A DNA stretch of 64,000 nt from Ruegeria halocynthiae (GTDB lineage Bacteria > Pseudomonadota > Alphaproteobacteria > Rhodobacterales > Rhodobacteraceae), in assembly GCF_900106805.1 (NCBI RefSeq), contig NZ_FNNP01000008.1, forward strand, positions 1 through 64,000, in the 5' to 3' direction. The notes under the pieces were generated by a model that was given only the letters and a program-made list of their open reading frames with translations, was not told the origin of the DNA and ran no database searches. The position numbers were made by a program, and so were the translations under genes. Positions 1 through 64,000 of the stretch are shown piece by piece (within the stretch, counting starts at the first letter, position 1; each line of letters starts with the position of its first letter).

Positions 1-68
1 GACTCTGTCCGTTTCGTCAATTCGCTGAACTAGCGGTTTAAGCCGCAGGTTCGGTGTAAACTCTTCGT

Positions 69-488
69 TCAGCCAGAAACTTCGCAACAGATCCTTATCA
101 TCTCCTGCATCCCGGCATAGTCCCGGCGCAGCGCGGCTTTCAGCTCAGGATTCGGTAGCAATCTTAAAGATCCGGGCTTGGCATTTTCGTAGTTGGCCCA
201 GGCCGTTTTGAAGAAGACGGATTTATGGTGCGCAACCTGATCCAACAAGTCGATCTGTTCGATAGCGCGAGAATGGGTTTCATGTGTGATCAGCTGGGCC
301 ATATCGTAATAATTGCGCGACATGCGGTCAGCCAGATGTTTGGTGACGTCCTGATAATAGAGCATATGCAGGATCGTTGCTTTTTCCCAGAATGTGCGCT
401 CAACGCCCAAGACCTTCACATTAACGTCGCCTGCGCCCAGCAAGTCTGGAAAGGGTGTTGTCACGTTAACTGTTCTTCGGTTGCTCAC
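69..488 (-). pseudogene. AbiEii/AbiGii-type nucleotidyltransferase toxin, C-terminal remnant
   Basis: The 139 residues match the C-terminal half of AbiEii toxins (type IV toxin-antitoxin nucleotidyltransferases): the stretch VLGVERTFWEKATILHMLYY is followed by RMSRNYYDMAQL, both hallmarks of that half. The N-terminal nucleotidyltransferase core (GSxxDxD region) is absent, because upstream on the same strand lies a fragment of an unrelated family. The end is also abnormal: after MQEMI the frame runs into a short unrelated tail and a stop, as if frameshifted. No AbiEi antitoxin is visible nearby. I read it as a dead fragment rather than an expressed toxin. The GTG/ATG start is only where the open frame happens to begin. 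Confidence 0.6.
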
Positions 489-535
489 GCCAGACGTTGA
501 TCGTAGGTGATTTTGATGAAATCATCGCCGATCAG

Positions 536-763
536 CTACAAGGGCACATCCGGATTTCCTGCTTGCAACTCGGACGAACCGTACCGTACTGCGTGGATAT
601 CGAACACAAACAGATGAATGCCTTCCCAGCCCATCGCGACCTGAAGAATGCCGTGCAGTTCACGCAGTGTCGTCGATTCCGATACCAAAACACGCCGCCA
701 GATCATCGGGCTGATCCCCAAAAGGCGGACTTTCAGTTGGTAGGCTTGCGGAGCGGCGGACAT
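536..763 (-). pseudogene. pRiA4b ORF-3-like protein, N-terminal remnant
   Basis: The 75 residues begin with a typical plasmid pRiA4b ORF-3 family start: YQLKVRLLGISPMIWRRVLV, then LRELHGILQVAMGWEGIHLF. Members of this family are normally about 180 residues or more, so this is only the first third; a stop follows NPDVPL. The family is common on plasmids and next to transposable elements and its molecular role is unknown. The fragment sits immediately upstream of the AbiEii remnant on the same strand, so two truncated accessory genes have been joined by deletion. It is probably not functional. Confidence 0.6.
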
Positions 764-988
764 CCAAAATCCTTGCCAACATCAATCCCGAAAGACAACT
801 GCCCCACACTTTGCGGTACTCTCCAACTACGAAGATCTTTGCGACAGAACCCTTGTACTTCGTAGGGACCCAACTGCTCATGCTTCCCAGCTATCACGCT
901 GGTTTCATGGAGTGATTCCTCAAGCCGATTTGTGCAACGAGGTCGTGTAGGTGCCCTGTAAGTTTACCTAGAAGATTTTTTCATTCGA

Positions 989-1627
989 TTATTTGCGAAA
1001 GCTCGACAGCGCACTGTCAATGACGGGACGACCCAAGGTTTGGCTTAATTCATCTGACAAGTCGGCCGCAGCGACGTTGGTGCACATGACAATGATGGCC
1101 TCCACATCGGATTTAGCTACCTCGCAGATCATCGTTTTTATCACTGATTTGGGGATCGCAGCGAAGTCATGGCTCATACTCCCGCCGTAGTTTCGCCACG
1201 CTGAAACTTCGAAGCCTTCTGCATCATAGTTGCGGTTTATTTGTCGCGCGACGTCAGCCGTATAAGGCGTCACCATACCGATCCTTTTGATCCTGCGCTG
1301 CGACAATTCTTCGTTGATTTGCAAGACTGTTGTGGTTGTTGGCACTCCGGTTTCGGCTGTGACCCGCTTGGCAAAGACGGTGTCGTGCACAAACTCCAGC
1401 CAACTGGCGGATGTCCCGCCCCAGACGATTTTGTCGACATTCGCATCACACAACAGCTTGGCCGCCGCGACTTGGCCGTCCAACGCAAATTGCGCCTGTG
1501 AAGCAGGGTCAAGGGGCACGTCGAGGACAGGTAGGCGGTTTACATGCACCTGCACGTCAGGTTGCCGTGCCGCCAAGGGCTCCATCACCACGTTCGAAGA
1601 GGGGATCAGCAATCCGAGGCGCGTCAT
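989..1627 (-). CDS. Arylmalonate decarboxylase / Asp-Glu racemase superfamily enzyme
   Basis: The protein has 212 residues. The N-terminus GLLIPSSNVVMEP is the maleate isomerase / arylmalonate decarboxylase signature. Racemases and maleate isomerases use two cysteines. Here the second is present (C182 in VMCTNVAA), but the first position reads WGGTSAS (residues 69-75), so the cysteine is replaced by glycine. Arylmalonate decarboxylase has the same Gly + single Cys pattern, which favours decarboxylation of a malonate-like substrate over racemisation; this is inference. The start overlaps the stop of the upstream SDR by four bases (ATGA), so the two are translationally coupled in one operon under a GntR-type regulator remnant. 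The substrate cannot be told from sequence. Confidence 0.75.
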   Translation of the reverse strand: MTRLGLLIPSSNVVMEPLAARQPDVQVHVNRLPVLDVPLDPASQAQFALDGQVAAAKLLCDANVDKIVWGGTSASWLEFVHDTVFAKRVTAETGVPTTTTVLQINEELSQRRIKRIGMVTPYTADVARQINRNYDAEGFEVSAWRNYGGSMSHDFAAIPKSVIKTMICEVAKSDVEAIIVMCTNVAAADLSDELSQTLGRPVIDSALSSFRK

Positions 1628-2406
1628 ACGATGGATGTCCGCGCAGATATGCCGCCATCGACAGTATAGACCGTGCCGGTTGTGTAGCCCGCTCTGTCAG
1701 AGGCCAGAAACGCCACAAGGTCGGAAATTTCGCTGCAATGGGCTGGGCGCCCCAAGGGGTATCCTGACGCCAGTTCTTGATAACGTTCCGCATCGCCGAG
1801 ATCTTTTTCGGCCCATTTCTTGAGCATGTTATAGATCCGGTCCGTGTTCACCGGGCCGGGATTGATCCCAACCACACGCATGTTGTCATCCAACGCGTAG
1901 CCGCCCAAAGCACGGGTAAACCCCATCAGGCTAATGTTGCCCGTGGCTCCGGCGATATAGTCGCGGTCCAGAACTTCACCACCGTTTCCGATGATGTTGA
2001 TGATAACCCCACCGCCGGCGTCCTTCATCTTAGTGTAGAATAGGCGGCACATATTGATGTAGCCGAAGACCTTCAAATCAAAGCCCGCGCGCCAAGCGTC
2101 TTCATCCACATCCCACAAATCGCCGCTGGGGATGGCCCCTGCGTTGTTGACCAGAATGTCAACGTCGGTGATGGCCTGCGCTAATTTTTTAGGTGTACCC
2201 TGTGTCATTAGGTCAAACGGATGTAACGTGACGGAGACATTGTGTGAGCCGATGATCCGAGCCTTCAAGTCTTCCAGTTTGTCTGCGCTGCGTGCTGTGA
2301 GGTGCAAATTCACCCCCTCCGCCGCAAGTGTTTCTGCGATATGTTCGCCAATGCCCATTGACGCGCCAGTGATGAGGGCTGTCCTGCCATCAAGGTTTAA
2401 TTCCAT
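1624..2406 (-). CDS. SDR-family oxidoreductase with atypical active site
   Basis: This 260-residue protein has a Rossmann-fold short-chain dehydrogenase layout: TGASMGIG dinucleotide motif at residues 14-21, NNAG at 87-90, and a C-terminal VDGG at 251-254. The active site is unusual. The strand that normally carries the catalytic Ser reads INIIGNGG, and the conserved Tyr at 150 is followed by IAGATGN, so no Lys stands at the YxxxK position. The family is known to include such divergent members, but classical Ser-Tyr-Lys chemistry is not supported. It precedes and overlaps the decarboxylase-like gene and follows the GntR remnant, so all three look like one catabolic operon. It may reduce or oxidise an acyl or hydroxy acid intermediate; this is a guess. 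Confidence 0.8.
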   Translation of the reverse strand: MELNLDGRTALITGASMGIGEHIAETLAAEGVNLHLTARSADKLEDLKARIIGSHNVSVTLHPFDLMTQGTPKKLAQAITDVDILVNNAGAIPSGDLWDVDEDAWRAGFDLKVFGYINMCRLFYTKMKDAGGGVIINIIGNGGEVLDRDYIAGATGNISLMGFTRALGGYALDDNMRVVGINPGPVNTDRIYNMLKKWAEKDLGDAERYQELASGYPLGRPAHCSEISDLVAFLASDRAGYTTGTVYTVDGGISARTSIV

Positions 2407-2424
2407 GTATGCGGTCCTTTTGGG

Positions 2425-2991
2425 TTAAAGTCTCAAATCGCGCGCCATTTGAAGAGCGTCGTCCGCCAGGATCATCACGTGATCCCGCATTGCACTTTGC
2501 GCGATGTCAGGCTGACGGAGGGCAAGGGCTTCGGCGATTTGTTTGTGTTCAGACGGACTGTCTTGCTTGCGCCTGGGATAAAAGGTGATTTGGCGGCGAT
2601 ATGGGGTGAGGCGTTTGTCAGCGGCTCTGATCTGCTCGATTAAGGCCTGATTATTCGTCGCTGCCCAGATCGCACTGTGAAAAACGTTGTTTGCTTCGAA
2701 GTAGTCCCGGGCATCACCAGTTCGGGCCAAAAAACCGCATTGATCATGTGCAATCTGGATGGCCGCCATCTGCGCGTCCGTGGCACGGGTTGCGGCGAGA
2801 CGCGCAGCGAAAGCTTCAAGTTCCGAGACGACCTCAAAAAGATCGACAATCTGCGCCATAGTTGGGTGGCTCACCGTAGCTCCTGAACGAGGCCGAATGG
2901 TCACGAGTCCGGCGGCAGCCAATTTGCGAAGGGCTTCACGGATCGGCGTGCGGGAACAGGTTACTTCTGGTCCGGCTTTCCCACAGCGGGC
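2425..2991 (-). pseudogene. GntR/FCD-family transcriptional regulator lacking most of its DNA-binding domain
   Basis: Residues from SRTPIREALRKLAAAGLV onward are a good match to the end of a GntR winged helix followed by a full FCD effector domain (HSAIW, HKQIAEAL, RDHVM with the metal-binding Asp/His pattern). The frame upstream of SRTPIREAL reads only about 11 residues (GPEVTC...) before a TAA at 2992-2994, so the first two helices of the winged helix (about 35-40 residues) are missing and no such sequence is seen in other frames. A TTG start at about 2922 would give a protein with almost no DNA-binding domain. The gene probably once controlled the two downstream enzymes; today it is likely inactive. 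Confidence 0.65.
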
Positions 2992-3072
2992 TTAGGTCTG
3001 ACGAATTTCAAGCCGAACGTCTTAGTCAGATCAGTCAAACCAATAGAGTTTTTGCAGATCAATTTGACCAGT

Positions 3073-3954
3073 TTAGTGGGCGCCAACCCCGTCACCCTTC
3101 AACTCGTCATCAGGTTCGAGGTGAATTACAAAGACAGAACCCGGATACAAGAGCTCCAATTCTTCCTCGATGTCATTGCATATATCGTGTGCTGCGCTGA
3201 CTGGCATTGTGCCGTCCACAACAAGATGAAACTCGACGAAGATGACATTTGCGGATCTGCGTCCTTTGAGGTCGTGGTACTCTAAGGCTGCGCCGAGATT
3301 TGCTTCGATTGCATCAGAAACGGTCTGCAAGTCATGATCCGAAAGGGTCACATCCATCAGTCCATCGACAGACGCCCGAATGACTTTCCAGCCCTCCCAC
3401 AAGATGTTCAACGCAACAAGAATTGCCAGGATCGGGTCGAGGATCAACCAGCCGGTGGCAAGCGCCAGTATCAGACCTGAGATCACACCAACTGAGGTCA
3501 TGACATCTGTGAAAACGTGCCGGGAGCTTGCCTCCAATGCAGGCGAACCCTCGCGCCTGCCGATTTTGAGCAATAGGTAGGCCCATGCGCCATTCACGCC
3601 CGTTGCAATGACATTGACGGCAATTCCAAGAAGTGGTGCATCCTCAAGATGCGGGTTTGGGAGCGCCAGCACAGCTTCTCTGATGATCAAGAACGCCGCC
3701 AACACAATCAGTACGCCCTCGGCGACGGCGGAAAGATACTCGGCCTTTTTGTGACCGAATGGGTGGTTTTTGTCAGGGGGTATATTGGAAATCCGAACTG
3801 CAAAATACGCCAGCAGCGCCGCAACGACATTTACAGTAGATTCCATTGCGTCTGACAACAACGCCACCGAGCCCGTCAGCCACCAGGCCAGCAGTTTCAG
3901 GGCCAGAACCGCGAGGGATATTGGTATGGTCCAAAAAGCGATTTTTTGTGTCAT
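3073..3954 (-). CDS. Cation diffusion facilitator (CDF) metal efflux transporter
   Basis: This 293-residue membrane protein has about six transmembrane segments in the first 200 residues and a C-terminal cytoplasmic metal-binding domain. CDF markers seen are ALLSDAMEST in the second membrane segment, HPFGHKKAEYL after the third, and HVFTDVMTS (HxxxD) in the fifth. The second-segment metal site reads DAMES instead of the DxxxD of FieF, so the site is altered and the metal (Zn, Fe, Mn or other) is uncertain. The ATG at 3954 is preferred over an upstream TTG because GAGGG and GGA precede it. It stands alone, next to accessory genes, and could belong to the metal-resistance cargo of this region. 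Confidence 0.85.
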   Translation of the reverse strand: MTQKIAFWTIPISLAVLALKLLAWWLTGSVALLSDAMESTVNVVAALLAYFAVRISNIPPDKNHPFGHKKAEYLSAVAEGVLIVLAAFLIIREAVLALPNPHLEDAPLLGIAVNVIATGVNGAWAYLLLKIGRREGSPALEASSRHVFTDVMTSVGVISGLILALATGWLILDPILAILVALNILWEGWKVIRASVDGLMDVTLSDHDLQTVSDAIEANLGAALEYHDLKGRRSANVIFVEFHLVVDGTMPVSAAHDICNDIEEELELLYPGSVFVIHLEPDDELKGDGVGAH

Positions 3955-4062
3955 TCCGTCACGACCCTCAGTCAATCGTTACAAATAATCCTGGGAACAG
4001 ATGAGCGACCGTACTTAACACGTAAGACAGGACTAGTGTAATAATGAATAGGGCCACTGGGT

Positions 4063-4078
4063 CGGTCATGCATGACCG
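4063..4078. promoter_or_regulatory. Perfect 16-bp palindrome upstream of the secreted DUF1554-like gene
   Basis: CGGTCATGCATGACCG is fully self-complementary. It lies in the gap between the CDF gene and the gene starting at 4178, about 100 bp before that start. There is no T-run, so it is not a classical terminator. It could be an operator for a dimeric regulator; no regulator can be assigned. Confidence 0.35.
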
Positions 4079-4177
4079 GCTGTAGTGAATGGCGCCAGCA
4101 CCATAGTGCCATACATCCGGACCCGATGGTTACATACGACTAGCATCTGTGATTACACAGCACGAAGGGAGACACAC

Positions 4178-4876
4178 ATGTCGAAGTTCATCAAAAGAAC
4201 AACTGTCCATGGGGTTGCTGCACTCGTTATCTGCTGTATCGCGGCAACCGGACACGCGCAATCGGCAGGCGAAGAGATGTCGTTCTTCATCACTAGCGTC
4301 GGCAAGGGCGACGGTGCCAATCTAGGCGGCCTCGAAGGAGCCGATGCTCATTGTAATGCGCTTGCCTCCGCGACCGGTTCTTCCAAGACTTTTGCGGCCT
4401 ATCTGAGCACCTCAATGTCCATTGATCGCAGCACCGACCCAATGACCATTACCAATGGCGTTTCTGCACGCGACCGGATCGGATCGGGTCCGTGGTATAA
4501 TGCCAACGGAGAGTTCATCGCCAACAATGTTGAGGACCTGCATAGCGACAGCGTGAACATTAATCTACAGACCGCGCTCGACGAAAATGGCAACCCTGTC
4601 AATGGGCGTGGCAGTCAGCCGAACAAACATGACATTTTGACCGGCTCCGATTCTGCGGGATACTTCTCTACGGCAGGTGGTGACACAACATGCAGTAACT
4701 GGACTTCGAACAGCGAGGATGGATCTGCGATTGTCGGGCATCATGACCGTATCGGTCTCAACGATGCCCGAAACATGGTGTCCTGGAACTCATCGCACGG
4801 CTCGCGCGGTTGCGGAGAGGAACATCTGCCACGTTCAGGCGGGGCAGGTCTGTTTTATTGCTTCGCAACGGACTAA
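4178..4876 (+). CDS. Secreted DUF1554-like (lectin/endostatin-like fold) protein
   Basis: The protein has 232 residues, starting at ATG 4178 behind GAAGGGAG; an upstream in-frame extension lacks a ribosome site and a signal sequence. A Sec signal peptide ends about at GHAQ (residue 28). The mature part has the DUF1554 pattern: FFITSVGKGDGANLGGLEGA, then HCNALA, GPWYNANGEFIANNVEDLH, CSNWTS and a final LFYCFATD. Cysteines at the start and end of the domain could form disulfides. Family members are secreted or surface proteins of unknown function in bacteria. It has no clear operon partners. A role in adhesion or matrix binding is possible but not shown by the sequence. Confidence 0.7.
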   Translation: MSKFIKRTTVHGVAALVICCIAATGHAQSAGEEMSFFITSVGKGDGANLGGLEGADAHCNALASATGSSKTFAAYLSTSMSIDRSTDPMTITNGVSARDRIGSGPWYNANGEFIANNVEDLHSDSVNINLQTALDENGNPVNGRGSQPNKHDILTGSDSAGYFSTAGGDTTCSNWTSNSEDGSAIVGHHDRIGLNDARNMVSWNSSHGSRGCGEEHLPRSGGAGLFYCFATD

Positions 4877-5339
4877 TCGGGCAGCATTGGTGCGCGTGAC
4901 GCCCGCATTGAACCTGACATTACCAAGTCAGTTTGGGGGATCGCGTTTTGGAAGCGGTTTTTGGGCGGAAATAGTCTAAATGCCGCTTCGTTGCGAGTTT
5001 ACTAAATTGCAATGCTTGGGTGAGAAGGTTCAGTTTGGGCTGCTTCAAGTCACTTAAGTGCAAGTCAGCGAACGGCGCATCCGAGGAGGATACTGGACAT
5101 TGCAATGTTTGGCCGGTTCCCGAAAGTCGACATTGCCGTGGGCGACACTGAACCCAAAGGTGTTCATGTTGCATTGTGAATTAGCGGCAGCGACAAATCA
5201 GGGTGAAGTCGTCAACGTTGTGGGGAGCGGTTCGAATTGACCCTGCGACGTGCTGATGTCAAGCGGCGAACGTAGCCATACTGCGATCTTGGAAACTGTT
5301 ATTTTTATTGGCCGCTTTGTTTGCAATTTCAGGCGGTTC
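4877..5339. other. Intergenic stretch, nothing recognised
   Basis: These 463 bases lie between two convergent genes. Short open frames are present on both strands but none has a credible ribosome site, signal sequence or family resemblance. No tRNA, strong hairpin or repeat was recognised. Confidence 0.4.
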
Positions 5340-5921
5340 TCACCGTCCAGAATTGGTTTTCGCATAACTGCAAAGCAGATCGACATGTCGATCCAACCAA
5401 TCTTCGTCCAGGGCCTCGTGACGTATGAGCTTGCGAAAATAAGGTGCAGCGACTGCTAGTTCTATGAGCTGGTCAACCGGAACGTCGTCGGTGATCTCAC
5501 CGCGACCGATTGCGGCTGCAAATACTGCTTCTACACTTGCGAACCTGTCTTTCATGAATTCAGTTATCACTAACCGCGCCTCTTCGTCGGTGGACGCAGC
5601 AGCGACCACTTGAGGTGCGATTTGGCCCCATGGTGTGTCATTCAAGGCTCCCATCAGTACTCCGAGCAACCAGCGCAGGTCAGATCGCATCGGGCCATCG
5701 GTTTTGGGCGGTATGTTCGGCGGTGTTGCGATGCGCCTGAACGCTGCATCACGCAGACAACGCGCATCTGGCCAGTGCCTGTAAAGTGTGCTGCGCGAAA
5801 TGCCAGTTGCCTTTGAAACTGCGCCATGAGTTACGTGCAGCACGCCCTCATCCACTAGTATCCTTTGCGCCGCATCAAGCGCGGCCTGCCGTGTGGCGAT
5901 CAGCCTAGGATCTTCTTTCAA
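5340..5921 (-). CDS. TetR/AcrR-family transcriptional regulator
   Basis: The protein has 193 residues. The N-terminal helix-turn-helix is typical of TetR proteins: ILVDEGVLHVTHGAVSKATG followed by ISRSTLYRHWPD (about residues 21-52). The C-terminal part (PQVVAAASTDEEARLVITEF and DQLIELAVAAPYFRKLIR) resembles the TetR_C_11 type ligand domain. It is divergently transcribed from the YceI gene, with a 124-bp gap that probably contains both promoters. By the usual logic of divergent TetR genes it represses itself and perhaps the YceI gene; this is inference. The ligand is unknown. Confidence 0.85.
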   Translation of the reverse strand: MKEDPRLIATRQAALDAAQRILVDEGVLHVTHGAVSKATGISRSTLYRHWPDARCLRDAAFRRIATPPNIPPKTDGPMRSDLRWLLGVLMGALNDTPWGQIAPQVVAAASTDEEARLVITEFMKDRFASVEAVFAAAIGRGEITDDVPVDQLIELAVAAPYFRKLIRHEALDEDWLDRHVDLLCSYAKTNSGR

Positions 5922-6045
5922 CCGCCCCTCCTATAGAACACATTGTTGCGCAGTAGAGCATTTTGTACTAAAAATATGGCCAGCTAAAAGCTAAAGCTCA
6001 ATACTCAATTCCGCGAACACGTCTTGTCAAAATGGGAGCGTATCA

Positions 6046-6636
6046 ATGTTCAAAGTGGCAGCAACCCCGCTGGCGGTACTCTTATCGATGGGCGCGACAA
6101 CCGCGTTGTCCGAGAGTGGCACTTACGAGCTGGATCCTGGACACAGCCAGGTTTTGTTCAGCTACAACCACATCGGGTTCTCAGAAACGTTTGGAATGTT
6201 CTCAGGTTTTAGCGGCGAGATAGATTTCAACGAAGATGATCCGTCTGCGTCATCTGTCACAGTGTCTATGCCTGTAAAATCCATGATCACGGGCTGGGAC
6301 GCCCGTCTGCAACACTTCATGTCCGATGACTTTTTCAGCGCGAGTGACGATGACGTGGTCACTTTCGCCTCAACCAGCATTGAAGTGACCGGGGACAATT
6401 CCGCGAATATTTCTGGCGACCTGACCATGAATGGCGTCACCAAACCTGTTGTTCTGGAAACAACGCTTAACAAGTCAGCGCCATACCCTTTTGGCGAAAA
6501 GGAGGGCACGCCGACCTTGGGGCTGGCAGCCACGGCGACTATCGTGCGGTCTGAATTCGGACTTGGGGCCTTTGCACCAGCGGTGAGCGACGAAATAGCG
6601 GTCTTGATCAATGTCGAAGCGTTAAAGGCTGAATGA
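6046..6636 (+). CDS. YceI-family periplasmic lipid-binding-fold protein
   Basis: The protein has 196 residues with a signal peptide ending near residue 21 (TTALSES). The mature part starts with GTYELDPGHSQVLFSYNHIG, the YceI signature, followed by the FSGEIDFNEDDP region and the domain ISGDLTMNGVTKPVVLET. YceI proteins form a lipocalin-like barrel that binds polyisoprenoid-type amphiphiles in the periplasm. The ATG has GGGAG eight bases upstream. It is divergent from a TetR gene and followed by a copper-related cluster. A stress or envelope role is likely from the family; the ligand here is unknown. Confidence 0.9.
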   Translation: MFKVAATPLAVLLSMGATTALSESGTYELDPGHSQVLFSYNHIGFSETFGMFSGFSGEIDFNEDDPSASSVTVSMPVKSMITGWDARLQHFMSDDFFSASDDDVVTFASTSIEVTGDNSANISGDLTMNGVTKPVVLETTLNKSAPYPFGEKEGTPTLGLAATATIVRSEFGLGAFAPAVSDEIAVLINVEALKAE

Positions 6637-6701
6637 TGTGTGCAAGGGAACTGATATGGTGCCGAGCGCTCATTCTTAACTTTTGACCGGCTGACAACAA
6701 A

Positions 6702-7241
6702 ATGAATGTGTTCCTGAATCTACTGGCGGCTGCCGCGACAACGGTGGCATTGACGTGCCCGCTGGCATTCGCACAAGCGCGCTCCTTGCCGGAGCGCACC
6801 TCGCCCAGTCCCGAAACGACAAGCGGAGTACCCCATACACAGATTGGTGTCGAAATTGATGTCGATTTGGCCCAGCTATTGCTGGAGCGAGTTGCGCAAT
6901 TCCCAGGTGTCACACTTGGCCCGACACGCATATCGCTTCCTGGCGCAATTGGTTTTCAGCTTGATCCCGACATGTTGTTGTCCCAACCGAGCTCTATCGT
7001 TGGTGGGTTTGAGTTTGCTCATATGCATCCTGATGGCAGCTTGCACGCTTCGCTGCACCCTGCAATGGCGCGACGGGCAATTGAGGCTGGCTGGGCCGTA
7101 GGACACCCTTGGGCCAATCAACGTCCCGGATGGAGTGGCTTTGTCATGATCTATACTCCGGCCACACCAGAAGAGCTGGATGTCGTCATCGATCTGGTGG
7201 AAAGTTCGTACACCTTCATCACCGGCAACACCTTGGGCTAA
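6702..7241 (+). CDS. Secreted luciferase-domain (DUF5519-like) protein
   Basis: The 179-residue protein has a signal peptide (MNVFLNLLAAAATTVALTCP...AFAQ, cleavage about residue 25). The conserved block EFAHMHPDGSLHASLHP, then AGWAVGHPWA and GWSGFVMIYTP, is that of the bacterial luciferase-domain family, which has no light-emitting role implied. Histidines in HMHPDG, LHASLHP and GHPW could bind a metal. It is the first gene of a run of periplasmic copper-related genes on the same strand, so a link with metal handling is possible but unproven. Confidence 0.7.
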   Translation: MNVFLNLLAAAATTVALTCPLAFAQARSLPERTSPSPETTSGVPHTQIGVEIDVDLAQLLLERVAQFPGVTLGPTRISLPGAIGFQLDPDMLLSQPSSIVGGFEFAHMHPDGSLHASLHPAMARRAIEAGWAVGHPWANQRPGWSGFVMIYTPATPEELDVVIDLVESSYTFITGNTLG

Positions 7242-7448
7242 ACGCCTACCTGCTGACATTGCCGTTGCCAACTAATGCGCAAGTCAGTCAGTAATCAGTC
7301 TTACCGGAATTTCAGGTGATCTATGTTCCACTGTTCCGGACGGGCATGATCCAGAGATGTGGCGCACCCATAATGAGTGCAACTAGGATGTATATGGCGA
7401 CCCATCCTCGTAACTTGTCAAAACCACATACCCCCAGTAGGTATTGGT

Positions 7449-7784
7449 ATGTTTCGCCTGGTCCTGTCGATACTTCTAGTTGTTGCATTCTCTGGCGCAT
7501 CCGCAGCGTCCGCGAAGCATGGCTTGACCCATGGATCGGATCATTCTGGTCATAATGCTCAAATGGCGGGCGACGGTCCGTTGGCTGATGCCGAAAAAGC
7601 TGCTGCGGATTGTTGCGACACCAGTAGCGGCATGGGTTCAACATCCTGTTTTGGTGATTTTGTCGCCACGGCGGGGATTTCGCCGATTGCTCCATTGGTG
7701 ATCTCAGTGGGTGGTGTGACGCACGCTGGTTCCGATTTTTCGAGCCTCGCACTGGGTGTCCCCACCGGTCCTCCGAAAGCCTGA
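7449..7784 (+). CDS. Small exported Cys/His-rich protein of a copper gene cluster
   Basis: The 111-residue protein starts at ATG 7449. Residues 1-22 form a signal peptide (MFRLVLSILLVVAFSGASAA). The mature part opens with a His-rich segment (H24, H28, H32, H35 in KHGLTHGSDHSGHN) and then carries CC at 55-56 and C67, a pattern suited to Cu(I)/Cu(II) binding. The C-terminus GVPTGPPKA recalls the PPRA-type ends of small DUF2946-like copper proteins. I do not recognise a named family. Its position between the luciferase-domain gene and the DUF411 gene suggests periplasmic copper sequestration or sensing; this is inference. Confidence 0.6.
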   Translation: MFRLVLSILLVVAFSGASAASAKHGLTHGSDHSGHNAQMAGDGPLADAEKAAADCCDTSSGMGSTSCFGDFVATAGISPIAPLVISVGGVTHAGSDFSSLALGVPTGPPKA

Positions 7785-7842
7785 ATGGCTACGGGCGCTC
7801 GCCCGCAATCCGTTCAAATTTCACTTCAAAGGACCGACAGAC

Positions 7843-8310
7843 ATGATCACACGTCGTTACTTCACAGCACTGTCTGCAACTGCTCTCATCGCGACCGCTC
7901 TTCCCGTTCGTGCAGGCACCCCAATGCACGTGCTCAGCTCACCAGGTTGCGGATGTTGTCACGCATGGGCCGACTTGGCTCGCGCACGTGGCTACGCCGT
8001 TACCGTTGAGGAACTGACCGACCCCGAGGCACAGAAGTCAGCGCGGGGTATCCCGTTGAACCTCGCATCCTGTCACACCATAGAAGCCGATGGTTATGTC
8101 ATTGAAGGCCATGTGCCGTTTGAAGCACTGGAAGCCGTGTTGAAGGATCGGCCTGACATCACAGGGCTTGCTGTTCCCGGCATGCCAATGGGCTCCCCTG
8201 GTATGGGCGACGATCCGTCCGCCCGCTATGACGTCATTGCATTTGGGGGAAAGGCTGGATCCGGAACGGTGTACTACCGCGCGGGCACCGCGCAGCCGTT
8301 CAACACCTGA
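7843..8310 (+). CDS. DUF411 periplasmic metal-binding protein
   Basis: The 155-residue protein starts at ATG 7843, 12 bases after an AAAGGA ribosome site. The signal peptide has a twin-arginine-like start (MITRRYFTAL) and ends near residue 24. DUF411 hallmarks are SSPGCGCCHAW (C36, C38, C39, H40), LNLASCHT (C77, H78), and EGHVPFEAL. DUF411 proteins are encoded beside copper efflux genes and bind Cu in the periplasm. The final base of its TGA is the first base of the ATG of the cytochrome gene (TGATG), so the two are translationally coupled. Confidence 0.9.
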   Translation: MITRRYFTALSATALIATALPVRAGTPMHVLSSPGCGCCHAWADLARARGYAVTVEELTDPEAQKSARGIPLNLASCHTIEADGYVIEGHVPFEALEAVLKDRPDITGLAVPGMPMGSPGMGDDPSARYDVIAFGGKAGSGTVYYRAGTAQPFNT

Positions 8311-8774
8311 TGGCTGGGCGCACAACACTATTGGTCACCGGTGGCCTTGCGCTCGCCGGTTTCACCGTAGCATTCGTTCTGGCCCAGCCCACCAAAGCGG
8401 TCGGTCTATTGACACCGGATGACGCCGAATTGGTCGCCATTGGCCAAATAATTTACGCGGAACAATGTGCTGCCTGCCACGGAGCACGCCTGGAAGGACA
8501 GCCAAACTGGCGGATACGCGGCGAGGATGGTTTGCTACCGGCACCTCCGCATGACGCCACAGGGCATACGTGGCACCACGATGATGAAACGCTTTTCACC
8601 CTGACCAAATTTGGCCTGGCCGGGCTGATAGAGAATGCGCCCGCAACTGGTATGCCGGTCTATGAAGGAGTGCTCAGCGATGACGAAATCATTGCGGTGC
8701 TATCCTTTATCAAATCAACCTGGTCCGATGACCTTCGTGAGTATCATGACGAACTGAATACCCAGTCCGAATAG
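8310..8774 (+). CDS. Class I c-type cytochrome, membrane-anchored
   Basis: The protein has 154 residues. An N-terminal membrane helix (TLLVTGGLALAGFTVAFVLA) is followed by one haem c domain: CAACH at 53-57 and a likely axial Met in TGMPVY (M115). The end of the domain, DDEIIAVLSFIKSTW, is the classic C-terminal cytochrome helix. It overlaps the DUF411 gene by one base and precedes copC by 12 bases. In the DUF411-cyt c-CopCD arrangement it may pass electrons to or from a periplasmic copper site; this role is inferred from neighbours only. Confidence 0.9.
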   Translation: MAGRTTLLVTGGLALAGFTVAFVLAQPTKAVGLLTPDDAELVAIGQIIYAEQCAACHGARLEGQPNWRIRGEDGLLPAPPHDATGHTWHHDDETLFTLTKFGLAGLIENAPATGMPVYEGVLSDDEIIAVLSFIKSTWSDDLREYHDELNTQSE

Positions 8775-8786
8775 GAAACAACTCAG

Positions 8787-9131
8787 ATGATCAAACAAAC
8801 TCTTTTCGGTTTGGCCGTTGCAATGGCTCCGATGCTTGCGGCTGCGCATTCAAAGTCTGAAGCAACGACACCGGCTGACGGCGCGACTGTCACGAACGCG
8901 CCGGAGATTTCCATGCGGTTCGATGATCCGATGCGCATCATTTCGATTACGCTGACCTCCCCAGATGGCGACGTCGAAATTGAACGCGAGACAGGTATGG
9001 ACCCCGCCACAGAATTCCGGGCCATGCCGTTGGAAGAGCTTGCACCGGGAAGCTACCGCTTCGACTGGCGAGGTATGGCGTCAGACGGTCACCCGATGCA
9101 GGGCAGCTTCTCTTTCACGGTCGCTGAGTGA
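8787..9131 (+). CDS. copC: CopC periplasmic copper chaperone
   Basis: The 114-residue protein has a signal peptide ending LAAAHS, so the mature protein begins with His, as needed for the CopC Cu(II) His-brace site. The conserved second His lies in SDGHPMQGSFSF near the C-terminus, and the Asp in that motif is also kept. The rest is the immunoglobulin-like CopC fold (ATTPADGATVTNAPEISMRF). The Met-rich Cu(I) loop of plasmid CopC is not evident, so this is the Cu(II)-only type. Its TGA overlaps the GTG start of copD (GTGA). Confidence 0.9.
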   Translation: MIKQTLFGLAVAMAPMLAAAHSKSEATTPADGATVTNAPEISMRFDDPMRIISITLTSPDGDVEIERETGMDPATEFRAMPLEELAPGSYRFDWRGMASDGHPMQGSFSFTVAE

Positions 9132-10006
9132 CCGGACTGGCCCCCATTGACGGTGTTGTCGTCTTGGCCATTTTGGCGAAAGCACTTGGCTACGGCGCGG
9201 CGCTGCTGGCGATGGGCAGCATCCTGTTCACCGTTCTCTTTGCCACGCGCGCCGAGGCGTCCGTTTTGCGCCTTGCACGTCACCTCGCGGTCGGCGCGGC
9301 GCTTCTCGGTCTCGCCGTTCTGGCTCTACGTTTCGGCATCAGAGCGGCGCGGATATCCGGAATGGGCTTTGAGGGCGCGACGGACCCAATGATGCTTGGC
9401 ATTGTCTGGGACAGCCCGCTTGGCACCGCTGCGATTTGGCGAGGGGTGGGTGAACTCGCGATATTGGCAATCCTGCTCCCCCGCGTAGGGCAGTGGGTCG
9501 CTTTGGCGGGCAGCCTTGCCATAGCGATTTCCTTTGCTCAGGTGGGACACTCGCTTGGAGAGCCCAGGGCGCCTCTCGCAGTCTTACTGTTTCTTCATCT
9601 TCTGGCAGTCGCCTTTTGGGTTGGCGCTCTTCTGCCCTTGCACAAAGCGGCGCTCACTCCCACTGGGGCCGATCTACTGCACCATTTTGGCAATGTCGCT
9701 GCTTACGGAGTTGCCGTCCTGATTGTTGCTGGCGCAGCACTCGCATGGCTGCTTTCGGGCTCTGTGGTCGCCTTGTTCGGAACGGCCTATGGATTGGTAC
9801 TTTTGGCCAAGGTCGTGATCGTTTCTGCCCTTCTTGGCCTGGCGGCGCTGAACAAGCTGAGATTTGTTCCGGCTCTCAGGGCTGAGAAGCGTGGCGCGGA
9901 AATTGCTCTCCGGCGGTCGATTTCAATGGAGATGTTGGCTGTTGTCCTGATCCTGTTTGCAACGGCGACGCTAACCAGTGTGACGACACCTCCTATCAAT
10001 CTCTGA
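9128..10006 (+). CDS. copD: CopD-family copper import/resistance membrane protein
   Basis: The 292-residue polytopic protein has about eight hydrophobic segments. It contains the CopD-type features FLHLLAVAFWVGALLPLH (about residues 156-173) and GHSLGEPRAP, plus a C-terminal ALNKLRFVPAL region. It starts at GTG 9128 overlapping the copC stop, which supports a CopC-CopD unit in which CopC delivers Cu to the inner-membrane CopD. Transport direction cannot be read from sequence; in related systems the pair mediates uptake. It is the last gene of the copper run. Confidence 0.88.
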   Translation: MTGLAPIDGVVVLAILAKALGYGAALLAMGSILFTVLFATRAEASVLRLARHLAVGAALLGLAVLALRFGIRAARISGMGFEGATDPMMLGIVWDSPLGTAAIWRGVGELAILAILLPRVGQWVALAGSLAIAISFAQVGHSLGEPRAPLAVLLFLHLLAVAFWVGALLPLHKAALTPTGADLLHHFGNVAAYGVAVLIVAGAALAWLLSGSVVALFGTAYGLVLLAKVVIVSALLGLAALNKLRFVPALRAEKRGAEIALRRSISMEMLAVVLILFATATLTSVTTPPINL

Positions 10007-10096
10007 CGGCCTATGGTCCGAAGCAGGAGCTGCAAATCCTTGTTACGAATGTCCGCTTGGGGCTGACTACGGTCCTTTGGAGTGAAAATGCGGATG

Positions 10097-10260
10097 GCCG
10101 CAAAGTCCGCGAACTGTGAGTCCGCCCACCCTCTGATCTTGCAGTCGCAGCGAATGGCCGGCCTGACGGGCCGCACCGTGGCATGCCTATCGGTGATTGA
10201 ATGGCAGGTTTGGGCCGTTCGTAAGGTCTGTGTGATGTGGGGCAATGGGCAATGCTGCAC
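10097..10260 (+). repeat. Copy of a dispersed intergenic repeat (degenerate)
   Basis: The 376-bp gap after copD has no credible gene. From 10098 the sequence AAAGTCCGCGAACTGTGA nearly matches the reverse strand at 24452-24472, and a CGCAGCGAATGG block follows in both copies at similar distance. The remainder has diverged. This is one of at least four related relics in the window (see 24365, 54782 and 62689). Confidence 0.5.
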
Positions 10261-10382
10261 CGGCTCTGATGGCCGCGAAGAGCCCAGAGTAACGGATGCC
10301 GCAACATGCATGAATACCGGCTTTTGGTCACACAGTAGCCAAACACAAAAATTGGTTTTCAGATCGTAAGTTCTATGGTGAT

Positions 10383-10940
10383 CTATTCTGTCCCAGCTTC
10401 ATCTATCCAAAAGGAAAGAGGGTTTGCCTTTACACCATCCAACATCCTCAACACTTCCGCCTTCCATCCCGCTTTGGTCTGTAATGCCAATTGGGACGGT
10501 GGTCGGTGGTTTGGTTCGAGAATGGCATATTCATAACTGAGCGGTTTCGTGAAGGGTAAGAAAACCACTTTGCCATTCGAGAAGTTAAGCTCACGTTCGG
10601 TCGCAACAGTCAGCGGATCAACGATACTGCAACACTGTCCTGAACTCACAAAGGGGATTAGTGGCAGAAAGTACTGGCAGATTACTGTCGGATTGTATTC
10701 AGCGGCGACATTTTCAAACTCCTGCCGGATTTTTCGTTGAAACGGGTGTGAAGGATGCAGACCTCCCATTGGCGTTCCATCCAGGTCCGATAAAGTCAGG
10801 CTCTGGCGCGAAGAAAGCGGATGTTCGCGATCGATGGCGCAGAAGCAATCTGCCCGGATAAGCTCTGCCGAGTACTGGGGTTCCCGAAACTGTTTCACGA
10901 GTTCAGCGTAATTCAATCGATCCCGCCCACAGGTTTTCAA
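10383..10940 (-). pseudogene. LysR-family regulator, effector-domain fragment
   Basis: The 185-residue frame resembles the C-terminal part of LysR substrate-binding domains: LIRADCFCAIDREHPLSSRQ, SLTLSDLDGTPMGGL, then a FVSSGQCCSIVDPLT segment and VVFLPFTKPLSYEYAI. The N-terminal helix-turn-helix (about 60 residues) and the first part of the effector domain are missing; nothing like them is seen in the 190 bases upstream in any frame. It is therefore a 5'-deleted remnant. It has no obvious target operon. Confidence 0.65.
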
Positions 10941-11133
10941 AAGATGACGTACGAAAAGAAGCAGCGTGATCGTCGCCTAGGCGGCTGCTACATTGAAAGT
11001 GATTTCCCAAATCGCCATTTCAGTTTCTCCACACTTGTTACGTTTCGGACCTGTACAAACTAATCTTCAATTCAGGCATGTGGTGGTTTTGCGCGTTCGC
11101 TTACCTTGACGAAAAACTGTGACCGGAAGGCTT

Positions 11134-11457
11134 TCAATCGAGTTTCTTGCGGTGGTATTTCGCGTGCTCCTCAAGAGCTTCCGCGTGCTCCTCGAGCCAA
11201 GCTCGTTTCCGATCTTCCTTGGTCGCGACAAGTTCAGAAATACGCTTGTCCAGAGCGTCGGTAAGCGAATCTTTAATCAGTGCGTCCACGTGTGTTTTCT
11301 CCATCTGCTCGAGGACGGTGAGCAGCGCGGCTGCGCGCTTCACGGCGTCGAGCGGGAGGTCGGTTCGCAGCGACAGGCAAAGAAAAAGGTTTGAGACCTG
11401 GTTTGATAGTTTTTTTGGCAGGCGTTTTCGGAAATAGAAAATACGGCCACGGCGCAT
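11134..11457 (-). pseudogene. Tyrosine-recombinase integrase, N-terminal (DUF6538) remnant
   Basis: From Met at 11457 the protein reads MRRGRIFYFRKRLPKKLSNQ followed by a helical region (LDAVKRAAALLTVLEQME), which is the N-terminal DUF6538-type domain of many alphaproteobacterial phage/island integrases. It stops after about 107 residues; the SAM-like and catalytic domains (normally another 250-300 residues) are absent. It lies directly downstream of the 3' end of the tRNA-Gln gene on the same strand, the usual place for an island integrase at its attachment site. It marks an old integration event. Confidence 0.65.
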
Positions 11458-11585
11458 GAGGTAGGGGCCGGCATGGTAACGGTGTTTGCGCAACCGACTG
11501 CTGTGTCGATTTTTGGCTGGCTGTGTCACATCGGATTTTCCGGAGGCTCTGTTGCCCCTTATTTTCCTGTCTTTTCTGGAAAAGG

Positions 11586-11660
11586 TGGCTGGGGTGGTAG
11601 GATTCGAACCTACGATACACAGTACCAAAAACTGCTGCCTTACCACTTGGCTACACCCCA
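11586..11660 (-). tRNA. tRNA-Gln (UUG)
   Basis: The reverse strand folds into a full cloverleaf: 7-bp acceptor TGGGGTG/CACCCCA, D stem GCC/GGC, anticodon stem GCAGT/ACTGT with loop TTTTGGT giving anticodon TTG, and T arm around GGTTCGAATCC. The discriminator base is G and CCA is encoded (11586-11588). The 3' end faces the integrase remnant, so this gene is the probable attachment site of the island to the left. Confidence 0.93.
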
Positions 11661-12027
11661 ACGATGAGCGGCTATCTACGACTGTTGCTTTCGGGGTTCA
11701 AGGGCTTTTTTGGACAAAAATGATATCGATCTGAAAATTATTTCGATAGCGGTCTGGCGGTAAGTGCTGCGCCGTGTTGGCGATGTGAACGATCAGGGTT
11801 GAGCTGGTTTCCAAGGTGTAAAAATAGGTAACGTTCAAAGAGTTCATAGCTAAAATCGTCTGCCCGCAATGCCCATTGCTTCGACCATCTGCGATTGCGT
11901 TTCAATTGCACTAAAAGATGTGTAAATTATTGATAAATATTGGTAAATAAGGTTCTTGCCAGTTGCATTTATCCGTTTGCAGGCATAGCTAACAATTGTC
12001 CGCTATCCAGACAAAAAGGAACAAGCG
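11661..12027. other. Intergenic region with the tRNA-Gln and ferritin promoters
   Basis: These 367 bases separate the tRNA from the ferritin gene. The 3' half (11900-11960) is strikingly A/T-rich, with TTGATAAATATTGG, and is the likely ferritin promoter region. I could not make out a clear Irr or Fur box. AAAAGGA at 12014-12020 is the ferritin ribosome site. No gene is seen. Confidence 0.4.
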
Positions 12028-12537
12028 ATGAAACTGAATCCGCAAGTCGTCGAAGCGCTGAACAAGCAGATCAACAACGAGCTTCATGCCTCATACACCT
12101 ATTTGGCGATGTCAGCCTATTTCGAGGCTCAGGACCTGCCCGGTTTCGCCAGTTGGTTCCGCGGCCATTCCGCTGAAGAGGATACACATGCGATGCGTAT
12201 TTTCGACTTTATCGCCAAGCGTGGCGCCCGGATAAATCTGGATGGGATCGCCAAGCCGCAAACGGAATATGAATCGCCTGTTGATGTTCTCGAACAGGCG
12301 CTGGCGCAAGAGCAGACTGTCACGGCGCAGATCAACGCTCTGTTCGAACTGGCGCATGAGGTCAAGGAATACAGCACGCAAAATATGCTGAACTGGTTTC
12401 TGGCCGAGCAAATAGAAGAAGAAGACCTGTTCACGTCGATTCTGGATAAGGCCAAGGCGGCCAGCGGTGATCGCTGGAATCTCTTGCTGCTGGATCAAGA
12501 ACTGGCCAAGCGTGGCGGCGGTCAGTCTGAGGCGTAA
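12028..12537 (+). CDS. ftn: Ferritin (non-haem iron storage protein)
   Basis: The 169-residue protein is of bacterial FtnA length. It forms a four-helix bundle with ferroxidase residues in the expected places: E18 in NNELHAS, Y25, and E51 and H54 in AEEDTHAM; the later helices hold HEVKEYSTQNMLNWFLAEQIEEE. The Met ligand for haem of bacterioferritin is not apparent. It stores Fe(III) in a 24-mer in the cytosol. The gene stands alone between the tRNA-Gln and a minus-strand SH3 gene, and the long A/T-rich leader suggests separate, probably iron-responsive, control. Confidence 0.92.
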   Translation: MKLNPQVVEALNKQINNELHASYTYLAMSAYFEAQDLPGFASWFRGHSAEEDTHAMRIFDFIAKRGARINLDGIAKPQTEYESPVDVLEQALAQEQTVTAQINALFELAHEVKEYSTQNMLNWFLAEQIEEEDLFTSILDKAKAASGDRWNLLLLDQELAKRGGGQSEA

Positions 12538-12569
12538 ACGGCGAAGCAACCGGGTACAGGGGGCGTCAG

Positions 12570-13091
12570 TTACTCTCGAATCTCAGAAGGCTCGACCCCC
12601 CAAAGATTGTTCTTGAGGGTCCAGCCACGATAGCCTCCAGCCGAGACGCGACACCAATCGGGCGTGCATTTTTCCAGCCGGGCGACAACTCCGGTTTCGA
12701 AATGCGCATTCACCGGCGATTTTGGATCGGGCGTGGCGTAAACCGGTAGCAAGTCGGATTCGATGAGAACTGTCCGCACGCCTGAAAGCAGCGCGTAGTG
12801 CACCCAGCCCCCGGCACCGTCGCGGTCCTGGACTTTGCGCCAGTTTCCGTATTCGGCTGTGATCTGCAATGGCATGCCGCGTCTCTTGAACACCCAGTCG
12901 ATTCGATGCGTCAGTGAGGGACCACGCCGGACATTGCCTTCAGCTGCTTTCATCGAGACATATCGGGGAAGTGGCAGATTCGTCACCGGGCCGCGCTTTT
13001 CCTGCGCGGATGCGGTCATGGTGCCGAACGCGAGAAGAAATATCGAGATCAACGCCACAAGATGGCGGTTCACTGAAAAACTAGCACTCAC
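12570..13091 (-). CDS. Exported SH3-domain (SH3b) protein
   Basis: From the GTG at 13091 the protein has 173 residues: a signal peptide (HLVALISIFLLAFGTMTASA), then an SH3b domain in which VSMKAAEGNVRRGPSLTH is the classic start and WVHYALLSGVRT follows. A second SH3-like half contains VVARLEKCTPDWCRVSAGGY and GWTLKNNLWG; the two Cys probably pair. Related proteins are periplasmic SH3 proteins of Rhodobacteraceae thought to bind peptidoglycan or peptides. The long upstream frame to 13406 is antisense to the start of the dehydrogenase and was not used; a GTG at 13073 is an alternative start. Confidence 0.8.
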   Translation of the reverse strand: MSASFSVNRHLVALISIFLLAFGTMTASAQEKRGPVTNLPLPRYVSMKAAEGNVRRGPSLTHRIDWVFKRRGMPLQITAEYGNWRKVQDRDGAGGWVHYALLSGVRTVLIESDLLPVYATPDPKSPVNAHFETGVVARLEKCTPDWCRVSAGGYRGWTLKNNLWGVEPSEIRE

Positions 13092-13227
13092 TGCCTGTCT
13101 GCTCTTATGCCTGTAGTTCGTGTGTAAAAAAGGTTGAGACGATGCCCAAGGGGTTCTTGTGCCCCGTGTAATCCTGCGCCACGATGACATGACGCGCGGC
13201 TGTTTGCAAAGCAGTAGGAGGGTCGAA

Positions 13228-14214
13228 GTGCCAAGAGAACGTCTGAGTGTTGTCGTTACGCGACGGTTGCCTGAAGCGGTGGAAACCCGGTTGAGCGAGC
13301 TTTTTGATGTAAAGCTACGTGACAATGATGCCCCCATGACACGCGAAGAACTTACCGCCGCCATGAAAGAGGCAGATGTATTGGTTCCAACCATCACCGA
13401 TATCATTGATGGCGGTATTCTGGGACAGGCAGGCGAGAATTTGCGCCTGATTGCGAATTATGGTGCTGGGGTCGACAATATTGATGTAGCGACGGCGCGG
13501 CAGCGGGGCATTCTGGTTTCGAACACGCCGGGTGTGTTGACCGACGATACAGCAGATATGACGATGGCTCTTATCCTTGCGGTCACACGGCGTATCCCCG
13601 AGGGGTTGGGCGTGATGCAAAAAGGTGATTGGACCGGTTGGGCACCAACCGCCTTATTGGGCGGTCGGGTAGGTGGGCGCCGATTGGGTATTCTCGGTAT
13701 GGGCCGGATCGGGCAGGCCGTTGCGCGCCGAGCAAGCGCGTTTGGAATGCAGGTGCATTACCACAATCGCCGCCGCTTGCGCCCGGAAGTCGAGCAAGAG
13801 TTGGAAGCGACCTATTGGGACAGCCTGGATCAGATGGTGGCACGGATGGACGTCATCTCGATCAACTGTCCGTCGACGCCTTCGACCTTTCACCTGATGA
13901 ATGCGCGGCGGTTGAAATTGATGAAACCCTCGGCGGTGATCGTGAACACTTCTCGAGGTGAAGTATTAGACGAAAACGCGCTGACCCGGATGATCCGTGC
14001 GGGGGGAATCGCTGGCGCGGGTCTGGATGTTTATGAACAGGGCACGAATGTAAATCCTCGCCTTCGACAACTGCCAAATGTGGTGCTGTTGCCGCATATG
14101 AGCTCGGCCACGCTGGAAGGTCGGATCGAGATGGGTGAGAAGGTAATCATTAATATCAAAACCTTCGAGGATGGTCATCGCCCGCCCGATCAGGTTGTAC
14201 CTGCGATGCTATAG
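13228..14214 (+). CDS. D-2-hydroxyacid dehydrogenase (glyoxylate/hydroxypyruvate reductase type)
   Basis: The 328-residue protein starts at GTG 13228, seven bases after a strong AGGAGG (13216-13221); the longer ATG frame from 13159 lacks such a site. It has the two-domain formate/glycerate dehydrogenase fold: NAD(P) motif LGILGMGRIGQAVA, active-site Arg in VNTSRGEVLDE, Glu in the GLDVYEQG region and catalytic His in LLPHMSSAT. The reaction is probably NAD(P)H-dependent reduction of glyoxylate or hydroxypyruvate. The next gene, 29 bp on, is a glycolate/lactate-type FAD dehydrogenase, so both may act on small hydroxy acids. Confidence 0.88.
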   Translation: MPRERLSVVVTRRLPEAVETRLSELFDVKLRDNDAPMTREELTAAMKEADVLVPTITDIIDGGILGQAGENLRLIANYGAGVDNIDVATARQRGILVSNTPGVLTDDTADMTMALILAVTRRIPEGLGVMQKGDWTGWAPTALLGGRVGGRRLGILGMGRIGQAVARRASAFGMQVHYHNRRRLRPEVEQELEATYWDSLDQMVARMDVISINCPSTPSTFHLMNARRLKLMKPSAVIVNTSRGEVLDENALTRMIRAGGIAGAGLDVYEQGTNVNPRLRQLPNVVLLPHMSSATLEGRIEMGEKVIINIKTFEDGHRPPDQVVPAML

Positions 14215-14243
14215 GCTGTTTTGCCTGAACGAAGAGGGATGGG

Positions 14244-15653
14244 ATGGTGCAGGCAGCTGCTTTGCCGCGAAATGAAGCCGGGATCAAAACGGTTGTAGGA
14301 ATACTGAAGCAAAGTTTCGGGGACCGTCTGCAGGCCAGTGCTGCGATCCGTGAGCAACATGGGCATACTACGACGTGGATCGAAAACCAGAGCCCGGATG
14401 CGGTTGTCTTTCCACATTCCACCGAAGAAGTGGCAGATATCGTCAAAACCTGTGCGGCGCATAAAGTGCCGGTTATCCCCTTTGGTACCGGCACCTCGCT
14501 TGAGGGGCACGTGAATGCGCCTGCTGGCGGCATATCTGTCGATCTGAGCCAGATGAACAAAATACTTGCGGTCAATGTTGGCGATCTGGATTGCGTCGTA
14601 CAGCCAGGTGTCACCCGTGCCGATCTAAATACCCATCTGCGAGATCAGGGATTGTTCTTTCCTATCGACCCTGGTGCGAATGCTTCGCTAGGTGGCATGG
14701 CCGCGACACGCGCATCCGGCACCAACGCGGTTCGCTACGGGACGATGAAAGACAATGTGCTCAGCCTGGAGGCGGTGATGCCGGATGGGCAAGTGATCCG
14801 CACCGGACATCGGGCCCGCAAGTCCTCGGCCGGGTATGATCTGACACGCCTGTTGATTGGTGCCGAGGGTACACTGGGCATTATCACCGAAATCACGCTG
14901 CGTTTGCACGGCATTCCCGAGGCCATCAGCTCAGCCCGCTGTTCATTCCCCACAGTGGATGCGGCGTGCCAGGCGGTGATGATGACCATTCAATATGGCA
15001 TTCCTGTTGCCCGGATCGAGTTGCTGGATCAGATGTCGGTCAAAGCGGCAAATGCCTATTCGGGGTTGGCCCTGCCCGAAACGCCTCTGTTGCTGCTAGA
15101 GTTTCATGGCTCTGACAGCGGGGCCGTCGAACAGGCCGAAACCTTTGGGCAGATCGCGGAAGAGTTCGGCGGGACCGAATTCACCGCGACCTCAACAACA
15201 GAAGAGCGCAACAAGCTTTGGCAAGCACGGCACGATATGTATTGGGCCAGCCTGCAGTTGCGCCCGGGTGCGCAGGGGATTTCTACGGATGTTTGTGTTC
15301 CGATCTCGCGTTTGGCCGACTGCGTGACGGCTGCGCAGGACAAAACCGCCGAGTTGGGATTACTGGCCCCGATTGTGGGCCATGTCGGAGATGGTAATTT
15401 CCATACTCTGTTGTTGATCGACATGGACGACGCGACCGAGGTTTCAGGCGCAGAGGAATTTGTGGGATGGCTGAACGATCTTGCAATCTCGATGGAGGGT
15501 ACCTGCACCGGAGAGCATGGGATCGGGCAAGGAAAACGCCCCTATCTGGTGAAAGAACTTGGCGCTGCGACCACCTATATGGCGGTGATCAAAGCTGCGC
15601 TGGATCCTGACAACATCATGAATCCGGGAAAGATTCTTTCGCTTCCAGATTGA
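14244..15653 (+). CDS. FAD-linked oxidase (D-lactate / glycolate dehydrogenase, GlcD-DLD type)
   Basis: The 469-residue protein has an N-terminal FAD_binding_4 (PCMH) domain with VIPFGTGTSLEGHVNAPAGG at about residues 75-94 and the PGANASLGGMAATRASGTNA block, followed by the C-terminal FAD-oxidase domain. The latter holds HVGDGNFHTLLLID and the signature EGTCTGEHGIGQGKRPYL. These are the His-rich metal-binding and substrate residues of DLD/GlcD proteins. The likely reaction is oxidation of D-lactate or a related D-2-hydroxyacid with electrons passed to quinone or cytochrome c. It follows the hydroxyacid dehydrogenase closely, so the pair is probably one operon. Confidence 0.88.
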   Translation: MVQAAALPRNEAGIKTVVGILKQSFGDRLQASAAIREQHGHTTTWIENQSPDAVVFPHSTEEVADIVKTCAAHKVPVIPFGTGTSLEGHVNAPAGGISVDLSQMNKILAVNVGDLDCVVQPGVTRADLNTHLRDQGLFFPIDPGANASLGGMAATRASGTNAVRYGTMKDNVLSLEAVMPDGQVIRTGHRARKSSAGYDLTRLLIGAEGTLGIITEITLRLHGIPEAISSARCSFPTVDAACQAVMMTIQYGIPVARIELLDQMSVKAANAYSGLALPETPLLLLEFHGSDSGAVEQAETFGQIAEEFGGTEFTATSTTEERNKLWQARHDMYWASLQLRPGAQGISTDVCVPISRLADCVTAAQDKTAELGLLAPIVGHVGDGNFHTLLLIDMDDATEVSGAEEFVGWLNDLAISMEGTCTGEHGIGQGKRPYLVKELGAATTYMAVIKAALDPDNIMNPGKILSLPD

Positions 15654-15752
15654 ATGCCGACGAACAGATAATTCCAAAAATCTGTCATACCCGCGCCCCA
15701 ATTTTATGGAACTGAATCTCTTCAGAGCAGTAATTGATTCTGAGGTTGATTT

Positions 15753-17000
15753 ATGGGCGCGCTGCGTTTCATTGGGTTTTTGCTGATCGCGGCGATTGTT
15801 GTCGCGGGTCTTGACTATTACCAACAGGACAAAAAGCACGACGGCACATTGTCCTTTGGCAGTTACATCGACACGATCAATGATCGGTTCGGTGTTTTTC
15901 AGGCCGAGAAAGTTGCAAAACAGACCGAACGTGAACGCAAGAAAAGCTGGGACGCTGGCGCAAAATCATATCTGCCAACACCGCCAGAAGGATGGGCCAG
16001 ATACGATCTGACAGATACCCAGAGCAAACCGGTTCAGAAGGCATTGTCCGAGCTTGAGCTTTCCCCGCTAATCAGCTCCATTTCCAGTCAGGAGGAATTG
16101 TTCCGCCTGACGAATGAAGGGCGGGATGGTCTGATACGTAAACTGGCTCGGTCAGGGTATGTTTATGAAAAAGATGGTGAAATCGCCTGGTTTGACATCA
16201 CTTTGAAGCCCAAGAAGGCACGCAACACAATGGTTGGGTTGGCGCTGGGGAGACAGGCCGACGTTATGAATGCGATGGAGGTCTCTGATGGATTTGCAGT
16301 CATTGATGGAGTGGCGTTTGCAGAAGTGACCGGGGGTTTGTCTGGCGGTGTTCAAGAAAGCGACATTCGTAAGATCAAAGGCCGCATCGGATTTGATGAA
16401 GAAGTCGTGCTGCGTCTGCACACCAACGGAAACGATGCAACAATCCGGCAGTTTCTGAAAACAGTCGATCTGGCGGGACTGAATGCACTGTTGGAATTCC
16501 CCTCGGTCGCGACAGGGCAAGATATTTATGTGCCACTTAAGGAACAACCTGAAATGGCCGATAAAATGCTGACCCTCTATGGCAAGATGATTGCCATGCA
16601 GGACAAGGTAACACAGCAGAAAATCGAAAATATGGATATTGGCGCGATGATGCTGAATACGCTGACTGCGACAGATTTCAACGCAGAAGGTCTGGCGGAC
16701 ATCACAGGCGGCAAGGTTTTCGAGAATCAGGACAATTTGCAGATGGCCTACGGAAAGGCGCTTGAGATGATTTTGCTCTCGGATCAGCGCCAGGCCGATG
16801 CTGAGCCCTCTGGGTCGGGTGGCGGTCTGATCAAGGGTTTTCTGCAGAAACTTCCCGTTTTCGGAGCGTTAAGCGGAGGTGGAGAGGTTGCTTCAGCAGC
16901 AAATGCAGGTGGCTCCAACGTCCGTGTTCGAAAAGGAAGCGAAAGCTCGTCCTGCGCGGTAACTGGCAGAACCAAACGCTGTACGTTCGGCAAAAACTGA
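15753..17000 (+). CDS. Membrane-anchored protein of unknown function
   Basis: The 415-residue protein starts with a single membrane helix (RFIGFLLIAAIVVAGLDYY, residues 5-23), then a charged segment and a mixed alpha/beta domain from about residue 60 to 330. A Gly/Ser-rich linker (SGSGGG) and a Cys-containing tail (SSCAVTGRTKRCTFGKN) end it; the two Cys could pair. I recognise no family motif. Homologues are likely confined to Rhodobacteraceae; that is an impression, not a search. It has its own 100-bp leader and no operon partner. It is probably periplasm-facing. Confidence 0.65.
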   Translation: MGALRFIGFLLIAAIVVAGLDYYQQDKKHDGTLSFGSYIDTINDRFGVFQAEKVAKQTERERKKSWDAGAKSYLPTPPEGWARYDLTDTQSKPVQKALSELELSPLISSISSQEELFRLTNEGRDGLIRKLARSGYVYEKDGEIAWFDITLKPKKARNTMVGLALGRQADVMNAMEVSDGFAVIDGVAFAEVTGGLSGGVQESDIRKIKGRIGFDEEVVLRLHTNGNDATIRQFLKTVDLAGLNALLEFPSVATGQDIYVPLKEQPEMADKMLTLYGKMIAMQDKVTQQKIENMDIGAMMLNTLTATDFNAEGLADITGGKVFENQDNLQMAYGKALEMILLSDQRQADAEPSGSGGGLIKGFLQKLPVFGALSGGGEVASAANAGGSNVRVRKGSESSSCAVTGRTKRCTFGKN

Positions 17001-17137
17001 TCGGATTATTACGCGCAAACAACGGCCGGCATCAATTGCGGGTCGTTTTTCTATTATCACTGGTCGGATGAATGTCGCGCCGGGCCCCGCAAATGCGCCA
17101 TATGGTGGCAGCTGAATTCAAGGGGAGACGCCCGGTT

Positions 17138-19645
17138 ATGAAAACCCAAGTCAAAGCACTGGTCGTTGGCGGCGGCGCCGTTGGGACCTCGATTGCCTAT
17201 CATCTGGCCAAAGCGGGCTGGGATGATGTGATGTTGATCGAACGGGACGAGTTGACGTCCGGATCGACATGGCACGCGGCGGGTCTGCTGCCGCTTTTCA
17301 ACATGTCCTACGCGACGACGCACATCCACAAGTACTCGGTCGACTTTTACAAGCAACTTGAAGAAGAGACCGGCCTGAACGCGGGCTTTGCTGTCGTTGG
17401 CAACCTGCGTATGGCGCAGACGCAAGAGCGTATGGACGAATACATGCTTTATGCGTCTACTGCAGAAACCTGCGATGTGGCGTACGAATGGCTATCCCCG
17501 GACCAGATCAAGGAACGCTGGCCGCTGATCGAAACCTCGGACCTGAAAGGCGCGATCTATCACACCGAGGATGGCTATATTAACCCCGCCGACGTGACAC
17601 AGGCGATGGCCAAAGGTGCGCGCCAGCGCGGTGTTGATATTGTGCGCAAGATGCAGGCCGACGCCTTCCATTGGAATGGCACCCACTGGGAAGTCACCTG
17701 CACCAAGATGGTCGAGAAGGGCGGCAACCTCATCCCTTCGGACGAGCAGGTGGTTATCACCGCCGAACATGTCGTCACCGCATCGGGCAACCACGCGCAG
17801 CGCACGGCTAAGATGCTGGGCATCAAGATGCCCGCGATCCCGGTCGAACATACCTTCATCGTCATGGATAAAGACCCCGAGTTGGTCAAATGGCGTGAGG
17901 CGGGTAATCCTGAACACCCTGTTGTGCGAGATGCCGACAACGAATCCTACGCTCGTGAAGAACGCGGTGGCTGGATTCTGGGCATTTACGAACACGGCGC
18001 GCCCGCGCAGTTCGAACACGGTGTTCCGGACAGCTTCCGTGCTGACCTGTTTCCGCTGGATCTGGACCGGATTGCGGATCAGTACATGGCGATGGCCGAA
18101 CGCGTTCCTTCGTGCGCCGAATCCGGCCTGAAGGACGATTTCAACGGCCCGATCTGCTACACACCCGACGGCAATCCGCTGGTTGGTCCCGCTCCGGGCT
18201 TGCGCAACATGTGGCTGGCCGAGGGGTTCTCGTTTGGCATCACCGCTGCGGGCGGTACCGGCTACTATCTGGCACAGATGATGGTCGATGGCGAAGCCGA
18301 GATCGACATGGCTTCGCTGGACCCCAAACGTTACAGCAGCAACTGGATGACCACCGAGTTCGCGGCACGCAAGAACGAAGAGTGCTATGAGCACGTCTAC
18401 ATCCTGCACCACCCCGACGAAGAACGTGCAGCCTGCCGCCCACTGCGGACTGTTCCAGCTTATGACCGCCAGAAAGCGCGTGGCGCACAGTTCGGCTGGG
18501 TTAACGGCTGGGAACGTCCCAACTATTTTGGACCGCTTGACGCGCCAGATAACTTTGACAATGAAAGCCGGAGCTTCCGCCGTGGCGGCTGGTGGCAATA
18601 TGCTGTCGAAGAGGCCAAGTCGATCCGCGAAGGCGTTGGCCTGATCGACGCATCGGCCTTTACCAAGCACGTCGTCAAAGGCCCCGGTGCGACCCAGTTC
18701 CTGGATTGGTTCACCTGCAACAAGCTGCCCAAGATCGGTCGCATCAACCTGACCTATGCGCTGACCTCACACGGCACCACCCGCACCGAATACACCATCG
18801 TCCGTATTGGTGAGAACAACTACTACATCGTCTCTGCCGGGGCATGGACCGAGTATGACGCCGACTATCTGCGGAAGGCGGCCGAGGACAAGATGGAGGA
18901 GTTCGGCTATATCGAGATCCAGGACGTAACCACCCAGTGGGGCGTATTCGCCATCGCCGGTCCCAAGTCGCGTGACGTTCTGAAAGAGGTTATCAAAGAC
19001 GCGGATCCGGAAACTGCGCTGTCCAACAAACGCTTCCCATGGCTGTCGGCGCGCCAGATCGAATTGGGCATGTGCCCGGTGAACGCGATCCGTGTGGCCT
19101 ATACCGGTGAGCTGGGCTGGGAACTGCACCATCCGATCGAGATGCAGAACTACCTGTTCGACCTGCTGGAAAAAGCCGGTGAGAAGCACGGTATGAAGCT
19201 GGTTGGAGCGCGCGCGCAGAACTGGCTGCGTCAGGAGAAATCCTATCGTGCCTTTGGCACCGAACTGGGCCGCGACGCGACCCCGCTGGAGGCCGATCTG
19301 CCGCGCTTTGTCGACCTGTCCAAGGATTTTTATGGCAAGGCGAAGCTGGAAGAGACAGGTGTTCGCGTGAAGTGCTGCACCCTGTTGATCGATGGGCCGG
19401 ACGATGCCGACCCGTGGGGCCGTGAGGTGCTATACACACCGGAAGGTGAACGCGTGGGCCGTCTGACTTCGGGCGGTTACTCGGTAGCCTTCGAGAAATC
19501 CATCGGCATGGGCTATGTAAAGCCCGAGCAGGCGGTTGAAGGCACCAAGCTGCAGGTCAAAATTCAGGATAAGTTGTGGGATGCGGTCGTGACCTGCGAC
19601 AGCCCCTATGATCCGAAGAATGAGACCATCCGTAAAGACGGCTGA
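17138..19645 (+). CDS. FAD-dependent dimethylglycine/sarcosine dehydrogenase with GcvT domain
   Basis: The 835-residue protein starts at ATG 17138, behind AAGGGGAGA; the upstream frame from 17072 lacks a ribosome site. The N-terminal half is a DAO-type FAD oxidoreductase: dinucleotide motif VVGGGAVGTSIAYHL at once, then GSTWHAAGLLP, where the His is in the position used for covalent flavin in dimethylglycine and sarcosine dehydrogenases. The C-terminal half is a GcvT aminomethyltransferase fold with GLIDASAFTKHVVKGPGA, AYTGELGWELHHP, LRQEKSYRAFGTEL and the barrel end VGRLTSGGYSVAFEKSIGMG. It likely demethylates a methylated glycine and hands the C1 unit to tetrahydrofolate. Substrate specificity between dimethylglycine and sarcosine cannot be read. 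Confidence 0.9.
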   Translation: MKTQVKALVVGGGAVGTSIAYHLAKAGWDDVMLIERDELTSGSTWHAAGLLPLFNMSYATTHIHKYSVDFYKQLEEETGLNAGFAVVGNLRMAQTQERMDEYMLYASTAETCDVAYEWLSPDQIKERWPLIETSDLKGAIYHTEDGYINPADVTQAMAKGARQRGVDIVRKMQADAFHWNGTHWEVTCTKMVEKGGNLIPSDEQVVITAEHVVTASGNHAQRTAKMLGIKMPAIPVEHTFIVMDKDPELVKWREAGNPEHPVVRDADNESYAREERGGWILGIYEHGAPAQFEHGVPDSFRADLFPLDLDRIADQYMAMAERVPSCAESGLKDDFNGPICYTPDGNPLVGPAPGLRNMWLAEGFSFGITAAGGTGYYLAQMMVDGEAEIDMASLDPKRYSSNWMTTEFAARKNEECYEHVYILHHPDEERAACRPLRTVPAYDRQKARGAQFGWVNGWERPNYFGPLDAPDNFDNESRSFRRGGWWQYAVEEAKSIREGVGLIDASAFTKHVVKGPGATQFLDWFTCNKLPKIGRINLTYALTSHGTTRTEYTIVRIGENNYYIVSAGAWTEYDADYLRKAAEDKMEEFGYIEIQDVTTQWGVFAIAGPKSRDVLKEVIKDADPETALSNKRFPWLSARQIELGMCPVNAIRVAYTGELGWELHHPIEMQNYLFDLLEKAGEKHGMKLVGARAQNWLRQEKSYRAFGTELGRDATPLEADLPRFVDLSKDFYGKAKLEETGVRVKCCTLLIDGPDDADPWGREVLYTPEGERVGRLTSGGYSVAFEKSIGMGYVKPEQAVEGTKLQVKIQDKLWDAVVTCDSPYDPKNETIRKDG

Positions 19646-19658
19646 TATAAAATAACGA

Positions 19659-19709
19659 GGCGGTACTTATCAGTACCGCCTTAAAAAGCCCGCCTCTGGT
19701 GGGTTTTTT
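19659..19709. terminator. Double hairpin, bidirectional Rho-independent terminator
   Basis: A 9-bp hairpin GGCGGTACT / AGTACCGCC with loop TATC (19659-19680) is followed by AAAAAG CCCGCC-TCT-GGTGGG TTTTTT (19683-19709). The second has an A-run on one side and a T-run on the other, so it can terminate the plus-strand GcvT gene and the minus-strand AhpD-like gene whose stop lies at 19708. Confidence 0.85.
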
Positions 19710-20043
19710 AGACGTTCAATTCATCAAAGCAATCCAAAGCTTTCGCCGCATACATCATGGATGGACCGCCACCCATCTGCACGGCCATAGCCAGAACGTC
19801 CGAAACTTCATCGCGCGTGGCGCCTGCTTTGACCAACGCTTCGGAATGCAGAGTAATGCAAGGCTCACACCGAATGGCGATCGACATGCCTAACGCAATA
19901 AACTCCTTAGTTTTGTAATCCAGTGTCCCGCCTTCCTTGACCGATTTTCCCAAGGCCCCAAATGCGCGCGTGGTATCGGGAATGGCACCGTTAAGATTAC
20001 GCAAACTACTACGCGTTCCATTCAGTGAATCCTGCCAGCTCAT
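19708..20043 (-). CDS. AhpD/carboxymuconolactone decarboxylase-family protein
   Basis: The 111-residue protein is of single-domain CMD length. It has the peroxidase-type redox motif CEPCITLH (C59-x-x-C62-x-x-x-H66) and the downstream helix GATRDEVSDVLAMAVQMGGGPSMMYAAKAL. CxxC-containing members reduce peroxides or act as disulfide-linked antioxidants. It is convergent with the GcvT gene and ends inside the shared terminator. No operon partner is visible. The exact substrate is unknown. Confidence 0.9.
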   Translation of the reverse strand: MSWQDSLNGTRSSLRNLNGAIPDTTRAFGALGKSVKEGGTLDYKTKEFIALGMSIAIRCEPCITLHSEALVKAGATRDEVSDVLAMAVQMGGGPSMMYAAKALDCFDELNV

Positions 20044-20122
20044 ATCAACATCCCTTCAAATACATATGATAAATTGCATATGAATGATGGAAGGCGGGGC
20101 AGACTTTGATCCTGATCAGATT

Positions 20123-20770
20123 TCAGCTTTTTTGCGCGACGAATGCCAAGTTATTGGCGGGCATTTCAACGACCTCGATCGGTTCGAGGGCGTGATCCTT
20201 CAGCACCGCCAGTATCTGAGCATCGTCCTTGTAACCAATTTCCGAGTCTTTTTGAACCAATGCATCGTGAAACCGCTGGTCACCATCGCTGGTCAATCGC
20301 CCATCACGCTTGAAGGGGCCGTATAGCACCAGACGTCCATTTGCATTCAGAACATACGCGGCCTCGGCAATAAGGGTCTCTGCCTCGGGCAAACTGATCA
20401 GGTGCAGGAGATTGATCAGCACCACCAGATCCTGTCGGGCAATGGTCTTGTGCCAGTCCGGCGCGGTTGCATTCAGATGAACCGCCGAAGAGATGTTGGG
20501 TAGATCCCTGGTATAGGCATCTATACTTGCACGCCGCTCGACGGTGACTTCGCTAGGTTGCCAGTGCAAACCGGGCATCCGTCGGGCGAAACCCGAGATA
20601 TGTTGCCCGGTACCGCTGGCCAGTTCCAAGGCGCGGCCTGATGGCGGGGCGGTTCGTTCCAGAAGATCGCACAGCACCGCCGCATTTCGGCTCGCAGCCG
20701 GGGCGATGAGCTTATCGCCTTCTCCTTCGGTGGCGACGCTGGCATTTGGTGGCAGTTTGCGCGCGGTCAT
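20123..20770 (-). CDS. DUF938 class I SAM-dependent methyltransferase
   Basis: The 215-residue protein begins at ATG 20770, overlapping the stop of the FAD oxidase (ATGA). DUF938 hallmarks: APAASRNAAVLCDLLERTAP, SAM motif ALELASGTGQHISGFARRMP, LHWQPSEVT, DLVVLINLLHLISLPEAE and LVLYGPFKRDGRLTSDGD near the end. These proteins are predicted methyltransferases with unknown substrate. Translational coupling to a DAO-type amine oxidase suggests a shared metabolite, but this pairing could also be chance. Confidence 0.88.
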   Translation of the reverse strand: MTARKLPPNASVATEGEGDKLIAPAASRNAAVLCDLLERTAPPSGRALELASGTGQHISGFARRMPGLHWQPSEVTVERRASIDAYTRDLPNISSAVHLNATAPDWHKTIARQDLVVLINLLHLISLPEAETLIAEAAYVLNANGRLVLYGPFKRDGRLTSDGDQRFHDALVQKDSEIGYKDDAQILAVLKDHALEPIEVVEMPANNLAFVAQKS

Positions 20771-21834
20771 CGATGCAATCTGTCGGGTGACAGTGCCTGC
20801 ACGGTTGCCGCATCCAGCCGAGGGGCATTGCCGGTTGCAAGATCGGCCACCAGTTGCGCCGCGGCTGGCGCAGTCTGAAACCCGTATCCCCCCTGAGCGG
20901 CTGACCAAATGAATGATGAGTCGCTCGGATCGGGCCCAAGCACCAGCGTACCATCGGCGACAAAACTCCGTAGTCCCGCCCAATTGGTTTCCACCCGTGT
21001 CACGGGTTCGGTAACCATATCTTCGTATCGCGCCAATCCTTCGGCGAGAACCATGTCGTCAGCATAGGCGTCATGAGGTGTGGTCGGGTCCGACTCGCAA
21101 GGAGAGACCAGCAGCTTGCCTGCATCGGGCTTGGCATACCAGGTCTCGCCCACCCCCAACATCATGGGCCAGTTTCGTAAGTCATGGCCCCCCGGTGCAG
21201 GAAGGCGAGCCATAGACCGACGATAGGGTGTGATCCCAATCGGTGTGATCCCTGCCAGCCGGGCCACGTCGTCGACCCAAGCACCAGCAGCGTTTACCAG
21301 GTTGCGTGCTTCGAATGTCTCAGAGGTATCGACGATCCAGTGATCGGATTTACGTAAGCCTCTGACCTTCTGCCGGGTCAGAACCGAACCGCCATTTCGC
21401 CGGATGACCCGGGCAAAGTCTTGCATCACCCGATCCGTATCGATGTCAAAGGCGCTGTTGCTGATGCCTGCGTAACCAACTGTGTCAGGATTCAGAATCG
21501 GGATGTGGCCCGAGGCGTCCTCTAGCGTAATCCGCTGTACCCCCAGGTCGCTGGCATCCTTTTCAAACAACTCCCCCTGATCCTGTCCGCCTACCAGCAC
21601 CAAACCGCGTGGAGTCAGGTAGGCGTTTGTTTCAAAGAACTCGGCGCTTGCTTCGTTCAGGGTCTTGACCGAGGCCGGGCCGTAGCCTTTCTCGAACAGT
21701 GCGGCAGAGCGACCTGATGTGTGATATCCCAGCGCGTCTTCAGCCTCTAACACGGTGACTATGCCGTATTCGGACAGGCGAGCGCCCGCACTCAGCCCGG
21801 CAATGCCCCCACCGATAATCAGGAAATCAATCAT
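20767..21834 (-). CDS. FAD-dependent amino acid/amine oxidoreductase (DAO family)
   Basis: The 355-residue protein starts with a FAD-binding motif FLIIGGGIAGLSAGARLS (residues 4-21) and TVLEAEDALGYHTSGRSAAL, the DAO signature. The central AARNLVNAAGAW-type segment and the C-terminal GGYGFQTAPAAAQLVADLA complete the fold. It resembles glycine/D-amino acid or L-2-hydroxyglutarate-like dehydrogenases, typically about 350-400 residues. The substrate is not resolvable. It is the first gene of a two-gene unit with the DUF938 methyltransferase. Confidence 0.88.
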   Translation of the reverse strand: MIDFLIIGGGIAGLSAGARLSEYGIVTVLEAEDALGYHTSGRSAALFEKGYGPASVKTLNEASAEFFETNAYLTPRGLVLVGGQDQGELFEKDASDLGVQRITLEDASGHIPILNPDTVGYAGISNSAFDIDTDRVMQDFARVIRRNGGSVLTRQKVRGLRKSDHWIVDTSETFEARNLVNAAGAWVDDVARLAGITPIGITPYRRSMARLPAPGGHDLRNWPMMLGVGETWYAKPDAGKLLVSPCESDPTTPHDAYADDMVLAEGLARYEDMVTEPVTRVETNWAGLRSFVADGTLVLGPDPSDSSFIWSAAQGGYGFQTAPAAAQLVADLATGNAPRLDAATVQALSPDRLHR

Positions 21835-21982
21835 GGATGTTCTCTTGTCTTTCGCCGTCAGCGCAGTGGAGTGTTAGGTCGGTGATCGAGTCTTGGGTCG
21901 ACCATGCCATGGGTCTTACCGAACGAAAAGGTTCAAGCGAACAACAATGGAAACTTGATCGGATGCGGTCAGCCTGCTTTTA

Positions 21983-22438
21983 GTGCAAACAACGCAAGAT
22001 TCGGAGATGAACGTGAACTCGGCAGAAATTCACCCGATGGCGACGGGGCACATTCCGTCATATGTCACCCAGGCGGACGGGAGTGATTACCTCTTCACCT
22101 TTATGGTCGTGTTCACGATCGGCTTGGTTGTGCTGATTGGGGTCGCGTATTTCACGCTGCATTCGATCCCGGAAAAAATGGCACATGAAAACAATCACCC
22201 GCAATTCCAATTGGTTGGGATATTGGCGCTTTTAGCCTTGTTTACCCACAATGGGATATTCTGGATCGCGGCAATTCTGGTTGCTGGCTTCCAGTTCCCA
22301 GATTTTGCTGCTCCGCTGCGATCGATTGCGGATGCCATTCGATCATTGGCACCGGGTCAAGACAAAGAAGTGGTTCCTGATCCACCTGAACCGGAAATAG
22401 AACTCGAACCATCTGAACCGGCAGCGCAGGGGCACTGA
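21983..22438 (+). CDS. DUF3302 (YiaW-like) inner-membrane protein
   Basis: The 151-residue protein has two membrane segments: LFTFMVVFTIGLVVLIGVAY and LVGILALLALFTHNGIFWIA. Between them SIPEKMAHENNHPQF matches the conserved loop of DUF3302 proteins. The tail is rich in Pro and Glu (PDPPEPEIELEPSEP). It is followed after three bases by a HlyD-family gene, the same order as yiaW/yiaV in Escherichia coli. The start is uncertain: GTG 21983 or ATG 22007. The pair may form an envelope or export complex whose function is not established. Confidence 0.75.
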   Translation: MQTTQDSEMNVNSAEIHPMATGHIPSYVTQADGSDYLFTFMVVFTIGLVVLIGVAYFTLHSIPEKMAHENNHPQFQLVGILALLALFTHNGIFWIAAILVAGFQFPDFAAPLRSIADAIRSLAPGQDKEVVPDPPEPEIELEPSEPAAQGH

Positions 22439-22441
22439 ACC

Positions 22442-23674
22442 ATGATTGAGACGATGCTGTGTGCACTGATCACCGTGCTTCCCGATTATCTGTTCCGTCG
22501 CTTTGTTCAAGGCAAACGGATTGGGCATGAGATCACCCTATTCACCATGTGGTACGAATTGCGCTGGGGGCTGACGACCTGCGCTATTCTGGCGCTGACT
22601 GTGATCACCACTTTGTTCTACTTCCATCCGGCCAGCAAAACAGCGGCCTCATATTTCCGAACTGTTACGATCTTGCCGCAACTTGGGGGCCGCGTGTCCG
22701 AAGTGTATGTTCGCAACAATGAACATGTGAACGCGGGTCAGCCGATTTTCCGGATCGAAGATTTCACCCAAACCGCACTGGTCGAGGCGGCACATGCACA
22801 GATCGCTCAGGTTCAGGCTTCGCTGAAGGTAGCCGAGACCGATTTGGCCGAGGCCGAAGCTGGTATTGCAGGTGCCAAGGCCGCATTGGATCAGGGGCTT
22901 GAAGATCTTGAACGTAACACCACGTTGCGCGACGAAGGATCCAGCGCCGTACGGCTGGCCGAAATTGACCGGTTGGAGAACCTTGTAGCTGAACGCGAGG
23001 CACAGCTCACAGCGGCCACATCGCGGCGGGCGGCCGTGGTGCAGCAGATCGAAGAACTGATCCCGGCCCAGCTTGCTAGTGCTAACGCCCAGCTTGATGC
23101 GGCTTTGACCGAGTTGGACAAGACCATTGTCAGTGCAGGCGTGACCGGCCGTATTGAGCAATTTGGCCTTCAGGTCGGGGATTACGTCAGCCCTCTGTTG
23201 CGGCCGGCTGGCATTTTGGTGCCGTCATCGTCGGGGCACGACCGGTTTCAGGCCGCGTTCAACCAACTTTCGGCGCAAGTGATCAAACCGGGCATGATCG
23301 GCGAGCTTGGTTGCATGACCAAACCTTTCACTGTGATTCCTGTTGTTGTCGTCGAAGTGCAGGATGTGATCCCTTCGGGACAGATAAGGCCGTCCGATGA
23401 ATTGCGGGATGTGCAGGCCAATACCAAACCGGGTTCGATCCTTGTGTATCTTGAACCGCTCTACAAAAGCATGGCGGATGACGTGCCGCCGGGCAGCAAC
23501 TGTCTGGCGAATATCTACACCGACAACCATGCCAAGCTGGAAGACGAAAACCTTGGGTTCTGGGAGAAATCATTCCTGCATGTTGTGGACACCATTGGGG
23601 TTGTCCATGCCGCAGGTTTGCGCCTGCGTCTGATCCTGATGCCGGTAAACACGCTGGTGCTGAGTGGGCACTAA
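22442..23674 (+). CDS. HlyD/EmrA-family membrane fusion protein (YiaV-like)
   Basis: The 410-residue protein has N-terminal membrane segments (ETMLCALITVLPDYLF and LTTCAILALTVITTLFYF), a biotinyl-lipoyl-like entry VTILPQLGGRVSEVYVRNNE, a long coiled-coil hairpin from about residue 115 to 215 (repeated AEAEAGIAGAKAALDQGLED and LENLVAEREAQL), and a return strand TIVSAGVTGRIEQFGLQVGD. These features define membrane fusion proteins. It is coupled to the DUF3302 gene. No ATPase, RND pump or outer-membrane channel gene accompanies it, so the transported substrate is unknown. Confidence 0.85.
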   Translation: MIETMLCALITVLPDYLFRRFVQGKRIGHEITLFTMWYELRWGLTTCAILALTVITTLFYFHPASKTAASYFRTVTILPQLGGRVSEVYVRNNEHVNAGQPIFRIEDFTQTALVEAAHAQIAQVQASLKVAETDLAEAEAGIAGAKAALDQGLEDLERNTTLRDEGSSAVRLAEIDRLENLVAEREAQLTAATSRRAAVVQQIEELIPAQLASANAQLDAALTELDKTIVSAGVTGRIEQFGLQVGDYVSPLLRPAGILVPSSSGHDRFQAAFNQLSAQVIKPGMIGELGCMTKPFTVIPVVVVEVQDVIPSGQIRPSDELRDVQANTKPGSILVYLEPLYKSMADDVPPGSNCLANIYTDNHAKLEDENLGFWEKSFLHVVDTIGVVHAAGLRLRLILMPVNTLVLSGH

Positions 23675-23949
23675 TTTCAGCGTACTATTACCGTCGCCAT
23701 TACAGCGGGTCAGTCGCCAGAGGAGCTGGCCCGCAGGCACAGGGAATTGAAACCCGCGTGGAATTAGTTGCCTGCAGGCACATGCAGTCTGGTCGCTGGT
23801 AAAGCTGGCCGCGCAAATGCCGCTCGTTGCCCTTGCAAGATTGGGTCTGACCAAGGGTAGCTTTGCGGGACGAAGCTGACTTTGACAAAGCTGCAGCCGT
23901 GGCGGTAACAAAGCTGGCACAATATTCAACCTAGAGCTTGACCAACACA

Positions 23950-24282
23950 ATGGCGCAATTTGAAATTAGGCTAATGTTTGAGTGGGGAGGACCTTGTTTG
24001 TGGGGTATGAATGAGGCGACGAAATCCGCCTTTGGCGGCTATTCAAGCTTAGAGAATACCTTGCCGTTGTCGGAAGGTATAAAGGCCAAACTAGTTGAAC
24101 TAACAGAAATTCACGATAGAGCGTTAGACTGGGCAGATCCCTGTGGACCCAGTCTCTGGTCAAAGGAGGACTTTGACAACTTCGAGACCGAAGCATGCGG
24201 CGTTTTGAAAGCAATTCAAGCGGAACTAGATGACCGGTTTCTGGTTTGGTACGAGCCGATAGGTGAGGCAGAGGAACCGTAG
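23950..24282 (+). CDS. Small conserved hypothetical protein
   Basis: The 110-residue protein from ATG 23950 reads EWGGPCLWGMNEATKSAFGG, then LPLSEGIKAKLVELTEIHDRALDWADPCGP. This pattern (EWGG..LWG at the start, HD.ALDW.DP in the middle) recurs in small uncharacterised bacterial proteins, some of which accompany polymorphic toxins as immunity-like genes; the link is only an impression. It is acidic and soluble. Base composition is richer in A/T than its neighbours, hinting at later acquisition. A TTG at 23938 is an alternative start. Confidence 0.6.
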   Translation: MAQFEIRLMFEWGGPCLWGMNEATKSAFGGYSSLENTLPLSEGIKAKLVELTEIHDRALDWADPCGPSLWSKEDFDNFETEACGVLKAIQAELDDRFLVWYEPIGEAEEP

Positions 24283-24364
24283 GTTTGGGCTCAATGCAGA
24301 CCTCGGAGGCGGTGCAGCATCCAAACCCTGAGTAGCACTTAGCGCTGCGAGTTCGGCCCAAAGC

Positions 24365-24473
24365 CGACATTGGGCACCCCGTCTGAATGCTGCATTCGCA
24401 GCCCGCTTTGCAGCCATTCGCTGCGGGAGCAAAAAACAGAACCGCCGCTGTTCACAGTTTGCGGACTTTACTT
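24365..24473 (-). repeat. Copy of a dispersed intergenic repeat (best preserved)
   Basis: In the 307-bp gap between two genes, the reverse strand carries GTAAAGTCCGCAAACTGTGA followed by a CGCAGCGAATGGC block and a GCAAAGCGGGCTGCGAATGC block. The 35-bp part at 24390-24424 matches 62689-62723 (opposite strand) at 30 of 35 positions. The 17-bp part at 24411-24427 is identical to 54782-54798. No transposase or long terminal repeats accompany it; it looks like a short non-coding repeat family. Confidence 0.65.
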
Positions 24474-24589
24474 ACATTCCCTACCAGCGCACCAAGGGCA
24501 GCTTATCCATCGTTGTGACCGGTGCAAGAACACATAGCCTAGTTCTGGCAGCTAAATTTACCCGTCAACAGGTGAAATCGGAGCGCCAT

Positions 24590-25237
24590 CTATTCATTCA
24601 AAAGGATGAATTCGGCATGCACACTGCCCTCGATGACCCGCATCGCATTGGGGAGATCATTGTTTTCCAATTTCATGATCGCGTCCAACTGACTGAACCC
24701 AAAGTCGTTCCATCGTTTCTGCAACCGCTTACGTAAAGTTAGCTCATGACAGGTAATCATTGCTGCCAGGTCAAAAAACTGGTGAAGCCGCTTCCATGGT
24801 GAGTCCTTAAGAAGTAGGTAGTTCCCTTCGACCAGTAGGATGCGAGTGTTTCGGTCGATCAGACGGGCGCCGGCTCGGGACAACTCCATCGTTCTGTCAA
24901 ATACTGGCACTGCCACGTCCGCGGTTAGATAAGTCGATGCCAACCGATTCAAGGTCACCTCCAAGCCCTCTACGTCAAATGTATCGGGCGCGCCTTTTCT
25001 TTGGGAACGGCCCAATTGAGCCAGAATCGCATCATCAAAATGGAACCCATCCATCGGGACAATTTGTACTTTTTGATCATGAGATTTCCGGAGTTCATTT
25101 TGCAATAGCTCTGCCAAGGTGGATTTGCCGCTGCCGGGCGCGCCTGCAAGTGCAACGATGATACGTGACCCCGTTGCGCGCGCTGCAATTTCGACGGCAA
25201 GCTCTTTCAGCACAACCGTGTTTTGCGGATGGGTCAT
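24590..25237 (-). CDS. P-loop kinase of the uridine-kinase/FrcK type, end of polyol operon
   Basis: The 215-residue protein starts at ATG 25237. It has the Walker A motif ALAGAPGSGKST (residues 29-40), an acceptor-binding segment VPMDGFHFDDAIL and VEGNYLLLKDSPWKRL, and a lid with RLQKRW. It belongs to the nucleoside/pantothenate/fructose-transport kinase (FrcK-like) group. Here it follows mtlK, whose product is fructose from mannitol or sorbitol, so phosphorylation of a ketose is the obvious guess; direct evidence is lacking. The frame extends to 25345 but that part overlaps mtlK and lacks a ribosome site. Confidence 0.75.
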   Translation of the reverse strand: MTHPQNTVVLKELAVEIAARATGSRIIVALAGAPGSGKSTLAELLQNELRKSHDQKVQIVPMDGFHFDDAILAQLGRSQRKGAPDTFDVEGLEVTLNRLASTYLTADVAVPVFDRTMELSRAGARLIDRNTRILLVEGNYLLLKDSPWKRLHQFFDLAAMITCHELTLRKRLQKRWNDFGFSQLDAIMKLENNDLPNAMRVIEGSVHAEFILLNE

Positions 25238-25284
25238 GTGATGTCCAGCATAGTGTAGGTGACCTGATCCAAGTGTATTTTCCT

Positions 25285-26775
25285 TTAGGTGGAATATGTT
25301 TTCAGAGCAGCATAGGTGCCATCGCTCCAGATCAGGTTCAGCCAACGCGAAAAAGCGTCAGAAAACCGTGTATGGTCTGACAGATTGCCGTAAGTTTGAT
25401 GCATATCCAGCCAGGCAGAAGGGCGTGATTTCGCGCGCAGAGCGGCCTTATTCAACTGGTCCCAATGTGGATCATTTGAATCAATGATCGTACCGTCTTC
25501 GCGAATACCTGCGCACATGCGGGCCCACAGGGCCTCAACCAGCGCCAGTCCTTCAACGGGGCCACCGGAGGCAAGTGCATCCCGCAATATTGGCAAAACA
25601 AAACCGGGATGCCGGGATGAGCCATCAAAGGCCACTCGGCGCGTGGTGTCGCGGATCTTGGGGTTCGAAAATCTCTTTTCAACCAAGGTAAGGTAATCCT
25701 GCGGGGTGGTCCCCTCCACGGCTTCCACATAGGGCAATATTTCCTGGGTCTGGACGTTGTGGAAGAACGCGCGCGTCAGCGGGTCAGCCATGCAATCGGT
25801 GATCGTCTTGATGCCCAGTATTTCACCCGCGTTGGCCAATACTTGATGTCCTGCATTCAGAATACGGATCTTCATGCTTTCATGAGCGTGCACATTGTCA
25901 ATTATCGTGACCTCTGCCCGTTCCCATGGCGGACGACCTGCGCAAAACTGGTCTTCTATGACCCATTGGCGATAGTTTTCATGGGTGACGGGCGCATGAT
26001 CGTCGATTCCGAGCCGTCTGATTGAGGACAGCTCCGCATCGCCTGTTGCGGGAACAATGCAGTCAACCATTGCATTGGGGAAGCGGGCGGTTTGGTCGAT
26101 CCACTGGGCAAGGTCCGGATCTGTCAATCGCGCCAGTTCAACAACGGTACGTCGCAATACGTCGCCATTGTTCTGAAGGTTGTCGCAGCTTTGGCCGGTA
26201 AAGGGCGGATATCCGGCATTACGTCTGGCGCGATAGGCCGCGATCATCGCACCGAACGCGGTGACGGGGCGGTCAGGGTTGGTAATGTCGTGCGCGATGT
26301 CAGGATGATCGACCTCAAGCCCGCCCGCCTCAGATTGATAATAACCGCCTTCGGTGACCGTCAGGGACACGATGCGGATGCATGGGTTAGACATCACAGC
26401 GATCAGGGGGGCGTTTTCAGGGTGGACTTCAACAAAATCGATCATCGACCCGATGACCTCGACCGACGCGCTGTCAGGGTCCAGCTCAACCAGGGTTGTC
26501 AGGCAATCCTGCTGCACCAATCGCGCGCGCATTGCCGCATCGCTGGGGCGCACTCCGGCACCAATGATGGCCCAATCAAAGGCCAGACCTTGCTGCATGA
26601 GACGGTGCAAATACCACGCCTGATGCGCGCGGTGGAAGTTTCCCAAACCGATATGGACGATGCCGGGGCTGAGTTTTGTGCGGTCGTAGCTCGGGGTTGA
26701 GACGCCGTCTGGCAAATCGCCAAGCGTCGCATCCGAGAGTTCCACAGCGGGCATACCATTTGTTTGATGCATCAT
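25285..26775 (-). CDS. mtlK: Mannitol 2-dehydrogenase
   Basis: The 496-residue protein is a polyol-specific long-chain dehydrogenase: GIVHIGLGNFHRAHQAWY is the NAD-binding and family signature near residue 35, and the catalytic motif KIRILNAGH carries the Lys, Asn and His of the mannitol dehydrogenase active site. The closing VALWARMCAGIREDGTIID-like region is also typical. It oxidises D-mannitol (and D-arabinitol or sorbitol) to the ketose with NAD+. It overlaps smoS by one base (TGATG), so both are co-translated. The organisation matches the Rhodobacter smo operon. Confidence 0.93.
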   Translation of the reverse strand: MMHQTNGMPAVELSDATLGDLPDGVSTPSYDRTKLSPGIVHIGLGNFHRAHQAWYLHRLMQQGLAFDWAIIGAGVRPSDAAMRARLVQQDCLTTLVELDPDSASVEVIGSMIDFVEVHPENAPLIAVMSNPCIRIVSLTVTEGGYYQSEAGGLEVDHPDIAHDITNPDRPVTAFGAMIAAYRARRNAGYPPFTGQSCDNLQNNGDVLRRTVVELARLTDPDLAQWIDQTARFPNAMVDCIVPATGDAELSSIRRLGIDDHAPVTHENYRQWVIEDQFCAGRPPWERAEVTIIDNVHAHESMKIRILNAGHQVLANAGEILGIKTITDCMADPLTRAFFHNVQTQEILPYVEAVEGTTPQDYLTLVEKRFSNPKIRDTTRRVAFDGSSRHPGFVLPILRDALASGGPVEGLALVEALWARMCAGIREDGTIIDSNDPHWDQLNKAALRAKSRPSAWLDMHQTYGNLSDHTRFSDAFSRWLNLIWSDGTYAALKTYST

Positions 26776-27548
26776 CAGCTCATCCAGTTTCCGCCGTCGA
26801 CATTGTAAGTCTGCGCCACGACGTATGAGGCATCATCGCTGGCAAGAAACACGGCCATTCCGGTAAGATCCTCGGCCTGACCCATCCGCCCGAAAGGCAC
26901 TGCTTCAGCGACCTCTTTTTTCTTTTGACCCGGGGCTTTGCCTTCGTATTTGGCAAAGAAAGCATCGACGCCGTCCCAGTGTTCGCCGTCCACAACGCCG
27001 GGCGCGATGGCGTTCACGTTAATACCGTGCTGGATCAGGTTCAGCCCGGCCGATTGCGTCAATGAGATGACGGCCGCCTTGCTGGCGCAATAAACCGCCA
27101 CAAGGCTTTCGCCGCGCCGCCCGGCCTGACTCGCCATGTTGATGATACGCCCGTTGATGCCGCTTTCGATCATATGCTTGGCGACCGCCTGTAGGGTGAA
27201 AAGCGTGCCGCTGAAATTGACGTCAAAGATGCGGGCGTAATCTGCGCGCGTGATCTCAACGACCGGCGCCGCGGAAAACAGCGCGGCGTTGTTGATCAAA
27301 ATATCGATCCGGCCGAATGCATCTATGGTGGCTGCGACACCCGCATCAATGCTGGTCTGACTGGTCACATCCATCTGCACCGCTACTGCTGCTTGACCCA
27401 TGTCAGCAGCGGCCGTCTTGGCACGATCCAGATCAATATCGGCAATCGCGACCCGCGCGCCTTCGGCCACATAGGCTTTGGCAAAGGCCAACCCGATACC
27501 ACGTGCCGCACCGGTGATTAGCGCTGATTTTCCAGCCAGTCGCATCAT
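26775..27548 (-). CDS. smoS: Sorbitol (L-iditol 2-)dehydrogenase, SDR family
   Basis: The 257-residue classical SDR has TGAARGIG near residue 14, NNAALF, catalytic INMASQAG serine and YCASK (YxxxK) at about residues 153-157, and a C-terminal [10 protein letters not shown]. Length, sequence style and location between an ABC ATPase gene and mtlK match SmoS of Rhodobacter sphaeroides, which oxidises sorbitol to fructose, and galactitol to tagatose, with NAD+. It overlaps both neighbours by a few bases (ATGA upstream, TGATG downstream). Confidence 0.92.
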
Positions 27549-28549
27549 GCGATCCGCAACCCGTCAGCATCAAAGCGATGAATTTCGTCAACCCTTGGCG
27601 CCAAATGAATGGTATCGCCGTGCTTTAGGTTCACATCGCCGATGGCACGGACCGTCAATGTCTCGGCCAAGCCGGTATTGTGAATGTGAAAGAACGTGTC
27701 AGAACCAAGATGTTCAGCCACGCCCACTGTCCCCTGCCATTGACCGCCACTTTCGACGACATCGATGTGTTCGGGACGCACACCAATGGTATGGGCGTTG
27801 TGTTTTGCGGCCTCGCCTCCGGTCATCAGGTTCATCTTGGGCGACCCGATGAAACCCGCTACAAATGTATTGCGTGGGGTATGATAGAGCTCCAGCGGGG
27901 TGCCCACTTGTTCAATTACACCGGCCTGCAACACAACGATCTTGTCGGCCATCGTCATGGCTTCGACTTGATCATGGGTCACGTAGACCATCGTTGTTTC
28001 CAGACGTTTGTGCAGTTCACTGATTTCAAGACGCATACCGACTCGCAGTGCGGCATCGAGGTTTGACAACGGCTCATCGAACAGGAACGCTGCCGGATCA
28101 CGGACAATGGCGCGACCAATGGCGACCCGCTGACGCTGACCCCCTGATAACTGCCCCGGACGACGGTCCAGATAGTCGGTCAGGTTCAGAACTGATGCGG
28201 CCCGTTCGACCCGCTTGGTAATCTCAACCTGATTCAGTTTGGCCATCCGCAACGGAAAGGCGATGTTCTTACGCACTGACATATGCGGGTAGAGCGCATA
28301 GGATTGGAACACCATCGCAAGACCGCGTTTTGCAGGCACAACATCTGTTGCATCCTGACCGTCGATCTCAATATGACCTGTCGTTATGTCCTCAAGCCCT
28401 GCAATCAGACGCAGGAGTGTTGATTTCCCACAGCCCGAGGGGCCGACGAAAACAGTGAACTCTCCGTCCTGAATGATCAGGTCCAAGGGCGGGATGACTT
28501 GTACATCGCCAAAGCTCTTGGTCACTTGTTTGAGTTGTATCTGTCCCAT
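27545..28549 (-). CDS. smoK: Polyol ABC transporter ATP-binding protein
   Basis: The 334-residue protein of the MalK/UgpC group: Walker [10 protein letters not shown] at residues 37-45, signature [14 protein letters not shown], Walker [11 protein letters not shown], His switch THDQVEAMT, and a C-terminal TOBE regulatory domain ([13 protein letters not shown]). It energises uptake of sorbitol/mannitol through the two permeases encoded just upstream. It is coupled to smoS by a four-base overlap. Confidence 0.93.
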
Positions 28550-28561
28550 AGTACAGGTTCC

Positions 28562-29392
28562 CTATTTCACCGCGCCAAACGTCAAGCCGCGGACCAGTTG
28601 TTTCTGGCTGAACCAGCCAAGGATGAGGATTGGAGTGATGGCCATAGTCGAGGCCGCGCTGAGTTTTGCGAAAAACAGGCCTTCGGGGCTGGAGTAACTG
28701 GCAATGAAGGCCGTCAGCGGGGCCGCATTGGCCGCCGTCAGGTTGAGTGTCCAGAACGCTTCGTTCCACGCAAGGATGAAGTTCAGAAGGATCGTGGACG
28801 CAATACCGGGGATTGCCATTGGGGTCAGCACATAGAGGATTTCCTCTTTCAGCGTTGCACCGTCCATACGCGCGGCTTCAAGGATTTCGCCGGGGATTTC
28901 CTTGAAGTAGGTGTATAGCATCCAGACGATAATCGGCAGGTTGATGAGCATCAGCACAACCACCAGACCTCCACGGGTGTCGAGCAGATCGAACTGAACG
29001 AAAATCAGCGAGATCGGGTAAAGCACACCTACTGCGGGCAGCATTTTGGTCGAGAGCATCCACAACAGGACGTCTTTGGTCCGTTTGGAGGGTACAAAGG
29101 CCATGGACCAGGCTGCGGGAATTGCCACAAGGATGCCAAGTATTGTGGACCCGCCGGCAATGATCACCGAATTCCACAGGAACTTCATATAGTCAGACCG
29201 TTCCTGCACGAGCGCATAGTTTTCCAGCGTCCAGTCAAAGGCAAAGAACAGCGGTGGATCGTTGATCGCCTGTGCCTCGGTCTTGAAGCTGGTCAGGATG
29301 GTCCAGTAGATCGGAAAAAAGATAATCAGGCCAATTGTCCAGGCGGCAGCGGTGGTGATCATCTTGCGTTGTTTTGTGACAGTGCGTGACAT
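28562..29392 (-). CDS. smoG: Polyol ABC transporter permease 2
   Basis: The 276-residue protein has six predicted membrane segments and the EAA loop ILEAARMDGATLKEEILYV (binding site for the ATPase) about two thirds along. It is the MalG-type subunit of a carbohydrate ABC importer. The gene is 13 bp downstream of smoF and 12 bp upstream of smoK, in the order binding protein-permease-permease-ATPase. Confidence 0.92.
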   Translation of the reverse strand: MSRTVTKQRKMITTAAAWTIGLIIFFPIYWTILTSFKTEAQAINDPPLFFAFDWTLENYALVQERSDYMKFLWNSVIIAGGSTILGILVAIPAAWSMAFVPSKRTKDVLLWMLSTKMLPAVGVLYPISLIFVQFDLLDTRGGLVVVLMLINLPIIVWMLYTYFKEIPGEILEAARMDGATLKEEILYVLTPMAIPGIASTILLNFILAWNEAFWTLNLTAANAAPLTAFIASYSSPEGLFFAKLSAASTMAITPILILGWFSQKQLVRGLTFGAVK

Positions 29393-29405
29393 GTGATCAA
29401 CCCCT

Positions 29406-30284
29406 TCAGGCGTCCAGATTTTTGCCGACGATGCGCATCAGAAAGATGGCGACTATGTTGGCAAGGATGATGGCGTAAACACCGCCAGCAGAGCCCAGCC
29501 CGATATTCTGGCTGTCGATGACACGCTGGAAAATCAGGTAGGTGAGGGTTCGGGTGCCGAAAGCGCCGCCTGTGGTCACGAAAATCTCGGCAAAGATCGA
29601 CAATAGAAAGATCGTCTGGATCAGAACAACGATGGTGATGGCGCGGGCCAGATGCGGCAGCACAATAAACCAAAAACGTTTCAGCACGGGTGCGCCGTCC
29701 ATTTCAGCCGCTTCAAGTTGTTCGCTATCAAGTGACTGAATGGCTGTCAGAAGAATGAGTGTGGCAAATGGCAACCACTGCCAGGAAACGATCATGATAA
29801 TCGAGCTTAGCGATGCGTCTTGCAGCCAGGCCACCGGTTCGGCCCCAAAGAACCGCCAGAGATGGGCGAAGATACCATTGACCGGGTCCATCAGCATATT
29901 TTTCCAAACCAACGCAGACACGGTAGGCATGACAAAAAACGGTGCAATTACAAGGATGCGAACAACGCCTTGACCCCACATCGGCTGATCCAGAAGGATC
30001 GCCAGCAATATGCCGAGCACGAGTGTGATCAACAGCACGCCACCCACCATCACAAGCGTTGTTTGCACAGAGGGCCAGAAGGAACTGGACGACAGGAACC
30101 GGGAATAGTTCGCAAACCCAACCCAATCCAGTCCTCGGTCAATGCTGTCACCGCGTAGGGGCAGGTATTTGGTGAACGAGAACCACAAGGTCATGATCAG
30201 GGGGACCAGCATCCAACCCAAAAGCAGGACCACTGCGGGTGCCATCATAAAGCGGGCGGCGGATCTGGAGGCTTTGGTGGCCAT
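29406..30284 (-). CDS. smoF: Polyol ABC transporter permease 1
   Basis: The 292-residue MalF-type permease starts at ATG 30284 behind AGGAGAGGAC; the frame further upstream has no ribosome site. Six membrane segments and the EAA loop QLEAAEMDGAPVLKRFWFIV are visible. It pairs with SmoG to form the transmembrane channel for polyols. Confidence 0.92.
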   Translation of the reverse strand: MATKASRSAARFMMAPAVVLLLGWMLVPLIMTLWFSFTKYLPLRGDSIDRGLDWVGFANYSRFLSSSSFWPSVQTTLVMVGGVLLITLVLGILLAILLDQPMWGQGVVRILVIAPFFVMPTVSALVWKNMLMDPVNGIFAHLWRFFGAEPVAWLQDASLSSIIMIVSWQWLPFATLILLTAIQSLDSEQLEAAEMDGAPVLKRFWFIVLPHLARAITIVVLIQTIFLLSIFAEIFVTTGGAFGTRTLTYLIFQRVIDSQNIGLGSAGGVYAIILANIVAIFLMRIVGKNLDA

Positions 30285-30359
30285 TGGACGGTCCTCTCCT
30301 GTGGACGGGTGTACCGAACTGGATCGTAACAAAGGTAATTTTGAAAGTCGTGGGGATCG

Positions 30360-30380
30360 GGGGGCAGCGGATGCGCCCCC
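30360..30380 (-). other. Intercistronic hairpin between smoE and smoF
   Basis: GGGGGC and GCCCCC flank a 9-base loop in the 110-bp gap after the binding-protein gene. There is no T-run. Such hairpins after binding-protein genes commonly stabilise the upstream mRNA so that the binding protein is made in excess; that role is inferred here. Confidence 0.4.
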
Positions 30381-30394
30381 TGATATCAGGACGC

Positions 30395-31708
30395 TTAGCG
30401 GTAACCTGCGGCTTCCATTGCGTCGTTTGTAATGGCCTGAGCTTTCTCAAGCGCTTCTTCGATGGTCTGCTGACCAGCATAAGCGGCTGAGAATTCCTGG
30501 CTTACTTCGGTTGCGATGCCTGCAAATTCCGGGATTGCCGCGAACTGAATGCCAACATAGGGGCTTGGTTCCACGGTGGAATCATTCGGATCAGCCGACA
30601 GGATCGAGTCGAGCGTCATCTGAGCGAACGGGACAGCCTGATAGTTTGGGTTTTCATACAGGGACGTCCGCGCGCCCGGAGGGACATTGGCCCAGCCTTC
30701 ATTCTCGGCGACCAGATCGATATAGCCCGTCGAGGTTGCCCATTCGATGAATTGCTTGGCTTCTGCCTCCTGCTGGGTGCCAGCCGGAATTGCCAATGCC
30801 CATGCCCACAGCCAGTTTGACCGCTTGCCCAGACCTGTGTCGGGCGCAAGTGCAAAGCCAACGCTGTCAGCAACTGTGGAATCGTCACCGGTTACGAAAG
30901 ACGCCGCAACAGTCGCGTCGATCCACATGCCGCACTTGCCTTGATTGAACAGCGACAGGTTTTCGTTGAACCCATTAGTCGCGTATCCAGTCGGACCGGA
31001 GGCATCCATCATGTTCTTGTAGAAAGTAAGCGTATTGGCCCATGGCTCTGTGTCGAACTGCGCGTTCCAGTCCATGTCGAACCAACGTGCGCCGAACGAG
31101 TTGGACATAGCAGTGATGAACGCACCACCTTCGCCCCAACCAGCCTTACCACGCAGGCAGATGCCGTTGATGTCAGCGTCGCGGTCGGTCATTGCAGCGG
31201 CAGCTTCAGCGATAAAGTCCCATGTTGGCGCGTCCGGCATCTCGAGGCCCGCAGCCTCCATCAGGTCCGTACGGTACATGATCATCGAACTTTCACCATA
31301 AAACGGTGCCGCATAGAGCGTTCCGTCATGGGAAAGGCCACCTGCCATTGCAGGCAGGATGTCACCAACATTGTAGTCTTCGGACAGATCGTCCAGCGGA
31401 ACCAGCCACCCGTTCGAGCCCCAGATCGGGGTTTCGTACATGCCGATTGTCATGATGTCGAACGCCCCACCTTTGGTGGTGATGTCGGTCGTGACACGCT
31501 GGCGCAGTACGTTTTCTTCCAGTGTGACCCACTCGACTGCGATGCCGGTATCTTCGGTAAATTTGTCGGTATAACCCTGCATACGGATCATGTCGCCATT
31601 ATTAACTGTGGCGATTGTGATCGTTGCGGAAGGGTCGGCTGCGAAAGCACCAGTTGCTGTAATCAGCGATAGCGCAGTTGCAGCACAAAGCGTGCTCTTC
31701 AAGGACAT
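30395..31708 (-). CDS. smoE: Polyol ABC transporter periplasmic binding protein
   Basis: The 437-residue protein has a Sec signal (LCAATALSLITATGAFA) and is a family 1 extracellular solute-binding protein, with TITIATVNNGDMIRMQGYTD opening the mature chain and the motif KRSNWLWAWALAIPAGTQQ. It delivers sorbitol/mannitol to SmoFG. It is the first structural gene of the operon, with a 14-bp palindrome 71 bp upstream of its start. Confidence 0.9.
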   Translation of the reverse strand: MSLKSTLCAATALSLITATGAFAADPSATITIATVNNGDMIRMQGYTDKFTEDTGIAVEWVTLEENVLRQRVTTDITTKGGAFDIMTIGMYETPIWGSNGWLVPLDDLSEDYNVGDILPAMAGGLSHDGTLYAAPFYGESSMIMYRTDLMEAAGLEMPDAPTWDFIAEAAAAMTDRDADINGICLRGKAGWGEGGAFITAMSNSFGARWFDMDWNAQFDTEPWANTLTFYKNMMDASGPTGYATNGFNENLSLFNQGKCGMWIDATVAASFVTGDDSTVADSVGFALAPDTGLGKRSNWLWAWALAIPAGTQQEAEAKQFIEWATSTGYIDLVAENEGWANVPPGARTSLYENPNYQAVPFAQMTLDSILSADPNDSTVEPSPYVGIQFAAIPEFAGIATEVSQEFSAAYAGQQTIEEALEKAQAITNDAMEAAGYR

Positions 31709-31778
31709 CCGGTTTCCTCCCTGATTGGATGTTGTGCAACAAGGCTAATCGGATAAGCAACGCGGCGTCAATGTAAAT

Positions 31779-31792
31779 TTTACGCGCGTAAA
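31779..31792. promoter_or_regulatory. Putative LacI-family operator in the smoE promoter region
   Basis: TTTACGCGCGTAAA is a perfect 14-bp palindrome with a central CG, the usual form of LacI-family operators. It lies between the lacI-type stop at 31805 and smoE, in the only promoter-sized gap of the operon. A related sequence occurs upstream of the regulator gene (32892). Autoregulation plus control of smoE is inferred. Confidence 0.6.
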
Positions 31793-31804
31793 GTTATTCG
31801 GAGT

Positions 31805-32830
31805 CTACGCGGAGTCCCGCAAAATCAACTTCCCCTCAAGTCTCGTGCTTTTCCAAGGTGATACCTGCCCCTCAATCGCTGTGAAAAGTGCCTCGGCCGC
31901 GGTCTGAGATACCGCGTCGTAGTTGTGTGAAATCGTCGTAAGCGGCGGGCAAGTATAGCGCGAATGGGGGTGACCGTCTTGTCCGGCGACCCGAATCGCG
32001 CAGTCGTCGCCACGCCCTACGCGGATATTTTTTTCATAACAGGCGGTCAGCAGGCCAATTGCCAATCGATCATTGCTGCACAAGATCGTATTGGTCGAAA
32101 AGCGCCCCTGATCCAGCACCTCATGCCCGCCTAGGCGACCAATTTCTTCGAACCCCCAACCTTCACCTTCAACAGAAATGACGTCCGGAGAATGACCGAA
32201 TTCCTCCATCGCATTCAGATAGCTTTGACGACGCCGGTGCGCGTTCGGGTTTGCGGGGGTTTTCATCTCAAAAAAGCAGGGCGGTTCGCCCGTCCTGCAC
32301 AAGTAGTCTGTGATATGGGCTGTGAACTGAAAGTTATCAGAGCCTACAAAAGCAAGACCAATCTCATCGACGCTACTGTCGAAAATCAAAGTGGGGACGT
32401 CTTCGCAAAACTTTTCCAGTGCCTTCCGGTCCGACGCGCGCCCCAGTGGAGCCAACAGGACACCAGCGGGTTTGAGAGACCGGAGCGTCTCCAGAACCTC
32501 GACCTCAAATGCGGGATCCCCGTGTGAGCTGAACAGTGTTGGGCGATACCCTGCGGCGATACATCTTTGTTCAAGGTTTCGCGCAATCTCCGCAAAATAG
32601 GGATCCGACAATAGGGGCACCACAACCCCAACATTCTTTGTCAACTTCCGATTCTGGTTCATCGCATAGATGTTGGGGCGATAATCATACTGCTCTAATG
32701 CAGCCTCAATCCGCGTACGTGTGCTGGCTCGGACACTGGCTGGGTCATTGAAATACTTCGAGACTGTAGGACGAGAGATACCACTCATTCGGGCAAATTC
32801 TTCCATGTTTCGAATTTTATCGTCCGCCAT
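31805..32830 (-). CDS. LacI-family transcriptional regulator of the polyol operon
   Basis: The 341-residue protein from ATG 32830 (CGGAG upstream; an earlier GTG at 32848 is possible) begins with a LacI helix-turn-helix: MEEFARMSGISRPTVSKYFN then hinge-type ASTRTRIEAALEQYDYRPN. The rest is a periplasmic-binding-protein-like effector domain (VGVVVPLLSDPYFAEIA...). It is transcribed in the same direction as smoE and stands directly upstream, so it most likely senses a polyol or ketose and controls the operon through the palindromes on either side of its gene. Confidence 0.9.
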   Translation of the reverse strand: MADDKIRNMEEFARMSGISRPTVSKYFNDPASVRASTRTRIEAALEQYDYRPNIYAMNQNRKLTKNVGVVVPLLSDPYFAEIARNLEQRCIAAGYRPTLFSSHGDPAFEVEVLETLRSLKPAGVLLAPLGRASDRKALEKFCEDVPTLIFDSSVDEIGLAFVGSDNFQFTAHITDYLCRTGEPPCFFEMKTPANPNAHRRRQSYLNAMEEFGHSPDVISVEGEGWGFEEIGRLGGHEVLDQGRFSTNTILCSNDRLAIGLLTACYEKNIRVGRGDDCAIRVAGQDGHPHSRYTCPPLTTISHNYDAVSQTAAEALFTAIEGQVSPWKSTRLEGKLILRDSA

Positions 32831-32891
32831 CACTGGTCGCTCCGTCACATTTCTGCGTTAAGAATTGAATTTTCCGCAATTGTATAATTTC

Positions 32892-32904
32892 TTGTCGCGC
32901 GCAA
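32892..32904. promoter_or_regulatory. Second putative LacI-type operator, upstream of the regulator gene
   Basis: TTGTCGCGCGCAA is a near-palindrome sharing the CGCGCG core with the smoE operator at 31779. It lies about 60 bp before the regulator start, consistent with autoregulation. Only two sites are available, so the consensus is weak. Confidence 0.4.
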
Positions 32905-33381
32905 AAAAGCAACTTTTCGCTGAGCATCGTTCTATACGTTCCGGACCCAGTGTATGACGGCAATCGGGAAGTATCCAAAGTGGCCTTCTGGGTCACATAA
33001 GGGGGCTGTTTCTTGCTGATCGCACCTCAAAAACATTCCACGTTCTTAGGGAAGCTAACAATAGTCATCCTCATCGTGTGTGGCAGCAAGGGAGTAAGCA
33101 ATGAGGCGCACCAAAAGACACTGCAAGCAAAAAACCCACACCGAAATTTTCGCAATTTAACTTTACAGCAAACCAGAACTTCGAAGGCGGCTTTGGACAA
33201 ATAGTTGCCGTTTGTTCGAACCGCAGCATTGGTTGAAGTGGACTCGCAGCCGACATTCGGTCATTTCACTCAGGCAATTGACGGGCACCTGTGGGTCAAG
33301 GTCGGCAAGGGGCTTCGACCTGCCGAATACGCCTGCAGCATCTAGGCAGAACGGCAAGAGCGGATTAGGGTTCAAAAGCGA
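32905..33381. other. Intergenic stretch with degenerate repeat-like sequence
   Basis: No gene is supported here. The part from about 33175 to 33260 has a GCAGCATT...GCAGCCGACATTCGG texture resembling the dispersed intergenic repeat of this genome, but too diverged to align with confidence. The rest holds the upstream promoter region of the LacI-type gene. Confidence 0.35.
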
Positions 33382-33414
33382 GAAAAAAAGGCCCACAAAA
33401 AAACATGCGGGCCT
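33382..33414 (-). terminator. Rho-independent terminator of the nucleoside transporter operon
   Basis: On the minus strand AGGCCC and GGGCCT form a 6-bp stem (inverted repeats at 33389-33394 and 33409-33414) followed by a run of seven T (33382-33388). It lies 25 bp beyond the stop of the BMP binding-protein gene, the last gene of the minus-strand transport operon. Confidence 0.8.
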
Positions 33415-33438
33415 CGTTGATGATTTTGGGGTCAGGTC

Positions 33439-34512
33439 TTACTGCGGTATTTCACCTTCCAGACCTTCGACGTAGAAGTTCATGCCAGCCAGCGTGCCGT
33501 CATCTGCGGTCTCGCCATCGGCCAGCCAGTCGCTGCCGTCTTGCTTTTTCAGCGGACCGGTGAAGGCGTGATAGCTGCCATCGGCAAGCGCCGCCTTGAG
33601 GGCCAGGGCTTCTTCCTTGACGTCAGCCGGAACCGCATCCGAGATTTCTCCGATCTCAACCATGCCCGGGCCAATGCCGTCCCAGGTGTTGGCGGTTGAC
33701 CAAGTGCCATCCGCGACAGCCTGAACCCGCGCGATGTAGTAGGGTGCCCAATTGTCGATGATTGAGCTGACGCGAGGCATCGGAGCGTATTCGCCCATGT
33801 CCGACGCTTGACCGAAGGTAATCACGTTGCCAGCCTCTTGTGCGGCGGCCTGAGGTGCGGTCGAGTCGGTGTGCTGCAGGATCACATCGGCGCCTTGTTC
33901 GATCAGAACGGTGGCAGCGTCAGCCTCTTTTGCCGGATCGAACCAGGTGTAGGCCCAGACAATTTTGAATTCGACGTCGGGGTTCACCTTCTTGGCGTGG
34001 ATATAAGCCGAGTTTATGCCTCGGATCACCTCGGGGATTGGGTAAGAACCAATATAGCCGATGGTGTTCGATTTGGTCATTTTACCGGCTATGTGACCCT
34101 GAACCGCGCGACCTTCGTAGAAGCGGGCCGAGTAGACCGAGACGTTGTCGGCGGTCTTATAACCGGTCGCGTGTTCAAATTTCACATCCGGGAATTTCTT
34201 GGCCACGTTGATGGTCGGATCCATGTAGCCGAACGAGGTGGTGAAGATCAGATCGGCGCCATCCAGAGCCATCTGCGTCATCACACGTTCCGCATCTGGA
34301 CCCTCGGGCACTGATTCAACGAATACGGTTTCAACCTTATCGCCAAAGTGTTCCTCAACGGCCAAACGGCCCTTGTTGTGTTCATAGGTCCAGCCACCAT
34401 CGCCCACAGGGCCGACATAGACGAAACCGACTTTGGTTTTGTCCTGCGCTACAGCACCGGTCGCCAGACCCAGCGCTATCGTAGCCGTTGTCAGAAGTGA
34501 TTTGAATTTCAT
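33439..34512 (-). CDS. BMP-family (PnrA-like) nucleoside-binding ABC transporter protein
   Basis: The 357-residue protein starts at ATG 34512 behind GGGGAG. It has a Sec signal (SLLTTATIALGLATGAVAQ) and the BMP fold: KVGFVYVGPVGDGGWTYEHN at the mature N-terminus, LIFTTSFGYMDPTINVA, and TIGYIGSYPIPEVIRGINSA. PnrA-type proteins bind purine nucleosides. The gene is last in a permease-permease-ATPase-xdh cluster, so a purine or purine nucleoside is the likely ligand. Confidence 0.9.
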   Translation of the reverse strand: MKFKSLLTTATIALGLATGAVAQDKTKVGFVYVGPVGDGGWTYEHNKGRLAVEEHFGDKVETVFVESVPEGPDAERVMTQMALDGADLIFTTSFGYMDPTINVAKKFPDVKFEHATGYKTADNVSVYSARFYEGRAVQGHIAGKMTKSNTIGYIGSYPIPEVIRGINSAYIHAKKVNPDVEFKIVWAYTWFDPAKEADAATVLIEQGADVILQHTDSTAPQAAAQEAGNVITFGQASDMGEYAPMPRVSSIIDNWAPYYIARVQAVADGTWSTANTWDGIGPGMVEIGEISDAVPADVKEEALALKAALADGSYHAFTGPLKKQDGSDWLADGETADDGTLAGMNFYVEGLEGEIPQ

Positions 34513-34547
34513 GTAGTTACTCCCCAAGTTGGTTCAGTTGGCCCCGT

Positions 34548-35468
34548 CTAATGCGAGGCGTGGAAAATCCGGCCTAGTGATGCAGGTGCGCTGCTTTTGT
34601 CGGCCGAAAGGATCACAAGCACAAGGATCGTGATGATATAGGGCGACATTGCCAGATACTCGACTGGAATGGCAACGCCTGCCGCCTGCAAATTAAGCTG
34701 CAACACGGTGATGCCGCCGAACAAGTAGGCACCCAACAGGACACGCCACGGCTTCCAGCTGGCGAACACCACCAGTGCCAGAGCGATCCAACCGACACCA
34801 GCAGTCATGCCCTCGGTCCACTGTGGAACTCGGATCAGGCTGATATAGGCGCCACCCAGCCCGGCACATGCGCCACCGAACATAATTGCCATGATGCGGA
34901 TCTTGATGACTTTGTAACCCAAGGCATGTGCTGCATCGTGGTTTTCGCCCACCGCGCGTAGGATCAAGCCGATACGCGTGTACTTCAGCACTGCCCAGAC
35001 GGCAGCAATGAGAGCGATCCCCAGATATAAGATCGGGTCGTGCTGGAACAGGATCGGACCGATCACCGGGATGTCGCTAATGAATGGGATGTTAATTTCA
35101 CCCATGCTGGGCGGTTTGACGCCCACATAGCTTTGACCCAACAATGCGCTGAATCCCAAACCAAATAACGTCAGCGCAAGTCCGCTTGCCACCTGATTGG
35201 CCAGCGCCACCTGCGTTAGCAGGACAAACAGCAGCGATAGTATCGCGCCGCCAATAGCGGCGGCGATGAAACCCAGCCATGGTGAGCCGGTCTCGACCGA
35301 AATCGCAAAACCGCTGATCGCACCAATGATCATCATGCCTTCAACGCCGAGGTTTAGAACACCTGCCTTTTCGACGACCAGTTCGCCGATCGCGGCCAAA
35401 AGCAGGGGGGTTGCGGCCACCATCAACGAGGCGACCAGAAGTACGGGATTGATTTCACCTAGGTCCAT
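34548..35468 (-). CDS. Nucleoside ABC transporter permease (NupQ/BMP type)
   Basis: The 306-residue membrane protein of the branched-chain/BMP permease group has about nine membrane segments and the conserved GELVVEKAGVLNLGVEGMMI region (residues 26-45). It starts three bases after the other permease ends. It should pair with that permease to import the ligand bound by the BMP protein. Confidence 0.9.
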   Translation of the reverse strand: MDLGEINPVLLVASLMVAATPLLLAAIGELVVEKAGVLNLGVEGMMIIGAISGFAISVETGSPWLGFIAAAIGGAILSLLFVLLTQVALANQVASGLALTLFGLGFSALLGQSYVGVKPPSMGEINIPFISDIPVIGPILFQHDPILYLGIALIAAVWAVLKYTRIGLILRAVGENHDAAHALGYKVIKIRIMAIMFGGACAGLGGAYISLIRVPQWTEGMTAGVGWIALALVVFASWKPWRVLLGAYLFGGITVLQLNLQAAGVAIPVEYLAMSPYIITILVLVILSADKSSAPASLGRIFHASH

Positions 35469-35471
35469 GGG

Positions 35472-36554
35472 TCACGCTACCTCGCTACGGGCCGCACGGA
35501 TGCGGTAGTTGGTCAAAAGATCGAAGGCCAGCAGGAAGAACAGCAGCATCCCCTGGAAAACCTGAATGGCTGCGGCGGGCAGACCCAGCTGAGATTGCGC
35601 GATTTCACCACCGATATATGTCAGCGCCATCAACCCGCCTGCCAGCAGAATGCCCACCGGGTGCAAACGGCCCAAAAAGGCAACGATGATCGCGGTAAAG
35701 CCATAGCCCACGTTGAAGTCGATGCTGACCTGACCCGAAGGACCCGTTACTTCGAACATCCCTGCCAGCCCGGCCAGTGCACCGGATATGCCCAGACAAA
35801 ACAGTATCAGTCGCGCCGGATTTACACCCGCGAACTTTGCGGCACGCGGCGCCTCGCCAGTCAGCCGGATGTGAAAGCCCAGCATGTGTCGGTTCAGCAG
35901 CACGTATGAGAAGATCACTGCAATAAATGCCGCAACCACCCCCCAGTGCATTCCCGACCCTGCGATCAGTTCAGCGTTATGCGCACTTTCATAAGACTGC
36001 AAATTGCGTGATCCGGGAAACCCGAACCCCTCGGGGTTCTTCAGCAAACCCAATGATACCGAAGCCAGAAACTGCTCGGCCACATAGACCAGCATCAGCG
36101 ACACAAGAATTTCGTTGGTGCCAAACCTGACCTTCAGAAAGGCCGGGATCATCGCCCACAGCCAGCCCCCGAAAGCACCGGCCAGTACCATGATCGGAAA
36201 GATGTACCACGCATCCAGAGGATAAAAGGCCAGACCTGCACCCGCGCCAAAGATGGCACCCATGATGTACTGTCCCTCGGCACCGATATTCCAGATGCCT
36301 GCGCGAAAGCCCAAAGACAGGCCAATCGCGATCAGCACCAGCGGCGCGCCTTTCACCAGCAATTGCGGGCGGTAATAAAAGGCAAACTCACCGAACAGCG
36401 GTTCCCAGAAAATCGTTCCGATTGCCTCAACCGGGTTCTTACCCAGAAGTGCGAATAGAATGCCGCCAAAGATCATAGTTGCAATCACCGCAACCAAAGG
36501 GGTCGCGTATGACCACGCCTTCGACGGCTGAGGCCGTTTCTCCAACACAATCAT
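35472..36554 (-). CDS. Nucleoside ABC transporter permease (NupP/BMP type)
   Basis: The 360-residue membrane protein has features of the first BMP permease: GAPLVLIAIGLSLGFRAGIW then NIGAEGQYIMGAIFGAGAGL, and the MIPAFLKVRFGTNEILVSLM coupling segment. It lies 63 bp downstream of the ATPase gene on the minus strand and leads the second permease. Confidence 0.9.
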   Translation of the reverse strand: MIVLEKRPQPSKAWSYATPLVAVIATMIFGGILFALLGKNPVEAIGTIFWEPLFGEFAFYYRPQLLVKGAPLVLIAIGLSLGFRAGIWNIGAEGQYIMGAIFGAGAGLAFYPLDAWYIFPIMVLAGAFGGWLWAMIPAFLKVRFGTNEILVSLMLVYVAEQFLASVSLGLLKNPEGFGFPGSRNLQSYESAHNAELIAGSGMHWGVVAAFIAVIFSYVLLNRHMLGFHIRLTGEAPRAAKFAGVNPARLILFCLGISGALAGLAGMFEVTGPSGQVSIDFNVGYGFTAIIVAFLGRLHPVGILLAGGLMALTYIGGEIAQSQLGLPAAAIQVFQGMLLFFLLAFDLLTNYRIRAARSEVA

Positions 36555-36617
36555 CTGCGCATCCCCCCGTTTTTTTCATCTTTTTGTAAATACTCTCGCC
36601 GAAGGCGGATTTGGCGG

Positions 36618-38135
36618 TCAAACATGCGCCACCTCCATGCCATGTGCGCCACCCATCATCAGGCCGATTTCATCAACCGTCAGACCAATGGTTGTACGCG
36701 GGGCACTTAGCCGCCCTTCGTTTAGCGCGGCAAAACTGTCTGAAATCTCCATCAGCTCATCCAGATCCTGACTTATGCAGACCACCGCTGTACCTTTGGC
36801 TGCGAGGTCAAGAATGGCCTGCCGGATCGAGGCCGCCGCAGCAGCATCCACGCCCCATGTCGGCTGGTTCACCACCAGTACGTCAGGGTTTTGCAACACC
36901 TCGCGTCCGATCACGAATTTCTGCAGGTTCCCACCGGAAAGCGACCTTGCCGCATTCTCGGGACCTGGTGTGCGCACATCGAACTCTTCGATGATTTTCT
37001 CAGCGAAGCCTTTGGTTTCGTTCCATTTTAGAAATCCGTTGCTCTCCAACCCTTCGCGAACCGATCCAGTCAGCAAAGCATTTTCAGTCAGGCTCATGTC
37101 TGGCGCGGCAGCGTGGCCCAGCCGTTCTTCGGGTGCGGTCAGCACGCCCAGCTTGCGGCGAGCGGTGGGCCCCTTCTTGCCAATGGCTTGTCCGTTGAAC
37201 TTGATTGCGTCGGCAGCGGTTGGAATCTCACCGGACAACACGCCCAGAAGTTCGTCCTGACCATTACCGGCGACGCCGCCGATGCCCAGAACTTCGCCTT
37301 TGCGAACCGTCATATGAACGTTCTTCAACGCAGTGCCAAATTCAGAAGGTGATGGGACCGAGAGGCCACTTACATCCAATGCAACTTCACCAAACTCACG
37401 CCCCGAGCGTTCCGGAGTTTGAAGGGTCGAGCCCACCATCATCTCGGCCATATCCCTGGCCGAGGTTTCGGCGGGTATGCACTCGCCAACATTCTGACCA
37501 AGACGCAGGATCGTGGCATGGTCGCATAGCGTCCTGATCTCTTCGAGCTTGTGCGAGATGTACAGGATCGAAGTGCCTTCGGAGCGCAACTTATTCAGCG
37601 TTTCAAAAAGGATATCGACTTCCTGCGGGGTCAGGACCGAAGTCGGTTCATCCATGATCAACAGCTTGGGATCCTGTAACAGGCAGCGGATGATCTCGAC
37701 CCGCTGGCGCTCACCAGCCGACAGATCGCCCACGATGCGGAAGGGGTCCAGCGGCAGCCCGTAGGTTTCCGAAACCTCGCGGATGCGCGAGGCCAGATCG
37801 CCCATTGGCGGTGGGTTCTCCATCCCCAGCGCGATATTCTCGGCGACATTCAGGGCGTCGAACAGCGAGAAATGCTGGAATACCATCGCGATACCGTCAG
37901 CCCGTGCCGCGCGCGGTTCGGGCGGGGCAAAGGCCTGGCCACGCAACAACATGGTGCCGCTGTCCGGCTTCACCAACCCGTAGATCATTTTAACAAGCGT
38001 GGATTTTCCAGCGCCGTTTTCGCCCAGAAGGGCGTGAACTTCGCCTTCTCCGATGTCAAAAGACACCTGATCATTGGCCACGACGCCGGGGTAGGCTTTG
38101 GTCAGCCCTTGCAAACTCAGAAGTGGAGTGGTCAC
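36618..38135 (-). CDS. Nucleoside ABC transporter double ATP-binding protein
   Basis: The 505-residue protein starts at GTG 38135, overlapping the xdhC stop (GTGA). It has two ABC domains: the first with GENGAGKST (about residue 37), signature LSAGERQRVEIIR and LLIMDEPTSVLTP; the second with a degenerate P-loop VAGNGQDELL and signature LSGGNLQKFVIGRE. This is the RbsA/YufO-type arrangement for BMP transporters. Coupling to xdhC ties nucleobase or nucleoside uptake to oxidation by xanthine dehydrogenase. Confidence 0.92.
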   Translation of the reverse strand: MTTPLLSLQGLTKAYPGVVANDQVSFDIGEGEVHALLGENGAGKSTLVKMIYGLVKPDSGTMLLRGQAFAPPEPRAARADGIAMVFQHFSLFDALNVAENIALGMENPPPMGDLASRIREVSETYGLPLDPFRIVGDLSAGERQRVEIIRCLLQDPKLLIMDEPTSVLTPQEVDILFETLNKLRSEGTSILYISHKLEEIRTLCDHATILRLGQNVGECIPAETSARDMAEMMVGSTLQTPERSGREFGEVALDVSGLSVPSPSEFGTALKNVHMTVRKGEVLGIGGVAGNGQDELLGVLSGEIPTAADAIKFNGQAIGKKGPTARRKLGVLTAPEERLGHAAAPDMSLTENALLTGSVREGLESNGFLKWNETKGFAEKIIEEFDVRTPGPENAARSLSGGNLQKFVIGREVLQNPDVLVVNQPTWGVDAAAAASIRQAILDLAAKGTAVVCISQDLDELMEISDSFAALNEGRLSAPRTTIGLTVDEIGLMMGGAHGMEVAHV

Positions 38136-39067
38136 GCGCTCAGGTCCTTCTTCAATTCGTTTTGTCGGGCCGGGTGCAGAACTTGTGCTGCGACACCAAC
38201 GGCGATCATTTGTGGGTGTTTGCCCAGGGACGGGTCGCCAATCGGGCATGTGATACGGGCTATTCTTTCAGGCGAATGCCCGAGGGCGGCAAGCCGCGAT
38301 CGGAACCGCGCCCATTTCGTAGCCGAACCAATCAAACCCGCAAAGCGGAAATCGTGTGAAAGCAATCTGTTGCACAGTTCCAAGTCCAGTGTATGAGAGT
38401 AAGTCAGCACAAGATGCTCTGCGTCACGCGGTGCATGCCGAACCAGTTCGGCTGGTTTGACTGTCGGTATACTTGTTACACCGGCCGGAATAGTTTCAGG
38501 GAACCTTTCCGGCCCGGTGTCGACCCATGTGATTGCCAGATCAGGCAGAGGCGACAGAACGTCAACCAGCGCTCGACCGACATGACCCGCACCCCAAATC
38601 CAAAGATTGCGGGCCGGTTTGTGAACCGGTTCTATCATCCACCCGTCAAGCAACTGCGGCTCGGGCGTCAGGCCCTGACCGCGGGCCTGAGCCAGCAATC
38701 TCTTAACCGCCAGAGGCATTTCGGTGTTCGACGCTGATCGTGCAACAACGGTGTCATCCAAGCTGTCGACCGCATCGAGATCATAGATTTCGCTTAGCAG
38801 GGTCACTGCCCCGCCGCAGCACTGGCCCAGATCAGGGCCAAGCGCATGTTGTGTCTGGCGGGCGTGTGCAGTCTGGGATCGCGCAGCCTTAGCTGCCTGA
38901 AATTCCAGCGTGCCGCCGCCTATAGTGCCCGATTGCCCGTTCTTCCAAACCAGCATTGCAGCACCAACTTCGCGGGGGGACGATCCCTTGATTGCGGCGA
39001 TGACCACGCGAGCCACATTGCCGTGGGTTTTGACCGCCTCCCTCAAAGCCTCAAGGTCAAATCCCAT
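38132..39067 (-). CDS. xdhC: XdhC molybdenum cofactor maturation factor for xanthine dehydrogenase
   Basis: The 311-residue protein has the XdhC/CoxI N-terminal domain (VVIAAIKGSSPREVGAAMLV and GTIGGGTLEFQAA with the cofactor-binding GGG) and the C-terminal Rossmann-like XdhC_C domain (LWIWGAGHVGRALVDVLSPL). XdhC binds and sulfurates the molybdenum cofactor and inserts it into XdhB. It overlaps xdhB by one base (TGATG) and the ATPase gene by four. Confidence 0.92.
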   Translation of the reverse strand: MGFDLEALREAVKTHGNVARVVIAAIKGSSPREVGAAMLVWKNGQSGTIGGGTLEFQAAKAARSQTAHARQTQHALGPDLGQCCGGAVTLLSEIYDLDAVDSLDDTVVARSASNTEMPLAVKRLLAQARGQGLTPEPQLLDGWMIEPVHKPARNLWIWGAGHVGRALVDVLSPLPDLAITWVDTGPERFPETIPAGVTSIPTVKPAELVRHAPRDAEHLVLTYSHTLDLELCNRLLSHDFRFAGLIGSATKWARFRSRLAALGHSPERIARITCPIGDPSLGKHPQMIAVGVAAQVLHPARQNELKKDLSA

Positions 39068-41469
39068 CAGATGTCTCCCTTCATCCTTCGGACGCCGCGC
39101 CAGACCTCTTCAGCCGTGGCTGGCGCATCCAACGCAGGATAGCTGTCCCCGCAGGCGGCCACGGCATTCGACAGTGCCAGCCAAGCGGATATGCCCAACA
39201 TGAACGGTGGTTCCCCTACTGCCTTTGAGCGATAGATCGTGTCCTCTCGATTCTCGCCATTCCAAAGCGCGACATTGAAAATGTCAGGCCGGTCCGAGCA
39301 GGCAGGGATCTTATAGGTCGACGGCGCGTGCGTGCGCAGATTGCCCTTATCGTCCCAGACCAACTCTTCGGTCGTCAACCAGCCTGCGCCTTGCACGTAA
39401 CCGCCTTCGACCTGTCCAATATCCAGCGCTGGGTTCAGCGACGCGCCTGCGTCATGCAGAATATCCGTGCGCAAGATGCGATTTTCACCCGTCAGGGTAT
39501 CGACGGCCACCTCGGTGATTGACGCGCCATATGCGAAATAGAAAAACGGTCGACCGCGCCCTTTGATCCGATCCCATTCGATCTTGGGTGTCTTGTAGAA
39601 TCCGGTTGCCGACAGGCTGATGCGGCCCTGATAGGCCAGTGCAGCCGCCTCGGCGAAAGCATAACGTTCCTCGCCGACCGAAACATGGCCATCCGCGAAT
39701 ACCACTGAGGACGGATCTGCCTGATGCCGCTCGGCCAGATAGTCAGCCATCCGGTCACGGATCGTGTCACATGCGGCCTTCACCGCCATGCCGTTCAGAT
39801 CACTGCCTGAAGATGCCGCCGTGGCCGAGGTGTTGGGCACTTTGGCTGTATCGGTTGCGGTGATCTTAACCATTTCAAGTGGGATGCCGAACCGCGAGGC
39901 CGCGACCTGTGCCACTTTCTGGAACAACCCCTGACCCATCTCGGTACCGCCATGGTTCAAATGAACCGAGCCGTCCTGATAGACGTGCACCAATGCTCCG
40001 GCCTGATTTAGGTGGGTCAGCGTGAAGGAGATGCCGAACTTGACCGGAGAGAACGCGATGCCCCTCTTGATCACTGTGTTTTCGGCGTTCCATTTCTCAA
40101 TAGAAGCTTTTCGAGCGGCATAATCGCTGGATTTAAGCAGTGCCTCGGTCATGCCGTGCAACTCGAAATCGCTGACTTCCATGCCGTAGGGCGTGGTGTT
40201 GCCGCCTGAGGGCAGGGGACGAACCGGGGCATAGCCGGTTTCCACCGCTCCCCGGCTGGTCAGATCTTCGTGCGGATCGGGCTGCCCCAGAGGTTTCTCT
40301 GCCGGAGCGCGTTCCGCAACCGGATGAGCCGGTTCATAATAGTTTCGGCGGCGCAATTCGACTGGATCAAGGTCTAACGCTTGTGCGGCGTGATCCATCA
40401 ACCGCTCGATCCCGACCATGCCCTGCGGGCCTCCAAAGCCACGATAGGCAGTGGCGGATTGGGTGTTGGTTTTCAGCCGATGGCTCTCGATCCGGGCATT
40501 TGGCAGCAGATAGGCATTGTCTGAATGCAACATCGCCCGGTCCGCGACGGGCAGGGACAGATCCTGCGCCCACCCGCAGATGGCGTGGTGCAGGAATGAG
40601 ACGCCCTGAATATGACCATTCTCATCAAACCCGGCGCGATAGGCAATTCGAAATGCGTGGCGTTTGCCGGTGATGATCATGTCGTCATCGCGATCATAGC
40701 GCATTTTGCAGGCTTTACCGGTGATACGGGCCGCTATGGCACAGCCAACGGCCAAAGCATTGCCCTGGCTTTCCTTACCTCCAAACCCTCCGCCCATACG
40801 GCGGGTTTCCACGCGCACGGCGTGCATGGGAACACCCAACGCATCCGCCACTTTGTGCTGAATCTCGGTCGGATGTTGGGTCGAAGAATGCACAAGCATA
40901 TCCGCACCTTCGTTTGGTACGGCCAGCGCAGCCTGTCCTTCCAGATAGAAATGCTCTTGCCCGCCAAGTTCGAAGCTGCCCTCGATCACGTGCGCTGAAC
41001 CAGCAATGGCCGCATCCGCATCACCCTTGGTATAGATGCGGGGGCCTTCTTCGAACCGGCTGTCGGCGGCAAGGGCGTCTTCGACCGTCAGGATCGGTGT
41101 CTCTTCTGCATATTCGATCTTGCCCAGTCGCGCCGCCTTGCGGGCCGCCAAATGGCTTGTTGCGACGACAAGAAAAACGGGTTGGCCGATGTAATTGACG
41201 GTGCCGTCCGATAGCAACGGTTCGTCATGAATCGACGGCGAGACATCGTTGGAAAAGGGAAGGTCCTCGGCCGTCATTACCAGCACGACGCCTTCGGCAG
41301 CTTGCACCGCCGACAGGTCCATAGATGTGATCCTGCCTTTGGCGATCGGGCTGACACCAAACGCCAGATGCAATGTACCCTTCGGCGTCGGGATATCATC
41401 CACATACCGTGCCGACCCGGAAACATGCAGAGGTGCGGCGTCATGCGGGAGAGGTTTGGTCACACTCAT
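39067..41469 (-). CDS. xdhB: Xanthine dehydrogenase large (molybdopterin) subunit
   Basis: The 800-residue protein starts at ATG 41469 (ATGA overlap with xdhA); the longer frame to 41640 is an artefact. It has the aldehyde oxidase/xanthine dehydrogenase hammerhead domain, then the Moco domains: GGQEHFYLEGQAAL, TRRMGGGFGGKESQGN, AYRGFGGPQGM and the catalytic Glu (E753) in KAVGEPPFMLG. It oxidises hypoxanthine to xanthine and urate in the cytosol, with XdhA passing electrons to NAD+. Confidence 0.95.
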   Translation of the reverse strand: MSVTKPLPHDAAPLHVSGSARYVDDIPTPKGTLHLAFGVSPIAKGRITSMDLSAVQAAEGVVLVMTAEDLPFSNDVSPSIHDEPLLSDGTVNYIGQPVFLVVATSHLAARKAARLGKIEYAEETPILTVEDALAADSRFEEGPRIYTKGDADAAIAGSAHVIEGSFELGGQEHFYLEGQAALAVPNEGADMLVHSSTQHPTEIQHKVADALGVPMHAVRVETRRMGGGFGGKESQGNALAVGCAIAARITGKACKMRYDRDDDMIITGKRHAFRIAYRAGFDENGHIQGVSFLHHAICGWAQDLSLPVADRAMLHSDNAYLLPNARIESHRLKTNTQSATAYRGFGGPQGMVGIERLMDHAAQALDLDPVELRRRNYYEPAHPVAERAPAEKPLGQPDPHEDLTSRGAVETGYAPVRPLPSGGNTTPYGMEVSDFELHGMTEALLKSSDYAARKASIEKWNAENTVIKRGIAFSPVKFGISFTLTHLNQAGALVHVYQDGSVHLNHGGTEMGQGLFQKVAQVAASRFGIPLEMVKITATDTAKVPNTSATAASSGSDLNGMAVKAACDTIRDRMADYLAERHQADPSSVVFADGHVSVGEERYAFAEAAALAYQGRISLSATGFYKTPKIEWDRIKGRGRPFFYFAYGASITEVAVDTLTGENRILRTDILHDAGASLNPALDIGQVEGGYVQGAGWLTTEELVWDDKGNLRTHAPSTYKIPACSDRPDIFNVALWNGENREDTIYRSKAVGEPPFMLGISAWLALSNAVAACGDSYPALDAPATAEEVWRGVRRMKGDI

Positions 41470-42827
41470 GCCGACACCTCCAATACGTTGGTCACCTCGC
41501 CCTGATCCTCCAGAAAATACCGCTCGAGCAGCGCTTTGGCAGTCTCCAGCCGATAAGTGGCCGAGGCGCGCATGTCCGTCATCGGCGTGTAGTCCGTTGC
41601 GAACGCGGGTTGCGCGGCTTTGATGGTCTGGTGTGTCCATGGTTTGCCAACCAGCGCGTCTTCGACATGCCTTGCGCGTTTCGGGATTCCGGCCATGCCG
41701 CCAAATGCAATGCGAGCATCTTTAATCACACCTTCTGCAACCGTGATGTTGAAGCATCCGCAGACCGCCGAGATGTCTTGATCGAACCGCTTGCTAAGCT
41801 TGTAGGTCTTCAGTCGGTCAACCTGACGCGGAATACTGACGGCCTCGACAAATTCACCAGAGGTGCGATCTTGCTTGCCATAGTCGATAAAGAATTCTTC
41901 CAGTTTGATCGCGCGGCGATCATCTCCTTTGCGCAGGTGAAGCGTGGCACCCAGCGCGATCAGCGCGGGCGGGTTGTCTCCGATAGGTGAGCCGTTGGCG
42001 ATATTGCCGCCAACGGTGGCCGCGTGGCGGACCTGAACGCTGGCATAGCGGCGGATCATCTCGGCATACGAGGGGTGCAGATCGGCCAGTGCATCGCCCA
42101 TGCGGTTCATGTCGACCATGGCGCCGAAACGGATTTCATCATCCGTCACCTTGATATCTTTGAGATCGTCGCAGCGGTTCAGGAAAATAACCGTGTCGAG
42201 GTTACGCAGTTGCTTGGTGACCCAAAGTCCGACGTCAGTAGCACCTGCAACCAACGTGGCATTGGGGTGTTTGGCATAAACAGAAGCAAGCTCATCCGAG
42301 GATTCCGGTAACATCGGCGAAGATACCCGTGATGCCACGGGTGTGTCTCTGACCCAGACCGGAACGGGTTTATCCTCGGCAGCCTGAGCTGCGCGAACAA
42401 TCGGAGCGTAACCAGTGCAGCGGCACAGATTACCGGCAAGCTGTGTGTCGTGATCCGTCGCGCCATTGGTGTGGCCTGCGACCATCGACATGACAAAACC
42501 TGGGGTGCAAAAACCGCATTGCGAACCATGCAGATCGACCATGGCCTGTTGTACCGGGTGCGCCTCACCATTCGGGCCCGATGCGCCCTCGACCGTGCGT
42601 ACGGCTTTGCCATGTAATTGCGGCAGGAACAGAATGCAGGCGTTCAGCGCTTTGTGACCGCCTTCATCTGTCACCATAACGGTGCAGGCTCCGCAATCGC
42701 CCTCGTTGCAGCCTTCTTTGGTACCGGTCAGACCGCGATCCTCGCGCAGCCAATCCAGCAGGGTCACTGTTGGATCAACATCCGCCAGCTCCACAGTCTC
42801 TCCGTTCAGAAGAAACGTGATATTCAT
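41466..42827 (-). CDS. xdhA: Xanthine dehydrogenase small (2Fe-2S/FAD) subunit
   Basis: The 453-residue protein holds two 2Fe-2S domains, [14 protein letters not shown] near residue 38-51 and [12 protein letters not shown] with NLCRCTGY further on, and a FAD-binding domain from about residue 190 ([38 protein letters not shown]). It is the first gene of xdhABC and is divergent from dnaE. The 345-bp gap upstream contains a 17-bp inverted repeat that may be an operator. Confidence 0.95.
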
Positions 42828-42972
42828 GTGTGAAACCCGTCGCGTTACCCGGTTGCGCCCTTTGGGTGCTCTCCTTCGATGCGACGTAGAAAGAGTAGCG
42901 GGCGTATAGCTTGCCGTTAGATGTTAGAAACAGCATGGGCAATCTGGCAAGAAAAACTGCCCCTGTGATGTA

Positions 42973-42989
42973 CCATTAAGCGTTAATGG
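42973..42989. promoter_or_regulatory. Inverted repeat in the xdhA-dnaE divergent region
   Basis: CCATTAA-GCG-TTAATGG is a perfect 7+3+7 inverted repeat in the 345-bp gap between xdhA and dnaE, which otherwise contains no gene. It could be the operator of a purine or nitrogen regulator acting on xdhA; no regulator gene is adjacent. AAAGTACTTT further on (about 43030) is a shorter palindrome. Confidence 0.4.
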
Positions 42990-43172
42990 CGGTGTATTGT
43001 CGCATCGACTTTCCATTCACCCGATTGAAAGTAAAGTACTTTTCCAAATTGTGCGCATACAAGTGCTGAAGCACCTTCAGAAATATCCGAATAATCAGTG
43101 GTGATTGTTTTGTCGAATCTGCGGGGCAGGTTCGTGCTTTTGCATTCTCGATTGCTGGGATAGCTTGCCGAT

Positions 43173-46100
43173 ATGAGCAGCAATCCCCGATTCATCCATC
43201 TCCGCGTACACACCGAATATTCCCTGCTGGAAGGCGCCGTCCGGCTGAAAAAGCTGCCGGGTCTTTGCGAGAAAATAGAGATGCCCGCCGTTGCTGTCAC
43301 GGACACGAACAGCATGTTTTCGGCGCTGGAGTTTTCCGTGACCGCCAGCGGGGCAGGGGTGCAGCCGATCATTGGTTGTCAGGTTGATCTGACCTATCTG
43401 CAGGCGCAACCGGGTGAAAAGCCCAAGGCGCCCGCGCCGCTTGTACTGCTGGCACAATCTGAGGTCGGGTATGAGAACCTGATGAAGCTCAGTTCCTGCC
43501 TTTATGTGGACAAGGGTGGGCAATTGCCGCAGGTCACCATGGAAGAACTGGCGGATCGGTCTGAGGGTCTGATCTGTTTGACCGGCGGGCCGGATGGTCC
43601 TGTTGGGATGCTTCTGCAACAGGGTCAGCGCCCGGCGGCAGATGTATTGGTGGATCGACTGGCCCGGATGTTCCCAGATCGCCTGTATGTCGAATTGCAG
43701 CGCCACCCTGGCGAGGACGGCCAGCCCGAGGCTGAACGCCTGACCGAGCGTGGGCATGTCGAGATGGCCTATGCCAAGAATCTGCCGCTGGTTGCCACCA
43801 ATGACGTCTACTTCCCGACCTCAGATATGTACGAGGCGCATGACGCGCTGATCTGCATCGCTGAGGGGGCCTATGTAGATCAGCAGGAAGGCCGCCGCCG
43901 CCTGACGGCACAGCACTATTTCAAGTCGCAGCAGGAAATGGTGACCCTGTTCGCCGACTTGCCCGAAGCGATTAAGAACACGGTCGAGATCGCCAAGCGG
44001 TGCGCCTTCATGGCCTACAGGCGAGATCCGATCCTGCCGAAATTCGCCGATGACGAGGTCGCGGAACTGCGGCGTATCGCAAATGAAGGCCTGCAGAAGC
44101 GTTTGGCCGTGATCCCTCACGCGGTGACCCCAGAAGAGTATCAGGAGCGGCTGGAATTCGAACTCGACATCATCGAAGGCATGGGTTTCCCCGGCTATTT
44201 CCTGATTGTCGCCGACTTTATCCAATGGTCGAAGGATCAGGATATTCCGGTTGGACCGGGCCGGGGCTCGGGCGCGGGGTCCTTGGTGGCCTATGCATTG
44301 ACGATCACCGACCTTGACCCGTTGCGCTATTCGTTGCTGTTCGAACGATTCCTGAACCCAGAACGGGTCTCGATGCCCGATTTCGATATCGACTTTTGCA
44401 TGGATCGCCGCGAAGAGGTGATCCGTTACGTGCAGCAGAAATACGGGCGCGACAAGGTAGGGCAAATCATCACTTTTGGTGCGTTGCTTTCGAAGGCTGC
44501 TGTGCGCGATATCGGGCGAGTGCTGCAGATGCCCTATGGGCAGGTTGACCGTTTGTCCAAGATGATCCCGGTTGAAGGCGTGAAACCCGTTTCCATCGAA
44601 AAAGCACTAAAGGATGAGCCGCGCCTGCGCGAAGAGGCACGCAATGAAGAGGTTGTCGAGCGTCTGCTCACCTATGGCCAACAGGTCGAAGGGTTGCTGC
44701 GGAATGCTTCGACCCACGCGGCTGGGGTGGTGATCGGGGACCGGCCGCTGGACGCGCTGGTGCCGCTCTATCAGGACCCGCGATCCGATATGCCCGCAAC
44801 CCAGTTCAATATGAAATGGGTCGAGCAGGCCGGTTTGGTCAAGTTTGACTTTCTGGGTCTGAAAACGCTGACCGTGATTCAAAACGCAATGGATTTGATC
44901 TTCAAATCCGGGCGCGATCTGCACATCGCCGCCGACGGTACCGAACTTTACGAACCGGCCGAAGGCGCCAAGAACCAGATCAACGCCATCCCGTTGGATG
45001 ATGAAGAGACGTACAAGCTCTATTCGGCGGCCAAAACGGTTGCGGTGTTCCAGGTGGAATCTTCGGGCATGATGGATGCGCTCAAGCGGATGAAGCCGGA
45101 TTGCATCGAGGATATCATTGCTCTCGTCGCGCTGTACCGTCCGGGCCCGATGGAGAACATCCCCAAGTTCTGCGAGGTCAAAAACAAGCTGAGCGAACGG
45201 GACACGCTGCACCCTTCCATCGACCATATCCTTGACGAAACCCAAGGCATCATTGTCTACCAGGAACAGGTGATGCAGATCGCTCAGGAAATGGCGGGCT
45301 ATAGCCTTGGCGGTGCGGATTTGCTGCGCCGCGCGATGGGTAAGAAAATCCAAGAGGCGATGGATGCCGAACGCCCCAAATTCCTCAAAGGTGCCGCCGA
45401 GAATGACGTGGACGAGGCCAAGGCGACTGAGGTCTGGAACCTGCTGGATAAGTTCGCCAACTATGGCTTCAACAAATCCCACGCGGCGGCCTATGCGGTG
45501 GTCAGCTATCAAACCGGCTGGCTGAAGGCGAACCACCCGGTTGAGTTTATGGCAGGTGTCATGAATTGCGATATCCACCTGACCGACAAGCTGGCTGTAT
45601 ACTTTGAAGAGGTCCGCAAAGGGCTGGAGCTGCCTTACGTACCACCGTGTGTGAACCGGTCTCAGTCCACTTTTGATGTCGATGCCGGGCACTTGGTTTA
45701 TGCGCTGGGCGCGCTCAAGAACGTGGGCGTAGAGGCAATGAATCTGATCGTCGACGGACGTGGCGAGAAGCCCTTCGTCAATCTGTTCGATTTTGCCCGC
45801 CGGGTTGACCTGAAGAAAGTCGGCAAGCGCCCATTAGAGATGCTGGCGCGCGCCGGGGCCTTCGATCAGCTCGATAAGAACCGTCGTCGTGTGTTCGAAA
45901 GTCTGGACCCGTTGGTGCAGTATTCGGCTGCCATTCATGACCAGAAGAATTCGAACCAGGTGTCGCTGTTTGGTGAAGCAGGGGATGACTTGCCGGAACC
46001 CCGCCTGTCACCCGCGTCCGATTGGCTGCCCGCCGAACGCCTGAGCGAAGAGTTCAAGGCCATCGGGTTTTATCTATCCGGCCATCCGCTGGACGATTAT

Positions 46101-46673
46101 ATGCCTGCATTGAAGCGCAAACAGGTGTTGACGCTGGATCAGGTGACTGAAAAGGCACGCTCTGGCCCGTTTATCGCCAAAATGGCCGGTGTCGTCGCCG
46201 GCCGGCAGGAACGAAAATCAGCGCGCGGCAATCGGTTCGCCTTTGCACAGCTCTCAGACCCTACAGGCGCATACGAGGTTACGCTGTTCTCGGATACACT
46301 GGAGAAATCGCGCGAGTTTCTGGAAACTGGCTCGCAAGTAGTTCTGACCGCCGAGGCAACGATGGAGGCGGATCAGCTCAAGCTGTTGGGCCGCTCTGTT
46401 GGTCCCGTCGACGTGGTGGTAGCCGAGGCAGGGGCCACGGGTCTGCGTGTATTTGTCGAGGATTCCAAAGTTTTACCAAGCATGGCAAAGGTGCTGGAAG
46501 ATGCAGAAACCTCGGCCAAAAGGGCCGCGAAAGGACCGGTTTATGTCTGCCTGTTCGATCCGGGCCTGCCGGGTGAGGTCGAGATGGATCTGGGGCGAAA
46601 CTTCGCGATCAACCCGGAGATCAAAGGCGCGTTGAAGTCGCTTGAGGGGATATCGGAGATCGAAGAAGTCTGA
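43173..46673 (+). CDS. dnaE: DNA polymerase III alpha subunit
   Basis: The 1166-residue protein is the replicative polymerase. It opens with a PHP domain (FIHLRVHTEYSLLEGAVRL, residues 6-24), then the C-family polymerase core with PDFDIDF at 402-408 (catalytic Asp 403 and 405) and the third Asp near 559 in KFDFLGLKT. Tandem helix-hairpin-helix and an OB-fold domain (GVVAGRQERKSARGNRFAFA) close the chain. It acts in the cytosolic replisome. No dnaE2-type features are apparent. It is monocistronic, with a small glycine-zipper gene 87 bp downstream. Confidence 0.97.
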   Translation: MSSNPRFIHLRVHTEYSLLEGAVRLKKLPGLCEKIEMPAVAVTDTNSMFSALEFSVTASGAGVQPIIGCQVDLTYLQAQPGEKPKAPAPLVLLAQSEVGYENLMKLSSCLYVDKGGQLPQVTMEELADRSEGLICLTGGPDGPVGMLLQQGQRPAADVLVDRLARMFPDRLYVELQRHPGEDGQPEAERLTERGHVEMAYAKNLPLVATNDVYFPTSDMYEAHDALICIAEGAYVDQQEGRRRLTAQHYFKSQQEMVTLFADLPEAIKNTVEIAKRCAFMAYRRDPILPKFADDEVAELRRIANEGLQKRLAVIPHAVTPEEYQERLEFELDIIEGMGFPGYFLIVADFIQWSKDQDIPVGPGRGSGAGSLVAYALTITDLDPLRYSLLFERFLNPERVSMPDFDIDFCMDRREEVIRYVQQKYGRDKVGQIITFGALLSKAAVRDIGRVLQMPYGQVDRLSKMIPVEGVKPVSIEKALKDEPRLREEARNEEVVERLLTYGQQVEGLLRNASTHAAGVVIGDRPLDALVPLYQDPRSDMPATQFNMKWVEQAGLVKFDFLGLKTLTVIQNAMDLIFKSGRDLHIAADGTELYEPAEGAKNQINAIPLDDEETYKLYSAAKTVAVFQVESSGMMDALKRMKPDCIEDIIALVALYRPGPMENIPKFCEVKNKLSERDTLHPSIDHILDETQGIIVYQEQVMQIAQEMAGYSLGGADLLRRAMGKKIQEAMDAERPKFLKGAAENDVDEAKATEVWNLLDKFANYGFNKSHAAAYAVVSYQTGWLKANHPVEFMAGVMNCDIHLTDKLAVYFEEVRKGLELPYVPPCVNRSQSTFDVDAGHLVYALGALKNVGVEAMNLIVDGRGEKPFVNLFDFARRVDLKKVGKRPLEMLARAGAFDQLDKNRRRVFESLDPLVQYSAAIHDQKNSNQVSLFGEAGDDLPEPRLSPASDWLPAERLSEEFKAIGFYLSGHPLDDYMPALKRKQVLTLDQVTEKARSGPFIAKMAGVVAGRQERKSARGNRFAFAQLSDPTGAYEVTLFSDTLEKSREFLETGSQVVLTAEATMEADQLKLLGRSVGPVDVVVAEAGATGLRVFVEDSKVLPSMAKVLEDAETSAKRAAKGPVYVCLFDPGLPGEVEMDLGRNFAINPEIKGALKSLEGISEIEEV

Positions 46674-46759
46674 TCCCGCACCGCATTGTTGCCACATGCG
46701 GCCAGCCCGGCTAGGCTGGGTGAACATCCTTAAAAGTCATTTCACAGGAGGGCTCCGAA

Positions 46760-46972
46760 ATGACAAGTTCAGGTAGTGTTTTCAAGATATTTACATTGGC
46801 GATGGCATGTTCATTGGCACTGACCTCGGCCGGACACGCGGACGATAAGAAAAAGAAAAATACTCTGACCGGCGCATTGGTCGGCGCTGGCGTTGGTGCG
46901 CTGGTTGGCGACGGCAAAGGAGCGGCGATCGGCGGTGTGGCCGGAGCGATTATCGGACATAACTGGAAGTGA
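46760..46972 (+). CDS. Small exported glycine-zipper protein
   Basis: The 70-residue protein has a signal peptide (FTLAMACSLALTSAGHA), a short Lys-rich DDKKKKN segment and a glycine zipper GALVGAGVGALVGDGKGAAI followed by GGVAGAIIG. Such zippers insert in or span membranes. RBS GGAGG (46747-46751) precedes the ATG. Its stop overlaps a possible GTG start of the next gene, so the two small genes form one unit. Function is unknown. Confidence 0.75.
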   Translation: MTSSGSVFKIFTLAMACSLALTSAGHADDKKKKNTLTGALVGAGVGALVGDGKGAAIGGVAGAIIGHNWK

Positions 46973-46977
46973 ACGCG

Positions 46978-47346
46978 ATGCAACTTTATCATTTCAAATC
47001 TACCGTCTGCGCTGCGTTACTGGCTGCTCCGACATTTGCTTTGGCGGATGAGGATGCCGACCAGATGGTGCAGGACGCCTTGCCCGTGATGCACTATACC
47101 TGTGCCTCAATCGCCGAAGAGGCGGATGGCGACGAAGAATTTGTCGTGATCGTTGTTCGGAAGATGACGGCCCTGTCGCTCCATAATCGCCAGATCAATA
47201 TCGAAGATCACGCAGCCACTGACGAGGAAAAGGCCCAATTGCGCGAAGCTTTCATCGCTGCGCTGTCCGAGGGCTGCGCTGCAGACAAGAACGCGCTTCT
47301 GGGCGGTGTGGTCGATAACGCGGTGAAATCGACGCTGGGGTTGTGA
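46978..47346 (+). CDS. Small exported protein of unknown function
   Basis: From ATG 46978 the protein has 122 residues (a GTG at 46969 overlapping the previous stop would add three). A signal peptide (FKSTVCAALLAAPTFALA) is followed by an acidic mature chain with two Cys (YTCASIAEE and SEGCAADKN) able to form a disulfide. I recognise no family. It is paired with the glycine-zipper gene, so both may be envelope proteins. Confidence 0.65.
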   Translation: MQLYHFKSTVCAALLAAPTFALADEDADQMVQDALPVMHYTCASIAEEADGDEEFVVIVVRKMTALSLHNRQINIEDHAATDEEKAQLREAFIAALSEGCAADKNALLGGVVDNAVKSTLGL

Positions 47347-47350
47347 TTTA

Positions 47351-48055
47351 CTAGGTCGTTGGTGGCGAAAGGGTGCCGACAGGGCATCGAATGAGCCCCC
47401 AGCCTTTATCCACTCCATTCGACTTGAGACCAGAGACAAGATGATCAGACAGGAAGAGCAGGTTTGGCACTTTTGGGTCTAACCAGATATCAGGACCCCC
47501 CAGTGCCTCGGGCACAACCACAAGCGCTTTCTCTTGATTGCTTCTGGGAAGGTATGTCTTTCCATAGCGGTTGCTCAGCGGCGACCTAACATCACCTTCT
47601 GGCCCCAACACGTCATAATTCCCCACGGATCGTTTGTTACCCACATTCAAAAGATAATATGGTTCAGGCGTTGTGAGGTAGGATTCAGTGGAATCAATAA
47701 GCGTCAACGGATGAAATACCGTTTCACGCAGATCGAATTGCTCCAGAATGCCTTTGGCTGTTTCAGAGACCAACGGCCAACCTCCGCCGCTGATAAACGG
47801 AGCTGTGTAGTACTCTGCCTTGGAATTGTAGTGCCAAACATCCCCCACCTGTTCGGCGGTCAGGATCTCTCCACTTTTCCAAGCTTGTGATGCTTGCCGC
47901 AGAACACTCTTAGACCACTCAACTCTCTCGGCAGGCTGTCTGGCTCGCCAATTGTCAGTGTACTCTCTACGCGAAACACCCTGTATCACATTGATATTGT
48001 TGACTGTCGTGGCAATCCACACGCAAGGCGCGTCGCTGTCATCATTCGCCATCAA
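47351..48055 (-). CDS. Imm11-like (DUF1629) immunity-type protein, orphan
   Basis: The 234-residue protein has a C-terminal half resembling Imm11/DUF1629 proteins: YYLLNVGNKR, then PDIWLDPKVPNLLFLSDHLV and LKSNGVDKGWGLIRC. Members are usually immunity proteins next to polymorphic toxin genes. No toxin is present here; the gene sits between the small envelope genes and slyX. Its base composition is visibly richer in A/T than dnaE and hisS on either side, suggesting acquisition. Assignment rests on pattern recognition only. Confidence 0.55.
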   Translation of the reverse strand: MMANDDSDAPCVWIATTVNNINVIQGVSRREYTDNWRARQPAERVEWSKSVLRQASQAWKSGEILTAEQVGDVWHYNSKAEYYTAPFISGGGWPLVSETAKGILEQFDLRETVFHPLTLIDSTESYLTTPEPYYLLNVGNKRSVGNYDVLGPEGDVRSPLSNRYGKTYLPRSNQEKALVVVPEALGGPDIWLDPKVPNLLFLSDHLVSGLKSNGVDKGWGLIRCPVGTLSPPTT

Positions 48056-48062
48056 TCAGCCC

Positions 48063-48257
48063 TCAGTAATGCGGTGGGCGTTCGTCGCCGAGCACAACCC
48101 CGCCCGAGCCTTCCTGCGCCCGCTCACCCTCGCGCTGCAGCAACATCTCGACGCGGCGGGTCAGGCGGTCGATCTCGGCCTGTTGGCTTGTGACGACCGT
48201 ATTCAGATCTTCAACCGTGCGTGTCAGATGGGCGATCTGTTCTTCCAGATGCTGCAT
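48063..48257 (-). CDS. slyX: SlyX family protein
   Basis: The 64-residue protein starts at ATG 48257, behind AGGAGAG. It is almost wholly a heptad coiled coil (MQHLEEQIAHLTRTVEDLNT, then VVTSQQAEIDRLTRRVEMLL) with the SlyX ending RPPHY. SlyX proteins are short cytosolic coiled coils of unknown role. It is divergent from hisS. Confidence 0.9.
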   Translation of the reverse strand: MQHLEEQIAHLTRTVEDLNTVVTSQQAEIDRLTRRVEMLLQREGERAQEGSGGVVLGDERPPHY

Positions 48258-48382
48258 GGGGCTCTCCTTTTGTGCGTCTCTTAGCGACCCCGGCAGCCCA
48301 TGACCAGTGAAACCCCGCCTTGCCCCGATGCAGGCCATGGGATAGACCGCGCGCGGAACACTAAGCCCCAAGGACGCCCCAA

Positions 48383-49966
48383 ATGGCCAAGCCCAAGAAA
48401 CAGCCCCGCCCCAAGGCCGTAACGCCAAAAGGGTTCCGCGACTATTTCGGCGAGGAAGTCACGCAGCGCACTGAGATGCTGCGGAAGATTGCGGGTGTCT
48501 ATCATCGTTACGGGTTTGATGCGTTGGAGAGCAGCGCGGTTGAAACCGTCGAGGCGCTGGGCAAATTTCTTCCAGACGTGGATCGCCCGAACGAAGGCGT
48601 GTTTGCGTGGCAGGAAGTTGATGAAAACGACAAGGGCGATTGGATGGCCCTGCGCTATGACCTGACCGCGCCTTTGGCCCGCGTTTACGCGCAGCACCGC
48701 AACGACTTGCCGACGCCTTATCGCCGCTATGCGATGGGTCCGGTCTGGCGCAACGAAAAGCCGGGGCCGGGGCGGTATCGTCAGTTTTATCAGTGTGATG
48801 CAGATACGGTTGGCACGGCTTCGATGGCTGCCGACGCTGAAATTTGCGCGATGCTGTCGGATACTCTGGAGACCGTCGGCATTCCCCGGGGCGACTATTT
48901 GGTGCGGGTGAATAACCGTAAGGTTTTGAATGGAATTCTTGAAGGTTTGACTGCCGATAACGACAAAGCACGTTCGTTGCCAACCAGTTTTCCCGAAATG
49001 TTGGATACAAAAGTGACCGACTTAGAGTTCATTGATCCGGATGCGGTTCTTCGCACTATCGACAAGTTTGACAAAGTTGGCGCTGGCGGTGTCTTGGAGT
49101 TGTTAACTACTGGTCGGAAAGATCAATCGGGAGCCTTCATTGATGGGGTTGGTCTCTCAGAGGAAGATGCCTCTCGAGTTGTGCGGTTCATGCAGTCGAA
49201 AGGCAAAGACAACAGAGAGACTTTGTCGAACCTAAAAAGCCTGATGGGTGAAGAGAGCTTGGCTGCCCACAAGGAACATGGCGTTTACAATGCTGGCCTA
49301 GAGGGGATTGAGGAACTCGAAGCAATAGCCAATTTGCTCGAAGCCCAAGGATATGGTCCTGACCGCATTGTTATCGACCCATCGGTCGTTCGTGGCCTCG
49401 GCTACTACACCGGACCGGTCTACGAGGCCGAGCTGACCTTTGAAATCTTCGACGAAAAAGGGCGCAAGCGGCAGTTCGGCTCTGTCGCAGGCGGCGGTCG
49501 CTATGACGATCTGGTCAAACGCTTTACCGGGCAGGAAGTGCCCGCGACTGGAATCTCCATCGGTGTTGACCGCTTGCTGGCCGCTTTGCGCGAAAAGGGT
49601 CGGATCGCGGCGCAAGCCACTGGTCCCGTGGTTGTGACCGTGATGGATCGCGACCGCATGGCAGATTATCAGGCCATGGTGGCTGAGCTGCGCAATGCAG
49701 GTATCCGGGCCGAGGTTTATCTGGGCAATCCCAAGAACTTTGGCAACCAGTTGAAATACGCGGACAAGCGGAACTCTCCCATCGCTGTGATCGAAGGCGG
49801 TGATGAAAAAGACAAGGGCATCGTGCAGATCAAAGACCTGATCCTAGGCGCCAAGATCGCCGAAAGCGCCACGCTTGAGGAATGGAAAGAACGCCCCAGC
49901 CAGTTTGAAGTGCCGCGTGGTGATCTGGTCGCTAAGGTGCGTGAAATTCTGGACAATCAGGACTAG
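48383..49966 (+). CDS. hisS: Histidyl-tRNA synthetase
   Basis: The 527-residue class II synthetase contains motif 2-like [20 protein letters not shown], the HisA signature [13 protein letters not shown] and [13 protein letters not shown], and the C-terminal anticodon-binding domain ([20 protein letters not shown]). It charges tRNA-His with histidine. The stretch from about 48900 to 49390 (residues about 173-336, the insertion domain) uses codons richer in A/T (GTT, TTG, TTA, AGA, CTA) than both flanks although the frame is intact. It is followed by hisZ after 3 bp and hisG. Confidence 0.96.
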
Positions 49967-49969
49967 GCC

Positions 49970-51064
49970 ATGCCCAACCGTTCCCAGATACAGGCCCGCG
50001 CTGCGATGATGCGTGTCCGGTTCGAGGCTGCGGGCGCGCATGTGGTGGATACACCTCTGCTGCAATCGGCCGGAATGCTGCTGGACCTTTATGGTGAGGA
50101 TATCCGCGCCCGCGCCTATGTCACCTCGGACGCATTGCGGGGCGAGCAGATGCTACGTCCGGATTTCACTCTGCCGGTTGTGCAGATGCACATGTCTGAA
50201 GGGGCGGAGCCTGCGCGATATACCTATTCGGGAGAGGTGTTCCGCCGTCAGGAACATGATCCGGACCGGGCCAATGAGTATATTCAGGTCGGTTATGAGG
50301 TGTTTGACCGCGAGGATCCTGCCGGGGCCGATGCCGAGGTGTTCTCGTTGTTTGCGTTGCAACTGCGCGGTCTCCCCCTGCGGGCGGCGACGGGCGATAT
50401 CGGTATTCTGACCGCTGCCGTGGCAGGGCTGAAGACAACCGATCGTCGCAAGGTCGCACTGATGCGGCATCTCTGGAGGCCACGTCGGTTCCGTGTACTG
50501 CTGGACCGTTATGCCGGACGTAAACAGGGCCCCGAGGATCGCGATGCGCTGCTGGATGCGGATGATCCTCTGTCGATCGATGCACCGCTGATTGGTAAGC
50601 GCCGCGCGCCCGAAATCCTTGAGCGGATCGAGGCGTTGCGTGAAGACCGTGCCGCGCCGCCGATCTCGGATTATGAATTGGCCGGGCTCGAGACGTTGCT
50701 GAACGTGCGCGAAACCATGCCTTTCGCATTGGAACAACTGCGCGATGTGGCCGTCGACTTGCCGCAGATCACTCCAGCTCTGGATCGACTGGAGGCTCGG
50801 ATCGCGGCCTTGCAGGCGCGAGGGGTGGATGTAAACCGGCTGGATTTCGAAGCCTCGTACGGCCGGACTTCGATGGAATATTACGACGGTTTTGTCTTTG
50901 GTTTCTATGCTGAAGGTCGTCCTGATCTGCCGCCCGTGGCAACCGGCGGGCGCTATGATGCGCTGACCCGACAGTTGGGTGATGGCTCTGAGATCCCGGC
51001 CATCGGCGGTGTGATCCGCCCAGACTTGATGCTGGAGATTGAGGAGAGTGCGCAATGGGCCTGA
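49970..51064 (+). CDS. hisZ: ATP phosphoribosyltransferase regulatory subunit
   Basis: The 364-residue protein is a HisRS paralogue without an anticodon-binding domain: DIRARAYVTSDALRGEQMLR, RPDFTLPVVQMHMSEGAEPA, GEVFRRQEH, and GGRYDALTRQLGDGSEIPAI. Synthetase catalytic signatures are altered, as expected of HisZ. It forms the hetero-octamer with short HisG and confers histidine feedback inhibition. Its end overlaps hisG by 10 bases. Confidence 0.93.
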   Translation: MPNRSQIQARAAMMRVRFEAAGAHVVDTPLLQSAGMLLDLYGEDIRARAYVTSDALRGEQMLRPDFTLPVVQMHMSEGAEPARYTYSGEVFRRQEHDPDRANEYIQVGYEVFDREDPAGADAEVFSLFALQLRGLPLRAATGDIGILTAAVAGLKTTDRRKVALMRHLWRPRRFRVLLDRYAGRKQGPEDRDALLDADDPLSIDAPLIGKRRAPEILERIEALREDRAAPPISDYELAGLETLLNVRETMPFALEQLRDVAVDLPQITPALDRLEARIAALQARGVDVNRLDFEASYGRTSMEYYDGFVFGFYAEGRPDLPPVATGGRYDALTRQLGDGSEIPAIGGVIRPDLMLEIEESAQWA

Positions 51065-51744
51065 AGTTGGGCGTGCCCTCGAAGGGTCGGTTGATGGACA
51101 AGACCTTCGCGTGGTTCGAAAAGTGCGGTATTACCCTGTCGCGCAGTGGGTCGGATCGCGAATATGCGGGCAAGGTCGAGGGGATTGAAGGTGTCTCGCT
51201 GATCTTGCTGTCCGCCGGGGAGATACCGCGCGAGCTTGCCGCCGGGCGTATTCATCTGGGTGTGACCGGCATTGATCTGGTGCACGAGAAACTACCGCGC
51301 TGGGAACAGCAGGTTGAAGAGGTCGCACCGCTGGGGTTTGGCAAGGCTGACCTGATCATCGCAACGCCTGCCTGCTGGGTCGACGTGGAGACGCTGGATG
51401 ATCTGGACGCGGCAGCGGCAGGCTTTCGCAAGGCGCACGGGCACCGGCTGCGTATCGCCACCAAGTATCACCGTCTGGTCCGCGAATTCCTGACGGACGC
51501 AGGCGTTGCCGACTACACGCTAGTCGACAGCCAGGGCGCGACCGAGGGCACGGTGGTGAATGAAACTGCCGAGGCGATTGCTGATATCACCTCGACTGGC
51601 GAGACGCTCAGGGCGAACCACCTGAAGATTCTGTCGGATGGGTTGATCCTGCAATCGCAGGCGACCTTATGGCGCAGCCGTGTCGCGAAATACGATGCGG
51701 GCGAAAAAGCGGTTCTGAACGAGCTTATGGAGCGGTTGATCTAA
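51055..51744 (+). CDS. hisG: ATP phosphoribosyltransferase catalytic subunit, short form
   Basis: The 229-residue protein lacks the C-terminal regulatory domain of long HisG, consistent with the adjacent hisZ. Recognisable are KLGVPSKGRLMDKTFAWFEK at the N-terminus, the GVTGIDLVHEKLP motif, and the PRPP-binding loop VDSQGATEGTVVNET. It catalyses the first step of histidine synthesis (ATP + PRPP). Its stop overlaps the convergent DUF1489 gene by four bases. Confidence 0.95.
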   Translation: MGLKLGVPSKGRLMDKTFAWFEKCGITLSRSGSDREYAGKVEGIEGVSLILLSAGEIPRELAAGRIHLGVTGIDLVHEKLPRWEQQVEEVAPLGFGKADLIIATPACWVDVETLDDLDAAAAGFRKAHGHRLRIATKYHRLVREFLTDAGVADYTLVDSQGATEGTVVNETAEAIADITSTGETLRANHLKILSDGLILQSQATLWRSRVAKYDAGEKAVLNELMERLI

Positions 51745-52172
51745 AGCACCCCGATTTCCGCGAGGGCGCGGTTCAGATCGTCAGGCAGGGCATCGTCCTG
51801 CGCGCGCCCTTTGGGCAAATCGGGGGGCGTGTCCTCGGGTTTGAGATACCGCCAGCCTTGAAAAGGGCGTTTCAGGGCAGCTTGTGTGCGGATCACCTCA
51901 GGGTCGAGGATAATGGCGCAGCGACGGATGCCATCCTCACCGCGAACCTCGTCTAACCGCAGGATACGCTGGCGGCATTGGACCACGCCTTTGATCACCC
52001 AATAGATTGATCCGCCCTTCAGAATCTCGGCGTCGCGCTTTGGCCACATGCGGGTAACATGGCGCGGTAAATTATCATCGAAGCGCAGGCGATGTGTCTC
52101 TTGCCAGTCGATGAGATCGTCGACACTGTCTGTTCCGACAGAGAGTTTTATGAGGTTTATGTACTTATCCAC
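51741..52172 (-). CDS. DUF1489 family protein
   Basis: The 143-residue protein starts with INLIKLSVGTDSVDDLIDWQ and holds HVTRMWPKRDAEILKGGSIY, ILRLDEVRGEDGIRRCAIIL and the ending KRPFQGWRYLKPEDTPPDL, all DUF1489 hallmarks. The family is restricted to Alphaproteobacteria and its function is not established. The GTG start at 52172 lies inside a consensus DnaA box. It is convergent with hisG and divergent from nrdJ. Confidence 0.88.
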   Translation of the reverse strand: MDKYINLIKLSVGTDSVDDLIDWQETHRLRFDDNLPRHVTRMWPKRDAEILKGGSIYWVIKGVVQCRQRILRLDEVRGEDGIRRCAIILDPEVIRTQAALKRPFQGWRYLKPEDTPPDLPKGRAQDDALPDDLNRALAEIGVL

Positions 52173-52173
52173 A
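52165..52173 (+). promoter_or_regulatory. Consensus DnaA box upstream of nrdJ
   Basis: TTATCCACA is the perfect consensus DnaA box. It lies 129 bp before the nrdJ start, in the divergent gap with the DUF1489 gene whose start codon it overlaps. DnaA regulates ribonucleotide reductase genes in other bacteria, so control of nrdJ by DnaA is plausible; a single 9-mer can also occur by chance. Confidence 0.45.
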
Positions 52174-52301
52174 GCTTTCCCACAGAGTCGTCCCGAGGCA
52201 GGTCTTTATATTGTAGCTTTCGTACAATCGCTATCAAGGTGTTGTGGTTAAGATGTGATTTGAGGTAATCTGGGTGCCTCTTTCAGCACAGGGAATCACC
52301 A

Positions 52302-54584
52302 ATGAGCCGCTTTGCCGCCCCCATCGCCGAGCAGATCTGGGACATGAAATACCGTTTCAAACAGGCGGATGGTACGCCCATCGACCAGACAATCGAAGAC
52401 AGCTGGCGGCGGATCGCCCGTGATTTGGCACGTGTTGAAGAAGATCCGGGGCATTGGGAAGAAAAATTCTATGGGGCGCTGGAGGATTTCAGATACCTGC
52501 CCGCAGGCCGCATAACGGCCGGGGCCGGGACGGCACGCCAGGTGACCCTGTTCAACTGCTTTGTGATGGGCACGGTCCCCGACAGCATGGGCGGCATTTT
52601 TGACATGCTGAAAGAGGCCGCGCTGACCATGCAACAGGGGGGAGGGATCGGCTATGACTTCTCGACCATTCGCCCTCGTGGGGCGGATGTGAAGGGTGTT
52701 GCGGCGGATGCCTCGGGCCCCCTGAGTTTTATGGATGTGTGGGATGCGATGTGCCGGACGATCATGTCGGCCGGGTCGCGTCGTGGTGCGATGATGGCGA
52801 CGATGCGCTGTGATCACCCAGATATTGAGCAGTTTATCACTGCAAAATCCGATCCGGCCCGCCTGCGCATGTTCAATATGTCTGTGCTGGTGACTGATCC
52901 ATTCATGGAAGCGGTCAAGGCGGATGGATCGTGGGATTTGGTTTTCGGGAACAAAGTCTTTCAAACCGTTCAGGCACGCGATCTTTGGAACAAGATCATG
53001 CAGGCGACCTATGATTATGCCGAGCCGGGTGTGATCTTCATCGACCGTATCAACAAGGCCAACAACCTGAGCTACGTCGAAACTATTGCCGCGACGAATC
53101 CATGCGGAGAACAACCTCTGCCGCCCTACGGTGCCTGCTTGCTGGGCTCGATTAACCTTGCACGTCTGGTGGCAGAACCATTCGAAGATGCAGCTCATCT
53201 GGATGAGGCCGCATTGCAGGACCTTGTCGCCACGGCGGTTCGCATGATGGATAACGTCGTTGACGCATCCAAGTTCCCATTGCCAGAGCAGGCCGCGGAA
53301 GCGCAGGCCAAGCGACGCATTGGGCTGGGCGTGACAGGGCTTGCCGATGCTTTGCTCATGCTGGGCCTGCGCTATGGTTCGGACGAGGCGGCGCGTCAAA
53401 CCGAGCGCTGGTTGCATAGTATTGCCCGCGCCGCGTATCTGGCGTCGGTGGATTTGGCAAAGGAGAAGGGGGCGTTCCCACTGTTTGATGCCGAGAAATT
53501 CCTGGCCAGCGGTACCATGCTGCAGATGGATGACGATGTGCGCGACGCGATCCGTGATCACGGCATCCGCAATGCGCTGCTGACTTCGATCGCACCGACG
53601 GGAACGATTTCTCTTTACGCAGGCAACGTGTCTTCGGGGATCGAGCCCGTCTTCGCCTATGCTTACACGCGCAAAGTGTTGCAGAAAGACGGCTCTCGCA
53701 CCGAAGAAGAGGTGGTTGATTACGCCGTTCAGATGTGGCGCGACAAGTTTGGCGATAAGGAACTGCCGGATTATTTTGTCAATGCACAGACATTAGCCCC
53801 GTCGGATCACGTCAGAATGCAGGCTGCGGCGCAGAAATGGATCGACAGTTCGATCTCGAAGACGATCAACTGCCCCGAGGACATTAGCTTTGCGGAGTTC
53901 AAAGATGTTTACATGCAGGCTTGGGATCAGGGCTGCAAAGGATGTACAACCTATCGCCCGAATGACGTGACCGGGTCGGTTCTTTCGGTTTCTGAAAGTG
54001 CGGATACCGCGCCGGGCGAAAGCGCTGACGCCCCGCACGAAGTGGATGGTGGCGAGGTGGTCTACATGTCCGAACCGCTGGACCGCCCGCAATCGCTGGA
54101 GGGGTCAACCTACAAGCTGAAATGGCCCGATAGCGAGCACGCAATCTATCTGACGATCAATGATATCGTGATAGGCGGTCGGCGTCGTCCCTTTGAAGTA
54201 TTCATCAACTCGAAGAACATGGAACACTACGCGTGGACCTTGGCCCTGACACGGATGATCTCGGCTGTGTTCCGGCGTGGTGGAGATGTGTCCTTCGTGG
54301 TCGAAGAGCTCAAGGCTGTATTCGATCCGCGCGGCGGGGCCTGGGTTAAGGGCAAATACATACCATCCATTCTTGCTGCGATCGGCGGAGTGATAGAGCA
54401 ACACATGGTTGCCATAGGATTTCTTGAAGGCGAAGGGATGGGTCTGAAATCGGACCCTCAGGCGCAGGTGGTAAACTTGGACACTCCACGCGGCAAGGCG
54501 TGCCCGTCCTGTGGCCAGTTCGACATGGTGATGATCGAAGGTTGCATGACCTGTCGCAGTTGTGGTCATTCGAAGTGTGGTTAG
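52302..54584 (+). CDS. nrdJ: Vitamin B12-dependent (class II) ribonucleotide reductase
   Basis: The 760-residue protein has the class II reductase pattern: active-site redox Cys in TLFNCFVMG (C86), the catalytic NPCGEQPLPPYGACLLGSIN block with C268 and E270, and a C-terminal zinc-ribbon-like tail ACPSCGQFDMVMIEGCMTCR. It makes deoxyribonucleotides using adenosylcobalamin, without oxygen requirement. No nrdAB is present in the window. The length is short compared with larger NrdJ forms of over 900 residues. I see no B12 riboswitch in the 129-bp leader. A hairpin follows the gene. Confidence 0.93.
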   Translation: MSRFAAPIAEQIWDMKYRFKQADGTPIDQTIEDSWRRIARDLARVEEDPGHWEEKFYGALEDFRYLPAGRITAGAGTARQVTLFNCFVMGTVPDSMGGIFDMLKEAALTMQQGGGIGYDFSTIRPRGADVKGVAADASGPLSFMDVWDAMCRTIMSAGSRRGAMMATMRCDHPDIEQFITAKSDPARLRMFNMSVLVTDPFMEAVKADGSWDLVFGNKVFQTVQARDLWNKIMQATYDYAEPGVIFIDRINKANNLSYVETIAATNPCGEQPLPPYGACLLGSINLARLVAEPFEDAAHLDEAALQDLVATAVRMMDNVVDASKFPLPEQAAEAQAKRRIGLGVTGLADALLMLGLRYGSDEAARQTERWLHSIARAAYLASVDLAKEKGAFPLFDAEKFLASGTMLQMDDDVRDAIRDHGIRNALLTSIAPTGTISLYAGNVSSGIEPVFAYAYTRKVLQKDGSRTEEEVVDYAVQMWRDKFGDKELPDYFVNAQTLAPSDHVRMQAAAQKWIDSSISKTINCPEDISFAEFKDVYMQAWDQGCKGCTTYRPNDVTGSVLSVSESADTAPGESADAPHEVDGGEVVYMSEPLDRPQSLEGSTYKLKWPDSEHAIYLTINDIVIGGRRRPFEVFINSKNMEHYAWTLALTRMISAVFRRGGDVSFVVEELKAVFDPRGGAWVKGKYIPSILAAIGGVIEQHMVAIGFLEGEGMGLKSDPQAQVVNLDTPRGKACPSCGQFDMVMIEGCMTCRSCGHSKCG

Positions 54585-54674
54585 CTGGTATAAAATGTAT
54601 CTTTGTTGTTGTGGCGTTTCATAGGACATGACCTAAACGTTTCAATAGATCATTTTGGCTGGTGATATGAGAAT

Positions 54675-54701
54675 ACGGCCTCGGATTTCTTCCGGGGCCG
54701 T
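54675..54701 (+). terminator. Terminator-like hairpin after nrdJ
   Basis: ACGGCC-T-CGG and CCG-G-GGCCGT form a 9-bp stem with one mismatch and a 7-base loop, 90 bp after the nrdJ stop. No T-run follows, so termination may be Rho-dependent or the hairpin may have another role. Confidence 0.45.
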
Positions 54702-55051
54702 TCGCTAGTCTAAAAAGGACAGACGAATGAGATGGTACTGGGCTGACGACATTATCAGGCTTTGATACAAGGGGCGGGAAACAGCCATTCGCTGCGGGTG
54801 CGATGACCGCATGGCGTAACGCTGAAAGCAGTCGTTCACTCTGACTTCAGCGATGCCGAGACGGCTAGCCATAGACGGTCTCTAGATCTCCCATTTCTCC
54901 TCATCCGCCCAAAAACGCTTCTTCCGCCCTCTCAAGGAGTGCCGCATAGTACCACTATCGATGGTGGACACTGAGCCTCCGCCAAACGCAGGGGTTAGGT
55001 AGGGTTCAACGGACGTTTACGTTCAACCTGACGCCGAGGAGTGATTTAGGT
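54702..55051. other. Intergenic leader of the giant STAND gene, with a repeat fragment
   Basis: No gene is seen. The 17 bases at 54782-54798 are identical to the conserved core of the repeat at 24411-24427. The last 30 bases contain GAGGAG (55036-55041), ten bases before the TTG start at 55052. The boundary between core genome (nrdJ) and the accessory block falls in this stretch. Confidence 0.5.
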
Positions 55052-58000
55052 TTGCTAAAATTGAGCATTGATCCGCAAAAACCTCCAAGCGAAGGCGAAC
55101 GCGCCGCCCGTCGTGGCTACTTGCGTCAAGATGATTTTTCCGCGCGCCGCATCTACTCATTGCTTCTTGAACGCTCGTTCGCCTGGGTTGGATGGGCGGA
55201 TCGAGATGCAGGTGTTCTGGATGATCTTGTCCTAGGTACTACTGACGGCGTTTTGGCGCACCAGATTAAGAGTTCAAAGAACCCTCAAGGTATAGGCGTA
55301 ACGGCACTGCTCTTGGGAAGAGGTGAAGAGGTCAAGCGGCTCGCATCATCCTTTCTAATGCTTCGAAAGCAATTTCCAGATGAAAAACTGCGGCTGATCT
55401 ATGTAACCGACGATCCTCTCACCAAAAATGATTGCTTGTTGAAGGATGAGGACGAAGCATCCACTGAGCAGTTCATGCGAGACTGGAATGCCAACCGTTT
55501 CCTATTTGAGAAATTAAAAAACACCAAATGGAAACCGCTACTTGATCAGCTGCGTCAGGTTTCGGAACTAAATGAATCGGAGTTTGTCGACTTCTTCACC
55601 TGTTTTGAAGTGGTCGCCGGAAATTCCGTTTCGCGTTTGGTCCCATCTTCTGACGATGTTCAGGTCGAGCAACAAATCCTAGATCTGCGTGACAGAATTC
55701 CGGCATTGATCGTGGAAAACGATCACAAGAGCCGATGGTCGCGGCAAGAGCTCCTTCAAGCACTCAACTGGCCTGATAGCTACCGGCTTCGTTTTGACCA
55801 CCGGTTTCCGCTAGGGAATTTTGTCCAAAAGAACGAACAAACGGAAGCCGAACTGCAAACGGCAATTGATAACTGTTCGTCCGGGTATCTTGGGTTAGTT
55901 GGCCCGCCCGGCTCTGGGAAATCGACGTTACTTCAGCGAGCCCTCAAAGGAAAACCTGGCGTTCAAGTGCTTCGTTACCTCGCATTCGTACCCGGTAGCG
56001 CTCAGGGGCAGGGACGCGGGGAAGCAGACAACTTTTTTGACGACCTGAACGCTCAGTTTTCGGAAATCCTCGGCGGGAGTAAACGGCTGTTTGAAACTAG
56101 TCGGCTCGGACGCCAACGTGCCTTTGAAGGTTCTTTGCTCCGTGCGGGCAAGGAGTTCAGCGAGAACGGCACCAGATTCATTGTTGTGGTCGACGGATTG
56201 GATCACATTCCAAGGGAAGAGATGCCCGATAGGTCTCTTCTCTCCGCGTTGCCGTTACCCGATACTGTGCCGGATGGTGTCGTGTTTGTGTTGGGAACGC
56301 AGCGGATCGATCTATCAGACATGCCCGTAGCGGTGAGGAACCAAGCTAGCAAAAAAGGGCGGCAAGTCAGCGTGCAGCCTCTGAACTTCGGCGCTACAAA
56401 ACGTATGTCCGATCAACTCGGTCTTCCAATTGAAATAGACCGACGATCGGTTCATGACGTCGGGCAAGGGCACCCCTTGGTCACTCGATATTTGGTCGAA
56501 CTTCTCCGACAAGACCCCACCAAAGCGGATGAGCTGCTAGGCGGGGCCTTCGTGTTCGACGGCGATCTCGAAAAGGTCTACGAAACCGCTTGGCTTGGCG
56601 CGTCGTCTTCCGACGGTGCCACGCTCGTTCAGCAAGTCTTGCTCTTGATCGCTTTTGCCCAGGGAGGGATCGAGCCAGACCTTCTTGCATCAGCCACCTG
56701 CGACGAAGCCGTGGAAACGGCGCTCAAATACGCGGGTCACCTGCTTCAGAAAAGTCGCGATGATTGGGACGTATTCCACAACAGTTTTCGCCTTTTCTTG
56801 AGAGGAAAGGCTGTACTCCGTTTTGGAAAACCGGACGAAGCCTTCCGCGCTCCAAAGGTCTACTCAACTCTCGCGGAACTCTCTGGGAGAGCAATGAAAT
56901 CCAGCCCACAGAGATGGCTCGCATTTCGATATCTTTTTCTTGCCGGTGAACATGGGCGAGCACTGGCGATGTCGGGGCGGCAATTTTTTGTCCAACAGTA
57001 TCTGGATGGACGGTCTCCATACGATGTTCACGGGGATATCTCTGATGCCTATCGGTTGGTCGAGAATGACCGTGATCCGGAAAAACTCTTTGATCTCATG
57101 CTTGCCGACGATGAGGTATCTCGCCGGTCTGAAGTTTTTGAGGGCGTCGACCCGCTGATCGATGCCTACCTTGCGGCGGGGCTTTTTGATACGGCGATTG
57201 AGCAGTTGCGTCACACCCATCCGGCAGGGAAGGAATGGCTGGTGGTGGATGCCCTCCTCGAACAAGGGCGGCTCGATCAAGCAAGGGATTTGTTCGAAGA
57301 GGCTGACCTTTTCGGGGGAGCATTCGCCAGTTTGAATGTGCATACCCGAGGCGAAGACCGAGCCGCATTAGAGTGGGCGCGACGAGCCGTGCGCTTCATG
57401 GATCGTTCCTCGCTTGTCACAACCCTGAAGGACTACCTGACGGGGCTGCAGCACGAAAATCGTCATTCTCCTCACGAGGCTGATCTCGAAGAGGTCACAG
57501 AGCACTTGCGGTACTGCCTTGCTCGGGCTTCGGTCGAGCTCACAGAGTACCCAAATGTAGACGAACTCCTGGCTTTCTGGGCTGTAGACGAAAACGCAAT
57601 ACCGCTGCTCCGTTTGGAGCACGCGGAAAACCTGTTCGCCGGTGGCGATGCGGAAAGCGGGTTGCAAGTTCTGAAGACTCTCACCGAATGTTCTTCGTTT
57701 CAGGACTTGCATTCCTCTTGGCATCTCTCTGCCGCTCGAATGGCATTCCGTGCCGGTGATCAGGCGCTTGCGCGATCGATCGCGAAGCTGTTGTCGCCCA
57801 AGCCACTCGACCACGAGCGATACCAGTTGTTTGAGGCAATTGGTCCAGCCAGCGTGGAGTTGGTGTCAGTTGCGTCCTTGTTCTCGGCGCTCGATATGCC
57901 TCTGCCGGACATCGTGACGCCCAAAGAGCGCCTTTTCAGGGGTGCGCAACACCACTTGATTGAGTTGGGCCGTCAACTTGGCGCAGCCCGCACACGTGGT

Positions 58001-61000
58001 TCCCTCCAATTTGGCGAGGTTTCTCGCGTCACATCAGAAGCGATGCAGTTCCTCGCGTCGGCAAGGCGAACCAACGACGACGACTGGTCTGTCGGTCATC
58101 TGATGCCGACCCTGGCGGCGCAGATTGCGTTGGCACTCATAGAATTGATCAAGCAGGCCAAAGCAGACTACACGCCGTTGGTTCGCGCGTATGATCAACT
58201 TATCCTGCAAGAAGGAACGGCGTTTCGTTGGTGGCTTGATTTTCGCCGGAAACTGATCCTTGGTCTCTTCAACTTGGATGGTGATCGCGAACGCGCGATC
58301 GAACGCTTGAACGCCGCGCTCCAGGATATCCGAGCCGATGATCCGCAAGAAGCGCTTTCAGAGAAAGTTGAGTTCGCAATCGCCTGCGCGGAAGTTGACG
58401 ATATTGAAACCGCACAGGCGATCTTGCGAGGTCTCCGGTCGGAAGCTCTCGGTTCGTATCGACCCGCAAAGAAAGATGGTGACTACGAACTTTGGACCGA
58501 CGTGTTGGCGCTTGCGAACCAGGATGATCCCTCCAATCGAAAATCCCGTTCTCTTGTTGCGGTTCGCCTCGTTGATGGGCTGCAGAACACTAGCGGATAT
58601 GACAAAGCGGCGCGAATGGCGCAACAGGTGCTTTTTGAAGCATCGGTTCCAGACGCAACTATGGCTTGGAGCGCAGTGCAATGGGCCATGGATTGTGGAG
58701 CATTCTCGTGGTTCGGTCTTCTTGACTCCTGCCTGCATGGCTTGGTCGTCAGGAGCCCGGAAAAGGCGAATGTCGCATTGCTGGTGTGGTGCAATCTTGC
58801 ACTGCCATGGCTTCATGATGGCTGGAGGAGTACGACTGAAACGGGTGCCTTCCTTGAAAGGTTATTCCGGGTTGCACCTCGCGAACAACTCGACGGTCTA
58901 GAAGAAGTAGTTGTCCGCGCGATCGGAACAAACGCTCCACCCTACGTCAAGACCACGCTCCTTCGAATAGTCGAAGACGCTGCGAAAAAACGCAATGGTG
59001 GGAGGCTGGCGGAAACCGCCAGAAACAGGTGGCAATCCGAGGAGAAATCCGGAGATGATGAAAACCCCGACAACCGAGACTACGGTCACTTGGTGGACTT
59101 CGAGCAAATCTCCGTCGAGATCGAACACGAGGCCCAATACCATAAGAAAAGAAACGAAAACTGGCACATTGACGGGATCAGCTATGGCCTACGGAAAGCC
59201 ATCATTCGGGTGATTGGGGCTGCGACATGGGCAGAGACGGATAGCTTCCTAGGAAAACACCCGAAGGTCGCAAAAGACTGGGAAATCGCGAAGGCCTTTG
59301 CGGAAAAAGCAGTTCAAGCAGACAGGAACGAACGTGCCATAGAAATCCTAAAACCGTTCAAAGGTGATCTAGAGACCGGATGGAGTTGGCCTAGCAGCCG
59401 CGGTCGTTTCCGGCATCACCAGATTAGGCACATCGTTGGGGAGAGCGATGTACACAACGCCGCGCTCCACGATTTCGTCGAAGACATTGCGGCGACCAAG
59501 TATGGTGTCTCAACAACTTTGTGGTCGATCGATGAGATTTTCCCGCTCCTTTTTGAAACGGTGCCATGGGCCGGATTGTGGAACCGTTTGGAGGACAACA
59601 TTCGGGTGGGACGAGATTTCCAGGCCGGGAGCGATCTGCCTCTCTCCGACACGCTGAAAGACGACGATGAACTTGTCGTCAAGCTAGTGGAAATGGCCTT
59701 GGAAATGGGGGCGACCGACCTAGCACTTCAGACGGCTAATCTGGTCCGCGATCTCTTGGATCAGGGGCGAGCATCTGTCGTCGAATTGCTCTTGCGAAGG
59801 CTGCTCGGTGAAGGTGGCGAAAAACGAATGCGCGCCATGGACTTGTTGGTGCAATCACAGGAGAACAGTGATATCCGGCGAGCTTTTCAGGCTGATCTCG
59901 CAGGCTTGGTGAGCGATCCGGACGTTGGTGTTTCAGCGTCTGCCTTTTTCTTGGGTTCGAAGTGGCGACAACCCTTGCAGTTGCCTTCAACTGAACTGCC
60001 GCCCTTCTATTCATTGGAGTTCGCGCTGAACGACAGGGCTAGCGGGGCAGCTTTGCGTGACGAACACTCGCACGCGCTGTTGCTGGACGATCCACTAGGC
60101 TGGACCGAACACTGGATGCGCCTTGTCGAAATGCTGGAGGATTTCTCCGGTGTCTCAACCATCAAGATCCGACTTCGAGTGGCACGGTTGATCGACTCGT
60201 GGGGTGGTTTCCAGACGTTTGGGCATGATGCCTCAAAGCGACAAGAGGCGAAGCTATCTCGAGTTGACATGAAGCTGACGTATCGACGCCCGCACTCAGA
60301 GGTAACAATTCGAGCACTTCGCCATGTCGTCCGTGAGCTTTGGTTCGCGGATCATATCAGTTTTGACCAAGTACGCTTGATTCTCCATGAATTACACTGT
60401 GATCCGGATCGCGCGAAACTCCCGACTATCGAAGAGAGGCCATCCACACTGCCCTGGCCAGATATTCCTCGGCATCTTTGGGGGGACAAGCTGAATAAGT
60501 GGTTGGAAAATGTTGCCCTAGATATCGCAGAAGCAGATCCGTTTTTTGGAATTGTGATCGGGGAGTTCCGAGAGTGGGAGGCAAAGGATTCGCGAGATGC
60601 CTTGATTGTTGAGCAATTGATGTGTGACAGGCTGGAGTTTCCGGTAGTGCCGAGCCTTGATGACGCGCTCTCCAAACTCGGTCGTGTTGTGCGCCTCGGA
60701 TATTTGGTCGCTCTGGACACAAGCAAATCTCAGAAGCCAGACCCAGTGTGCCGTTTTTTGCCACATCAGCTCGACCTGACGCCGTCGCAAGTTCTCGTTC
60801 TCAATCCTGAGGTTGCAAAGCTACTGAATTGGCACAGCATCACCAATGATCCTTACGTGTACTATGATGGCGATGGAGATTGGTGCGCCAAGACGATTGT
60901 TTGGCGTGATGGCTTGTGTCAATCCATCGACGACGATGGGCGCTATGCGAACGGTCAAATGGTGACTTTGTCAAAGAAAGGTCGGGCGGCATACGAGCAA

Positions 61001-61105
61001 TATTTCGGCCCGATCTCTATCAAATCCCACTCGTGGCGACGCACTGAAAAATCTGACGAGAAGCGTACCCAAGATATTTGGAGGTTCGCAGTATCCAGCC
61101 AATAG
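55052..61105 (+). CDS. Giant nuclease-STAND NTPase, Avs-like antiphage sensor candidate
   Basis: This 2017-residue protein starts at TTG 55052. Residues 1-200 look like a Cap4/DUF4297-type PD-(D/E)XK nuclease: DDFSARRIYSLLLE helix, then VLDDLVLGTTDGVLAHQIKS with acidic D57/D58 and the QxK pair Q71/K73. Residues 280-590 form a STAND NTPase: Walker A GLVGPPGSGKSTLL (281-294), Walker B FIVVVDGLDHI (376-386), sensor-like VFVLGTQR, HDVGQGHPLVTRYLVELL (468-485) matching the GxP motif, and the winged-helix end DVFHNSFRLFLRG. From about residue 600 to the end the chain is helical, with TPR-like units (for example 700-760), giving a sensor arm of some 1,400 residues. This layout equals that of Avs proteins, where a phage protein bound by the C-terminus triggers tetramerisation and DNA cleavage. 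It stands alone, with no separate effector. The exact Avs class cannot be decided. Confidence 0.8.
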   Translation: MLKLSIDPQKPPSEGERAARRGYLRQDDFSARRIYSLLLERSFAWVGWADRDAGVLDDLVLGTTDGVLAHQIKSSKNPQGIGVTALLLGRGEEVKRLASSFLMLRKQFPDEKLRLIYVTDDPLTKNDCLLKDEDEASTEQFMRDWNANRFLFEKLKNTKWKPLLDQLRQVSELNESEFVDFFTCFEVVAGNSVSRLVPSSDDVQVEQQILDLRDRIPALIVENDHKSRWSRQELLQALNWPDSYRLRFDHRFPLGNFVQKNEQTEAELQTAIDNCSSGYLGLVGPPGSGKSTLLQRALKGKPGVQVLRYLAFVPGSAQGQGRGEADNFFDDLNAQFSEILGGSKRLFETSRLGRQRAFEGSLLRAGKEFSENGTRFIVVVDGLDHIPREEMPDRSLLSALPLPDTVPDGVVFVLGTQRIDLSDMPVAVRNQASKKGRQVSVQPLNFGATKRMSDQLGLPIEIDRRSVHDVGQGHPLVTRYLVELLRQDPTKADELLGGAFVFDGDLEKVYETAWLGASSSDGATLVQQVLLLIAFAQGGIEPDLLASATCDEAVETALKYAGHLLQKSRDDWDVFHNSFRLFLRGKAVLRFGKPDEAFRAPKVYSTLAELSGRAMKSSPQRWLAFRYLFLAGEHGRALAMSGRQFFVQQYLDGRSPYDVHGDISDAYRLVENDRDPEKLFDLMLADDEVSRRSEVFEGVDPLIDAYLAAGLFDTAIEQLRHTHPAGKEWLVVDALLEQGRLDQARDLFEEADLFGGAFASLNVHTRGEDRAALEWARRAVRFMDRSSLVTTLKDYLTGLQHENRHSPHEADLEEVTEHLRYCLARASVELTEYPNVDELLAFWAVDENAIPLLRLEHAENLFAGGDAESGLQVLKTLTECSSFQDLHSSWHLSAARMAFRAGDQALARSIAKLLSPKPLDHERYQLFEAIGPASVELVSVASLFSALDMPLPDIVTPKERLFRGAQHHLIELGRQLGAARTRGSLQFGEVSRVTSEAMQFLASARRTNDDDWSVGHLMPTLAAQIALALIELIKQAKADYTPLVRAYDQLILQEGTAFRWWLDFRRKLILGLFNLDGDRERAIERLNAALQDIRADDPQEALSEKVEFAIACAEVDDIETAQAILRGLRSEALGSYRPAKKDGDYELWTDVLALANQDDPSNRKSRSLVAVRLVDGLQNTSGYDKAARMAQQVLFEASVPDATMAWSAVQWAMDCGAFSWFGLLDSCLHGLVVRSPEKANVALLVWCNLALPWLHDGWRSTTETGAFLERLFRVAPREQLDGLEEVVVRAIGTNAPPYVKTTLLRIVEDAAKKRNGGRLAETARNRWQSEEKSGDDENPDNRDYGHLVDFEQISVEIEHEAQYHKKRNENWHIDGISYGLRKAIIRVIGAATWAETDSFLGKHPKVAKDWEIAKAFAEKAVQADRNERAIEILKPFKGDLETGWSWPSSRGRFRHHQIRHIVGESDVHNAALHDFVEDIAATKYGVSTTLWSIDEIFPLLFETVPWAGLWNRLEDNIRVGRDFQAGSDLPLSDTLKDDDELVVKLVEMALEMGATDLALQTANLVRDLLDQGRASVVELLLRRLLGEGGEKRMRAMDLLVQSQENSDIRRAFQADLAGLVSDPDVGVSASAFFLGSKWRQPLQLPSTELPPFYSLEFALNDRASGAALRDEHSHALLLDDPLGWTEHWMRLVEMLEDFSGVSTIKIRLRVARLIDSWGGFQTFGHDASKRQEAKLSRVDMKLTYRRPHSEVTIRALRHVVRELWFADHISFDQVRLILHELHCDPDRAKLPTIEERPSTLPWPDIPRHLWGDKLNKWLENVALDIAEADPFFGIVIGEFREWEAKDSRDALIVEQLMCDRLEFPVVPSLDDALSKLGRVVRLGYLVALDTSKSQKPDPVCRFLPHQLDLTPSQVLVLNPEVAKLLNWHSITNDPYVYYDGDGDWCAKTIVWRDGLCQSIDDDGRYANGQMVTLSKKGRAAYEQYFGPISIKSHSWRRTEKSDEKRTQDIWRFAVSSQ

Positions 61106-61243
61106 GTGGAGCATTTACCGCGTCTTACCTGCGTCGGACCTGATATTGAGTTGGCATACCAATGCTGGGCGATGCACGAACGGCTGGACCGGTGACGCTG
61201 TGCTGCGGCGTGGGGCGCGTCCATCGAGGTCTCCTTTGGGCCG

Positions 61244-61747
61244 TCACCACTTGCGCCAGCTCAAGCCCATGGTTGCGGCAATGGCTTCGGGACAGCCAGC
61301 TTGCACTCGGGCTCGATATGCGCGCACCGAAACGCCGTTCTCAAGCGCCGTTTTCTCCCATTCATCATCCGGATTGGGTGATATGTCTCGCGTGCCTTCA
61401 GTCGCAGCCCTCTCCCCTGACCAGCCGCGCCTGAGGCGTGCTTTGAATGTGCTGAAAGCTATCCCGTTTTCTTCGGCGACTGGCCAAGCTGGTAGACCAT
61501 TGTCCAATTCGGCCAGACTATCTCTTTTCCGATTTTCAAATGCGCCTCGATCGAATGGAAACTCGACATGCTCGCACCGAACTGTCCAAAGCTTGGTGCC
61601 ATCCTCGGCATCCACCAAATCAACAACACTGGAATCCGCGAGCGGTAGCGGTGCGAGACCGTAGCGACTGCAAAGCCACCAGGCATCTTCGTGACTGGCA
61701 GCTTTTCCGATAACCTTTCCGCCTAACGGCGCTACCAAATGAATCAC
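61244..61747 (-). CDS. Protein of unknown function with two 24-residue repeats
   Basis: The 167-residue protein (GTG start) has an alpha/beta-like N-terminal part with LVDAEDGTKLWTVRCEHVEF, then two copies of a 24-residue unit at residues 93-116 and 136-159. Both follow ENG(I/V)....(F/Y)(K/R)AR(L/V)..G......AAT. Such units resemble the helix-turn-helix-like repeats attached to phage HNH proteins and may bind DNA. It is convergent with the giant STAND gene, 139 bp apart. No family name can be given. Confidence 0.55.
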   Translation of the reverse strand: MIHLVAPLGGKVIGKAASHEDAWWLCSRYGLAPLPLADSSVVDLVDAEDGTKLWTVRCEHVEFPFDRGAFENRKRDSLAELDNGLPAWPVAEENGIAFSTFKARLRRGWSGERAATEGTRDISPNPDDEWEKTALENGVSVRAYRARVQAGCPEAIAATMGLSWRKW

Positions 61748-62202
61748 GTTTTATCTCCCTCTAACTATCCGCCTGACTGCCGGGTGACGAGTATCATTTC
61801 ATCTCACCTAATCACCGCGATCAGGCGATAAAAGATGCCAACGGCAGCTTATGCGACGCCGCAGTGCGGCAACGAAAGCGCCAGGCAATGACGGCTTAGG
61901 GCCGCCCTCGTGATCAGCTACTATTGGGGCAGGGGGCTTTGCTGCAACGGCACCGAAGTCGGCAGCGAGCCCTTTCTGTTTGAACACTGCCGACTTGCAG
62001 TCCACCAGTTTCGTGGACGACTGTAGCAACACCAGTGTTAACCTGATTGAGGCCCTCCATTGCGGAAGGTGAAGTAAATAGGGGTCAACTTGAAGCCTTT
62101 TCTCAAAACCTTGACGCGTCAGCGCAATAAAACTGAGCCACAGATTGCCAGATTGGTTCCACACGCAGCGTACAAACACGCTCAACTGAAAGGGACCAAG
62201 AC
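61748..62202. other. Intergenic stretch, nothing recognised
   Basis: An open frame at 61808-62215 on the minus strand has no family resemblance and covers the ribosome site and start of the small exported gene at 62203, so it was not annotated. The only clear element is the ribosome site AAAGGGACC at 62190-62198. No hairpin, repeat or tRNA was recognised. Confidence 0.4.
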
Positions 62203-62499
62203 ATGAAAAAGACACTGATTACATCCGTCACCGCATTCGCCATTATCCTGAGTGCCGGAACGTCCACGGCTGGTCCGTTGCGTGACCATAGCCAACGAGG
62301 GTTTGCGCAGAAAGTTCACTCATCAGTTTCGCAAACAGTCAATCACGCTGATGGGATGGCCGATATCCGCCGTCATCGCGAAGATGATCCGCAACCCCTT
62401 CTGAATACAATTAACATCGACGATTGGACTTGTGGTTACGGTGATACACAAAGGCCTCCAATCATACCCAGGATATGCCCCAGAGTTCCGCCAGGATGA
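62203..62499 (+). CDS. Small exported protein of unknown function
   Basis: The 98-residue protein has a good ribosome site (AAAGGGACC) and a typical signal peptide (MKKTLITSVTAFAIILSAGT, cleavage about TAG-P at residue 24). The mature part is hydrophilic with HADGMADIRRHREDD and a C-terminal region CGYGDTQRPPIIPRICPRVP carrying two Cys that may pair. No family is recognised. Neighbours are accessory genes. Confidence 0.6.
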   Translation: MKKTLITSVTAFAIILSAGTSTAGPLRDHSQRGFAQKVHSSVSQTVNHADGMADIRRHREDDPQPLLNTINIDDWTCGYGDTQRPPIIPRICPRVPPG

Positions 62500-62688
62500 T
62501 GCGTTGCCTTTCGGGAATGGATTGAAGGGGGTGGGATAATGACTGACGCCCTCAGCGCGGGAAATGGCTTCATGCACACGTTGCCTGCTAACCCCAGTCT
62601 TGTCTGTAGTGTCGCCAGAGAAGCCTTTAGGGCGACCGGGGGTTTTGTCCGCGATGTGTGAGTTCGACAGAGCCGGGAGTTCGCACTT

Positions 62689-62760
62689 GCAGCAAATGAC
62701 CGCAAAGCGGGCTGCGACCGCAGAATCTTGCCTGGGTGCTCAGTGTCCGGAATGGGCCGC
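62689..62760 (+). repeat. Copy of a dispersed intergenic repeat
   Basis: The 35 bases 62689-62723 match the reverse strand of 24390-24424 at 30 positions, including the 17-bp run GCAAAGCGGGCTGCGA. The following bases to about 62760 (CAGTGTCCGGAATGGG) resemble the next part of the same repeat more loosely. It sits between the small exported gene and the recombinase remnant. Confidence 0.6.
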
Positions 62761-62782
62761 CCGCGAGAGCGGCCCGTTGACT

Positions 62783-63415
62783 TTAGATCTCTATCGCTTC
62801 GGCGATTGCTAGGGCATCCTCGAGTTCGACGCCGAGATACCGGACTGTACTGTCCATCTTAGTATGGCCAAGCAGAAGCTGAACAGCGCGTAGGTTTCCG
62901 GTCTTCTTGTAGATCTAAGTGCCCTTGGTTCTCCTCATGGAATGGGTGCCGTAGGCGCTTGCTTCGAGGCCGATCGACGTGACCCAATCGCGGACAATCC
63001 GTGCATATTGGCGTGTCGAGATGTACAGGCGTTCATGAAGTCGGCCGGGCCAAAGGTACTCCGAACCGACCATCAGCTCATCTTCCATCCACTTCTCAAC
63101 AGAGGCACGTGTGCCCTCTGATATCTCAAAGCGCACGGGTTTCTGCGTCTTGCTTTGAAGGACCGAAGCCCGTTCCTTAATCTGACCCGATGACATGACA
63201 TCGGCGACCTTCATCTTCACCAGATCGCAGCCGCGAAGCTTACTGTCGATTGCCATGTTGAAGAGCGCAAGATCGCGATGATTTTCGGCAAGCTCGAGGC
63301 GAACTCGGATTGCCCAGACATGTTTTGGTTTCAGTGGTCGCTTCTTGCCGACGATACGCCCTTTGTTCCAGGCAGGGCGAAGTGCGCGAATGGCAGGTAA
63401 ATTTGGTGTTTCCAT
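62783..63415 (-). pseudogene. Tyrosine-type site-specific recombinase disrupted by one amber stop
   Basis: From ATG 63415 (METPNLPAIRALRPAWNKGR) the frame reads a short tyrosine recombinase: first catalytic Arg in MAIDSKLRGCDLVKM, HxxR in THSMRR. A TAG at 62915-62917 interrupts it right after SMRRTKGT. Beyond it the same frame continues with IYKKTGNLRAVQLLLGHTKM, then DSTVRYLGVELEDALAIAEA to a TAA at 62783. These residues hold the catalytic second His and nucleophilic Tyr, so the stop abolishes activity unless read through. A single base change would restore a 210-residue enzyme. It marks an island boundary to the right of the STAND gene. Confidence 0.85.
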
Positions 63416-63567
63416 GACTGATCCTCCGATCCGCCATGCCCTCCCAAAACGACAACCCGACGTTGACCGGAGCATTTTATCACGACACGCTGCGCTGCCT
63501 CCGAGGTCCACTCTGAGCCCAGTTTGACCGATGCTGCGGGCAGGTCGAATGGCCGCTTTGATTACGA

Positions 63568-64000
63568 CTACCGAAGCCTTCGGCTGCCAGATACATAAAC
63601 ACCGATGACCTCAACAACTATTTCGATTTGATCCGCATCCATTTGAATCGGGACATCAGGACCAACAAAGGTGAAGGTGCGCTTCTCACCCGGTTGAAGG
63701 TTGCCATTGATATTGGGCGTGCTGAACCGATGCGTTTCCTCAAATCCGCCTTCTGCCAAACGCGTGTCACTGTTTGAGCCAAAATAGAGGACTCCATAGC
63801 GGAAGGATTCAACAGCTTCTTTCGTTCCATTGGCAACAGAGCATTGAAACAGCTTGAAGTTCTTTTCTTGTGACGCGAACTGGCCGGATAGAAAATTGCA
63901 ATCAGTCACTAAAACATCCTGCCTCAAGAGCGGCGGAGCCATATAGGTCAAACTGCATTCTTCCTCATCGCTTTGACCAGCCGCTACAGGAGGAAGACAC
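63568..64000 (-). CDS. Exported protein of unknown function, 5' end beyond the window
   Basis: The frame is open through the right edge, so the gene is truncated in the window. The visible part starts PPVAAGQSDEEECSLTYMAP, which looks like the end of a signal peptide, then VTDCNFLSGQFASQEKNFKL and GEKRTFTFVGPDVPIQMDAD. The domain resembles FxLYD-type immunoglobulin-like exported domains (FKLFQCSVANGT, then RYGVLYF). Two or three Cys could form disulfides. The previously apparent start at 63951 (TTG) is internal. Function is unknown. Confidence 0.6.
   Translation of the reverse strand, partial: CLPPVAAGQSDEEECSLTYMAPPLLRQDVLVTDCNFLSGQFASQEKNFKLFQCSVANGTKEAVESFRYGVLYFGSNSDTRLAEGGFEETHRFSTPNINGNLQPGEKRTFTFVGPDVPIQMDADQIEIVVEVIGVYVSGSRRLR

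Follow-up and report, generated by a model that had tools for sequence, protein, structure and literature searches.

A Cap4-like nuclease–STAND–solenoid protein of Ruegeria halocynthiae as a candidate Avs-type antiphage receptor

The gene and its genomic setting

The window, the whole 64,000-nucleotide stretch of Ruegeria halocynthiae DNA that was analyzed, carries an unbroken open reading frame of 2,017 codons with a TTG start (Table 1). The frame stays open for 34 more codons 5' of the TTG, which would yield an alternative protein of 2,051 residues and leaves the start codon unfixed; similarity to the relatives begins at about residue 10 of the 2,017-residue form. Reading of the translation placed D57/D58 and Q71-x-K73 where the initial annotation had put its PD-(D/E)XK-type nuclease motif. 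The same was true for the STAND core, which had been described as complete: Walker A with its lysine, Walker B, GHP, and HNSFR were all found at the residues given.

Table 1. Features of the nuclease–STAND–solenoid gene and its flanks (window coordinates).
Feature	Position	Strand	Basis or remark
Post-reductase stretch common to one congener (G006)	54585..54803	.	lineage-specific DNA starts after 54803
GAGGAG, Shine-Dalgarno-like, 10 nt 5' of TTG	55036..55041	+	read from sequence, putative
Nuclease–STAND–solenoid CDS	55052..61105	+	2,017 aa, TTG start; relatives found
Cap4-like PD-(D/E)XK nuclease domain (residues 8–262)	55073..55837	+	AF2 pLDDT 92.8; Avs3/Cap4/LmuA/HamA matches
Acidic pair D57 D58, presumed to bind metal in the nuclease	55220..55225	+	kept 69/69
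Q71-x-K73, presumed catalytic motif	55262..55270	+	K73 69/69, Q71 67/69; third-strand end in model
STAND NTPase core with winged-helix end (residues 263–600)	55838..56851	+	Avs1b models: 264–589, E 8.8e-19; 262–586, E 4.6e-15
Walker A GPPGSGKST (284–292)	55901..55927	+	motif reading, relatives' alignment
Walker B IVVVDGLDH (377–385)	56180..56206	+	motif reading, relatives; doubled as search pattern
GHP (473–475), GxP-type motif	56468..56476	+	motif reading, relatives' alignment
HNSFR (576–580), winged-helix end	56777..56791	+	motif reading, relatives; doubled as search pattern
Alpha-solenoid arm (residues 601–1790)	56852..60421	+	about 622–1226 Avs1b-homologous; residues 830 onward modelled and structure-matched
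Beta-rich C-terminal domain (residues 1793–2017), end of candidate sensor	60428..61102	+	model; inside Avs3 superposition span
Tyrosine recombinase (Phage_integrase), possible island mobility gene	62915..63511	-	E 5e-8; below cut-off in another search

The upstream gene encodes a ribonucleotide reductase (52302-54584). Synteny was compared in six of the 20 congeners carrying the reductase gene. Similarity to the window stopped with the reductase; in one of them it reached 54803, which is 249 bases short of the start codon. The 12–14 kb that follow the reductase in these six genomes did not match positions 54803-120000 of the contig, apart from a 217-base tnsA-like match. The site may be a hotspot, since in its congener this match likewise follows the reductase gene, at a distance of about 10 kb. 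Downstream, beyond the window (C26:66634-72856, that is, L009:12634-18856), we found Tn7-like genes (TnsA-like, rve transposase, TniB, and TniQ) followed by a KptA/Tpt1 RNA 2'-phosphotransferase, which is a possible cargo of the Tn7-like genes. The DNA downstream of the gene gave short matches to 21 plasmid records (18 from Phaeobacter, the others from Sulfitobacter, Tritonibacter, and Ruegeria), and this plasmid-matching DNA is partly mobile. Phaeobacter belongs to Rhodobacterales, so that the matches, with this reservation, point to that order as the probable lineage of the host.

Two further observations concern the flanks. At the edge of the congener's conserved block (54772-54806), some 32–35 bases recur on contigs C27 and C7 at 91%, possibly as a small intergenic repeat. 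At 48383-51744, two histidyl-tRNA-synthetase-like genes adjoin hisG in a likely HisS/HisZ/HisG cluster.

Domain architecture and similarity to Avs receptors

The model of the N-terminal domain yielded a PD-(D/E)XK nuclease fold of the Cap4-like type, not an unrelated one, in agreement with the motif assignment, and antiphage nucleases were among the top structural ranks for this domain. The arm was modelled as an alpha-solenoid up to about residue 1790, after which some 225 residues form a beta-rich domain. The approximately 1,400 residues of helical repeats described earlier thus hold as far as residue 1790, whereas the last 225 or so are predicted to be of another kind. PDB 8dgc ('Avs3 bound to phage PhiV-1 terminase') was the top structural match for both modelled chain ends. 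In the structure comparison, the arm superposed on terminase-bound Avs3 with its far end included (rmsd 7.7 Å, 11% identity, Foldseek TM-score 0.47), a likeness of models that solenoids can also reach by shape alone.

Profile searches gave a more limited picture. Pfam returned sub-threshold matches alone, to P-loop families and, weakly, to two TPR families; no SAVED domain was found among the matches up to E 1, the nuclease being followed by the STAND core instead. In PADLOC and NCBIfam, the sole strong match was Avs1b, limited to the STAND core. The second of the two matches listed in Table 1 scored 53.9 bits, the cut-off being 1500, while true Avs1b proteins reached 1816–2006 bits. The remaining rows for the protein were weak P-loop matches (E 0.01 or worse). 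The Avs5 model (NCBIfam NF041814) was not matched, and no match named Avs3 appeared in either library, both of which may lack an Avs3 model. Among the members of alignment A1, Avs1b matched eight of eight, mad8 and mad3 five of eight at weaker E-values, and Pfam Cap4_nuclease one of eight (E 0.038).

Comparison of profiles extended the Avs1b relationship well beyond the core. Residues 270–1241 proved homologous to Avs1b 204–1186 (P 99.9, E 1.8e-34). The arm alone matched with P 96.5, over about residues 622–1226 only; as controls, its reversed sequence gave P 0.1 and the arm of another nuclease–STAND protein P 29.5. Farther on, from about residue 1240 to 2017, the distal arm and the beta domain had no sequence match to Avs1b, and the N-termini of the two proteins did not align (P 0.1). 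Profiles A1, A4, and A5, run against the PDB, did not recover Avs3. The placement among the Avs families was largely right in the initial annotation. Its claim that the arm is unlike those of the characterized Avs classes was wrong.

Relatives, conservation, and distribution

A tblastn search of plasmids returned 31 records at E 1e-5. Six span at least 80% of the query, from Sphingobium at 36.5% and from Enterobacter, Citrobacter, E. coli, Salmonella, and Klebsiella at 29.3–29.4%. Matches to part of the query came from Rhizobiaceae, Nitrosococcus, Vibrio, and Rhodococcus, with ORFs also of about 2,050 residues save the frameshifted Vibrio one. The 50,697 phage records contained no match to the protein. 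A single-sequence scan of genome contigs recovered no relative; a search with alignment A1 identified 130 of 190 candidate stretches as relatives. According to record titles, the best 80 of these 130 belong to Pseudomonadota, Actinomycetota, Bacteroidota, Planctomycetota, Verrucomicrobiota, Chloroflexota, Acidobacteriota, Nitrospirota, Zixiibacteriota, Patescibacteria, and one archaeal bin, though single placements may be wrong because several records are bins assembled from metagenomes, and a few of these bins are truncated.

The best 80 loci and eight plasmid loci supplied 88 ORFs, 68 of which have at least 1,950 and up to 2,161 residues; the 20 shorter ones (contig ends, frameshifts, truncations) were set aside for the conservation counts. 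Across the query and its 68 full-length relatives, D57, D58, and K73 were invariant and Q71 was kept in all but two sequences. The 80 loci had been gathered with the patterns [IV][LVI][VI]DGLDHI and Wx[FV][FI]HNSFR, so that the invariance of DGLDHI and HNSFR arises partly by construction and was set aside as evidence; the nuclease residues are free of such selection. Mean pairwise identity was 0.34 for the nuclease, 0.41 for the STAND core, 0.25 for the proximal arm, and 0.24 for both the distal arm and the beta domain. The sensor side thus diverges fastest, in line with the expectation for a receptor.

The distribution is sporadic and mobile. Among the 196 nearby genomes searched, the gene is present in its own genome only. 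In a class-wide profile search, 41 of 385 genomes passed E 0.001, with a full-length match again confined to its own genome; the other matches listed were P-loop or other short fragments. For E. coli, the query consisted of the homologue's first 4,000 bases and detects near-identical DNA only: copies at 99% or above occurred in 11 of 5,426 genomes (nine chromosomal places, two on plasmids). In the two chromosomes viewed, the homologue is flanked by a fimbrial usher remnant on one side and hipAB on the other; the two plasmids viewed share the helicase, HTH, and integrase genes that accompany it.

Several individual copies deserve mention. In the E. coli chromosomal copies L167 and L168, the annotated start lies 139 codons (417 bases) late, with loss of the nuclease motif, and the frame stays open back to the start used on plasmids. 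The copies from a V. cholerae plasmid (L017), V. rotiferianus (L070), and Proteus terrae (L071) are 99% identical over their first 1,241–1,244 residues, and L017 and L071 are 92.6% identical over the last 800, which at the sequence level suggests that the gene moved between families recently. Frameshifts interrupt L017 and L070 near residue 1241, and L036 is frameshifted as well. A natural two-gene form in Vibrio was considered and rejected, the breaks being frameshifts in a gene 99% identical to the unbroken L071 gene. A Klebsiella plasmid (L220:6185-10606) encodes a more distantly related nuclease–STAND-like protein of 1,473 residues; L159 and L160 hold open frames of this type, likewise more distant, of about 1,570–1,580 codons.

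No neighbor family recurs in more than five of the 80 loci (best 80 of 130 relatives). Therefore, no fixed partner gene is seen. Individual copies do lie near other defense genes: GajA, GajB, and a gene annotated as Lit family in Sinorhizobium, AbiEii beside the Rhizobium copy, and Dsr1 beside the Nitrosococcus copy. The 100 ORFs around 18 relatives (25,916 residues, up to 3.7 kb away) gave single PADLOC matches to QatC, PD-T7-1, PD-T7-5, ThsA, ZorB, LmuA, Dsr1, and others. At E 1e-10, 14 models were matched there and 74 among the 119 ORFs (37,314 residues) of control regions in the same 18 genomes, one hand-picked 7.4-kb stretch per genome on the same contigs. Taken at face value, these counts show no defense-island enrichment around the relatives, which speaks against a defense reading. 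They are not convertible to proteins, since one protein can match several models, the listing named only 25 of the 74, and matches to HamB-type helicases are among those of the controls.

Proposed function and comparison with known systems

We consider the protein to be probably a stand-alone Avs-type antiphage receptor that senses terminase, activates its own nuclease, and acts by abortive infection. This reading draws on the modelled folds, motif conservation, sequence homology to Avs1b, the structural match to Avs3, the signs of mobility, and the lack of a recurrent partner. The C-terminal solenoid and beta domain would bind a protein of the phage, the large terminase being the likeliest candidate, and binding would let the STAND core bind ATP and oligomerize. 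Oligomerization would join and thereby activate the N-terminal Cap4-like nucleases, which would cut DNA and abort the infection. We infer the ATP-driven oligomerization, the terminase trigger, the DNA cleavage, and the abortive outcome; the trigger is suggested by those of the nearest systems (PMC12799240, PMC12931631). At such divergence, terminase recognition may not carry over, because Avs4 was solved bound to portal (PDB 8dgf, by its entry title) and Avs5, which has a Sir2 effector, is triggered by JADA (PMC12931631).

A receptor of the same kind could instead respond to another phage component, such as the portal, the capsid, the tail, or a protein made early; the divergent distal arm and beta domain would then determine the trigger. 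These parts are the least conserved, the distal part is without sequence match to Avs1b, and the use of JADA by Avs5 offers a precedent. Against this, the arm superposes on terminase-bound Avs3, its far end included, and Avs1, the named family nearest in sequence, is terminase-triggered (PMC12799240). We regard a non-terminase trigger as possible, if rather doubtful.

A main target among gene transfer agents (GTAs), plasmids, or other mobile DNA, for example, a resident GTA, rather than lytic phages is very unlikely. The idea derives from the only Terminase_6N match in the genome (C17:379150-379773; the search covered this family alone), which precedes genes for portal, protease, capsid, adaptor, and tail proteins (L238, C17:378400-394400); the cluster is read as a GTA from its GTA-like gene order. 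A Caulobacter CARD-NLR-like system that controls GTA release adds to it (PMC13236601). Many relatives, however, lie outside Alphaproteobacteria, where a GTA of this type would not be expected, and the gene is not part of general GTA biology, since the other 195 nearby genomes searched do not have it. The terminase of the GTA-like cluster is a possible self-ligand for a terminase sensor. It is quite unlikely, in our estimate, that the receptor must tell this terminase from those of phages or is licensed to kill GTA-making cells; if it were so, a terminase-sensing NLR-like receptor would exercise self/non-self discrimination against a domesticated prophage in its own genome.

A non-defense STAND regulator (MalT is one among STAND proteins) or a decayed gene is highly improbable: the frameshifted relatives and the unsupported enrichment would fit, but the nuclease and NTPase residues are intact, length is held in most ORFs, antiphage nucleases are among the top structural ranks, and the modelled nuclease fold speaks against a regulator.

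The protein can be set beside the known systems. It has the Avs order in the broad sense, with N-terminal effector, central STAND NTPase, and C-terminal arm in one chain, a layout in which we infer that the arm serves as sensor. PMC12931631 attributes nuclease effector activity to Avs1–Avs4, with recognition of terminase, portal, or Ksap1. Avs1 consists of the pro-nuclease Avs1a and the protease–STAND protein Avs1b, and an Erwinia Avs1 is reported to be activated by viral terminase (PMC12799240). Our protein shares with Avs1b (AVAST type 1; NF041810, PDLC02159) the homologous STAND core and proximal arm, but it has a nuclease where Avs1b has a trypsin-like protease. Upstream, where the reductase gene lies, ORF 54105-54629(-) matched nothing, while a true Avs1a control was recognized. 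Downstream, among ORFs of 80 residues or more, none of nine (82–172 residues; 60955-62812) matched Avs1c, while a control Avs1c of 82 residues did. Membership in Avs1 was rejected on four features: no protease, no Avs1a, no Avs1c, and a score below the Avs1b cut-off.

Avs5 (Sir2–STAND) is also a STAND receptor with a C-terminal sensor but has a different effector and a model of 763 positions, compared with a nuclease and 2,017 residues here. For Cap4 (CBASS), HamA (Hachiman), LmuA (Lamassu), and DUF4297 (HerA-DUF4297), control comes from SAVED domains, helicases, or SMC-like partners instead of a STAND core and arm in the same chain. Avs3 (AVAST type 3) has the same N-terminal Cap4-like nuclease and, by the model, the same arm fold, at 11–17% identity and with no sequence-level match found.

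The family is widespread and nearly constant in length (about 2,050 residues); in the plasmid and E. coli records examined, its members are mostly labelled 'ATP-binding protein', and a word-based literature search, covering mostly the top of longer lists, found no name for it. Defense surveys using PADLOC and NCBIfam may miss it, since they return partial Avs1b matches only. For experiments, an E. coli copy whose nuclease domain is complete would be a convenient starting point. Since a single gene combines Avs1-like sequence with a nuclease and an arm resembling those of Avs3, the exchange of effectors among terminase sensors can be put to the test. The protein is best described as a candidate single-gene receptor, Avs3-like and related to Avs1, and it represents a large family with poor labelling, the parts of which are very similar to those of known Avs receptors.
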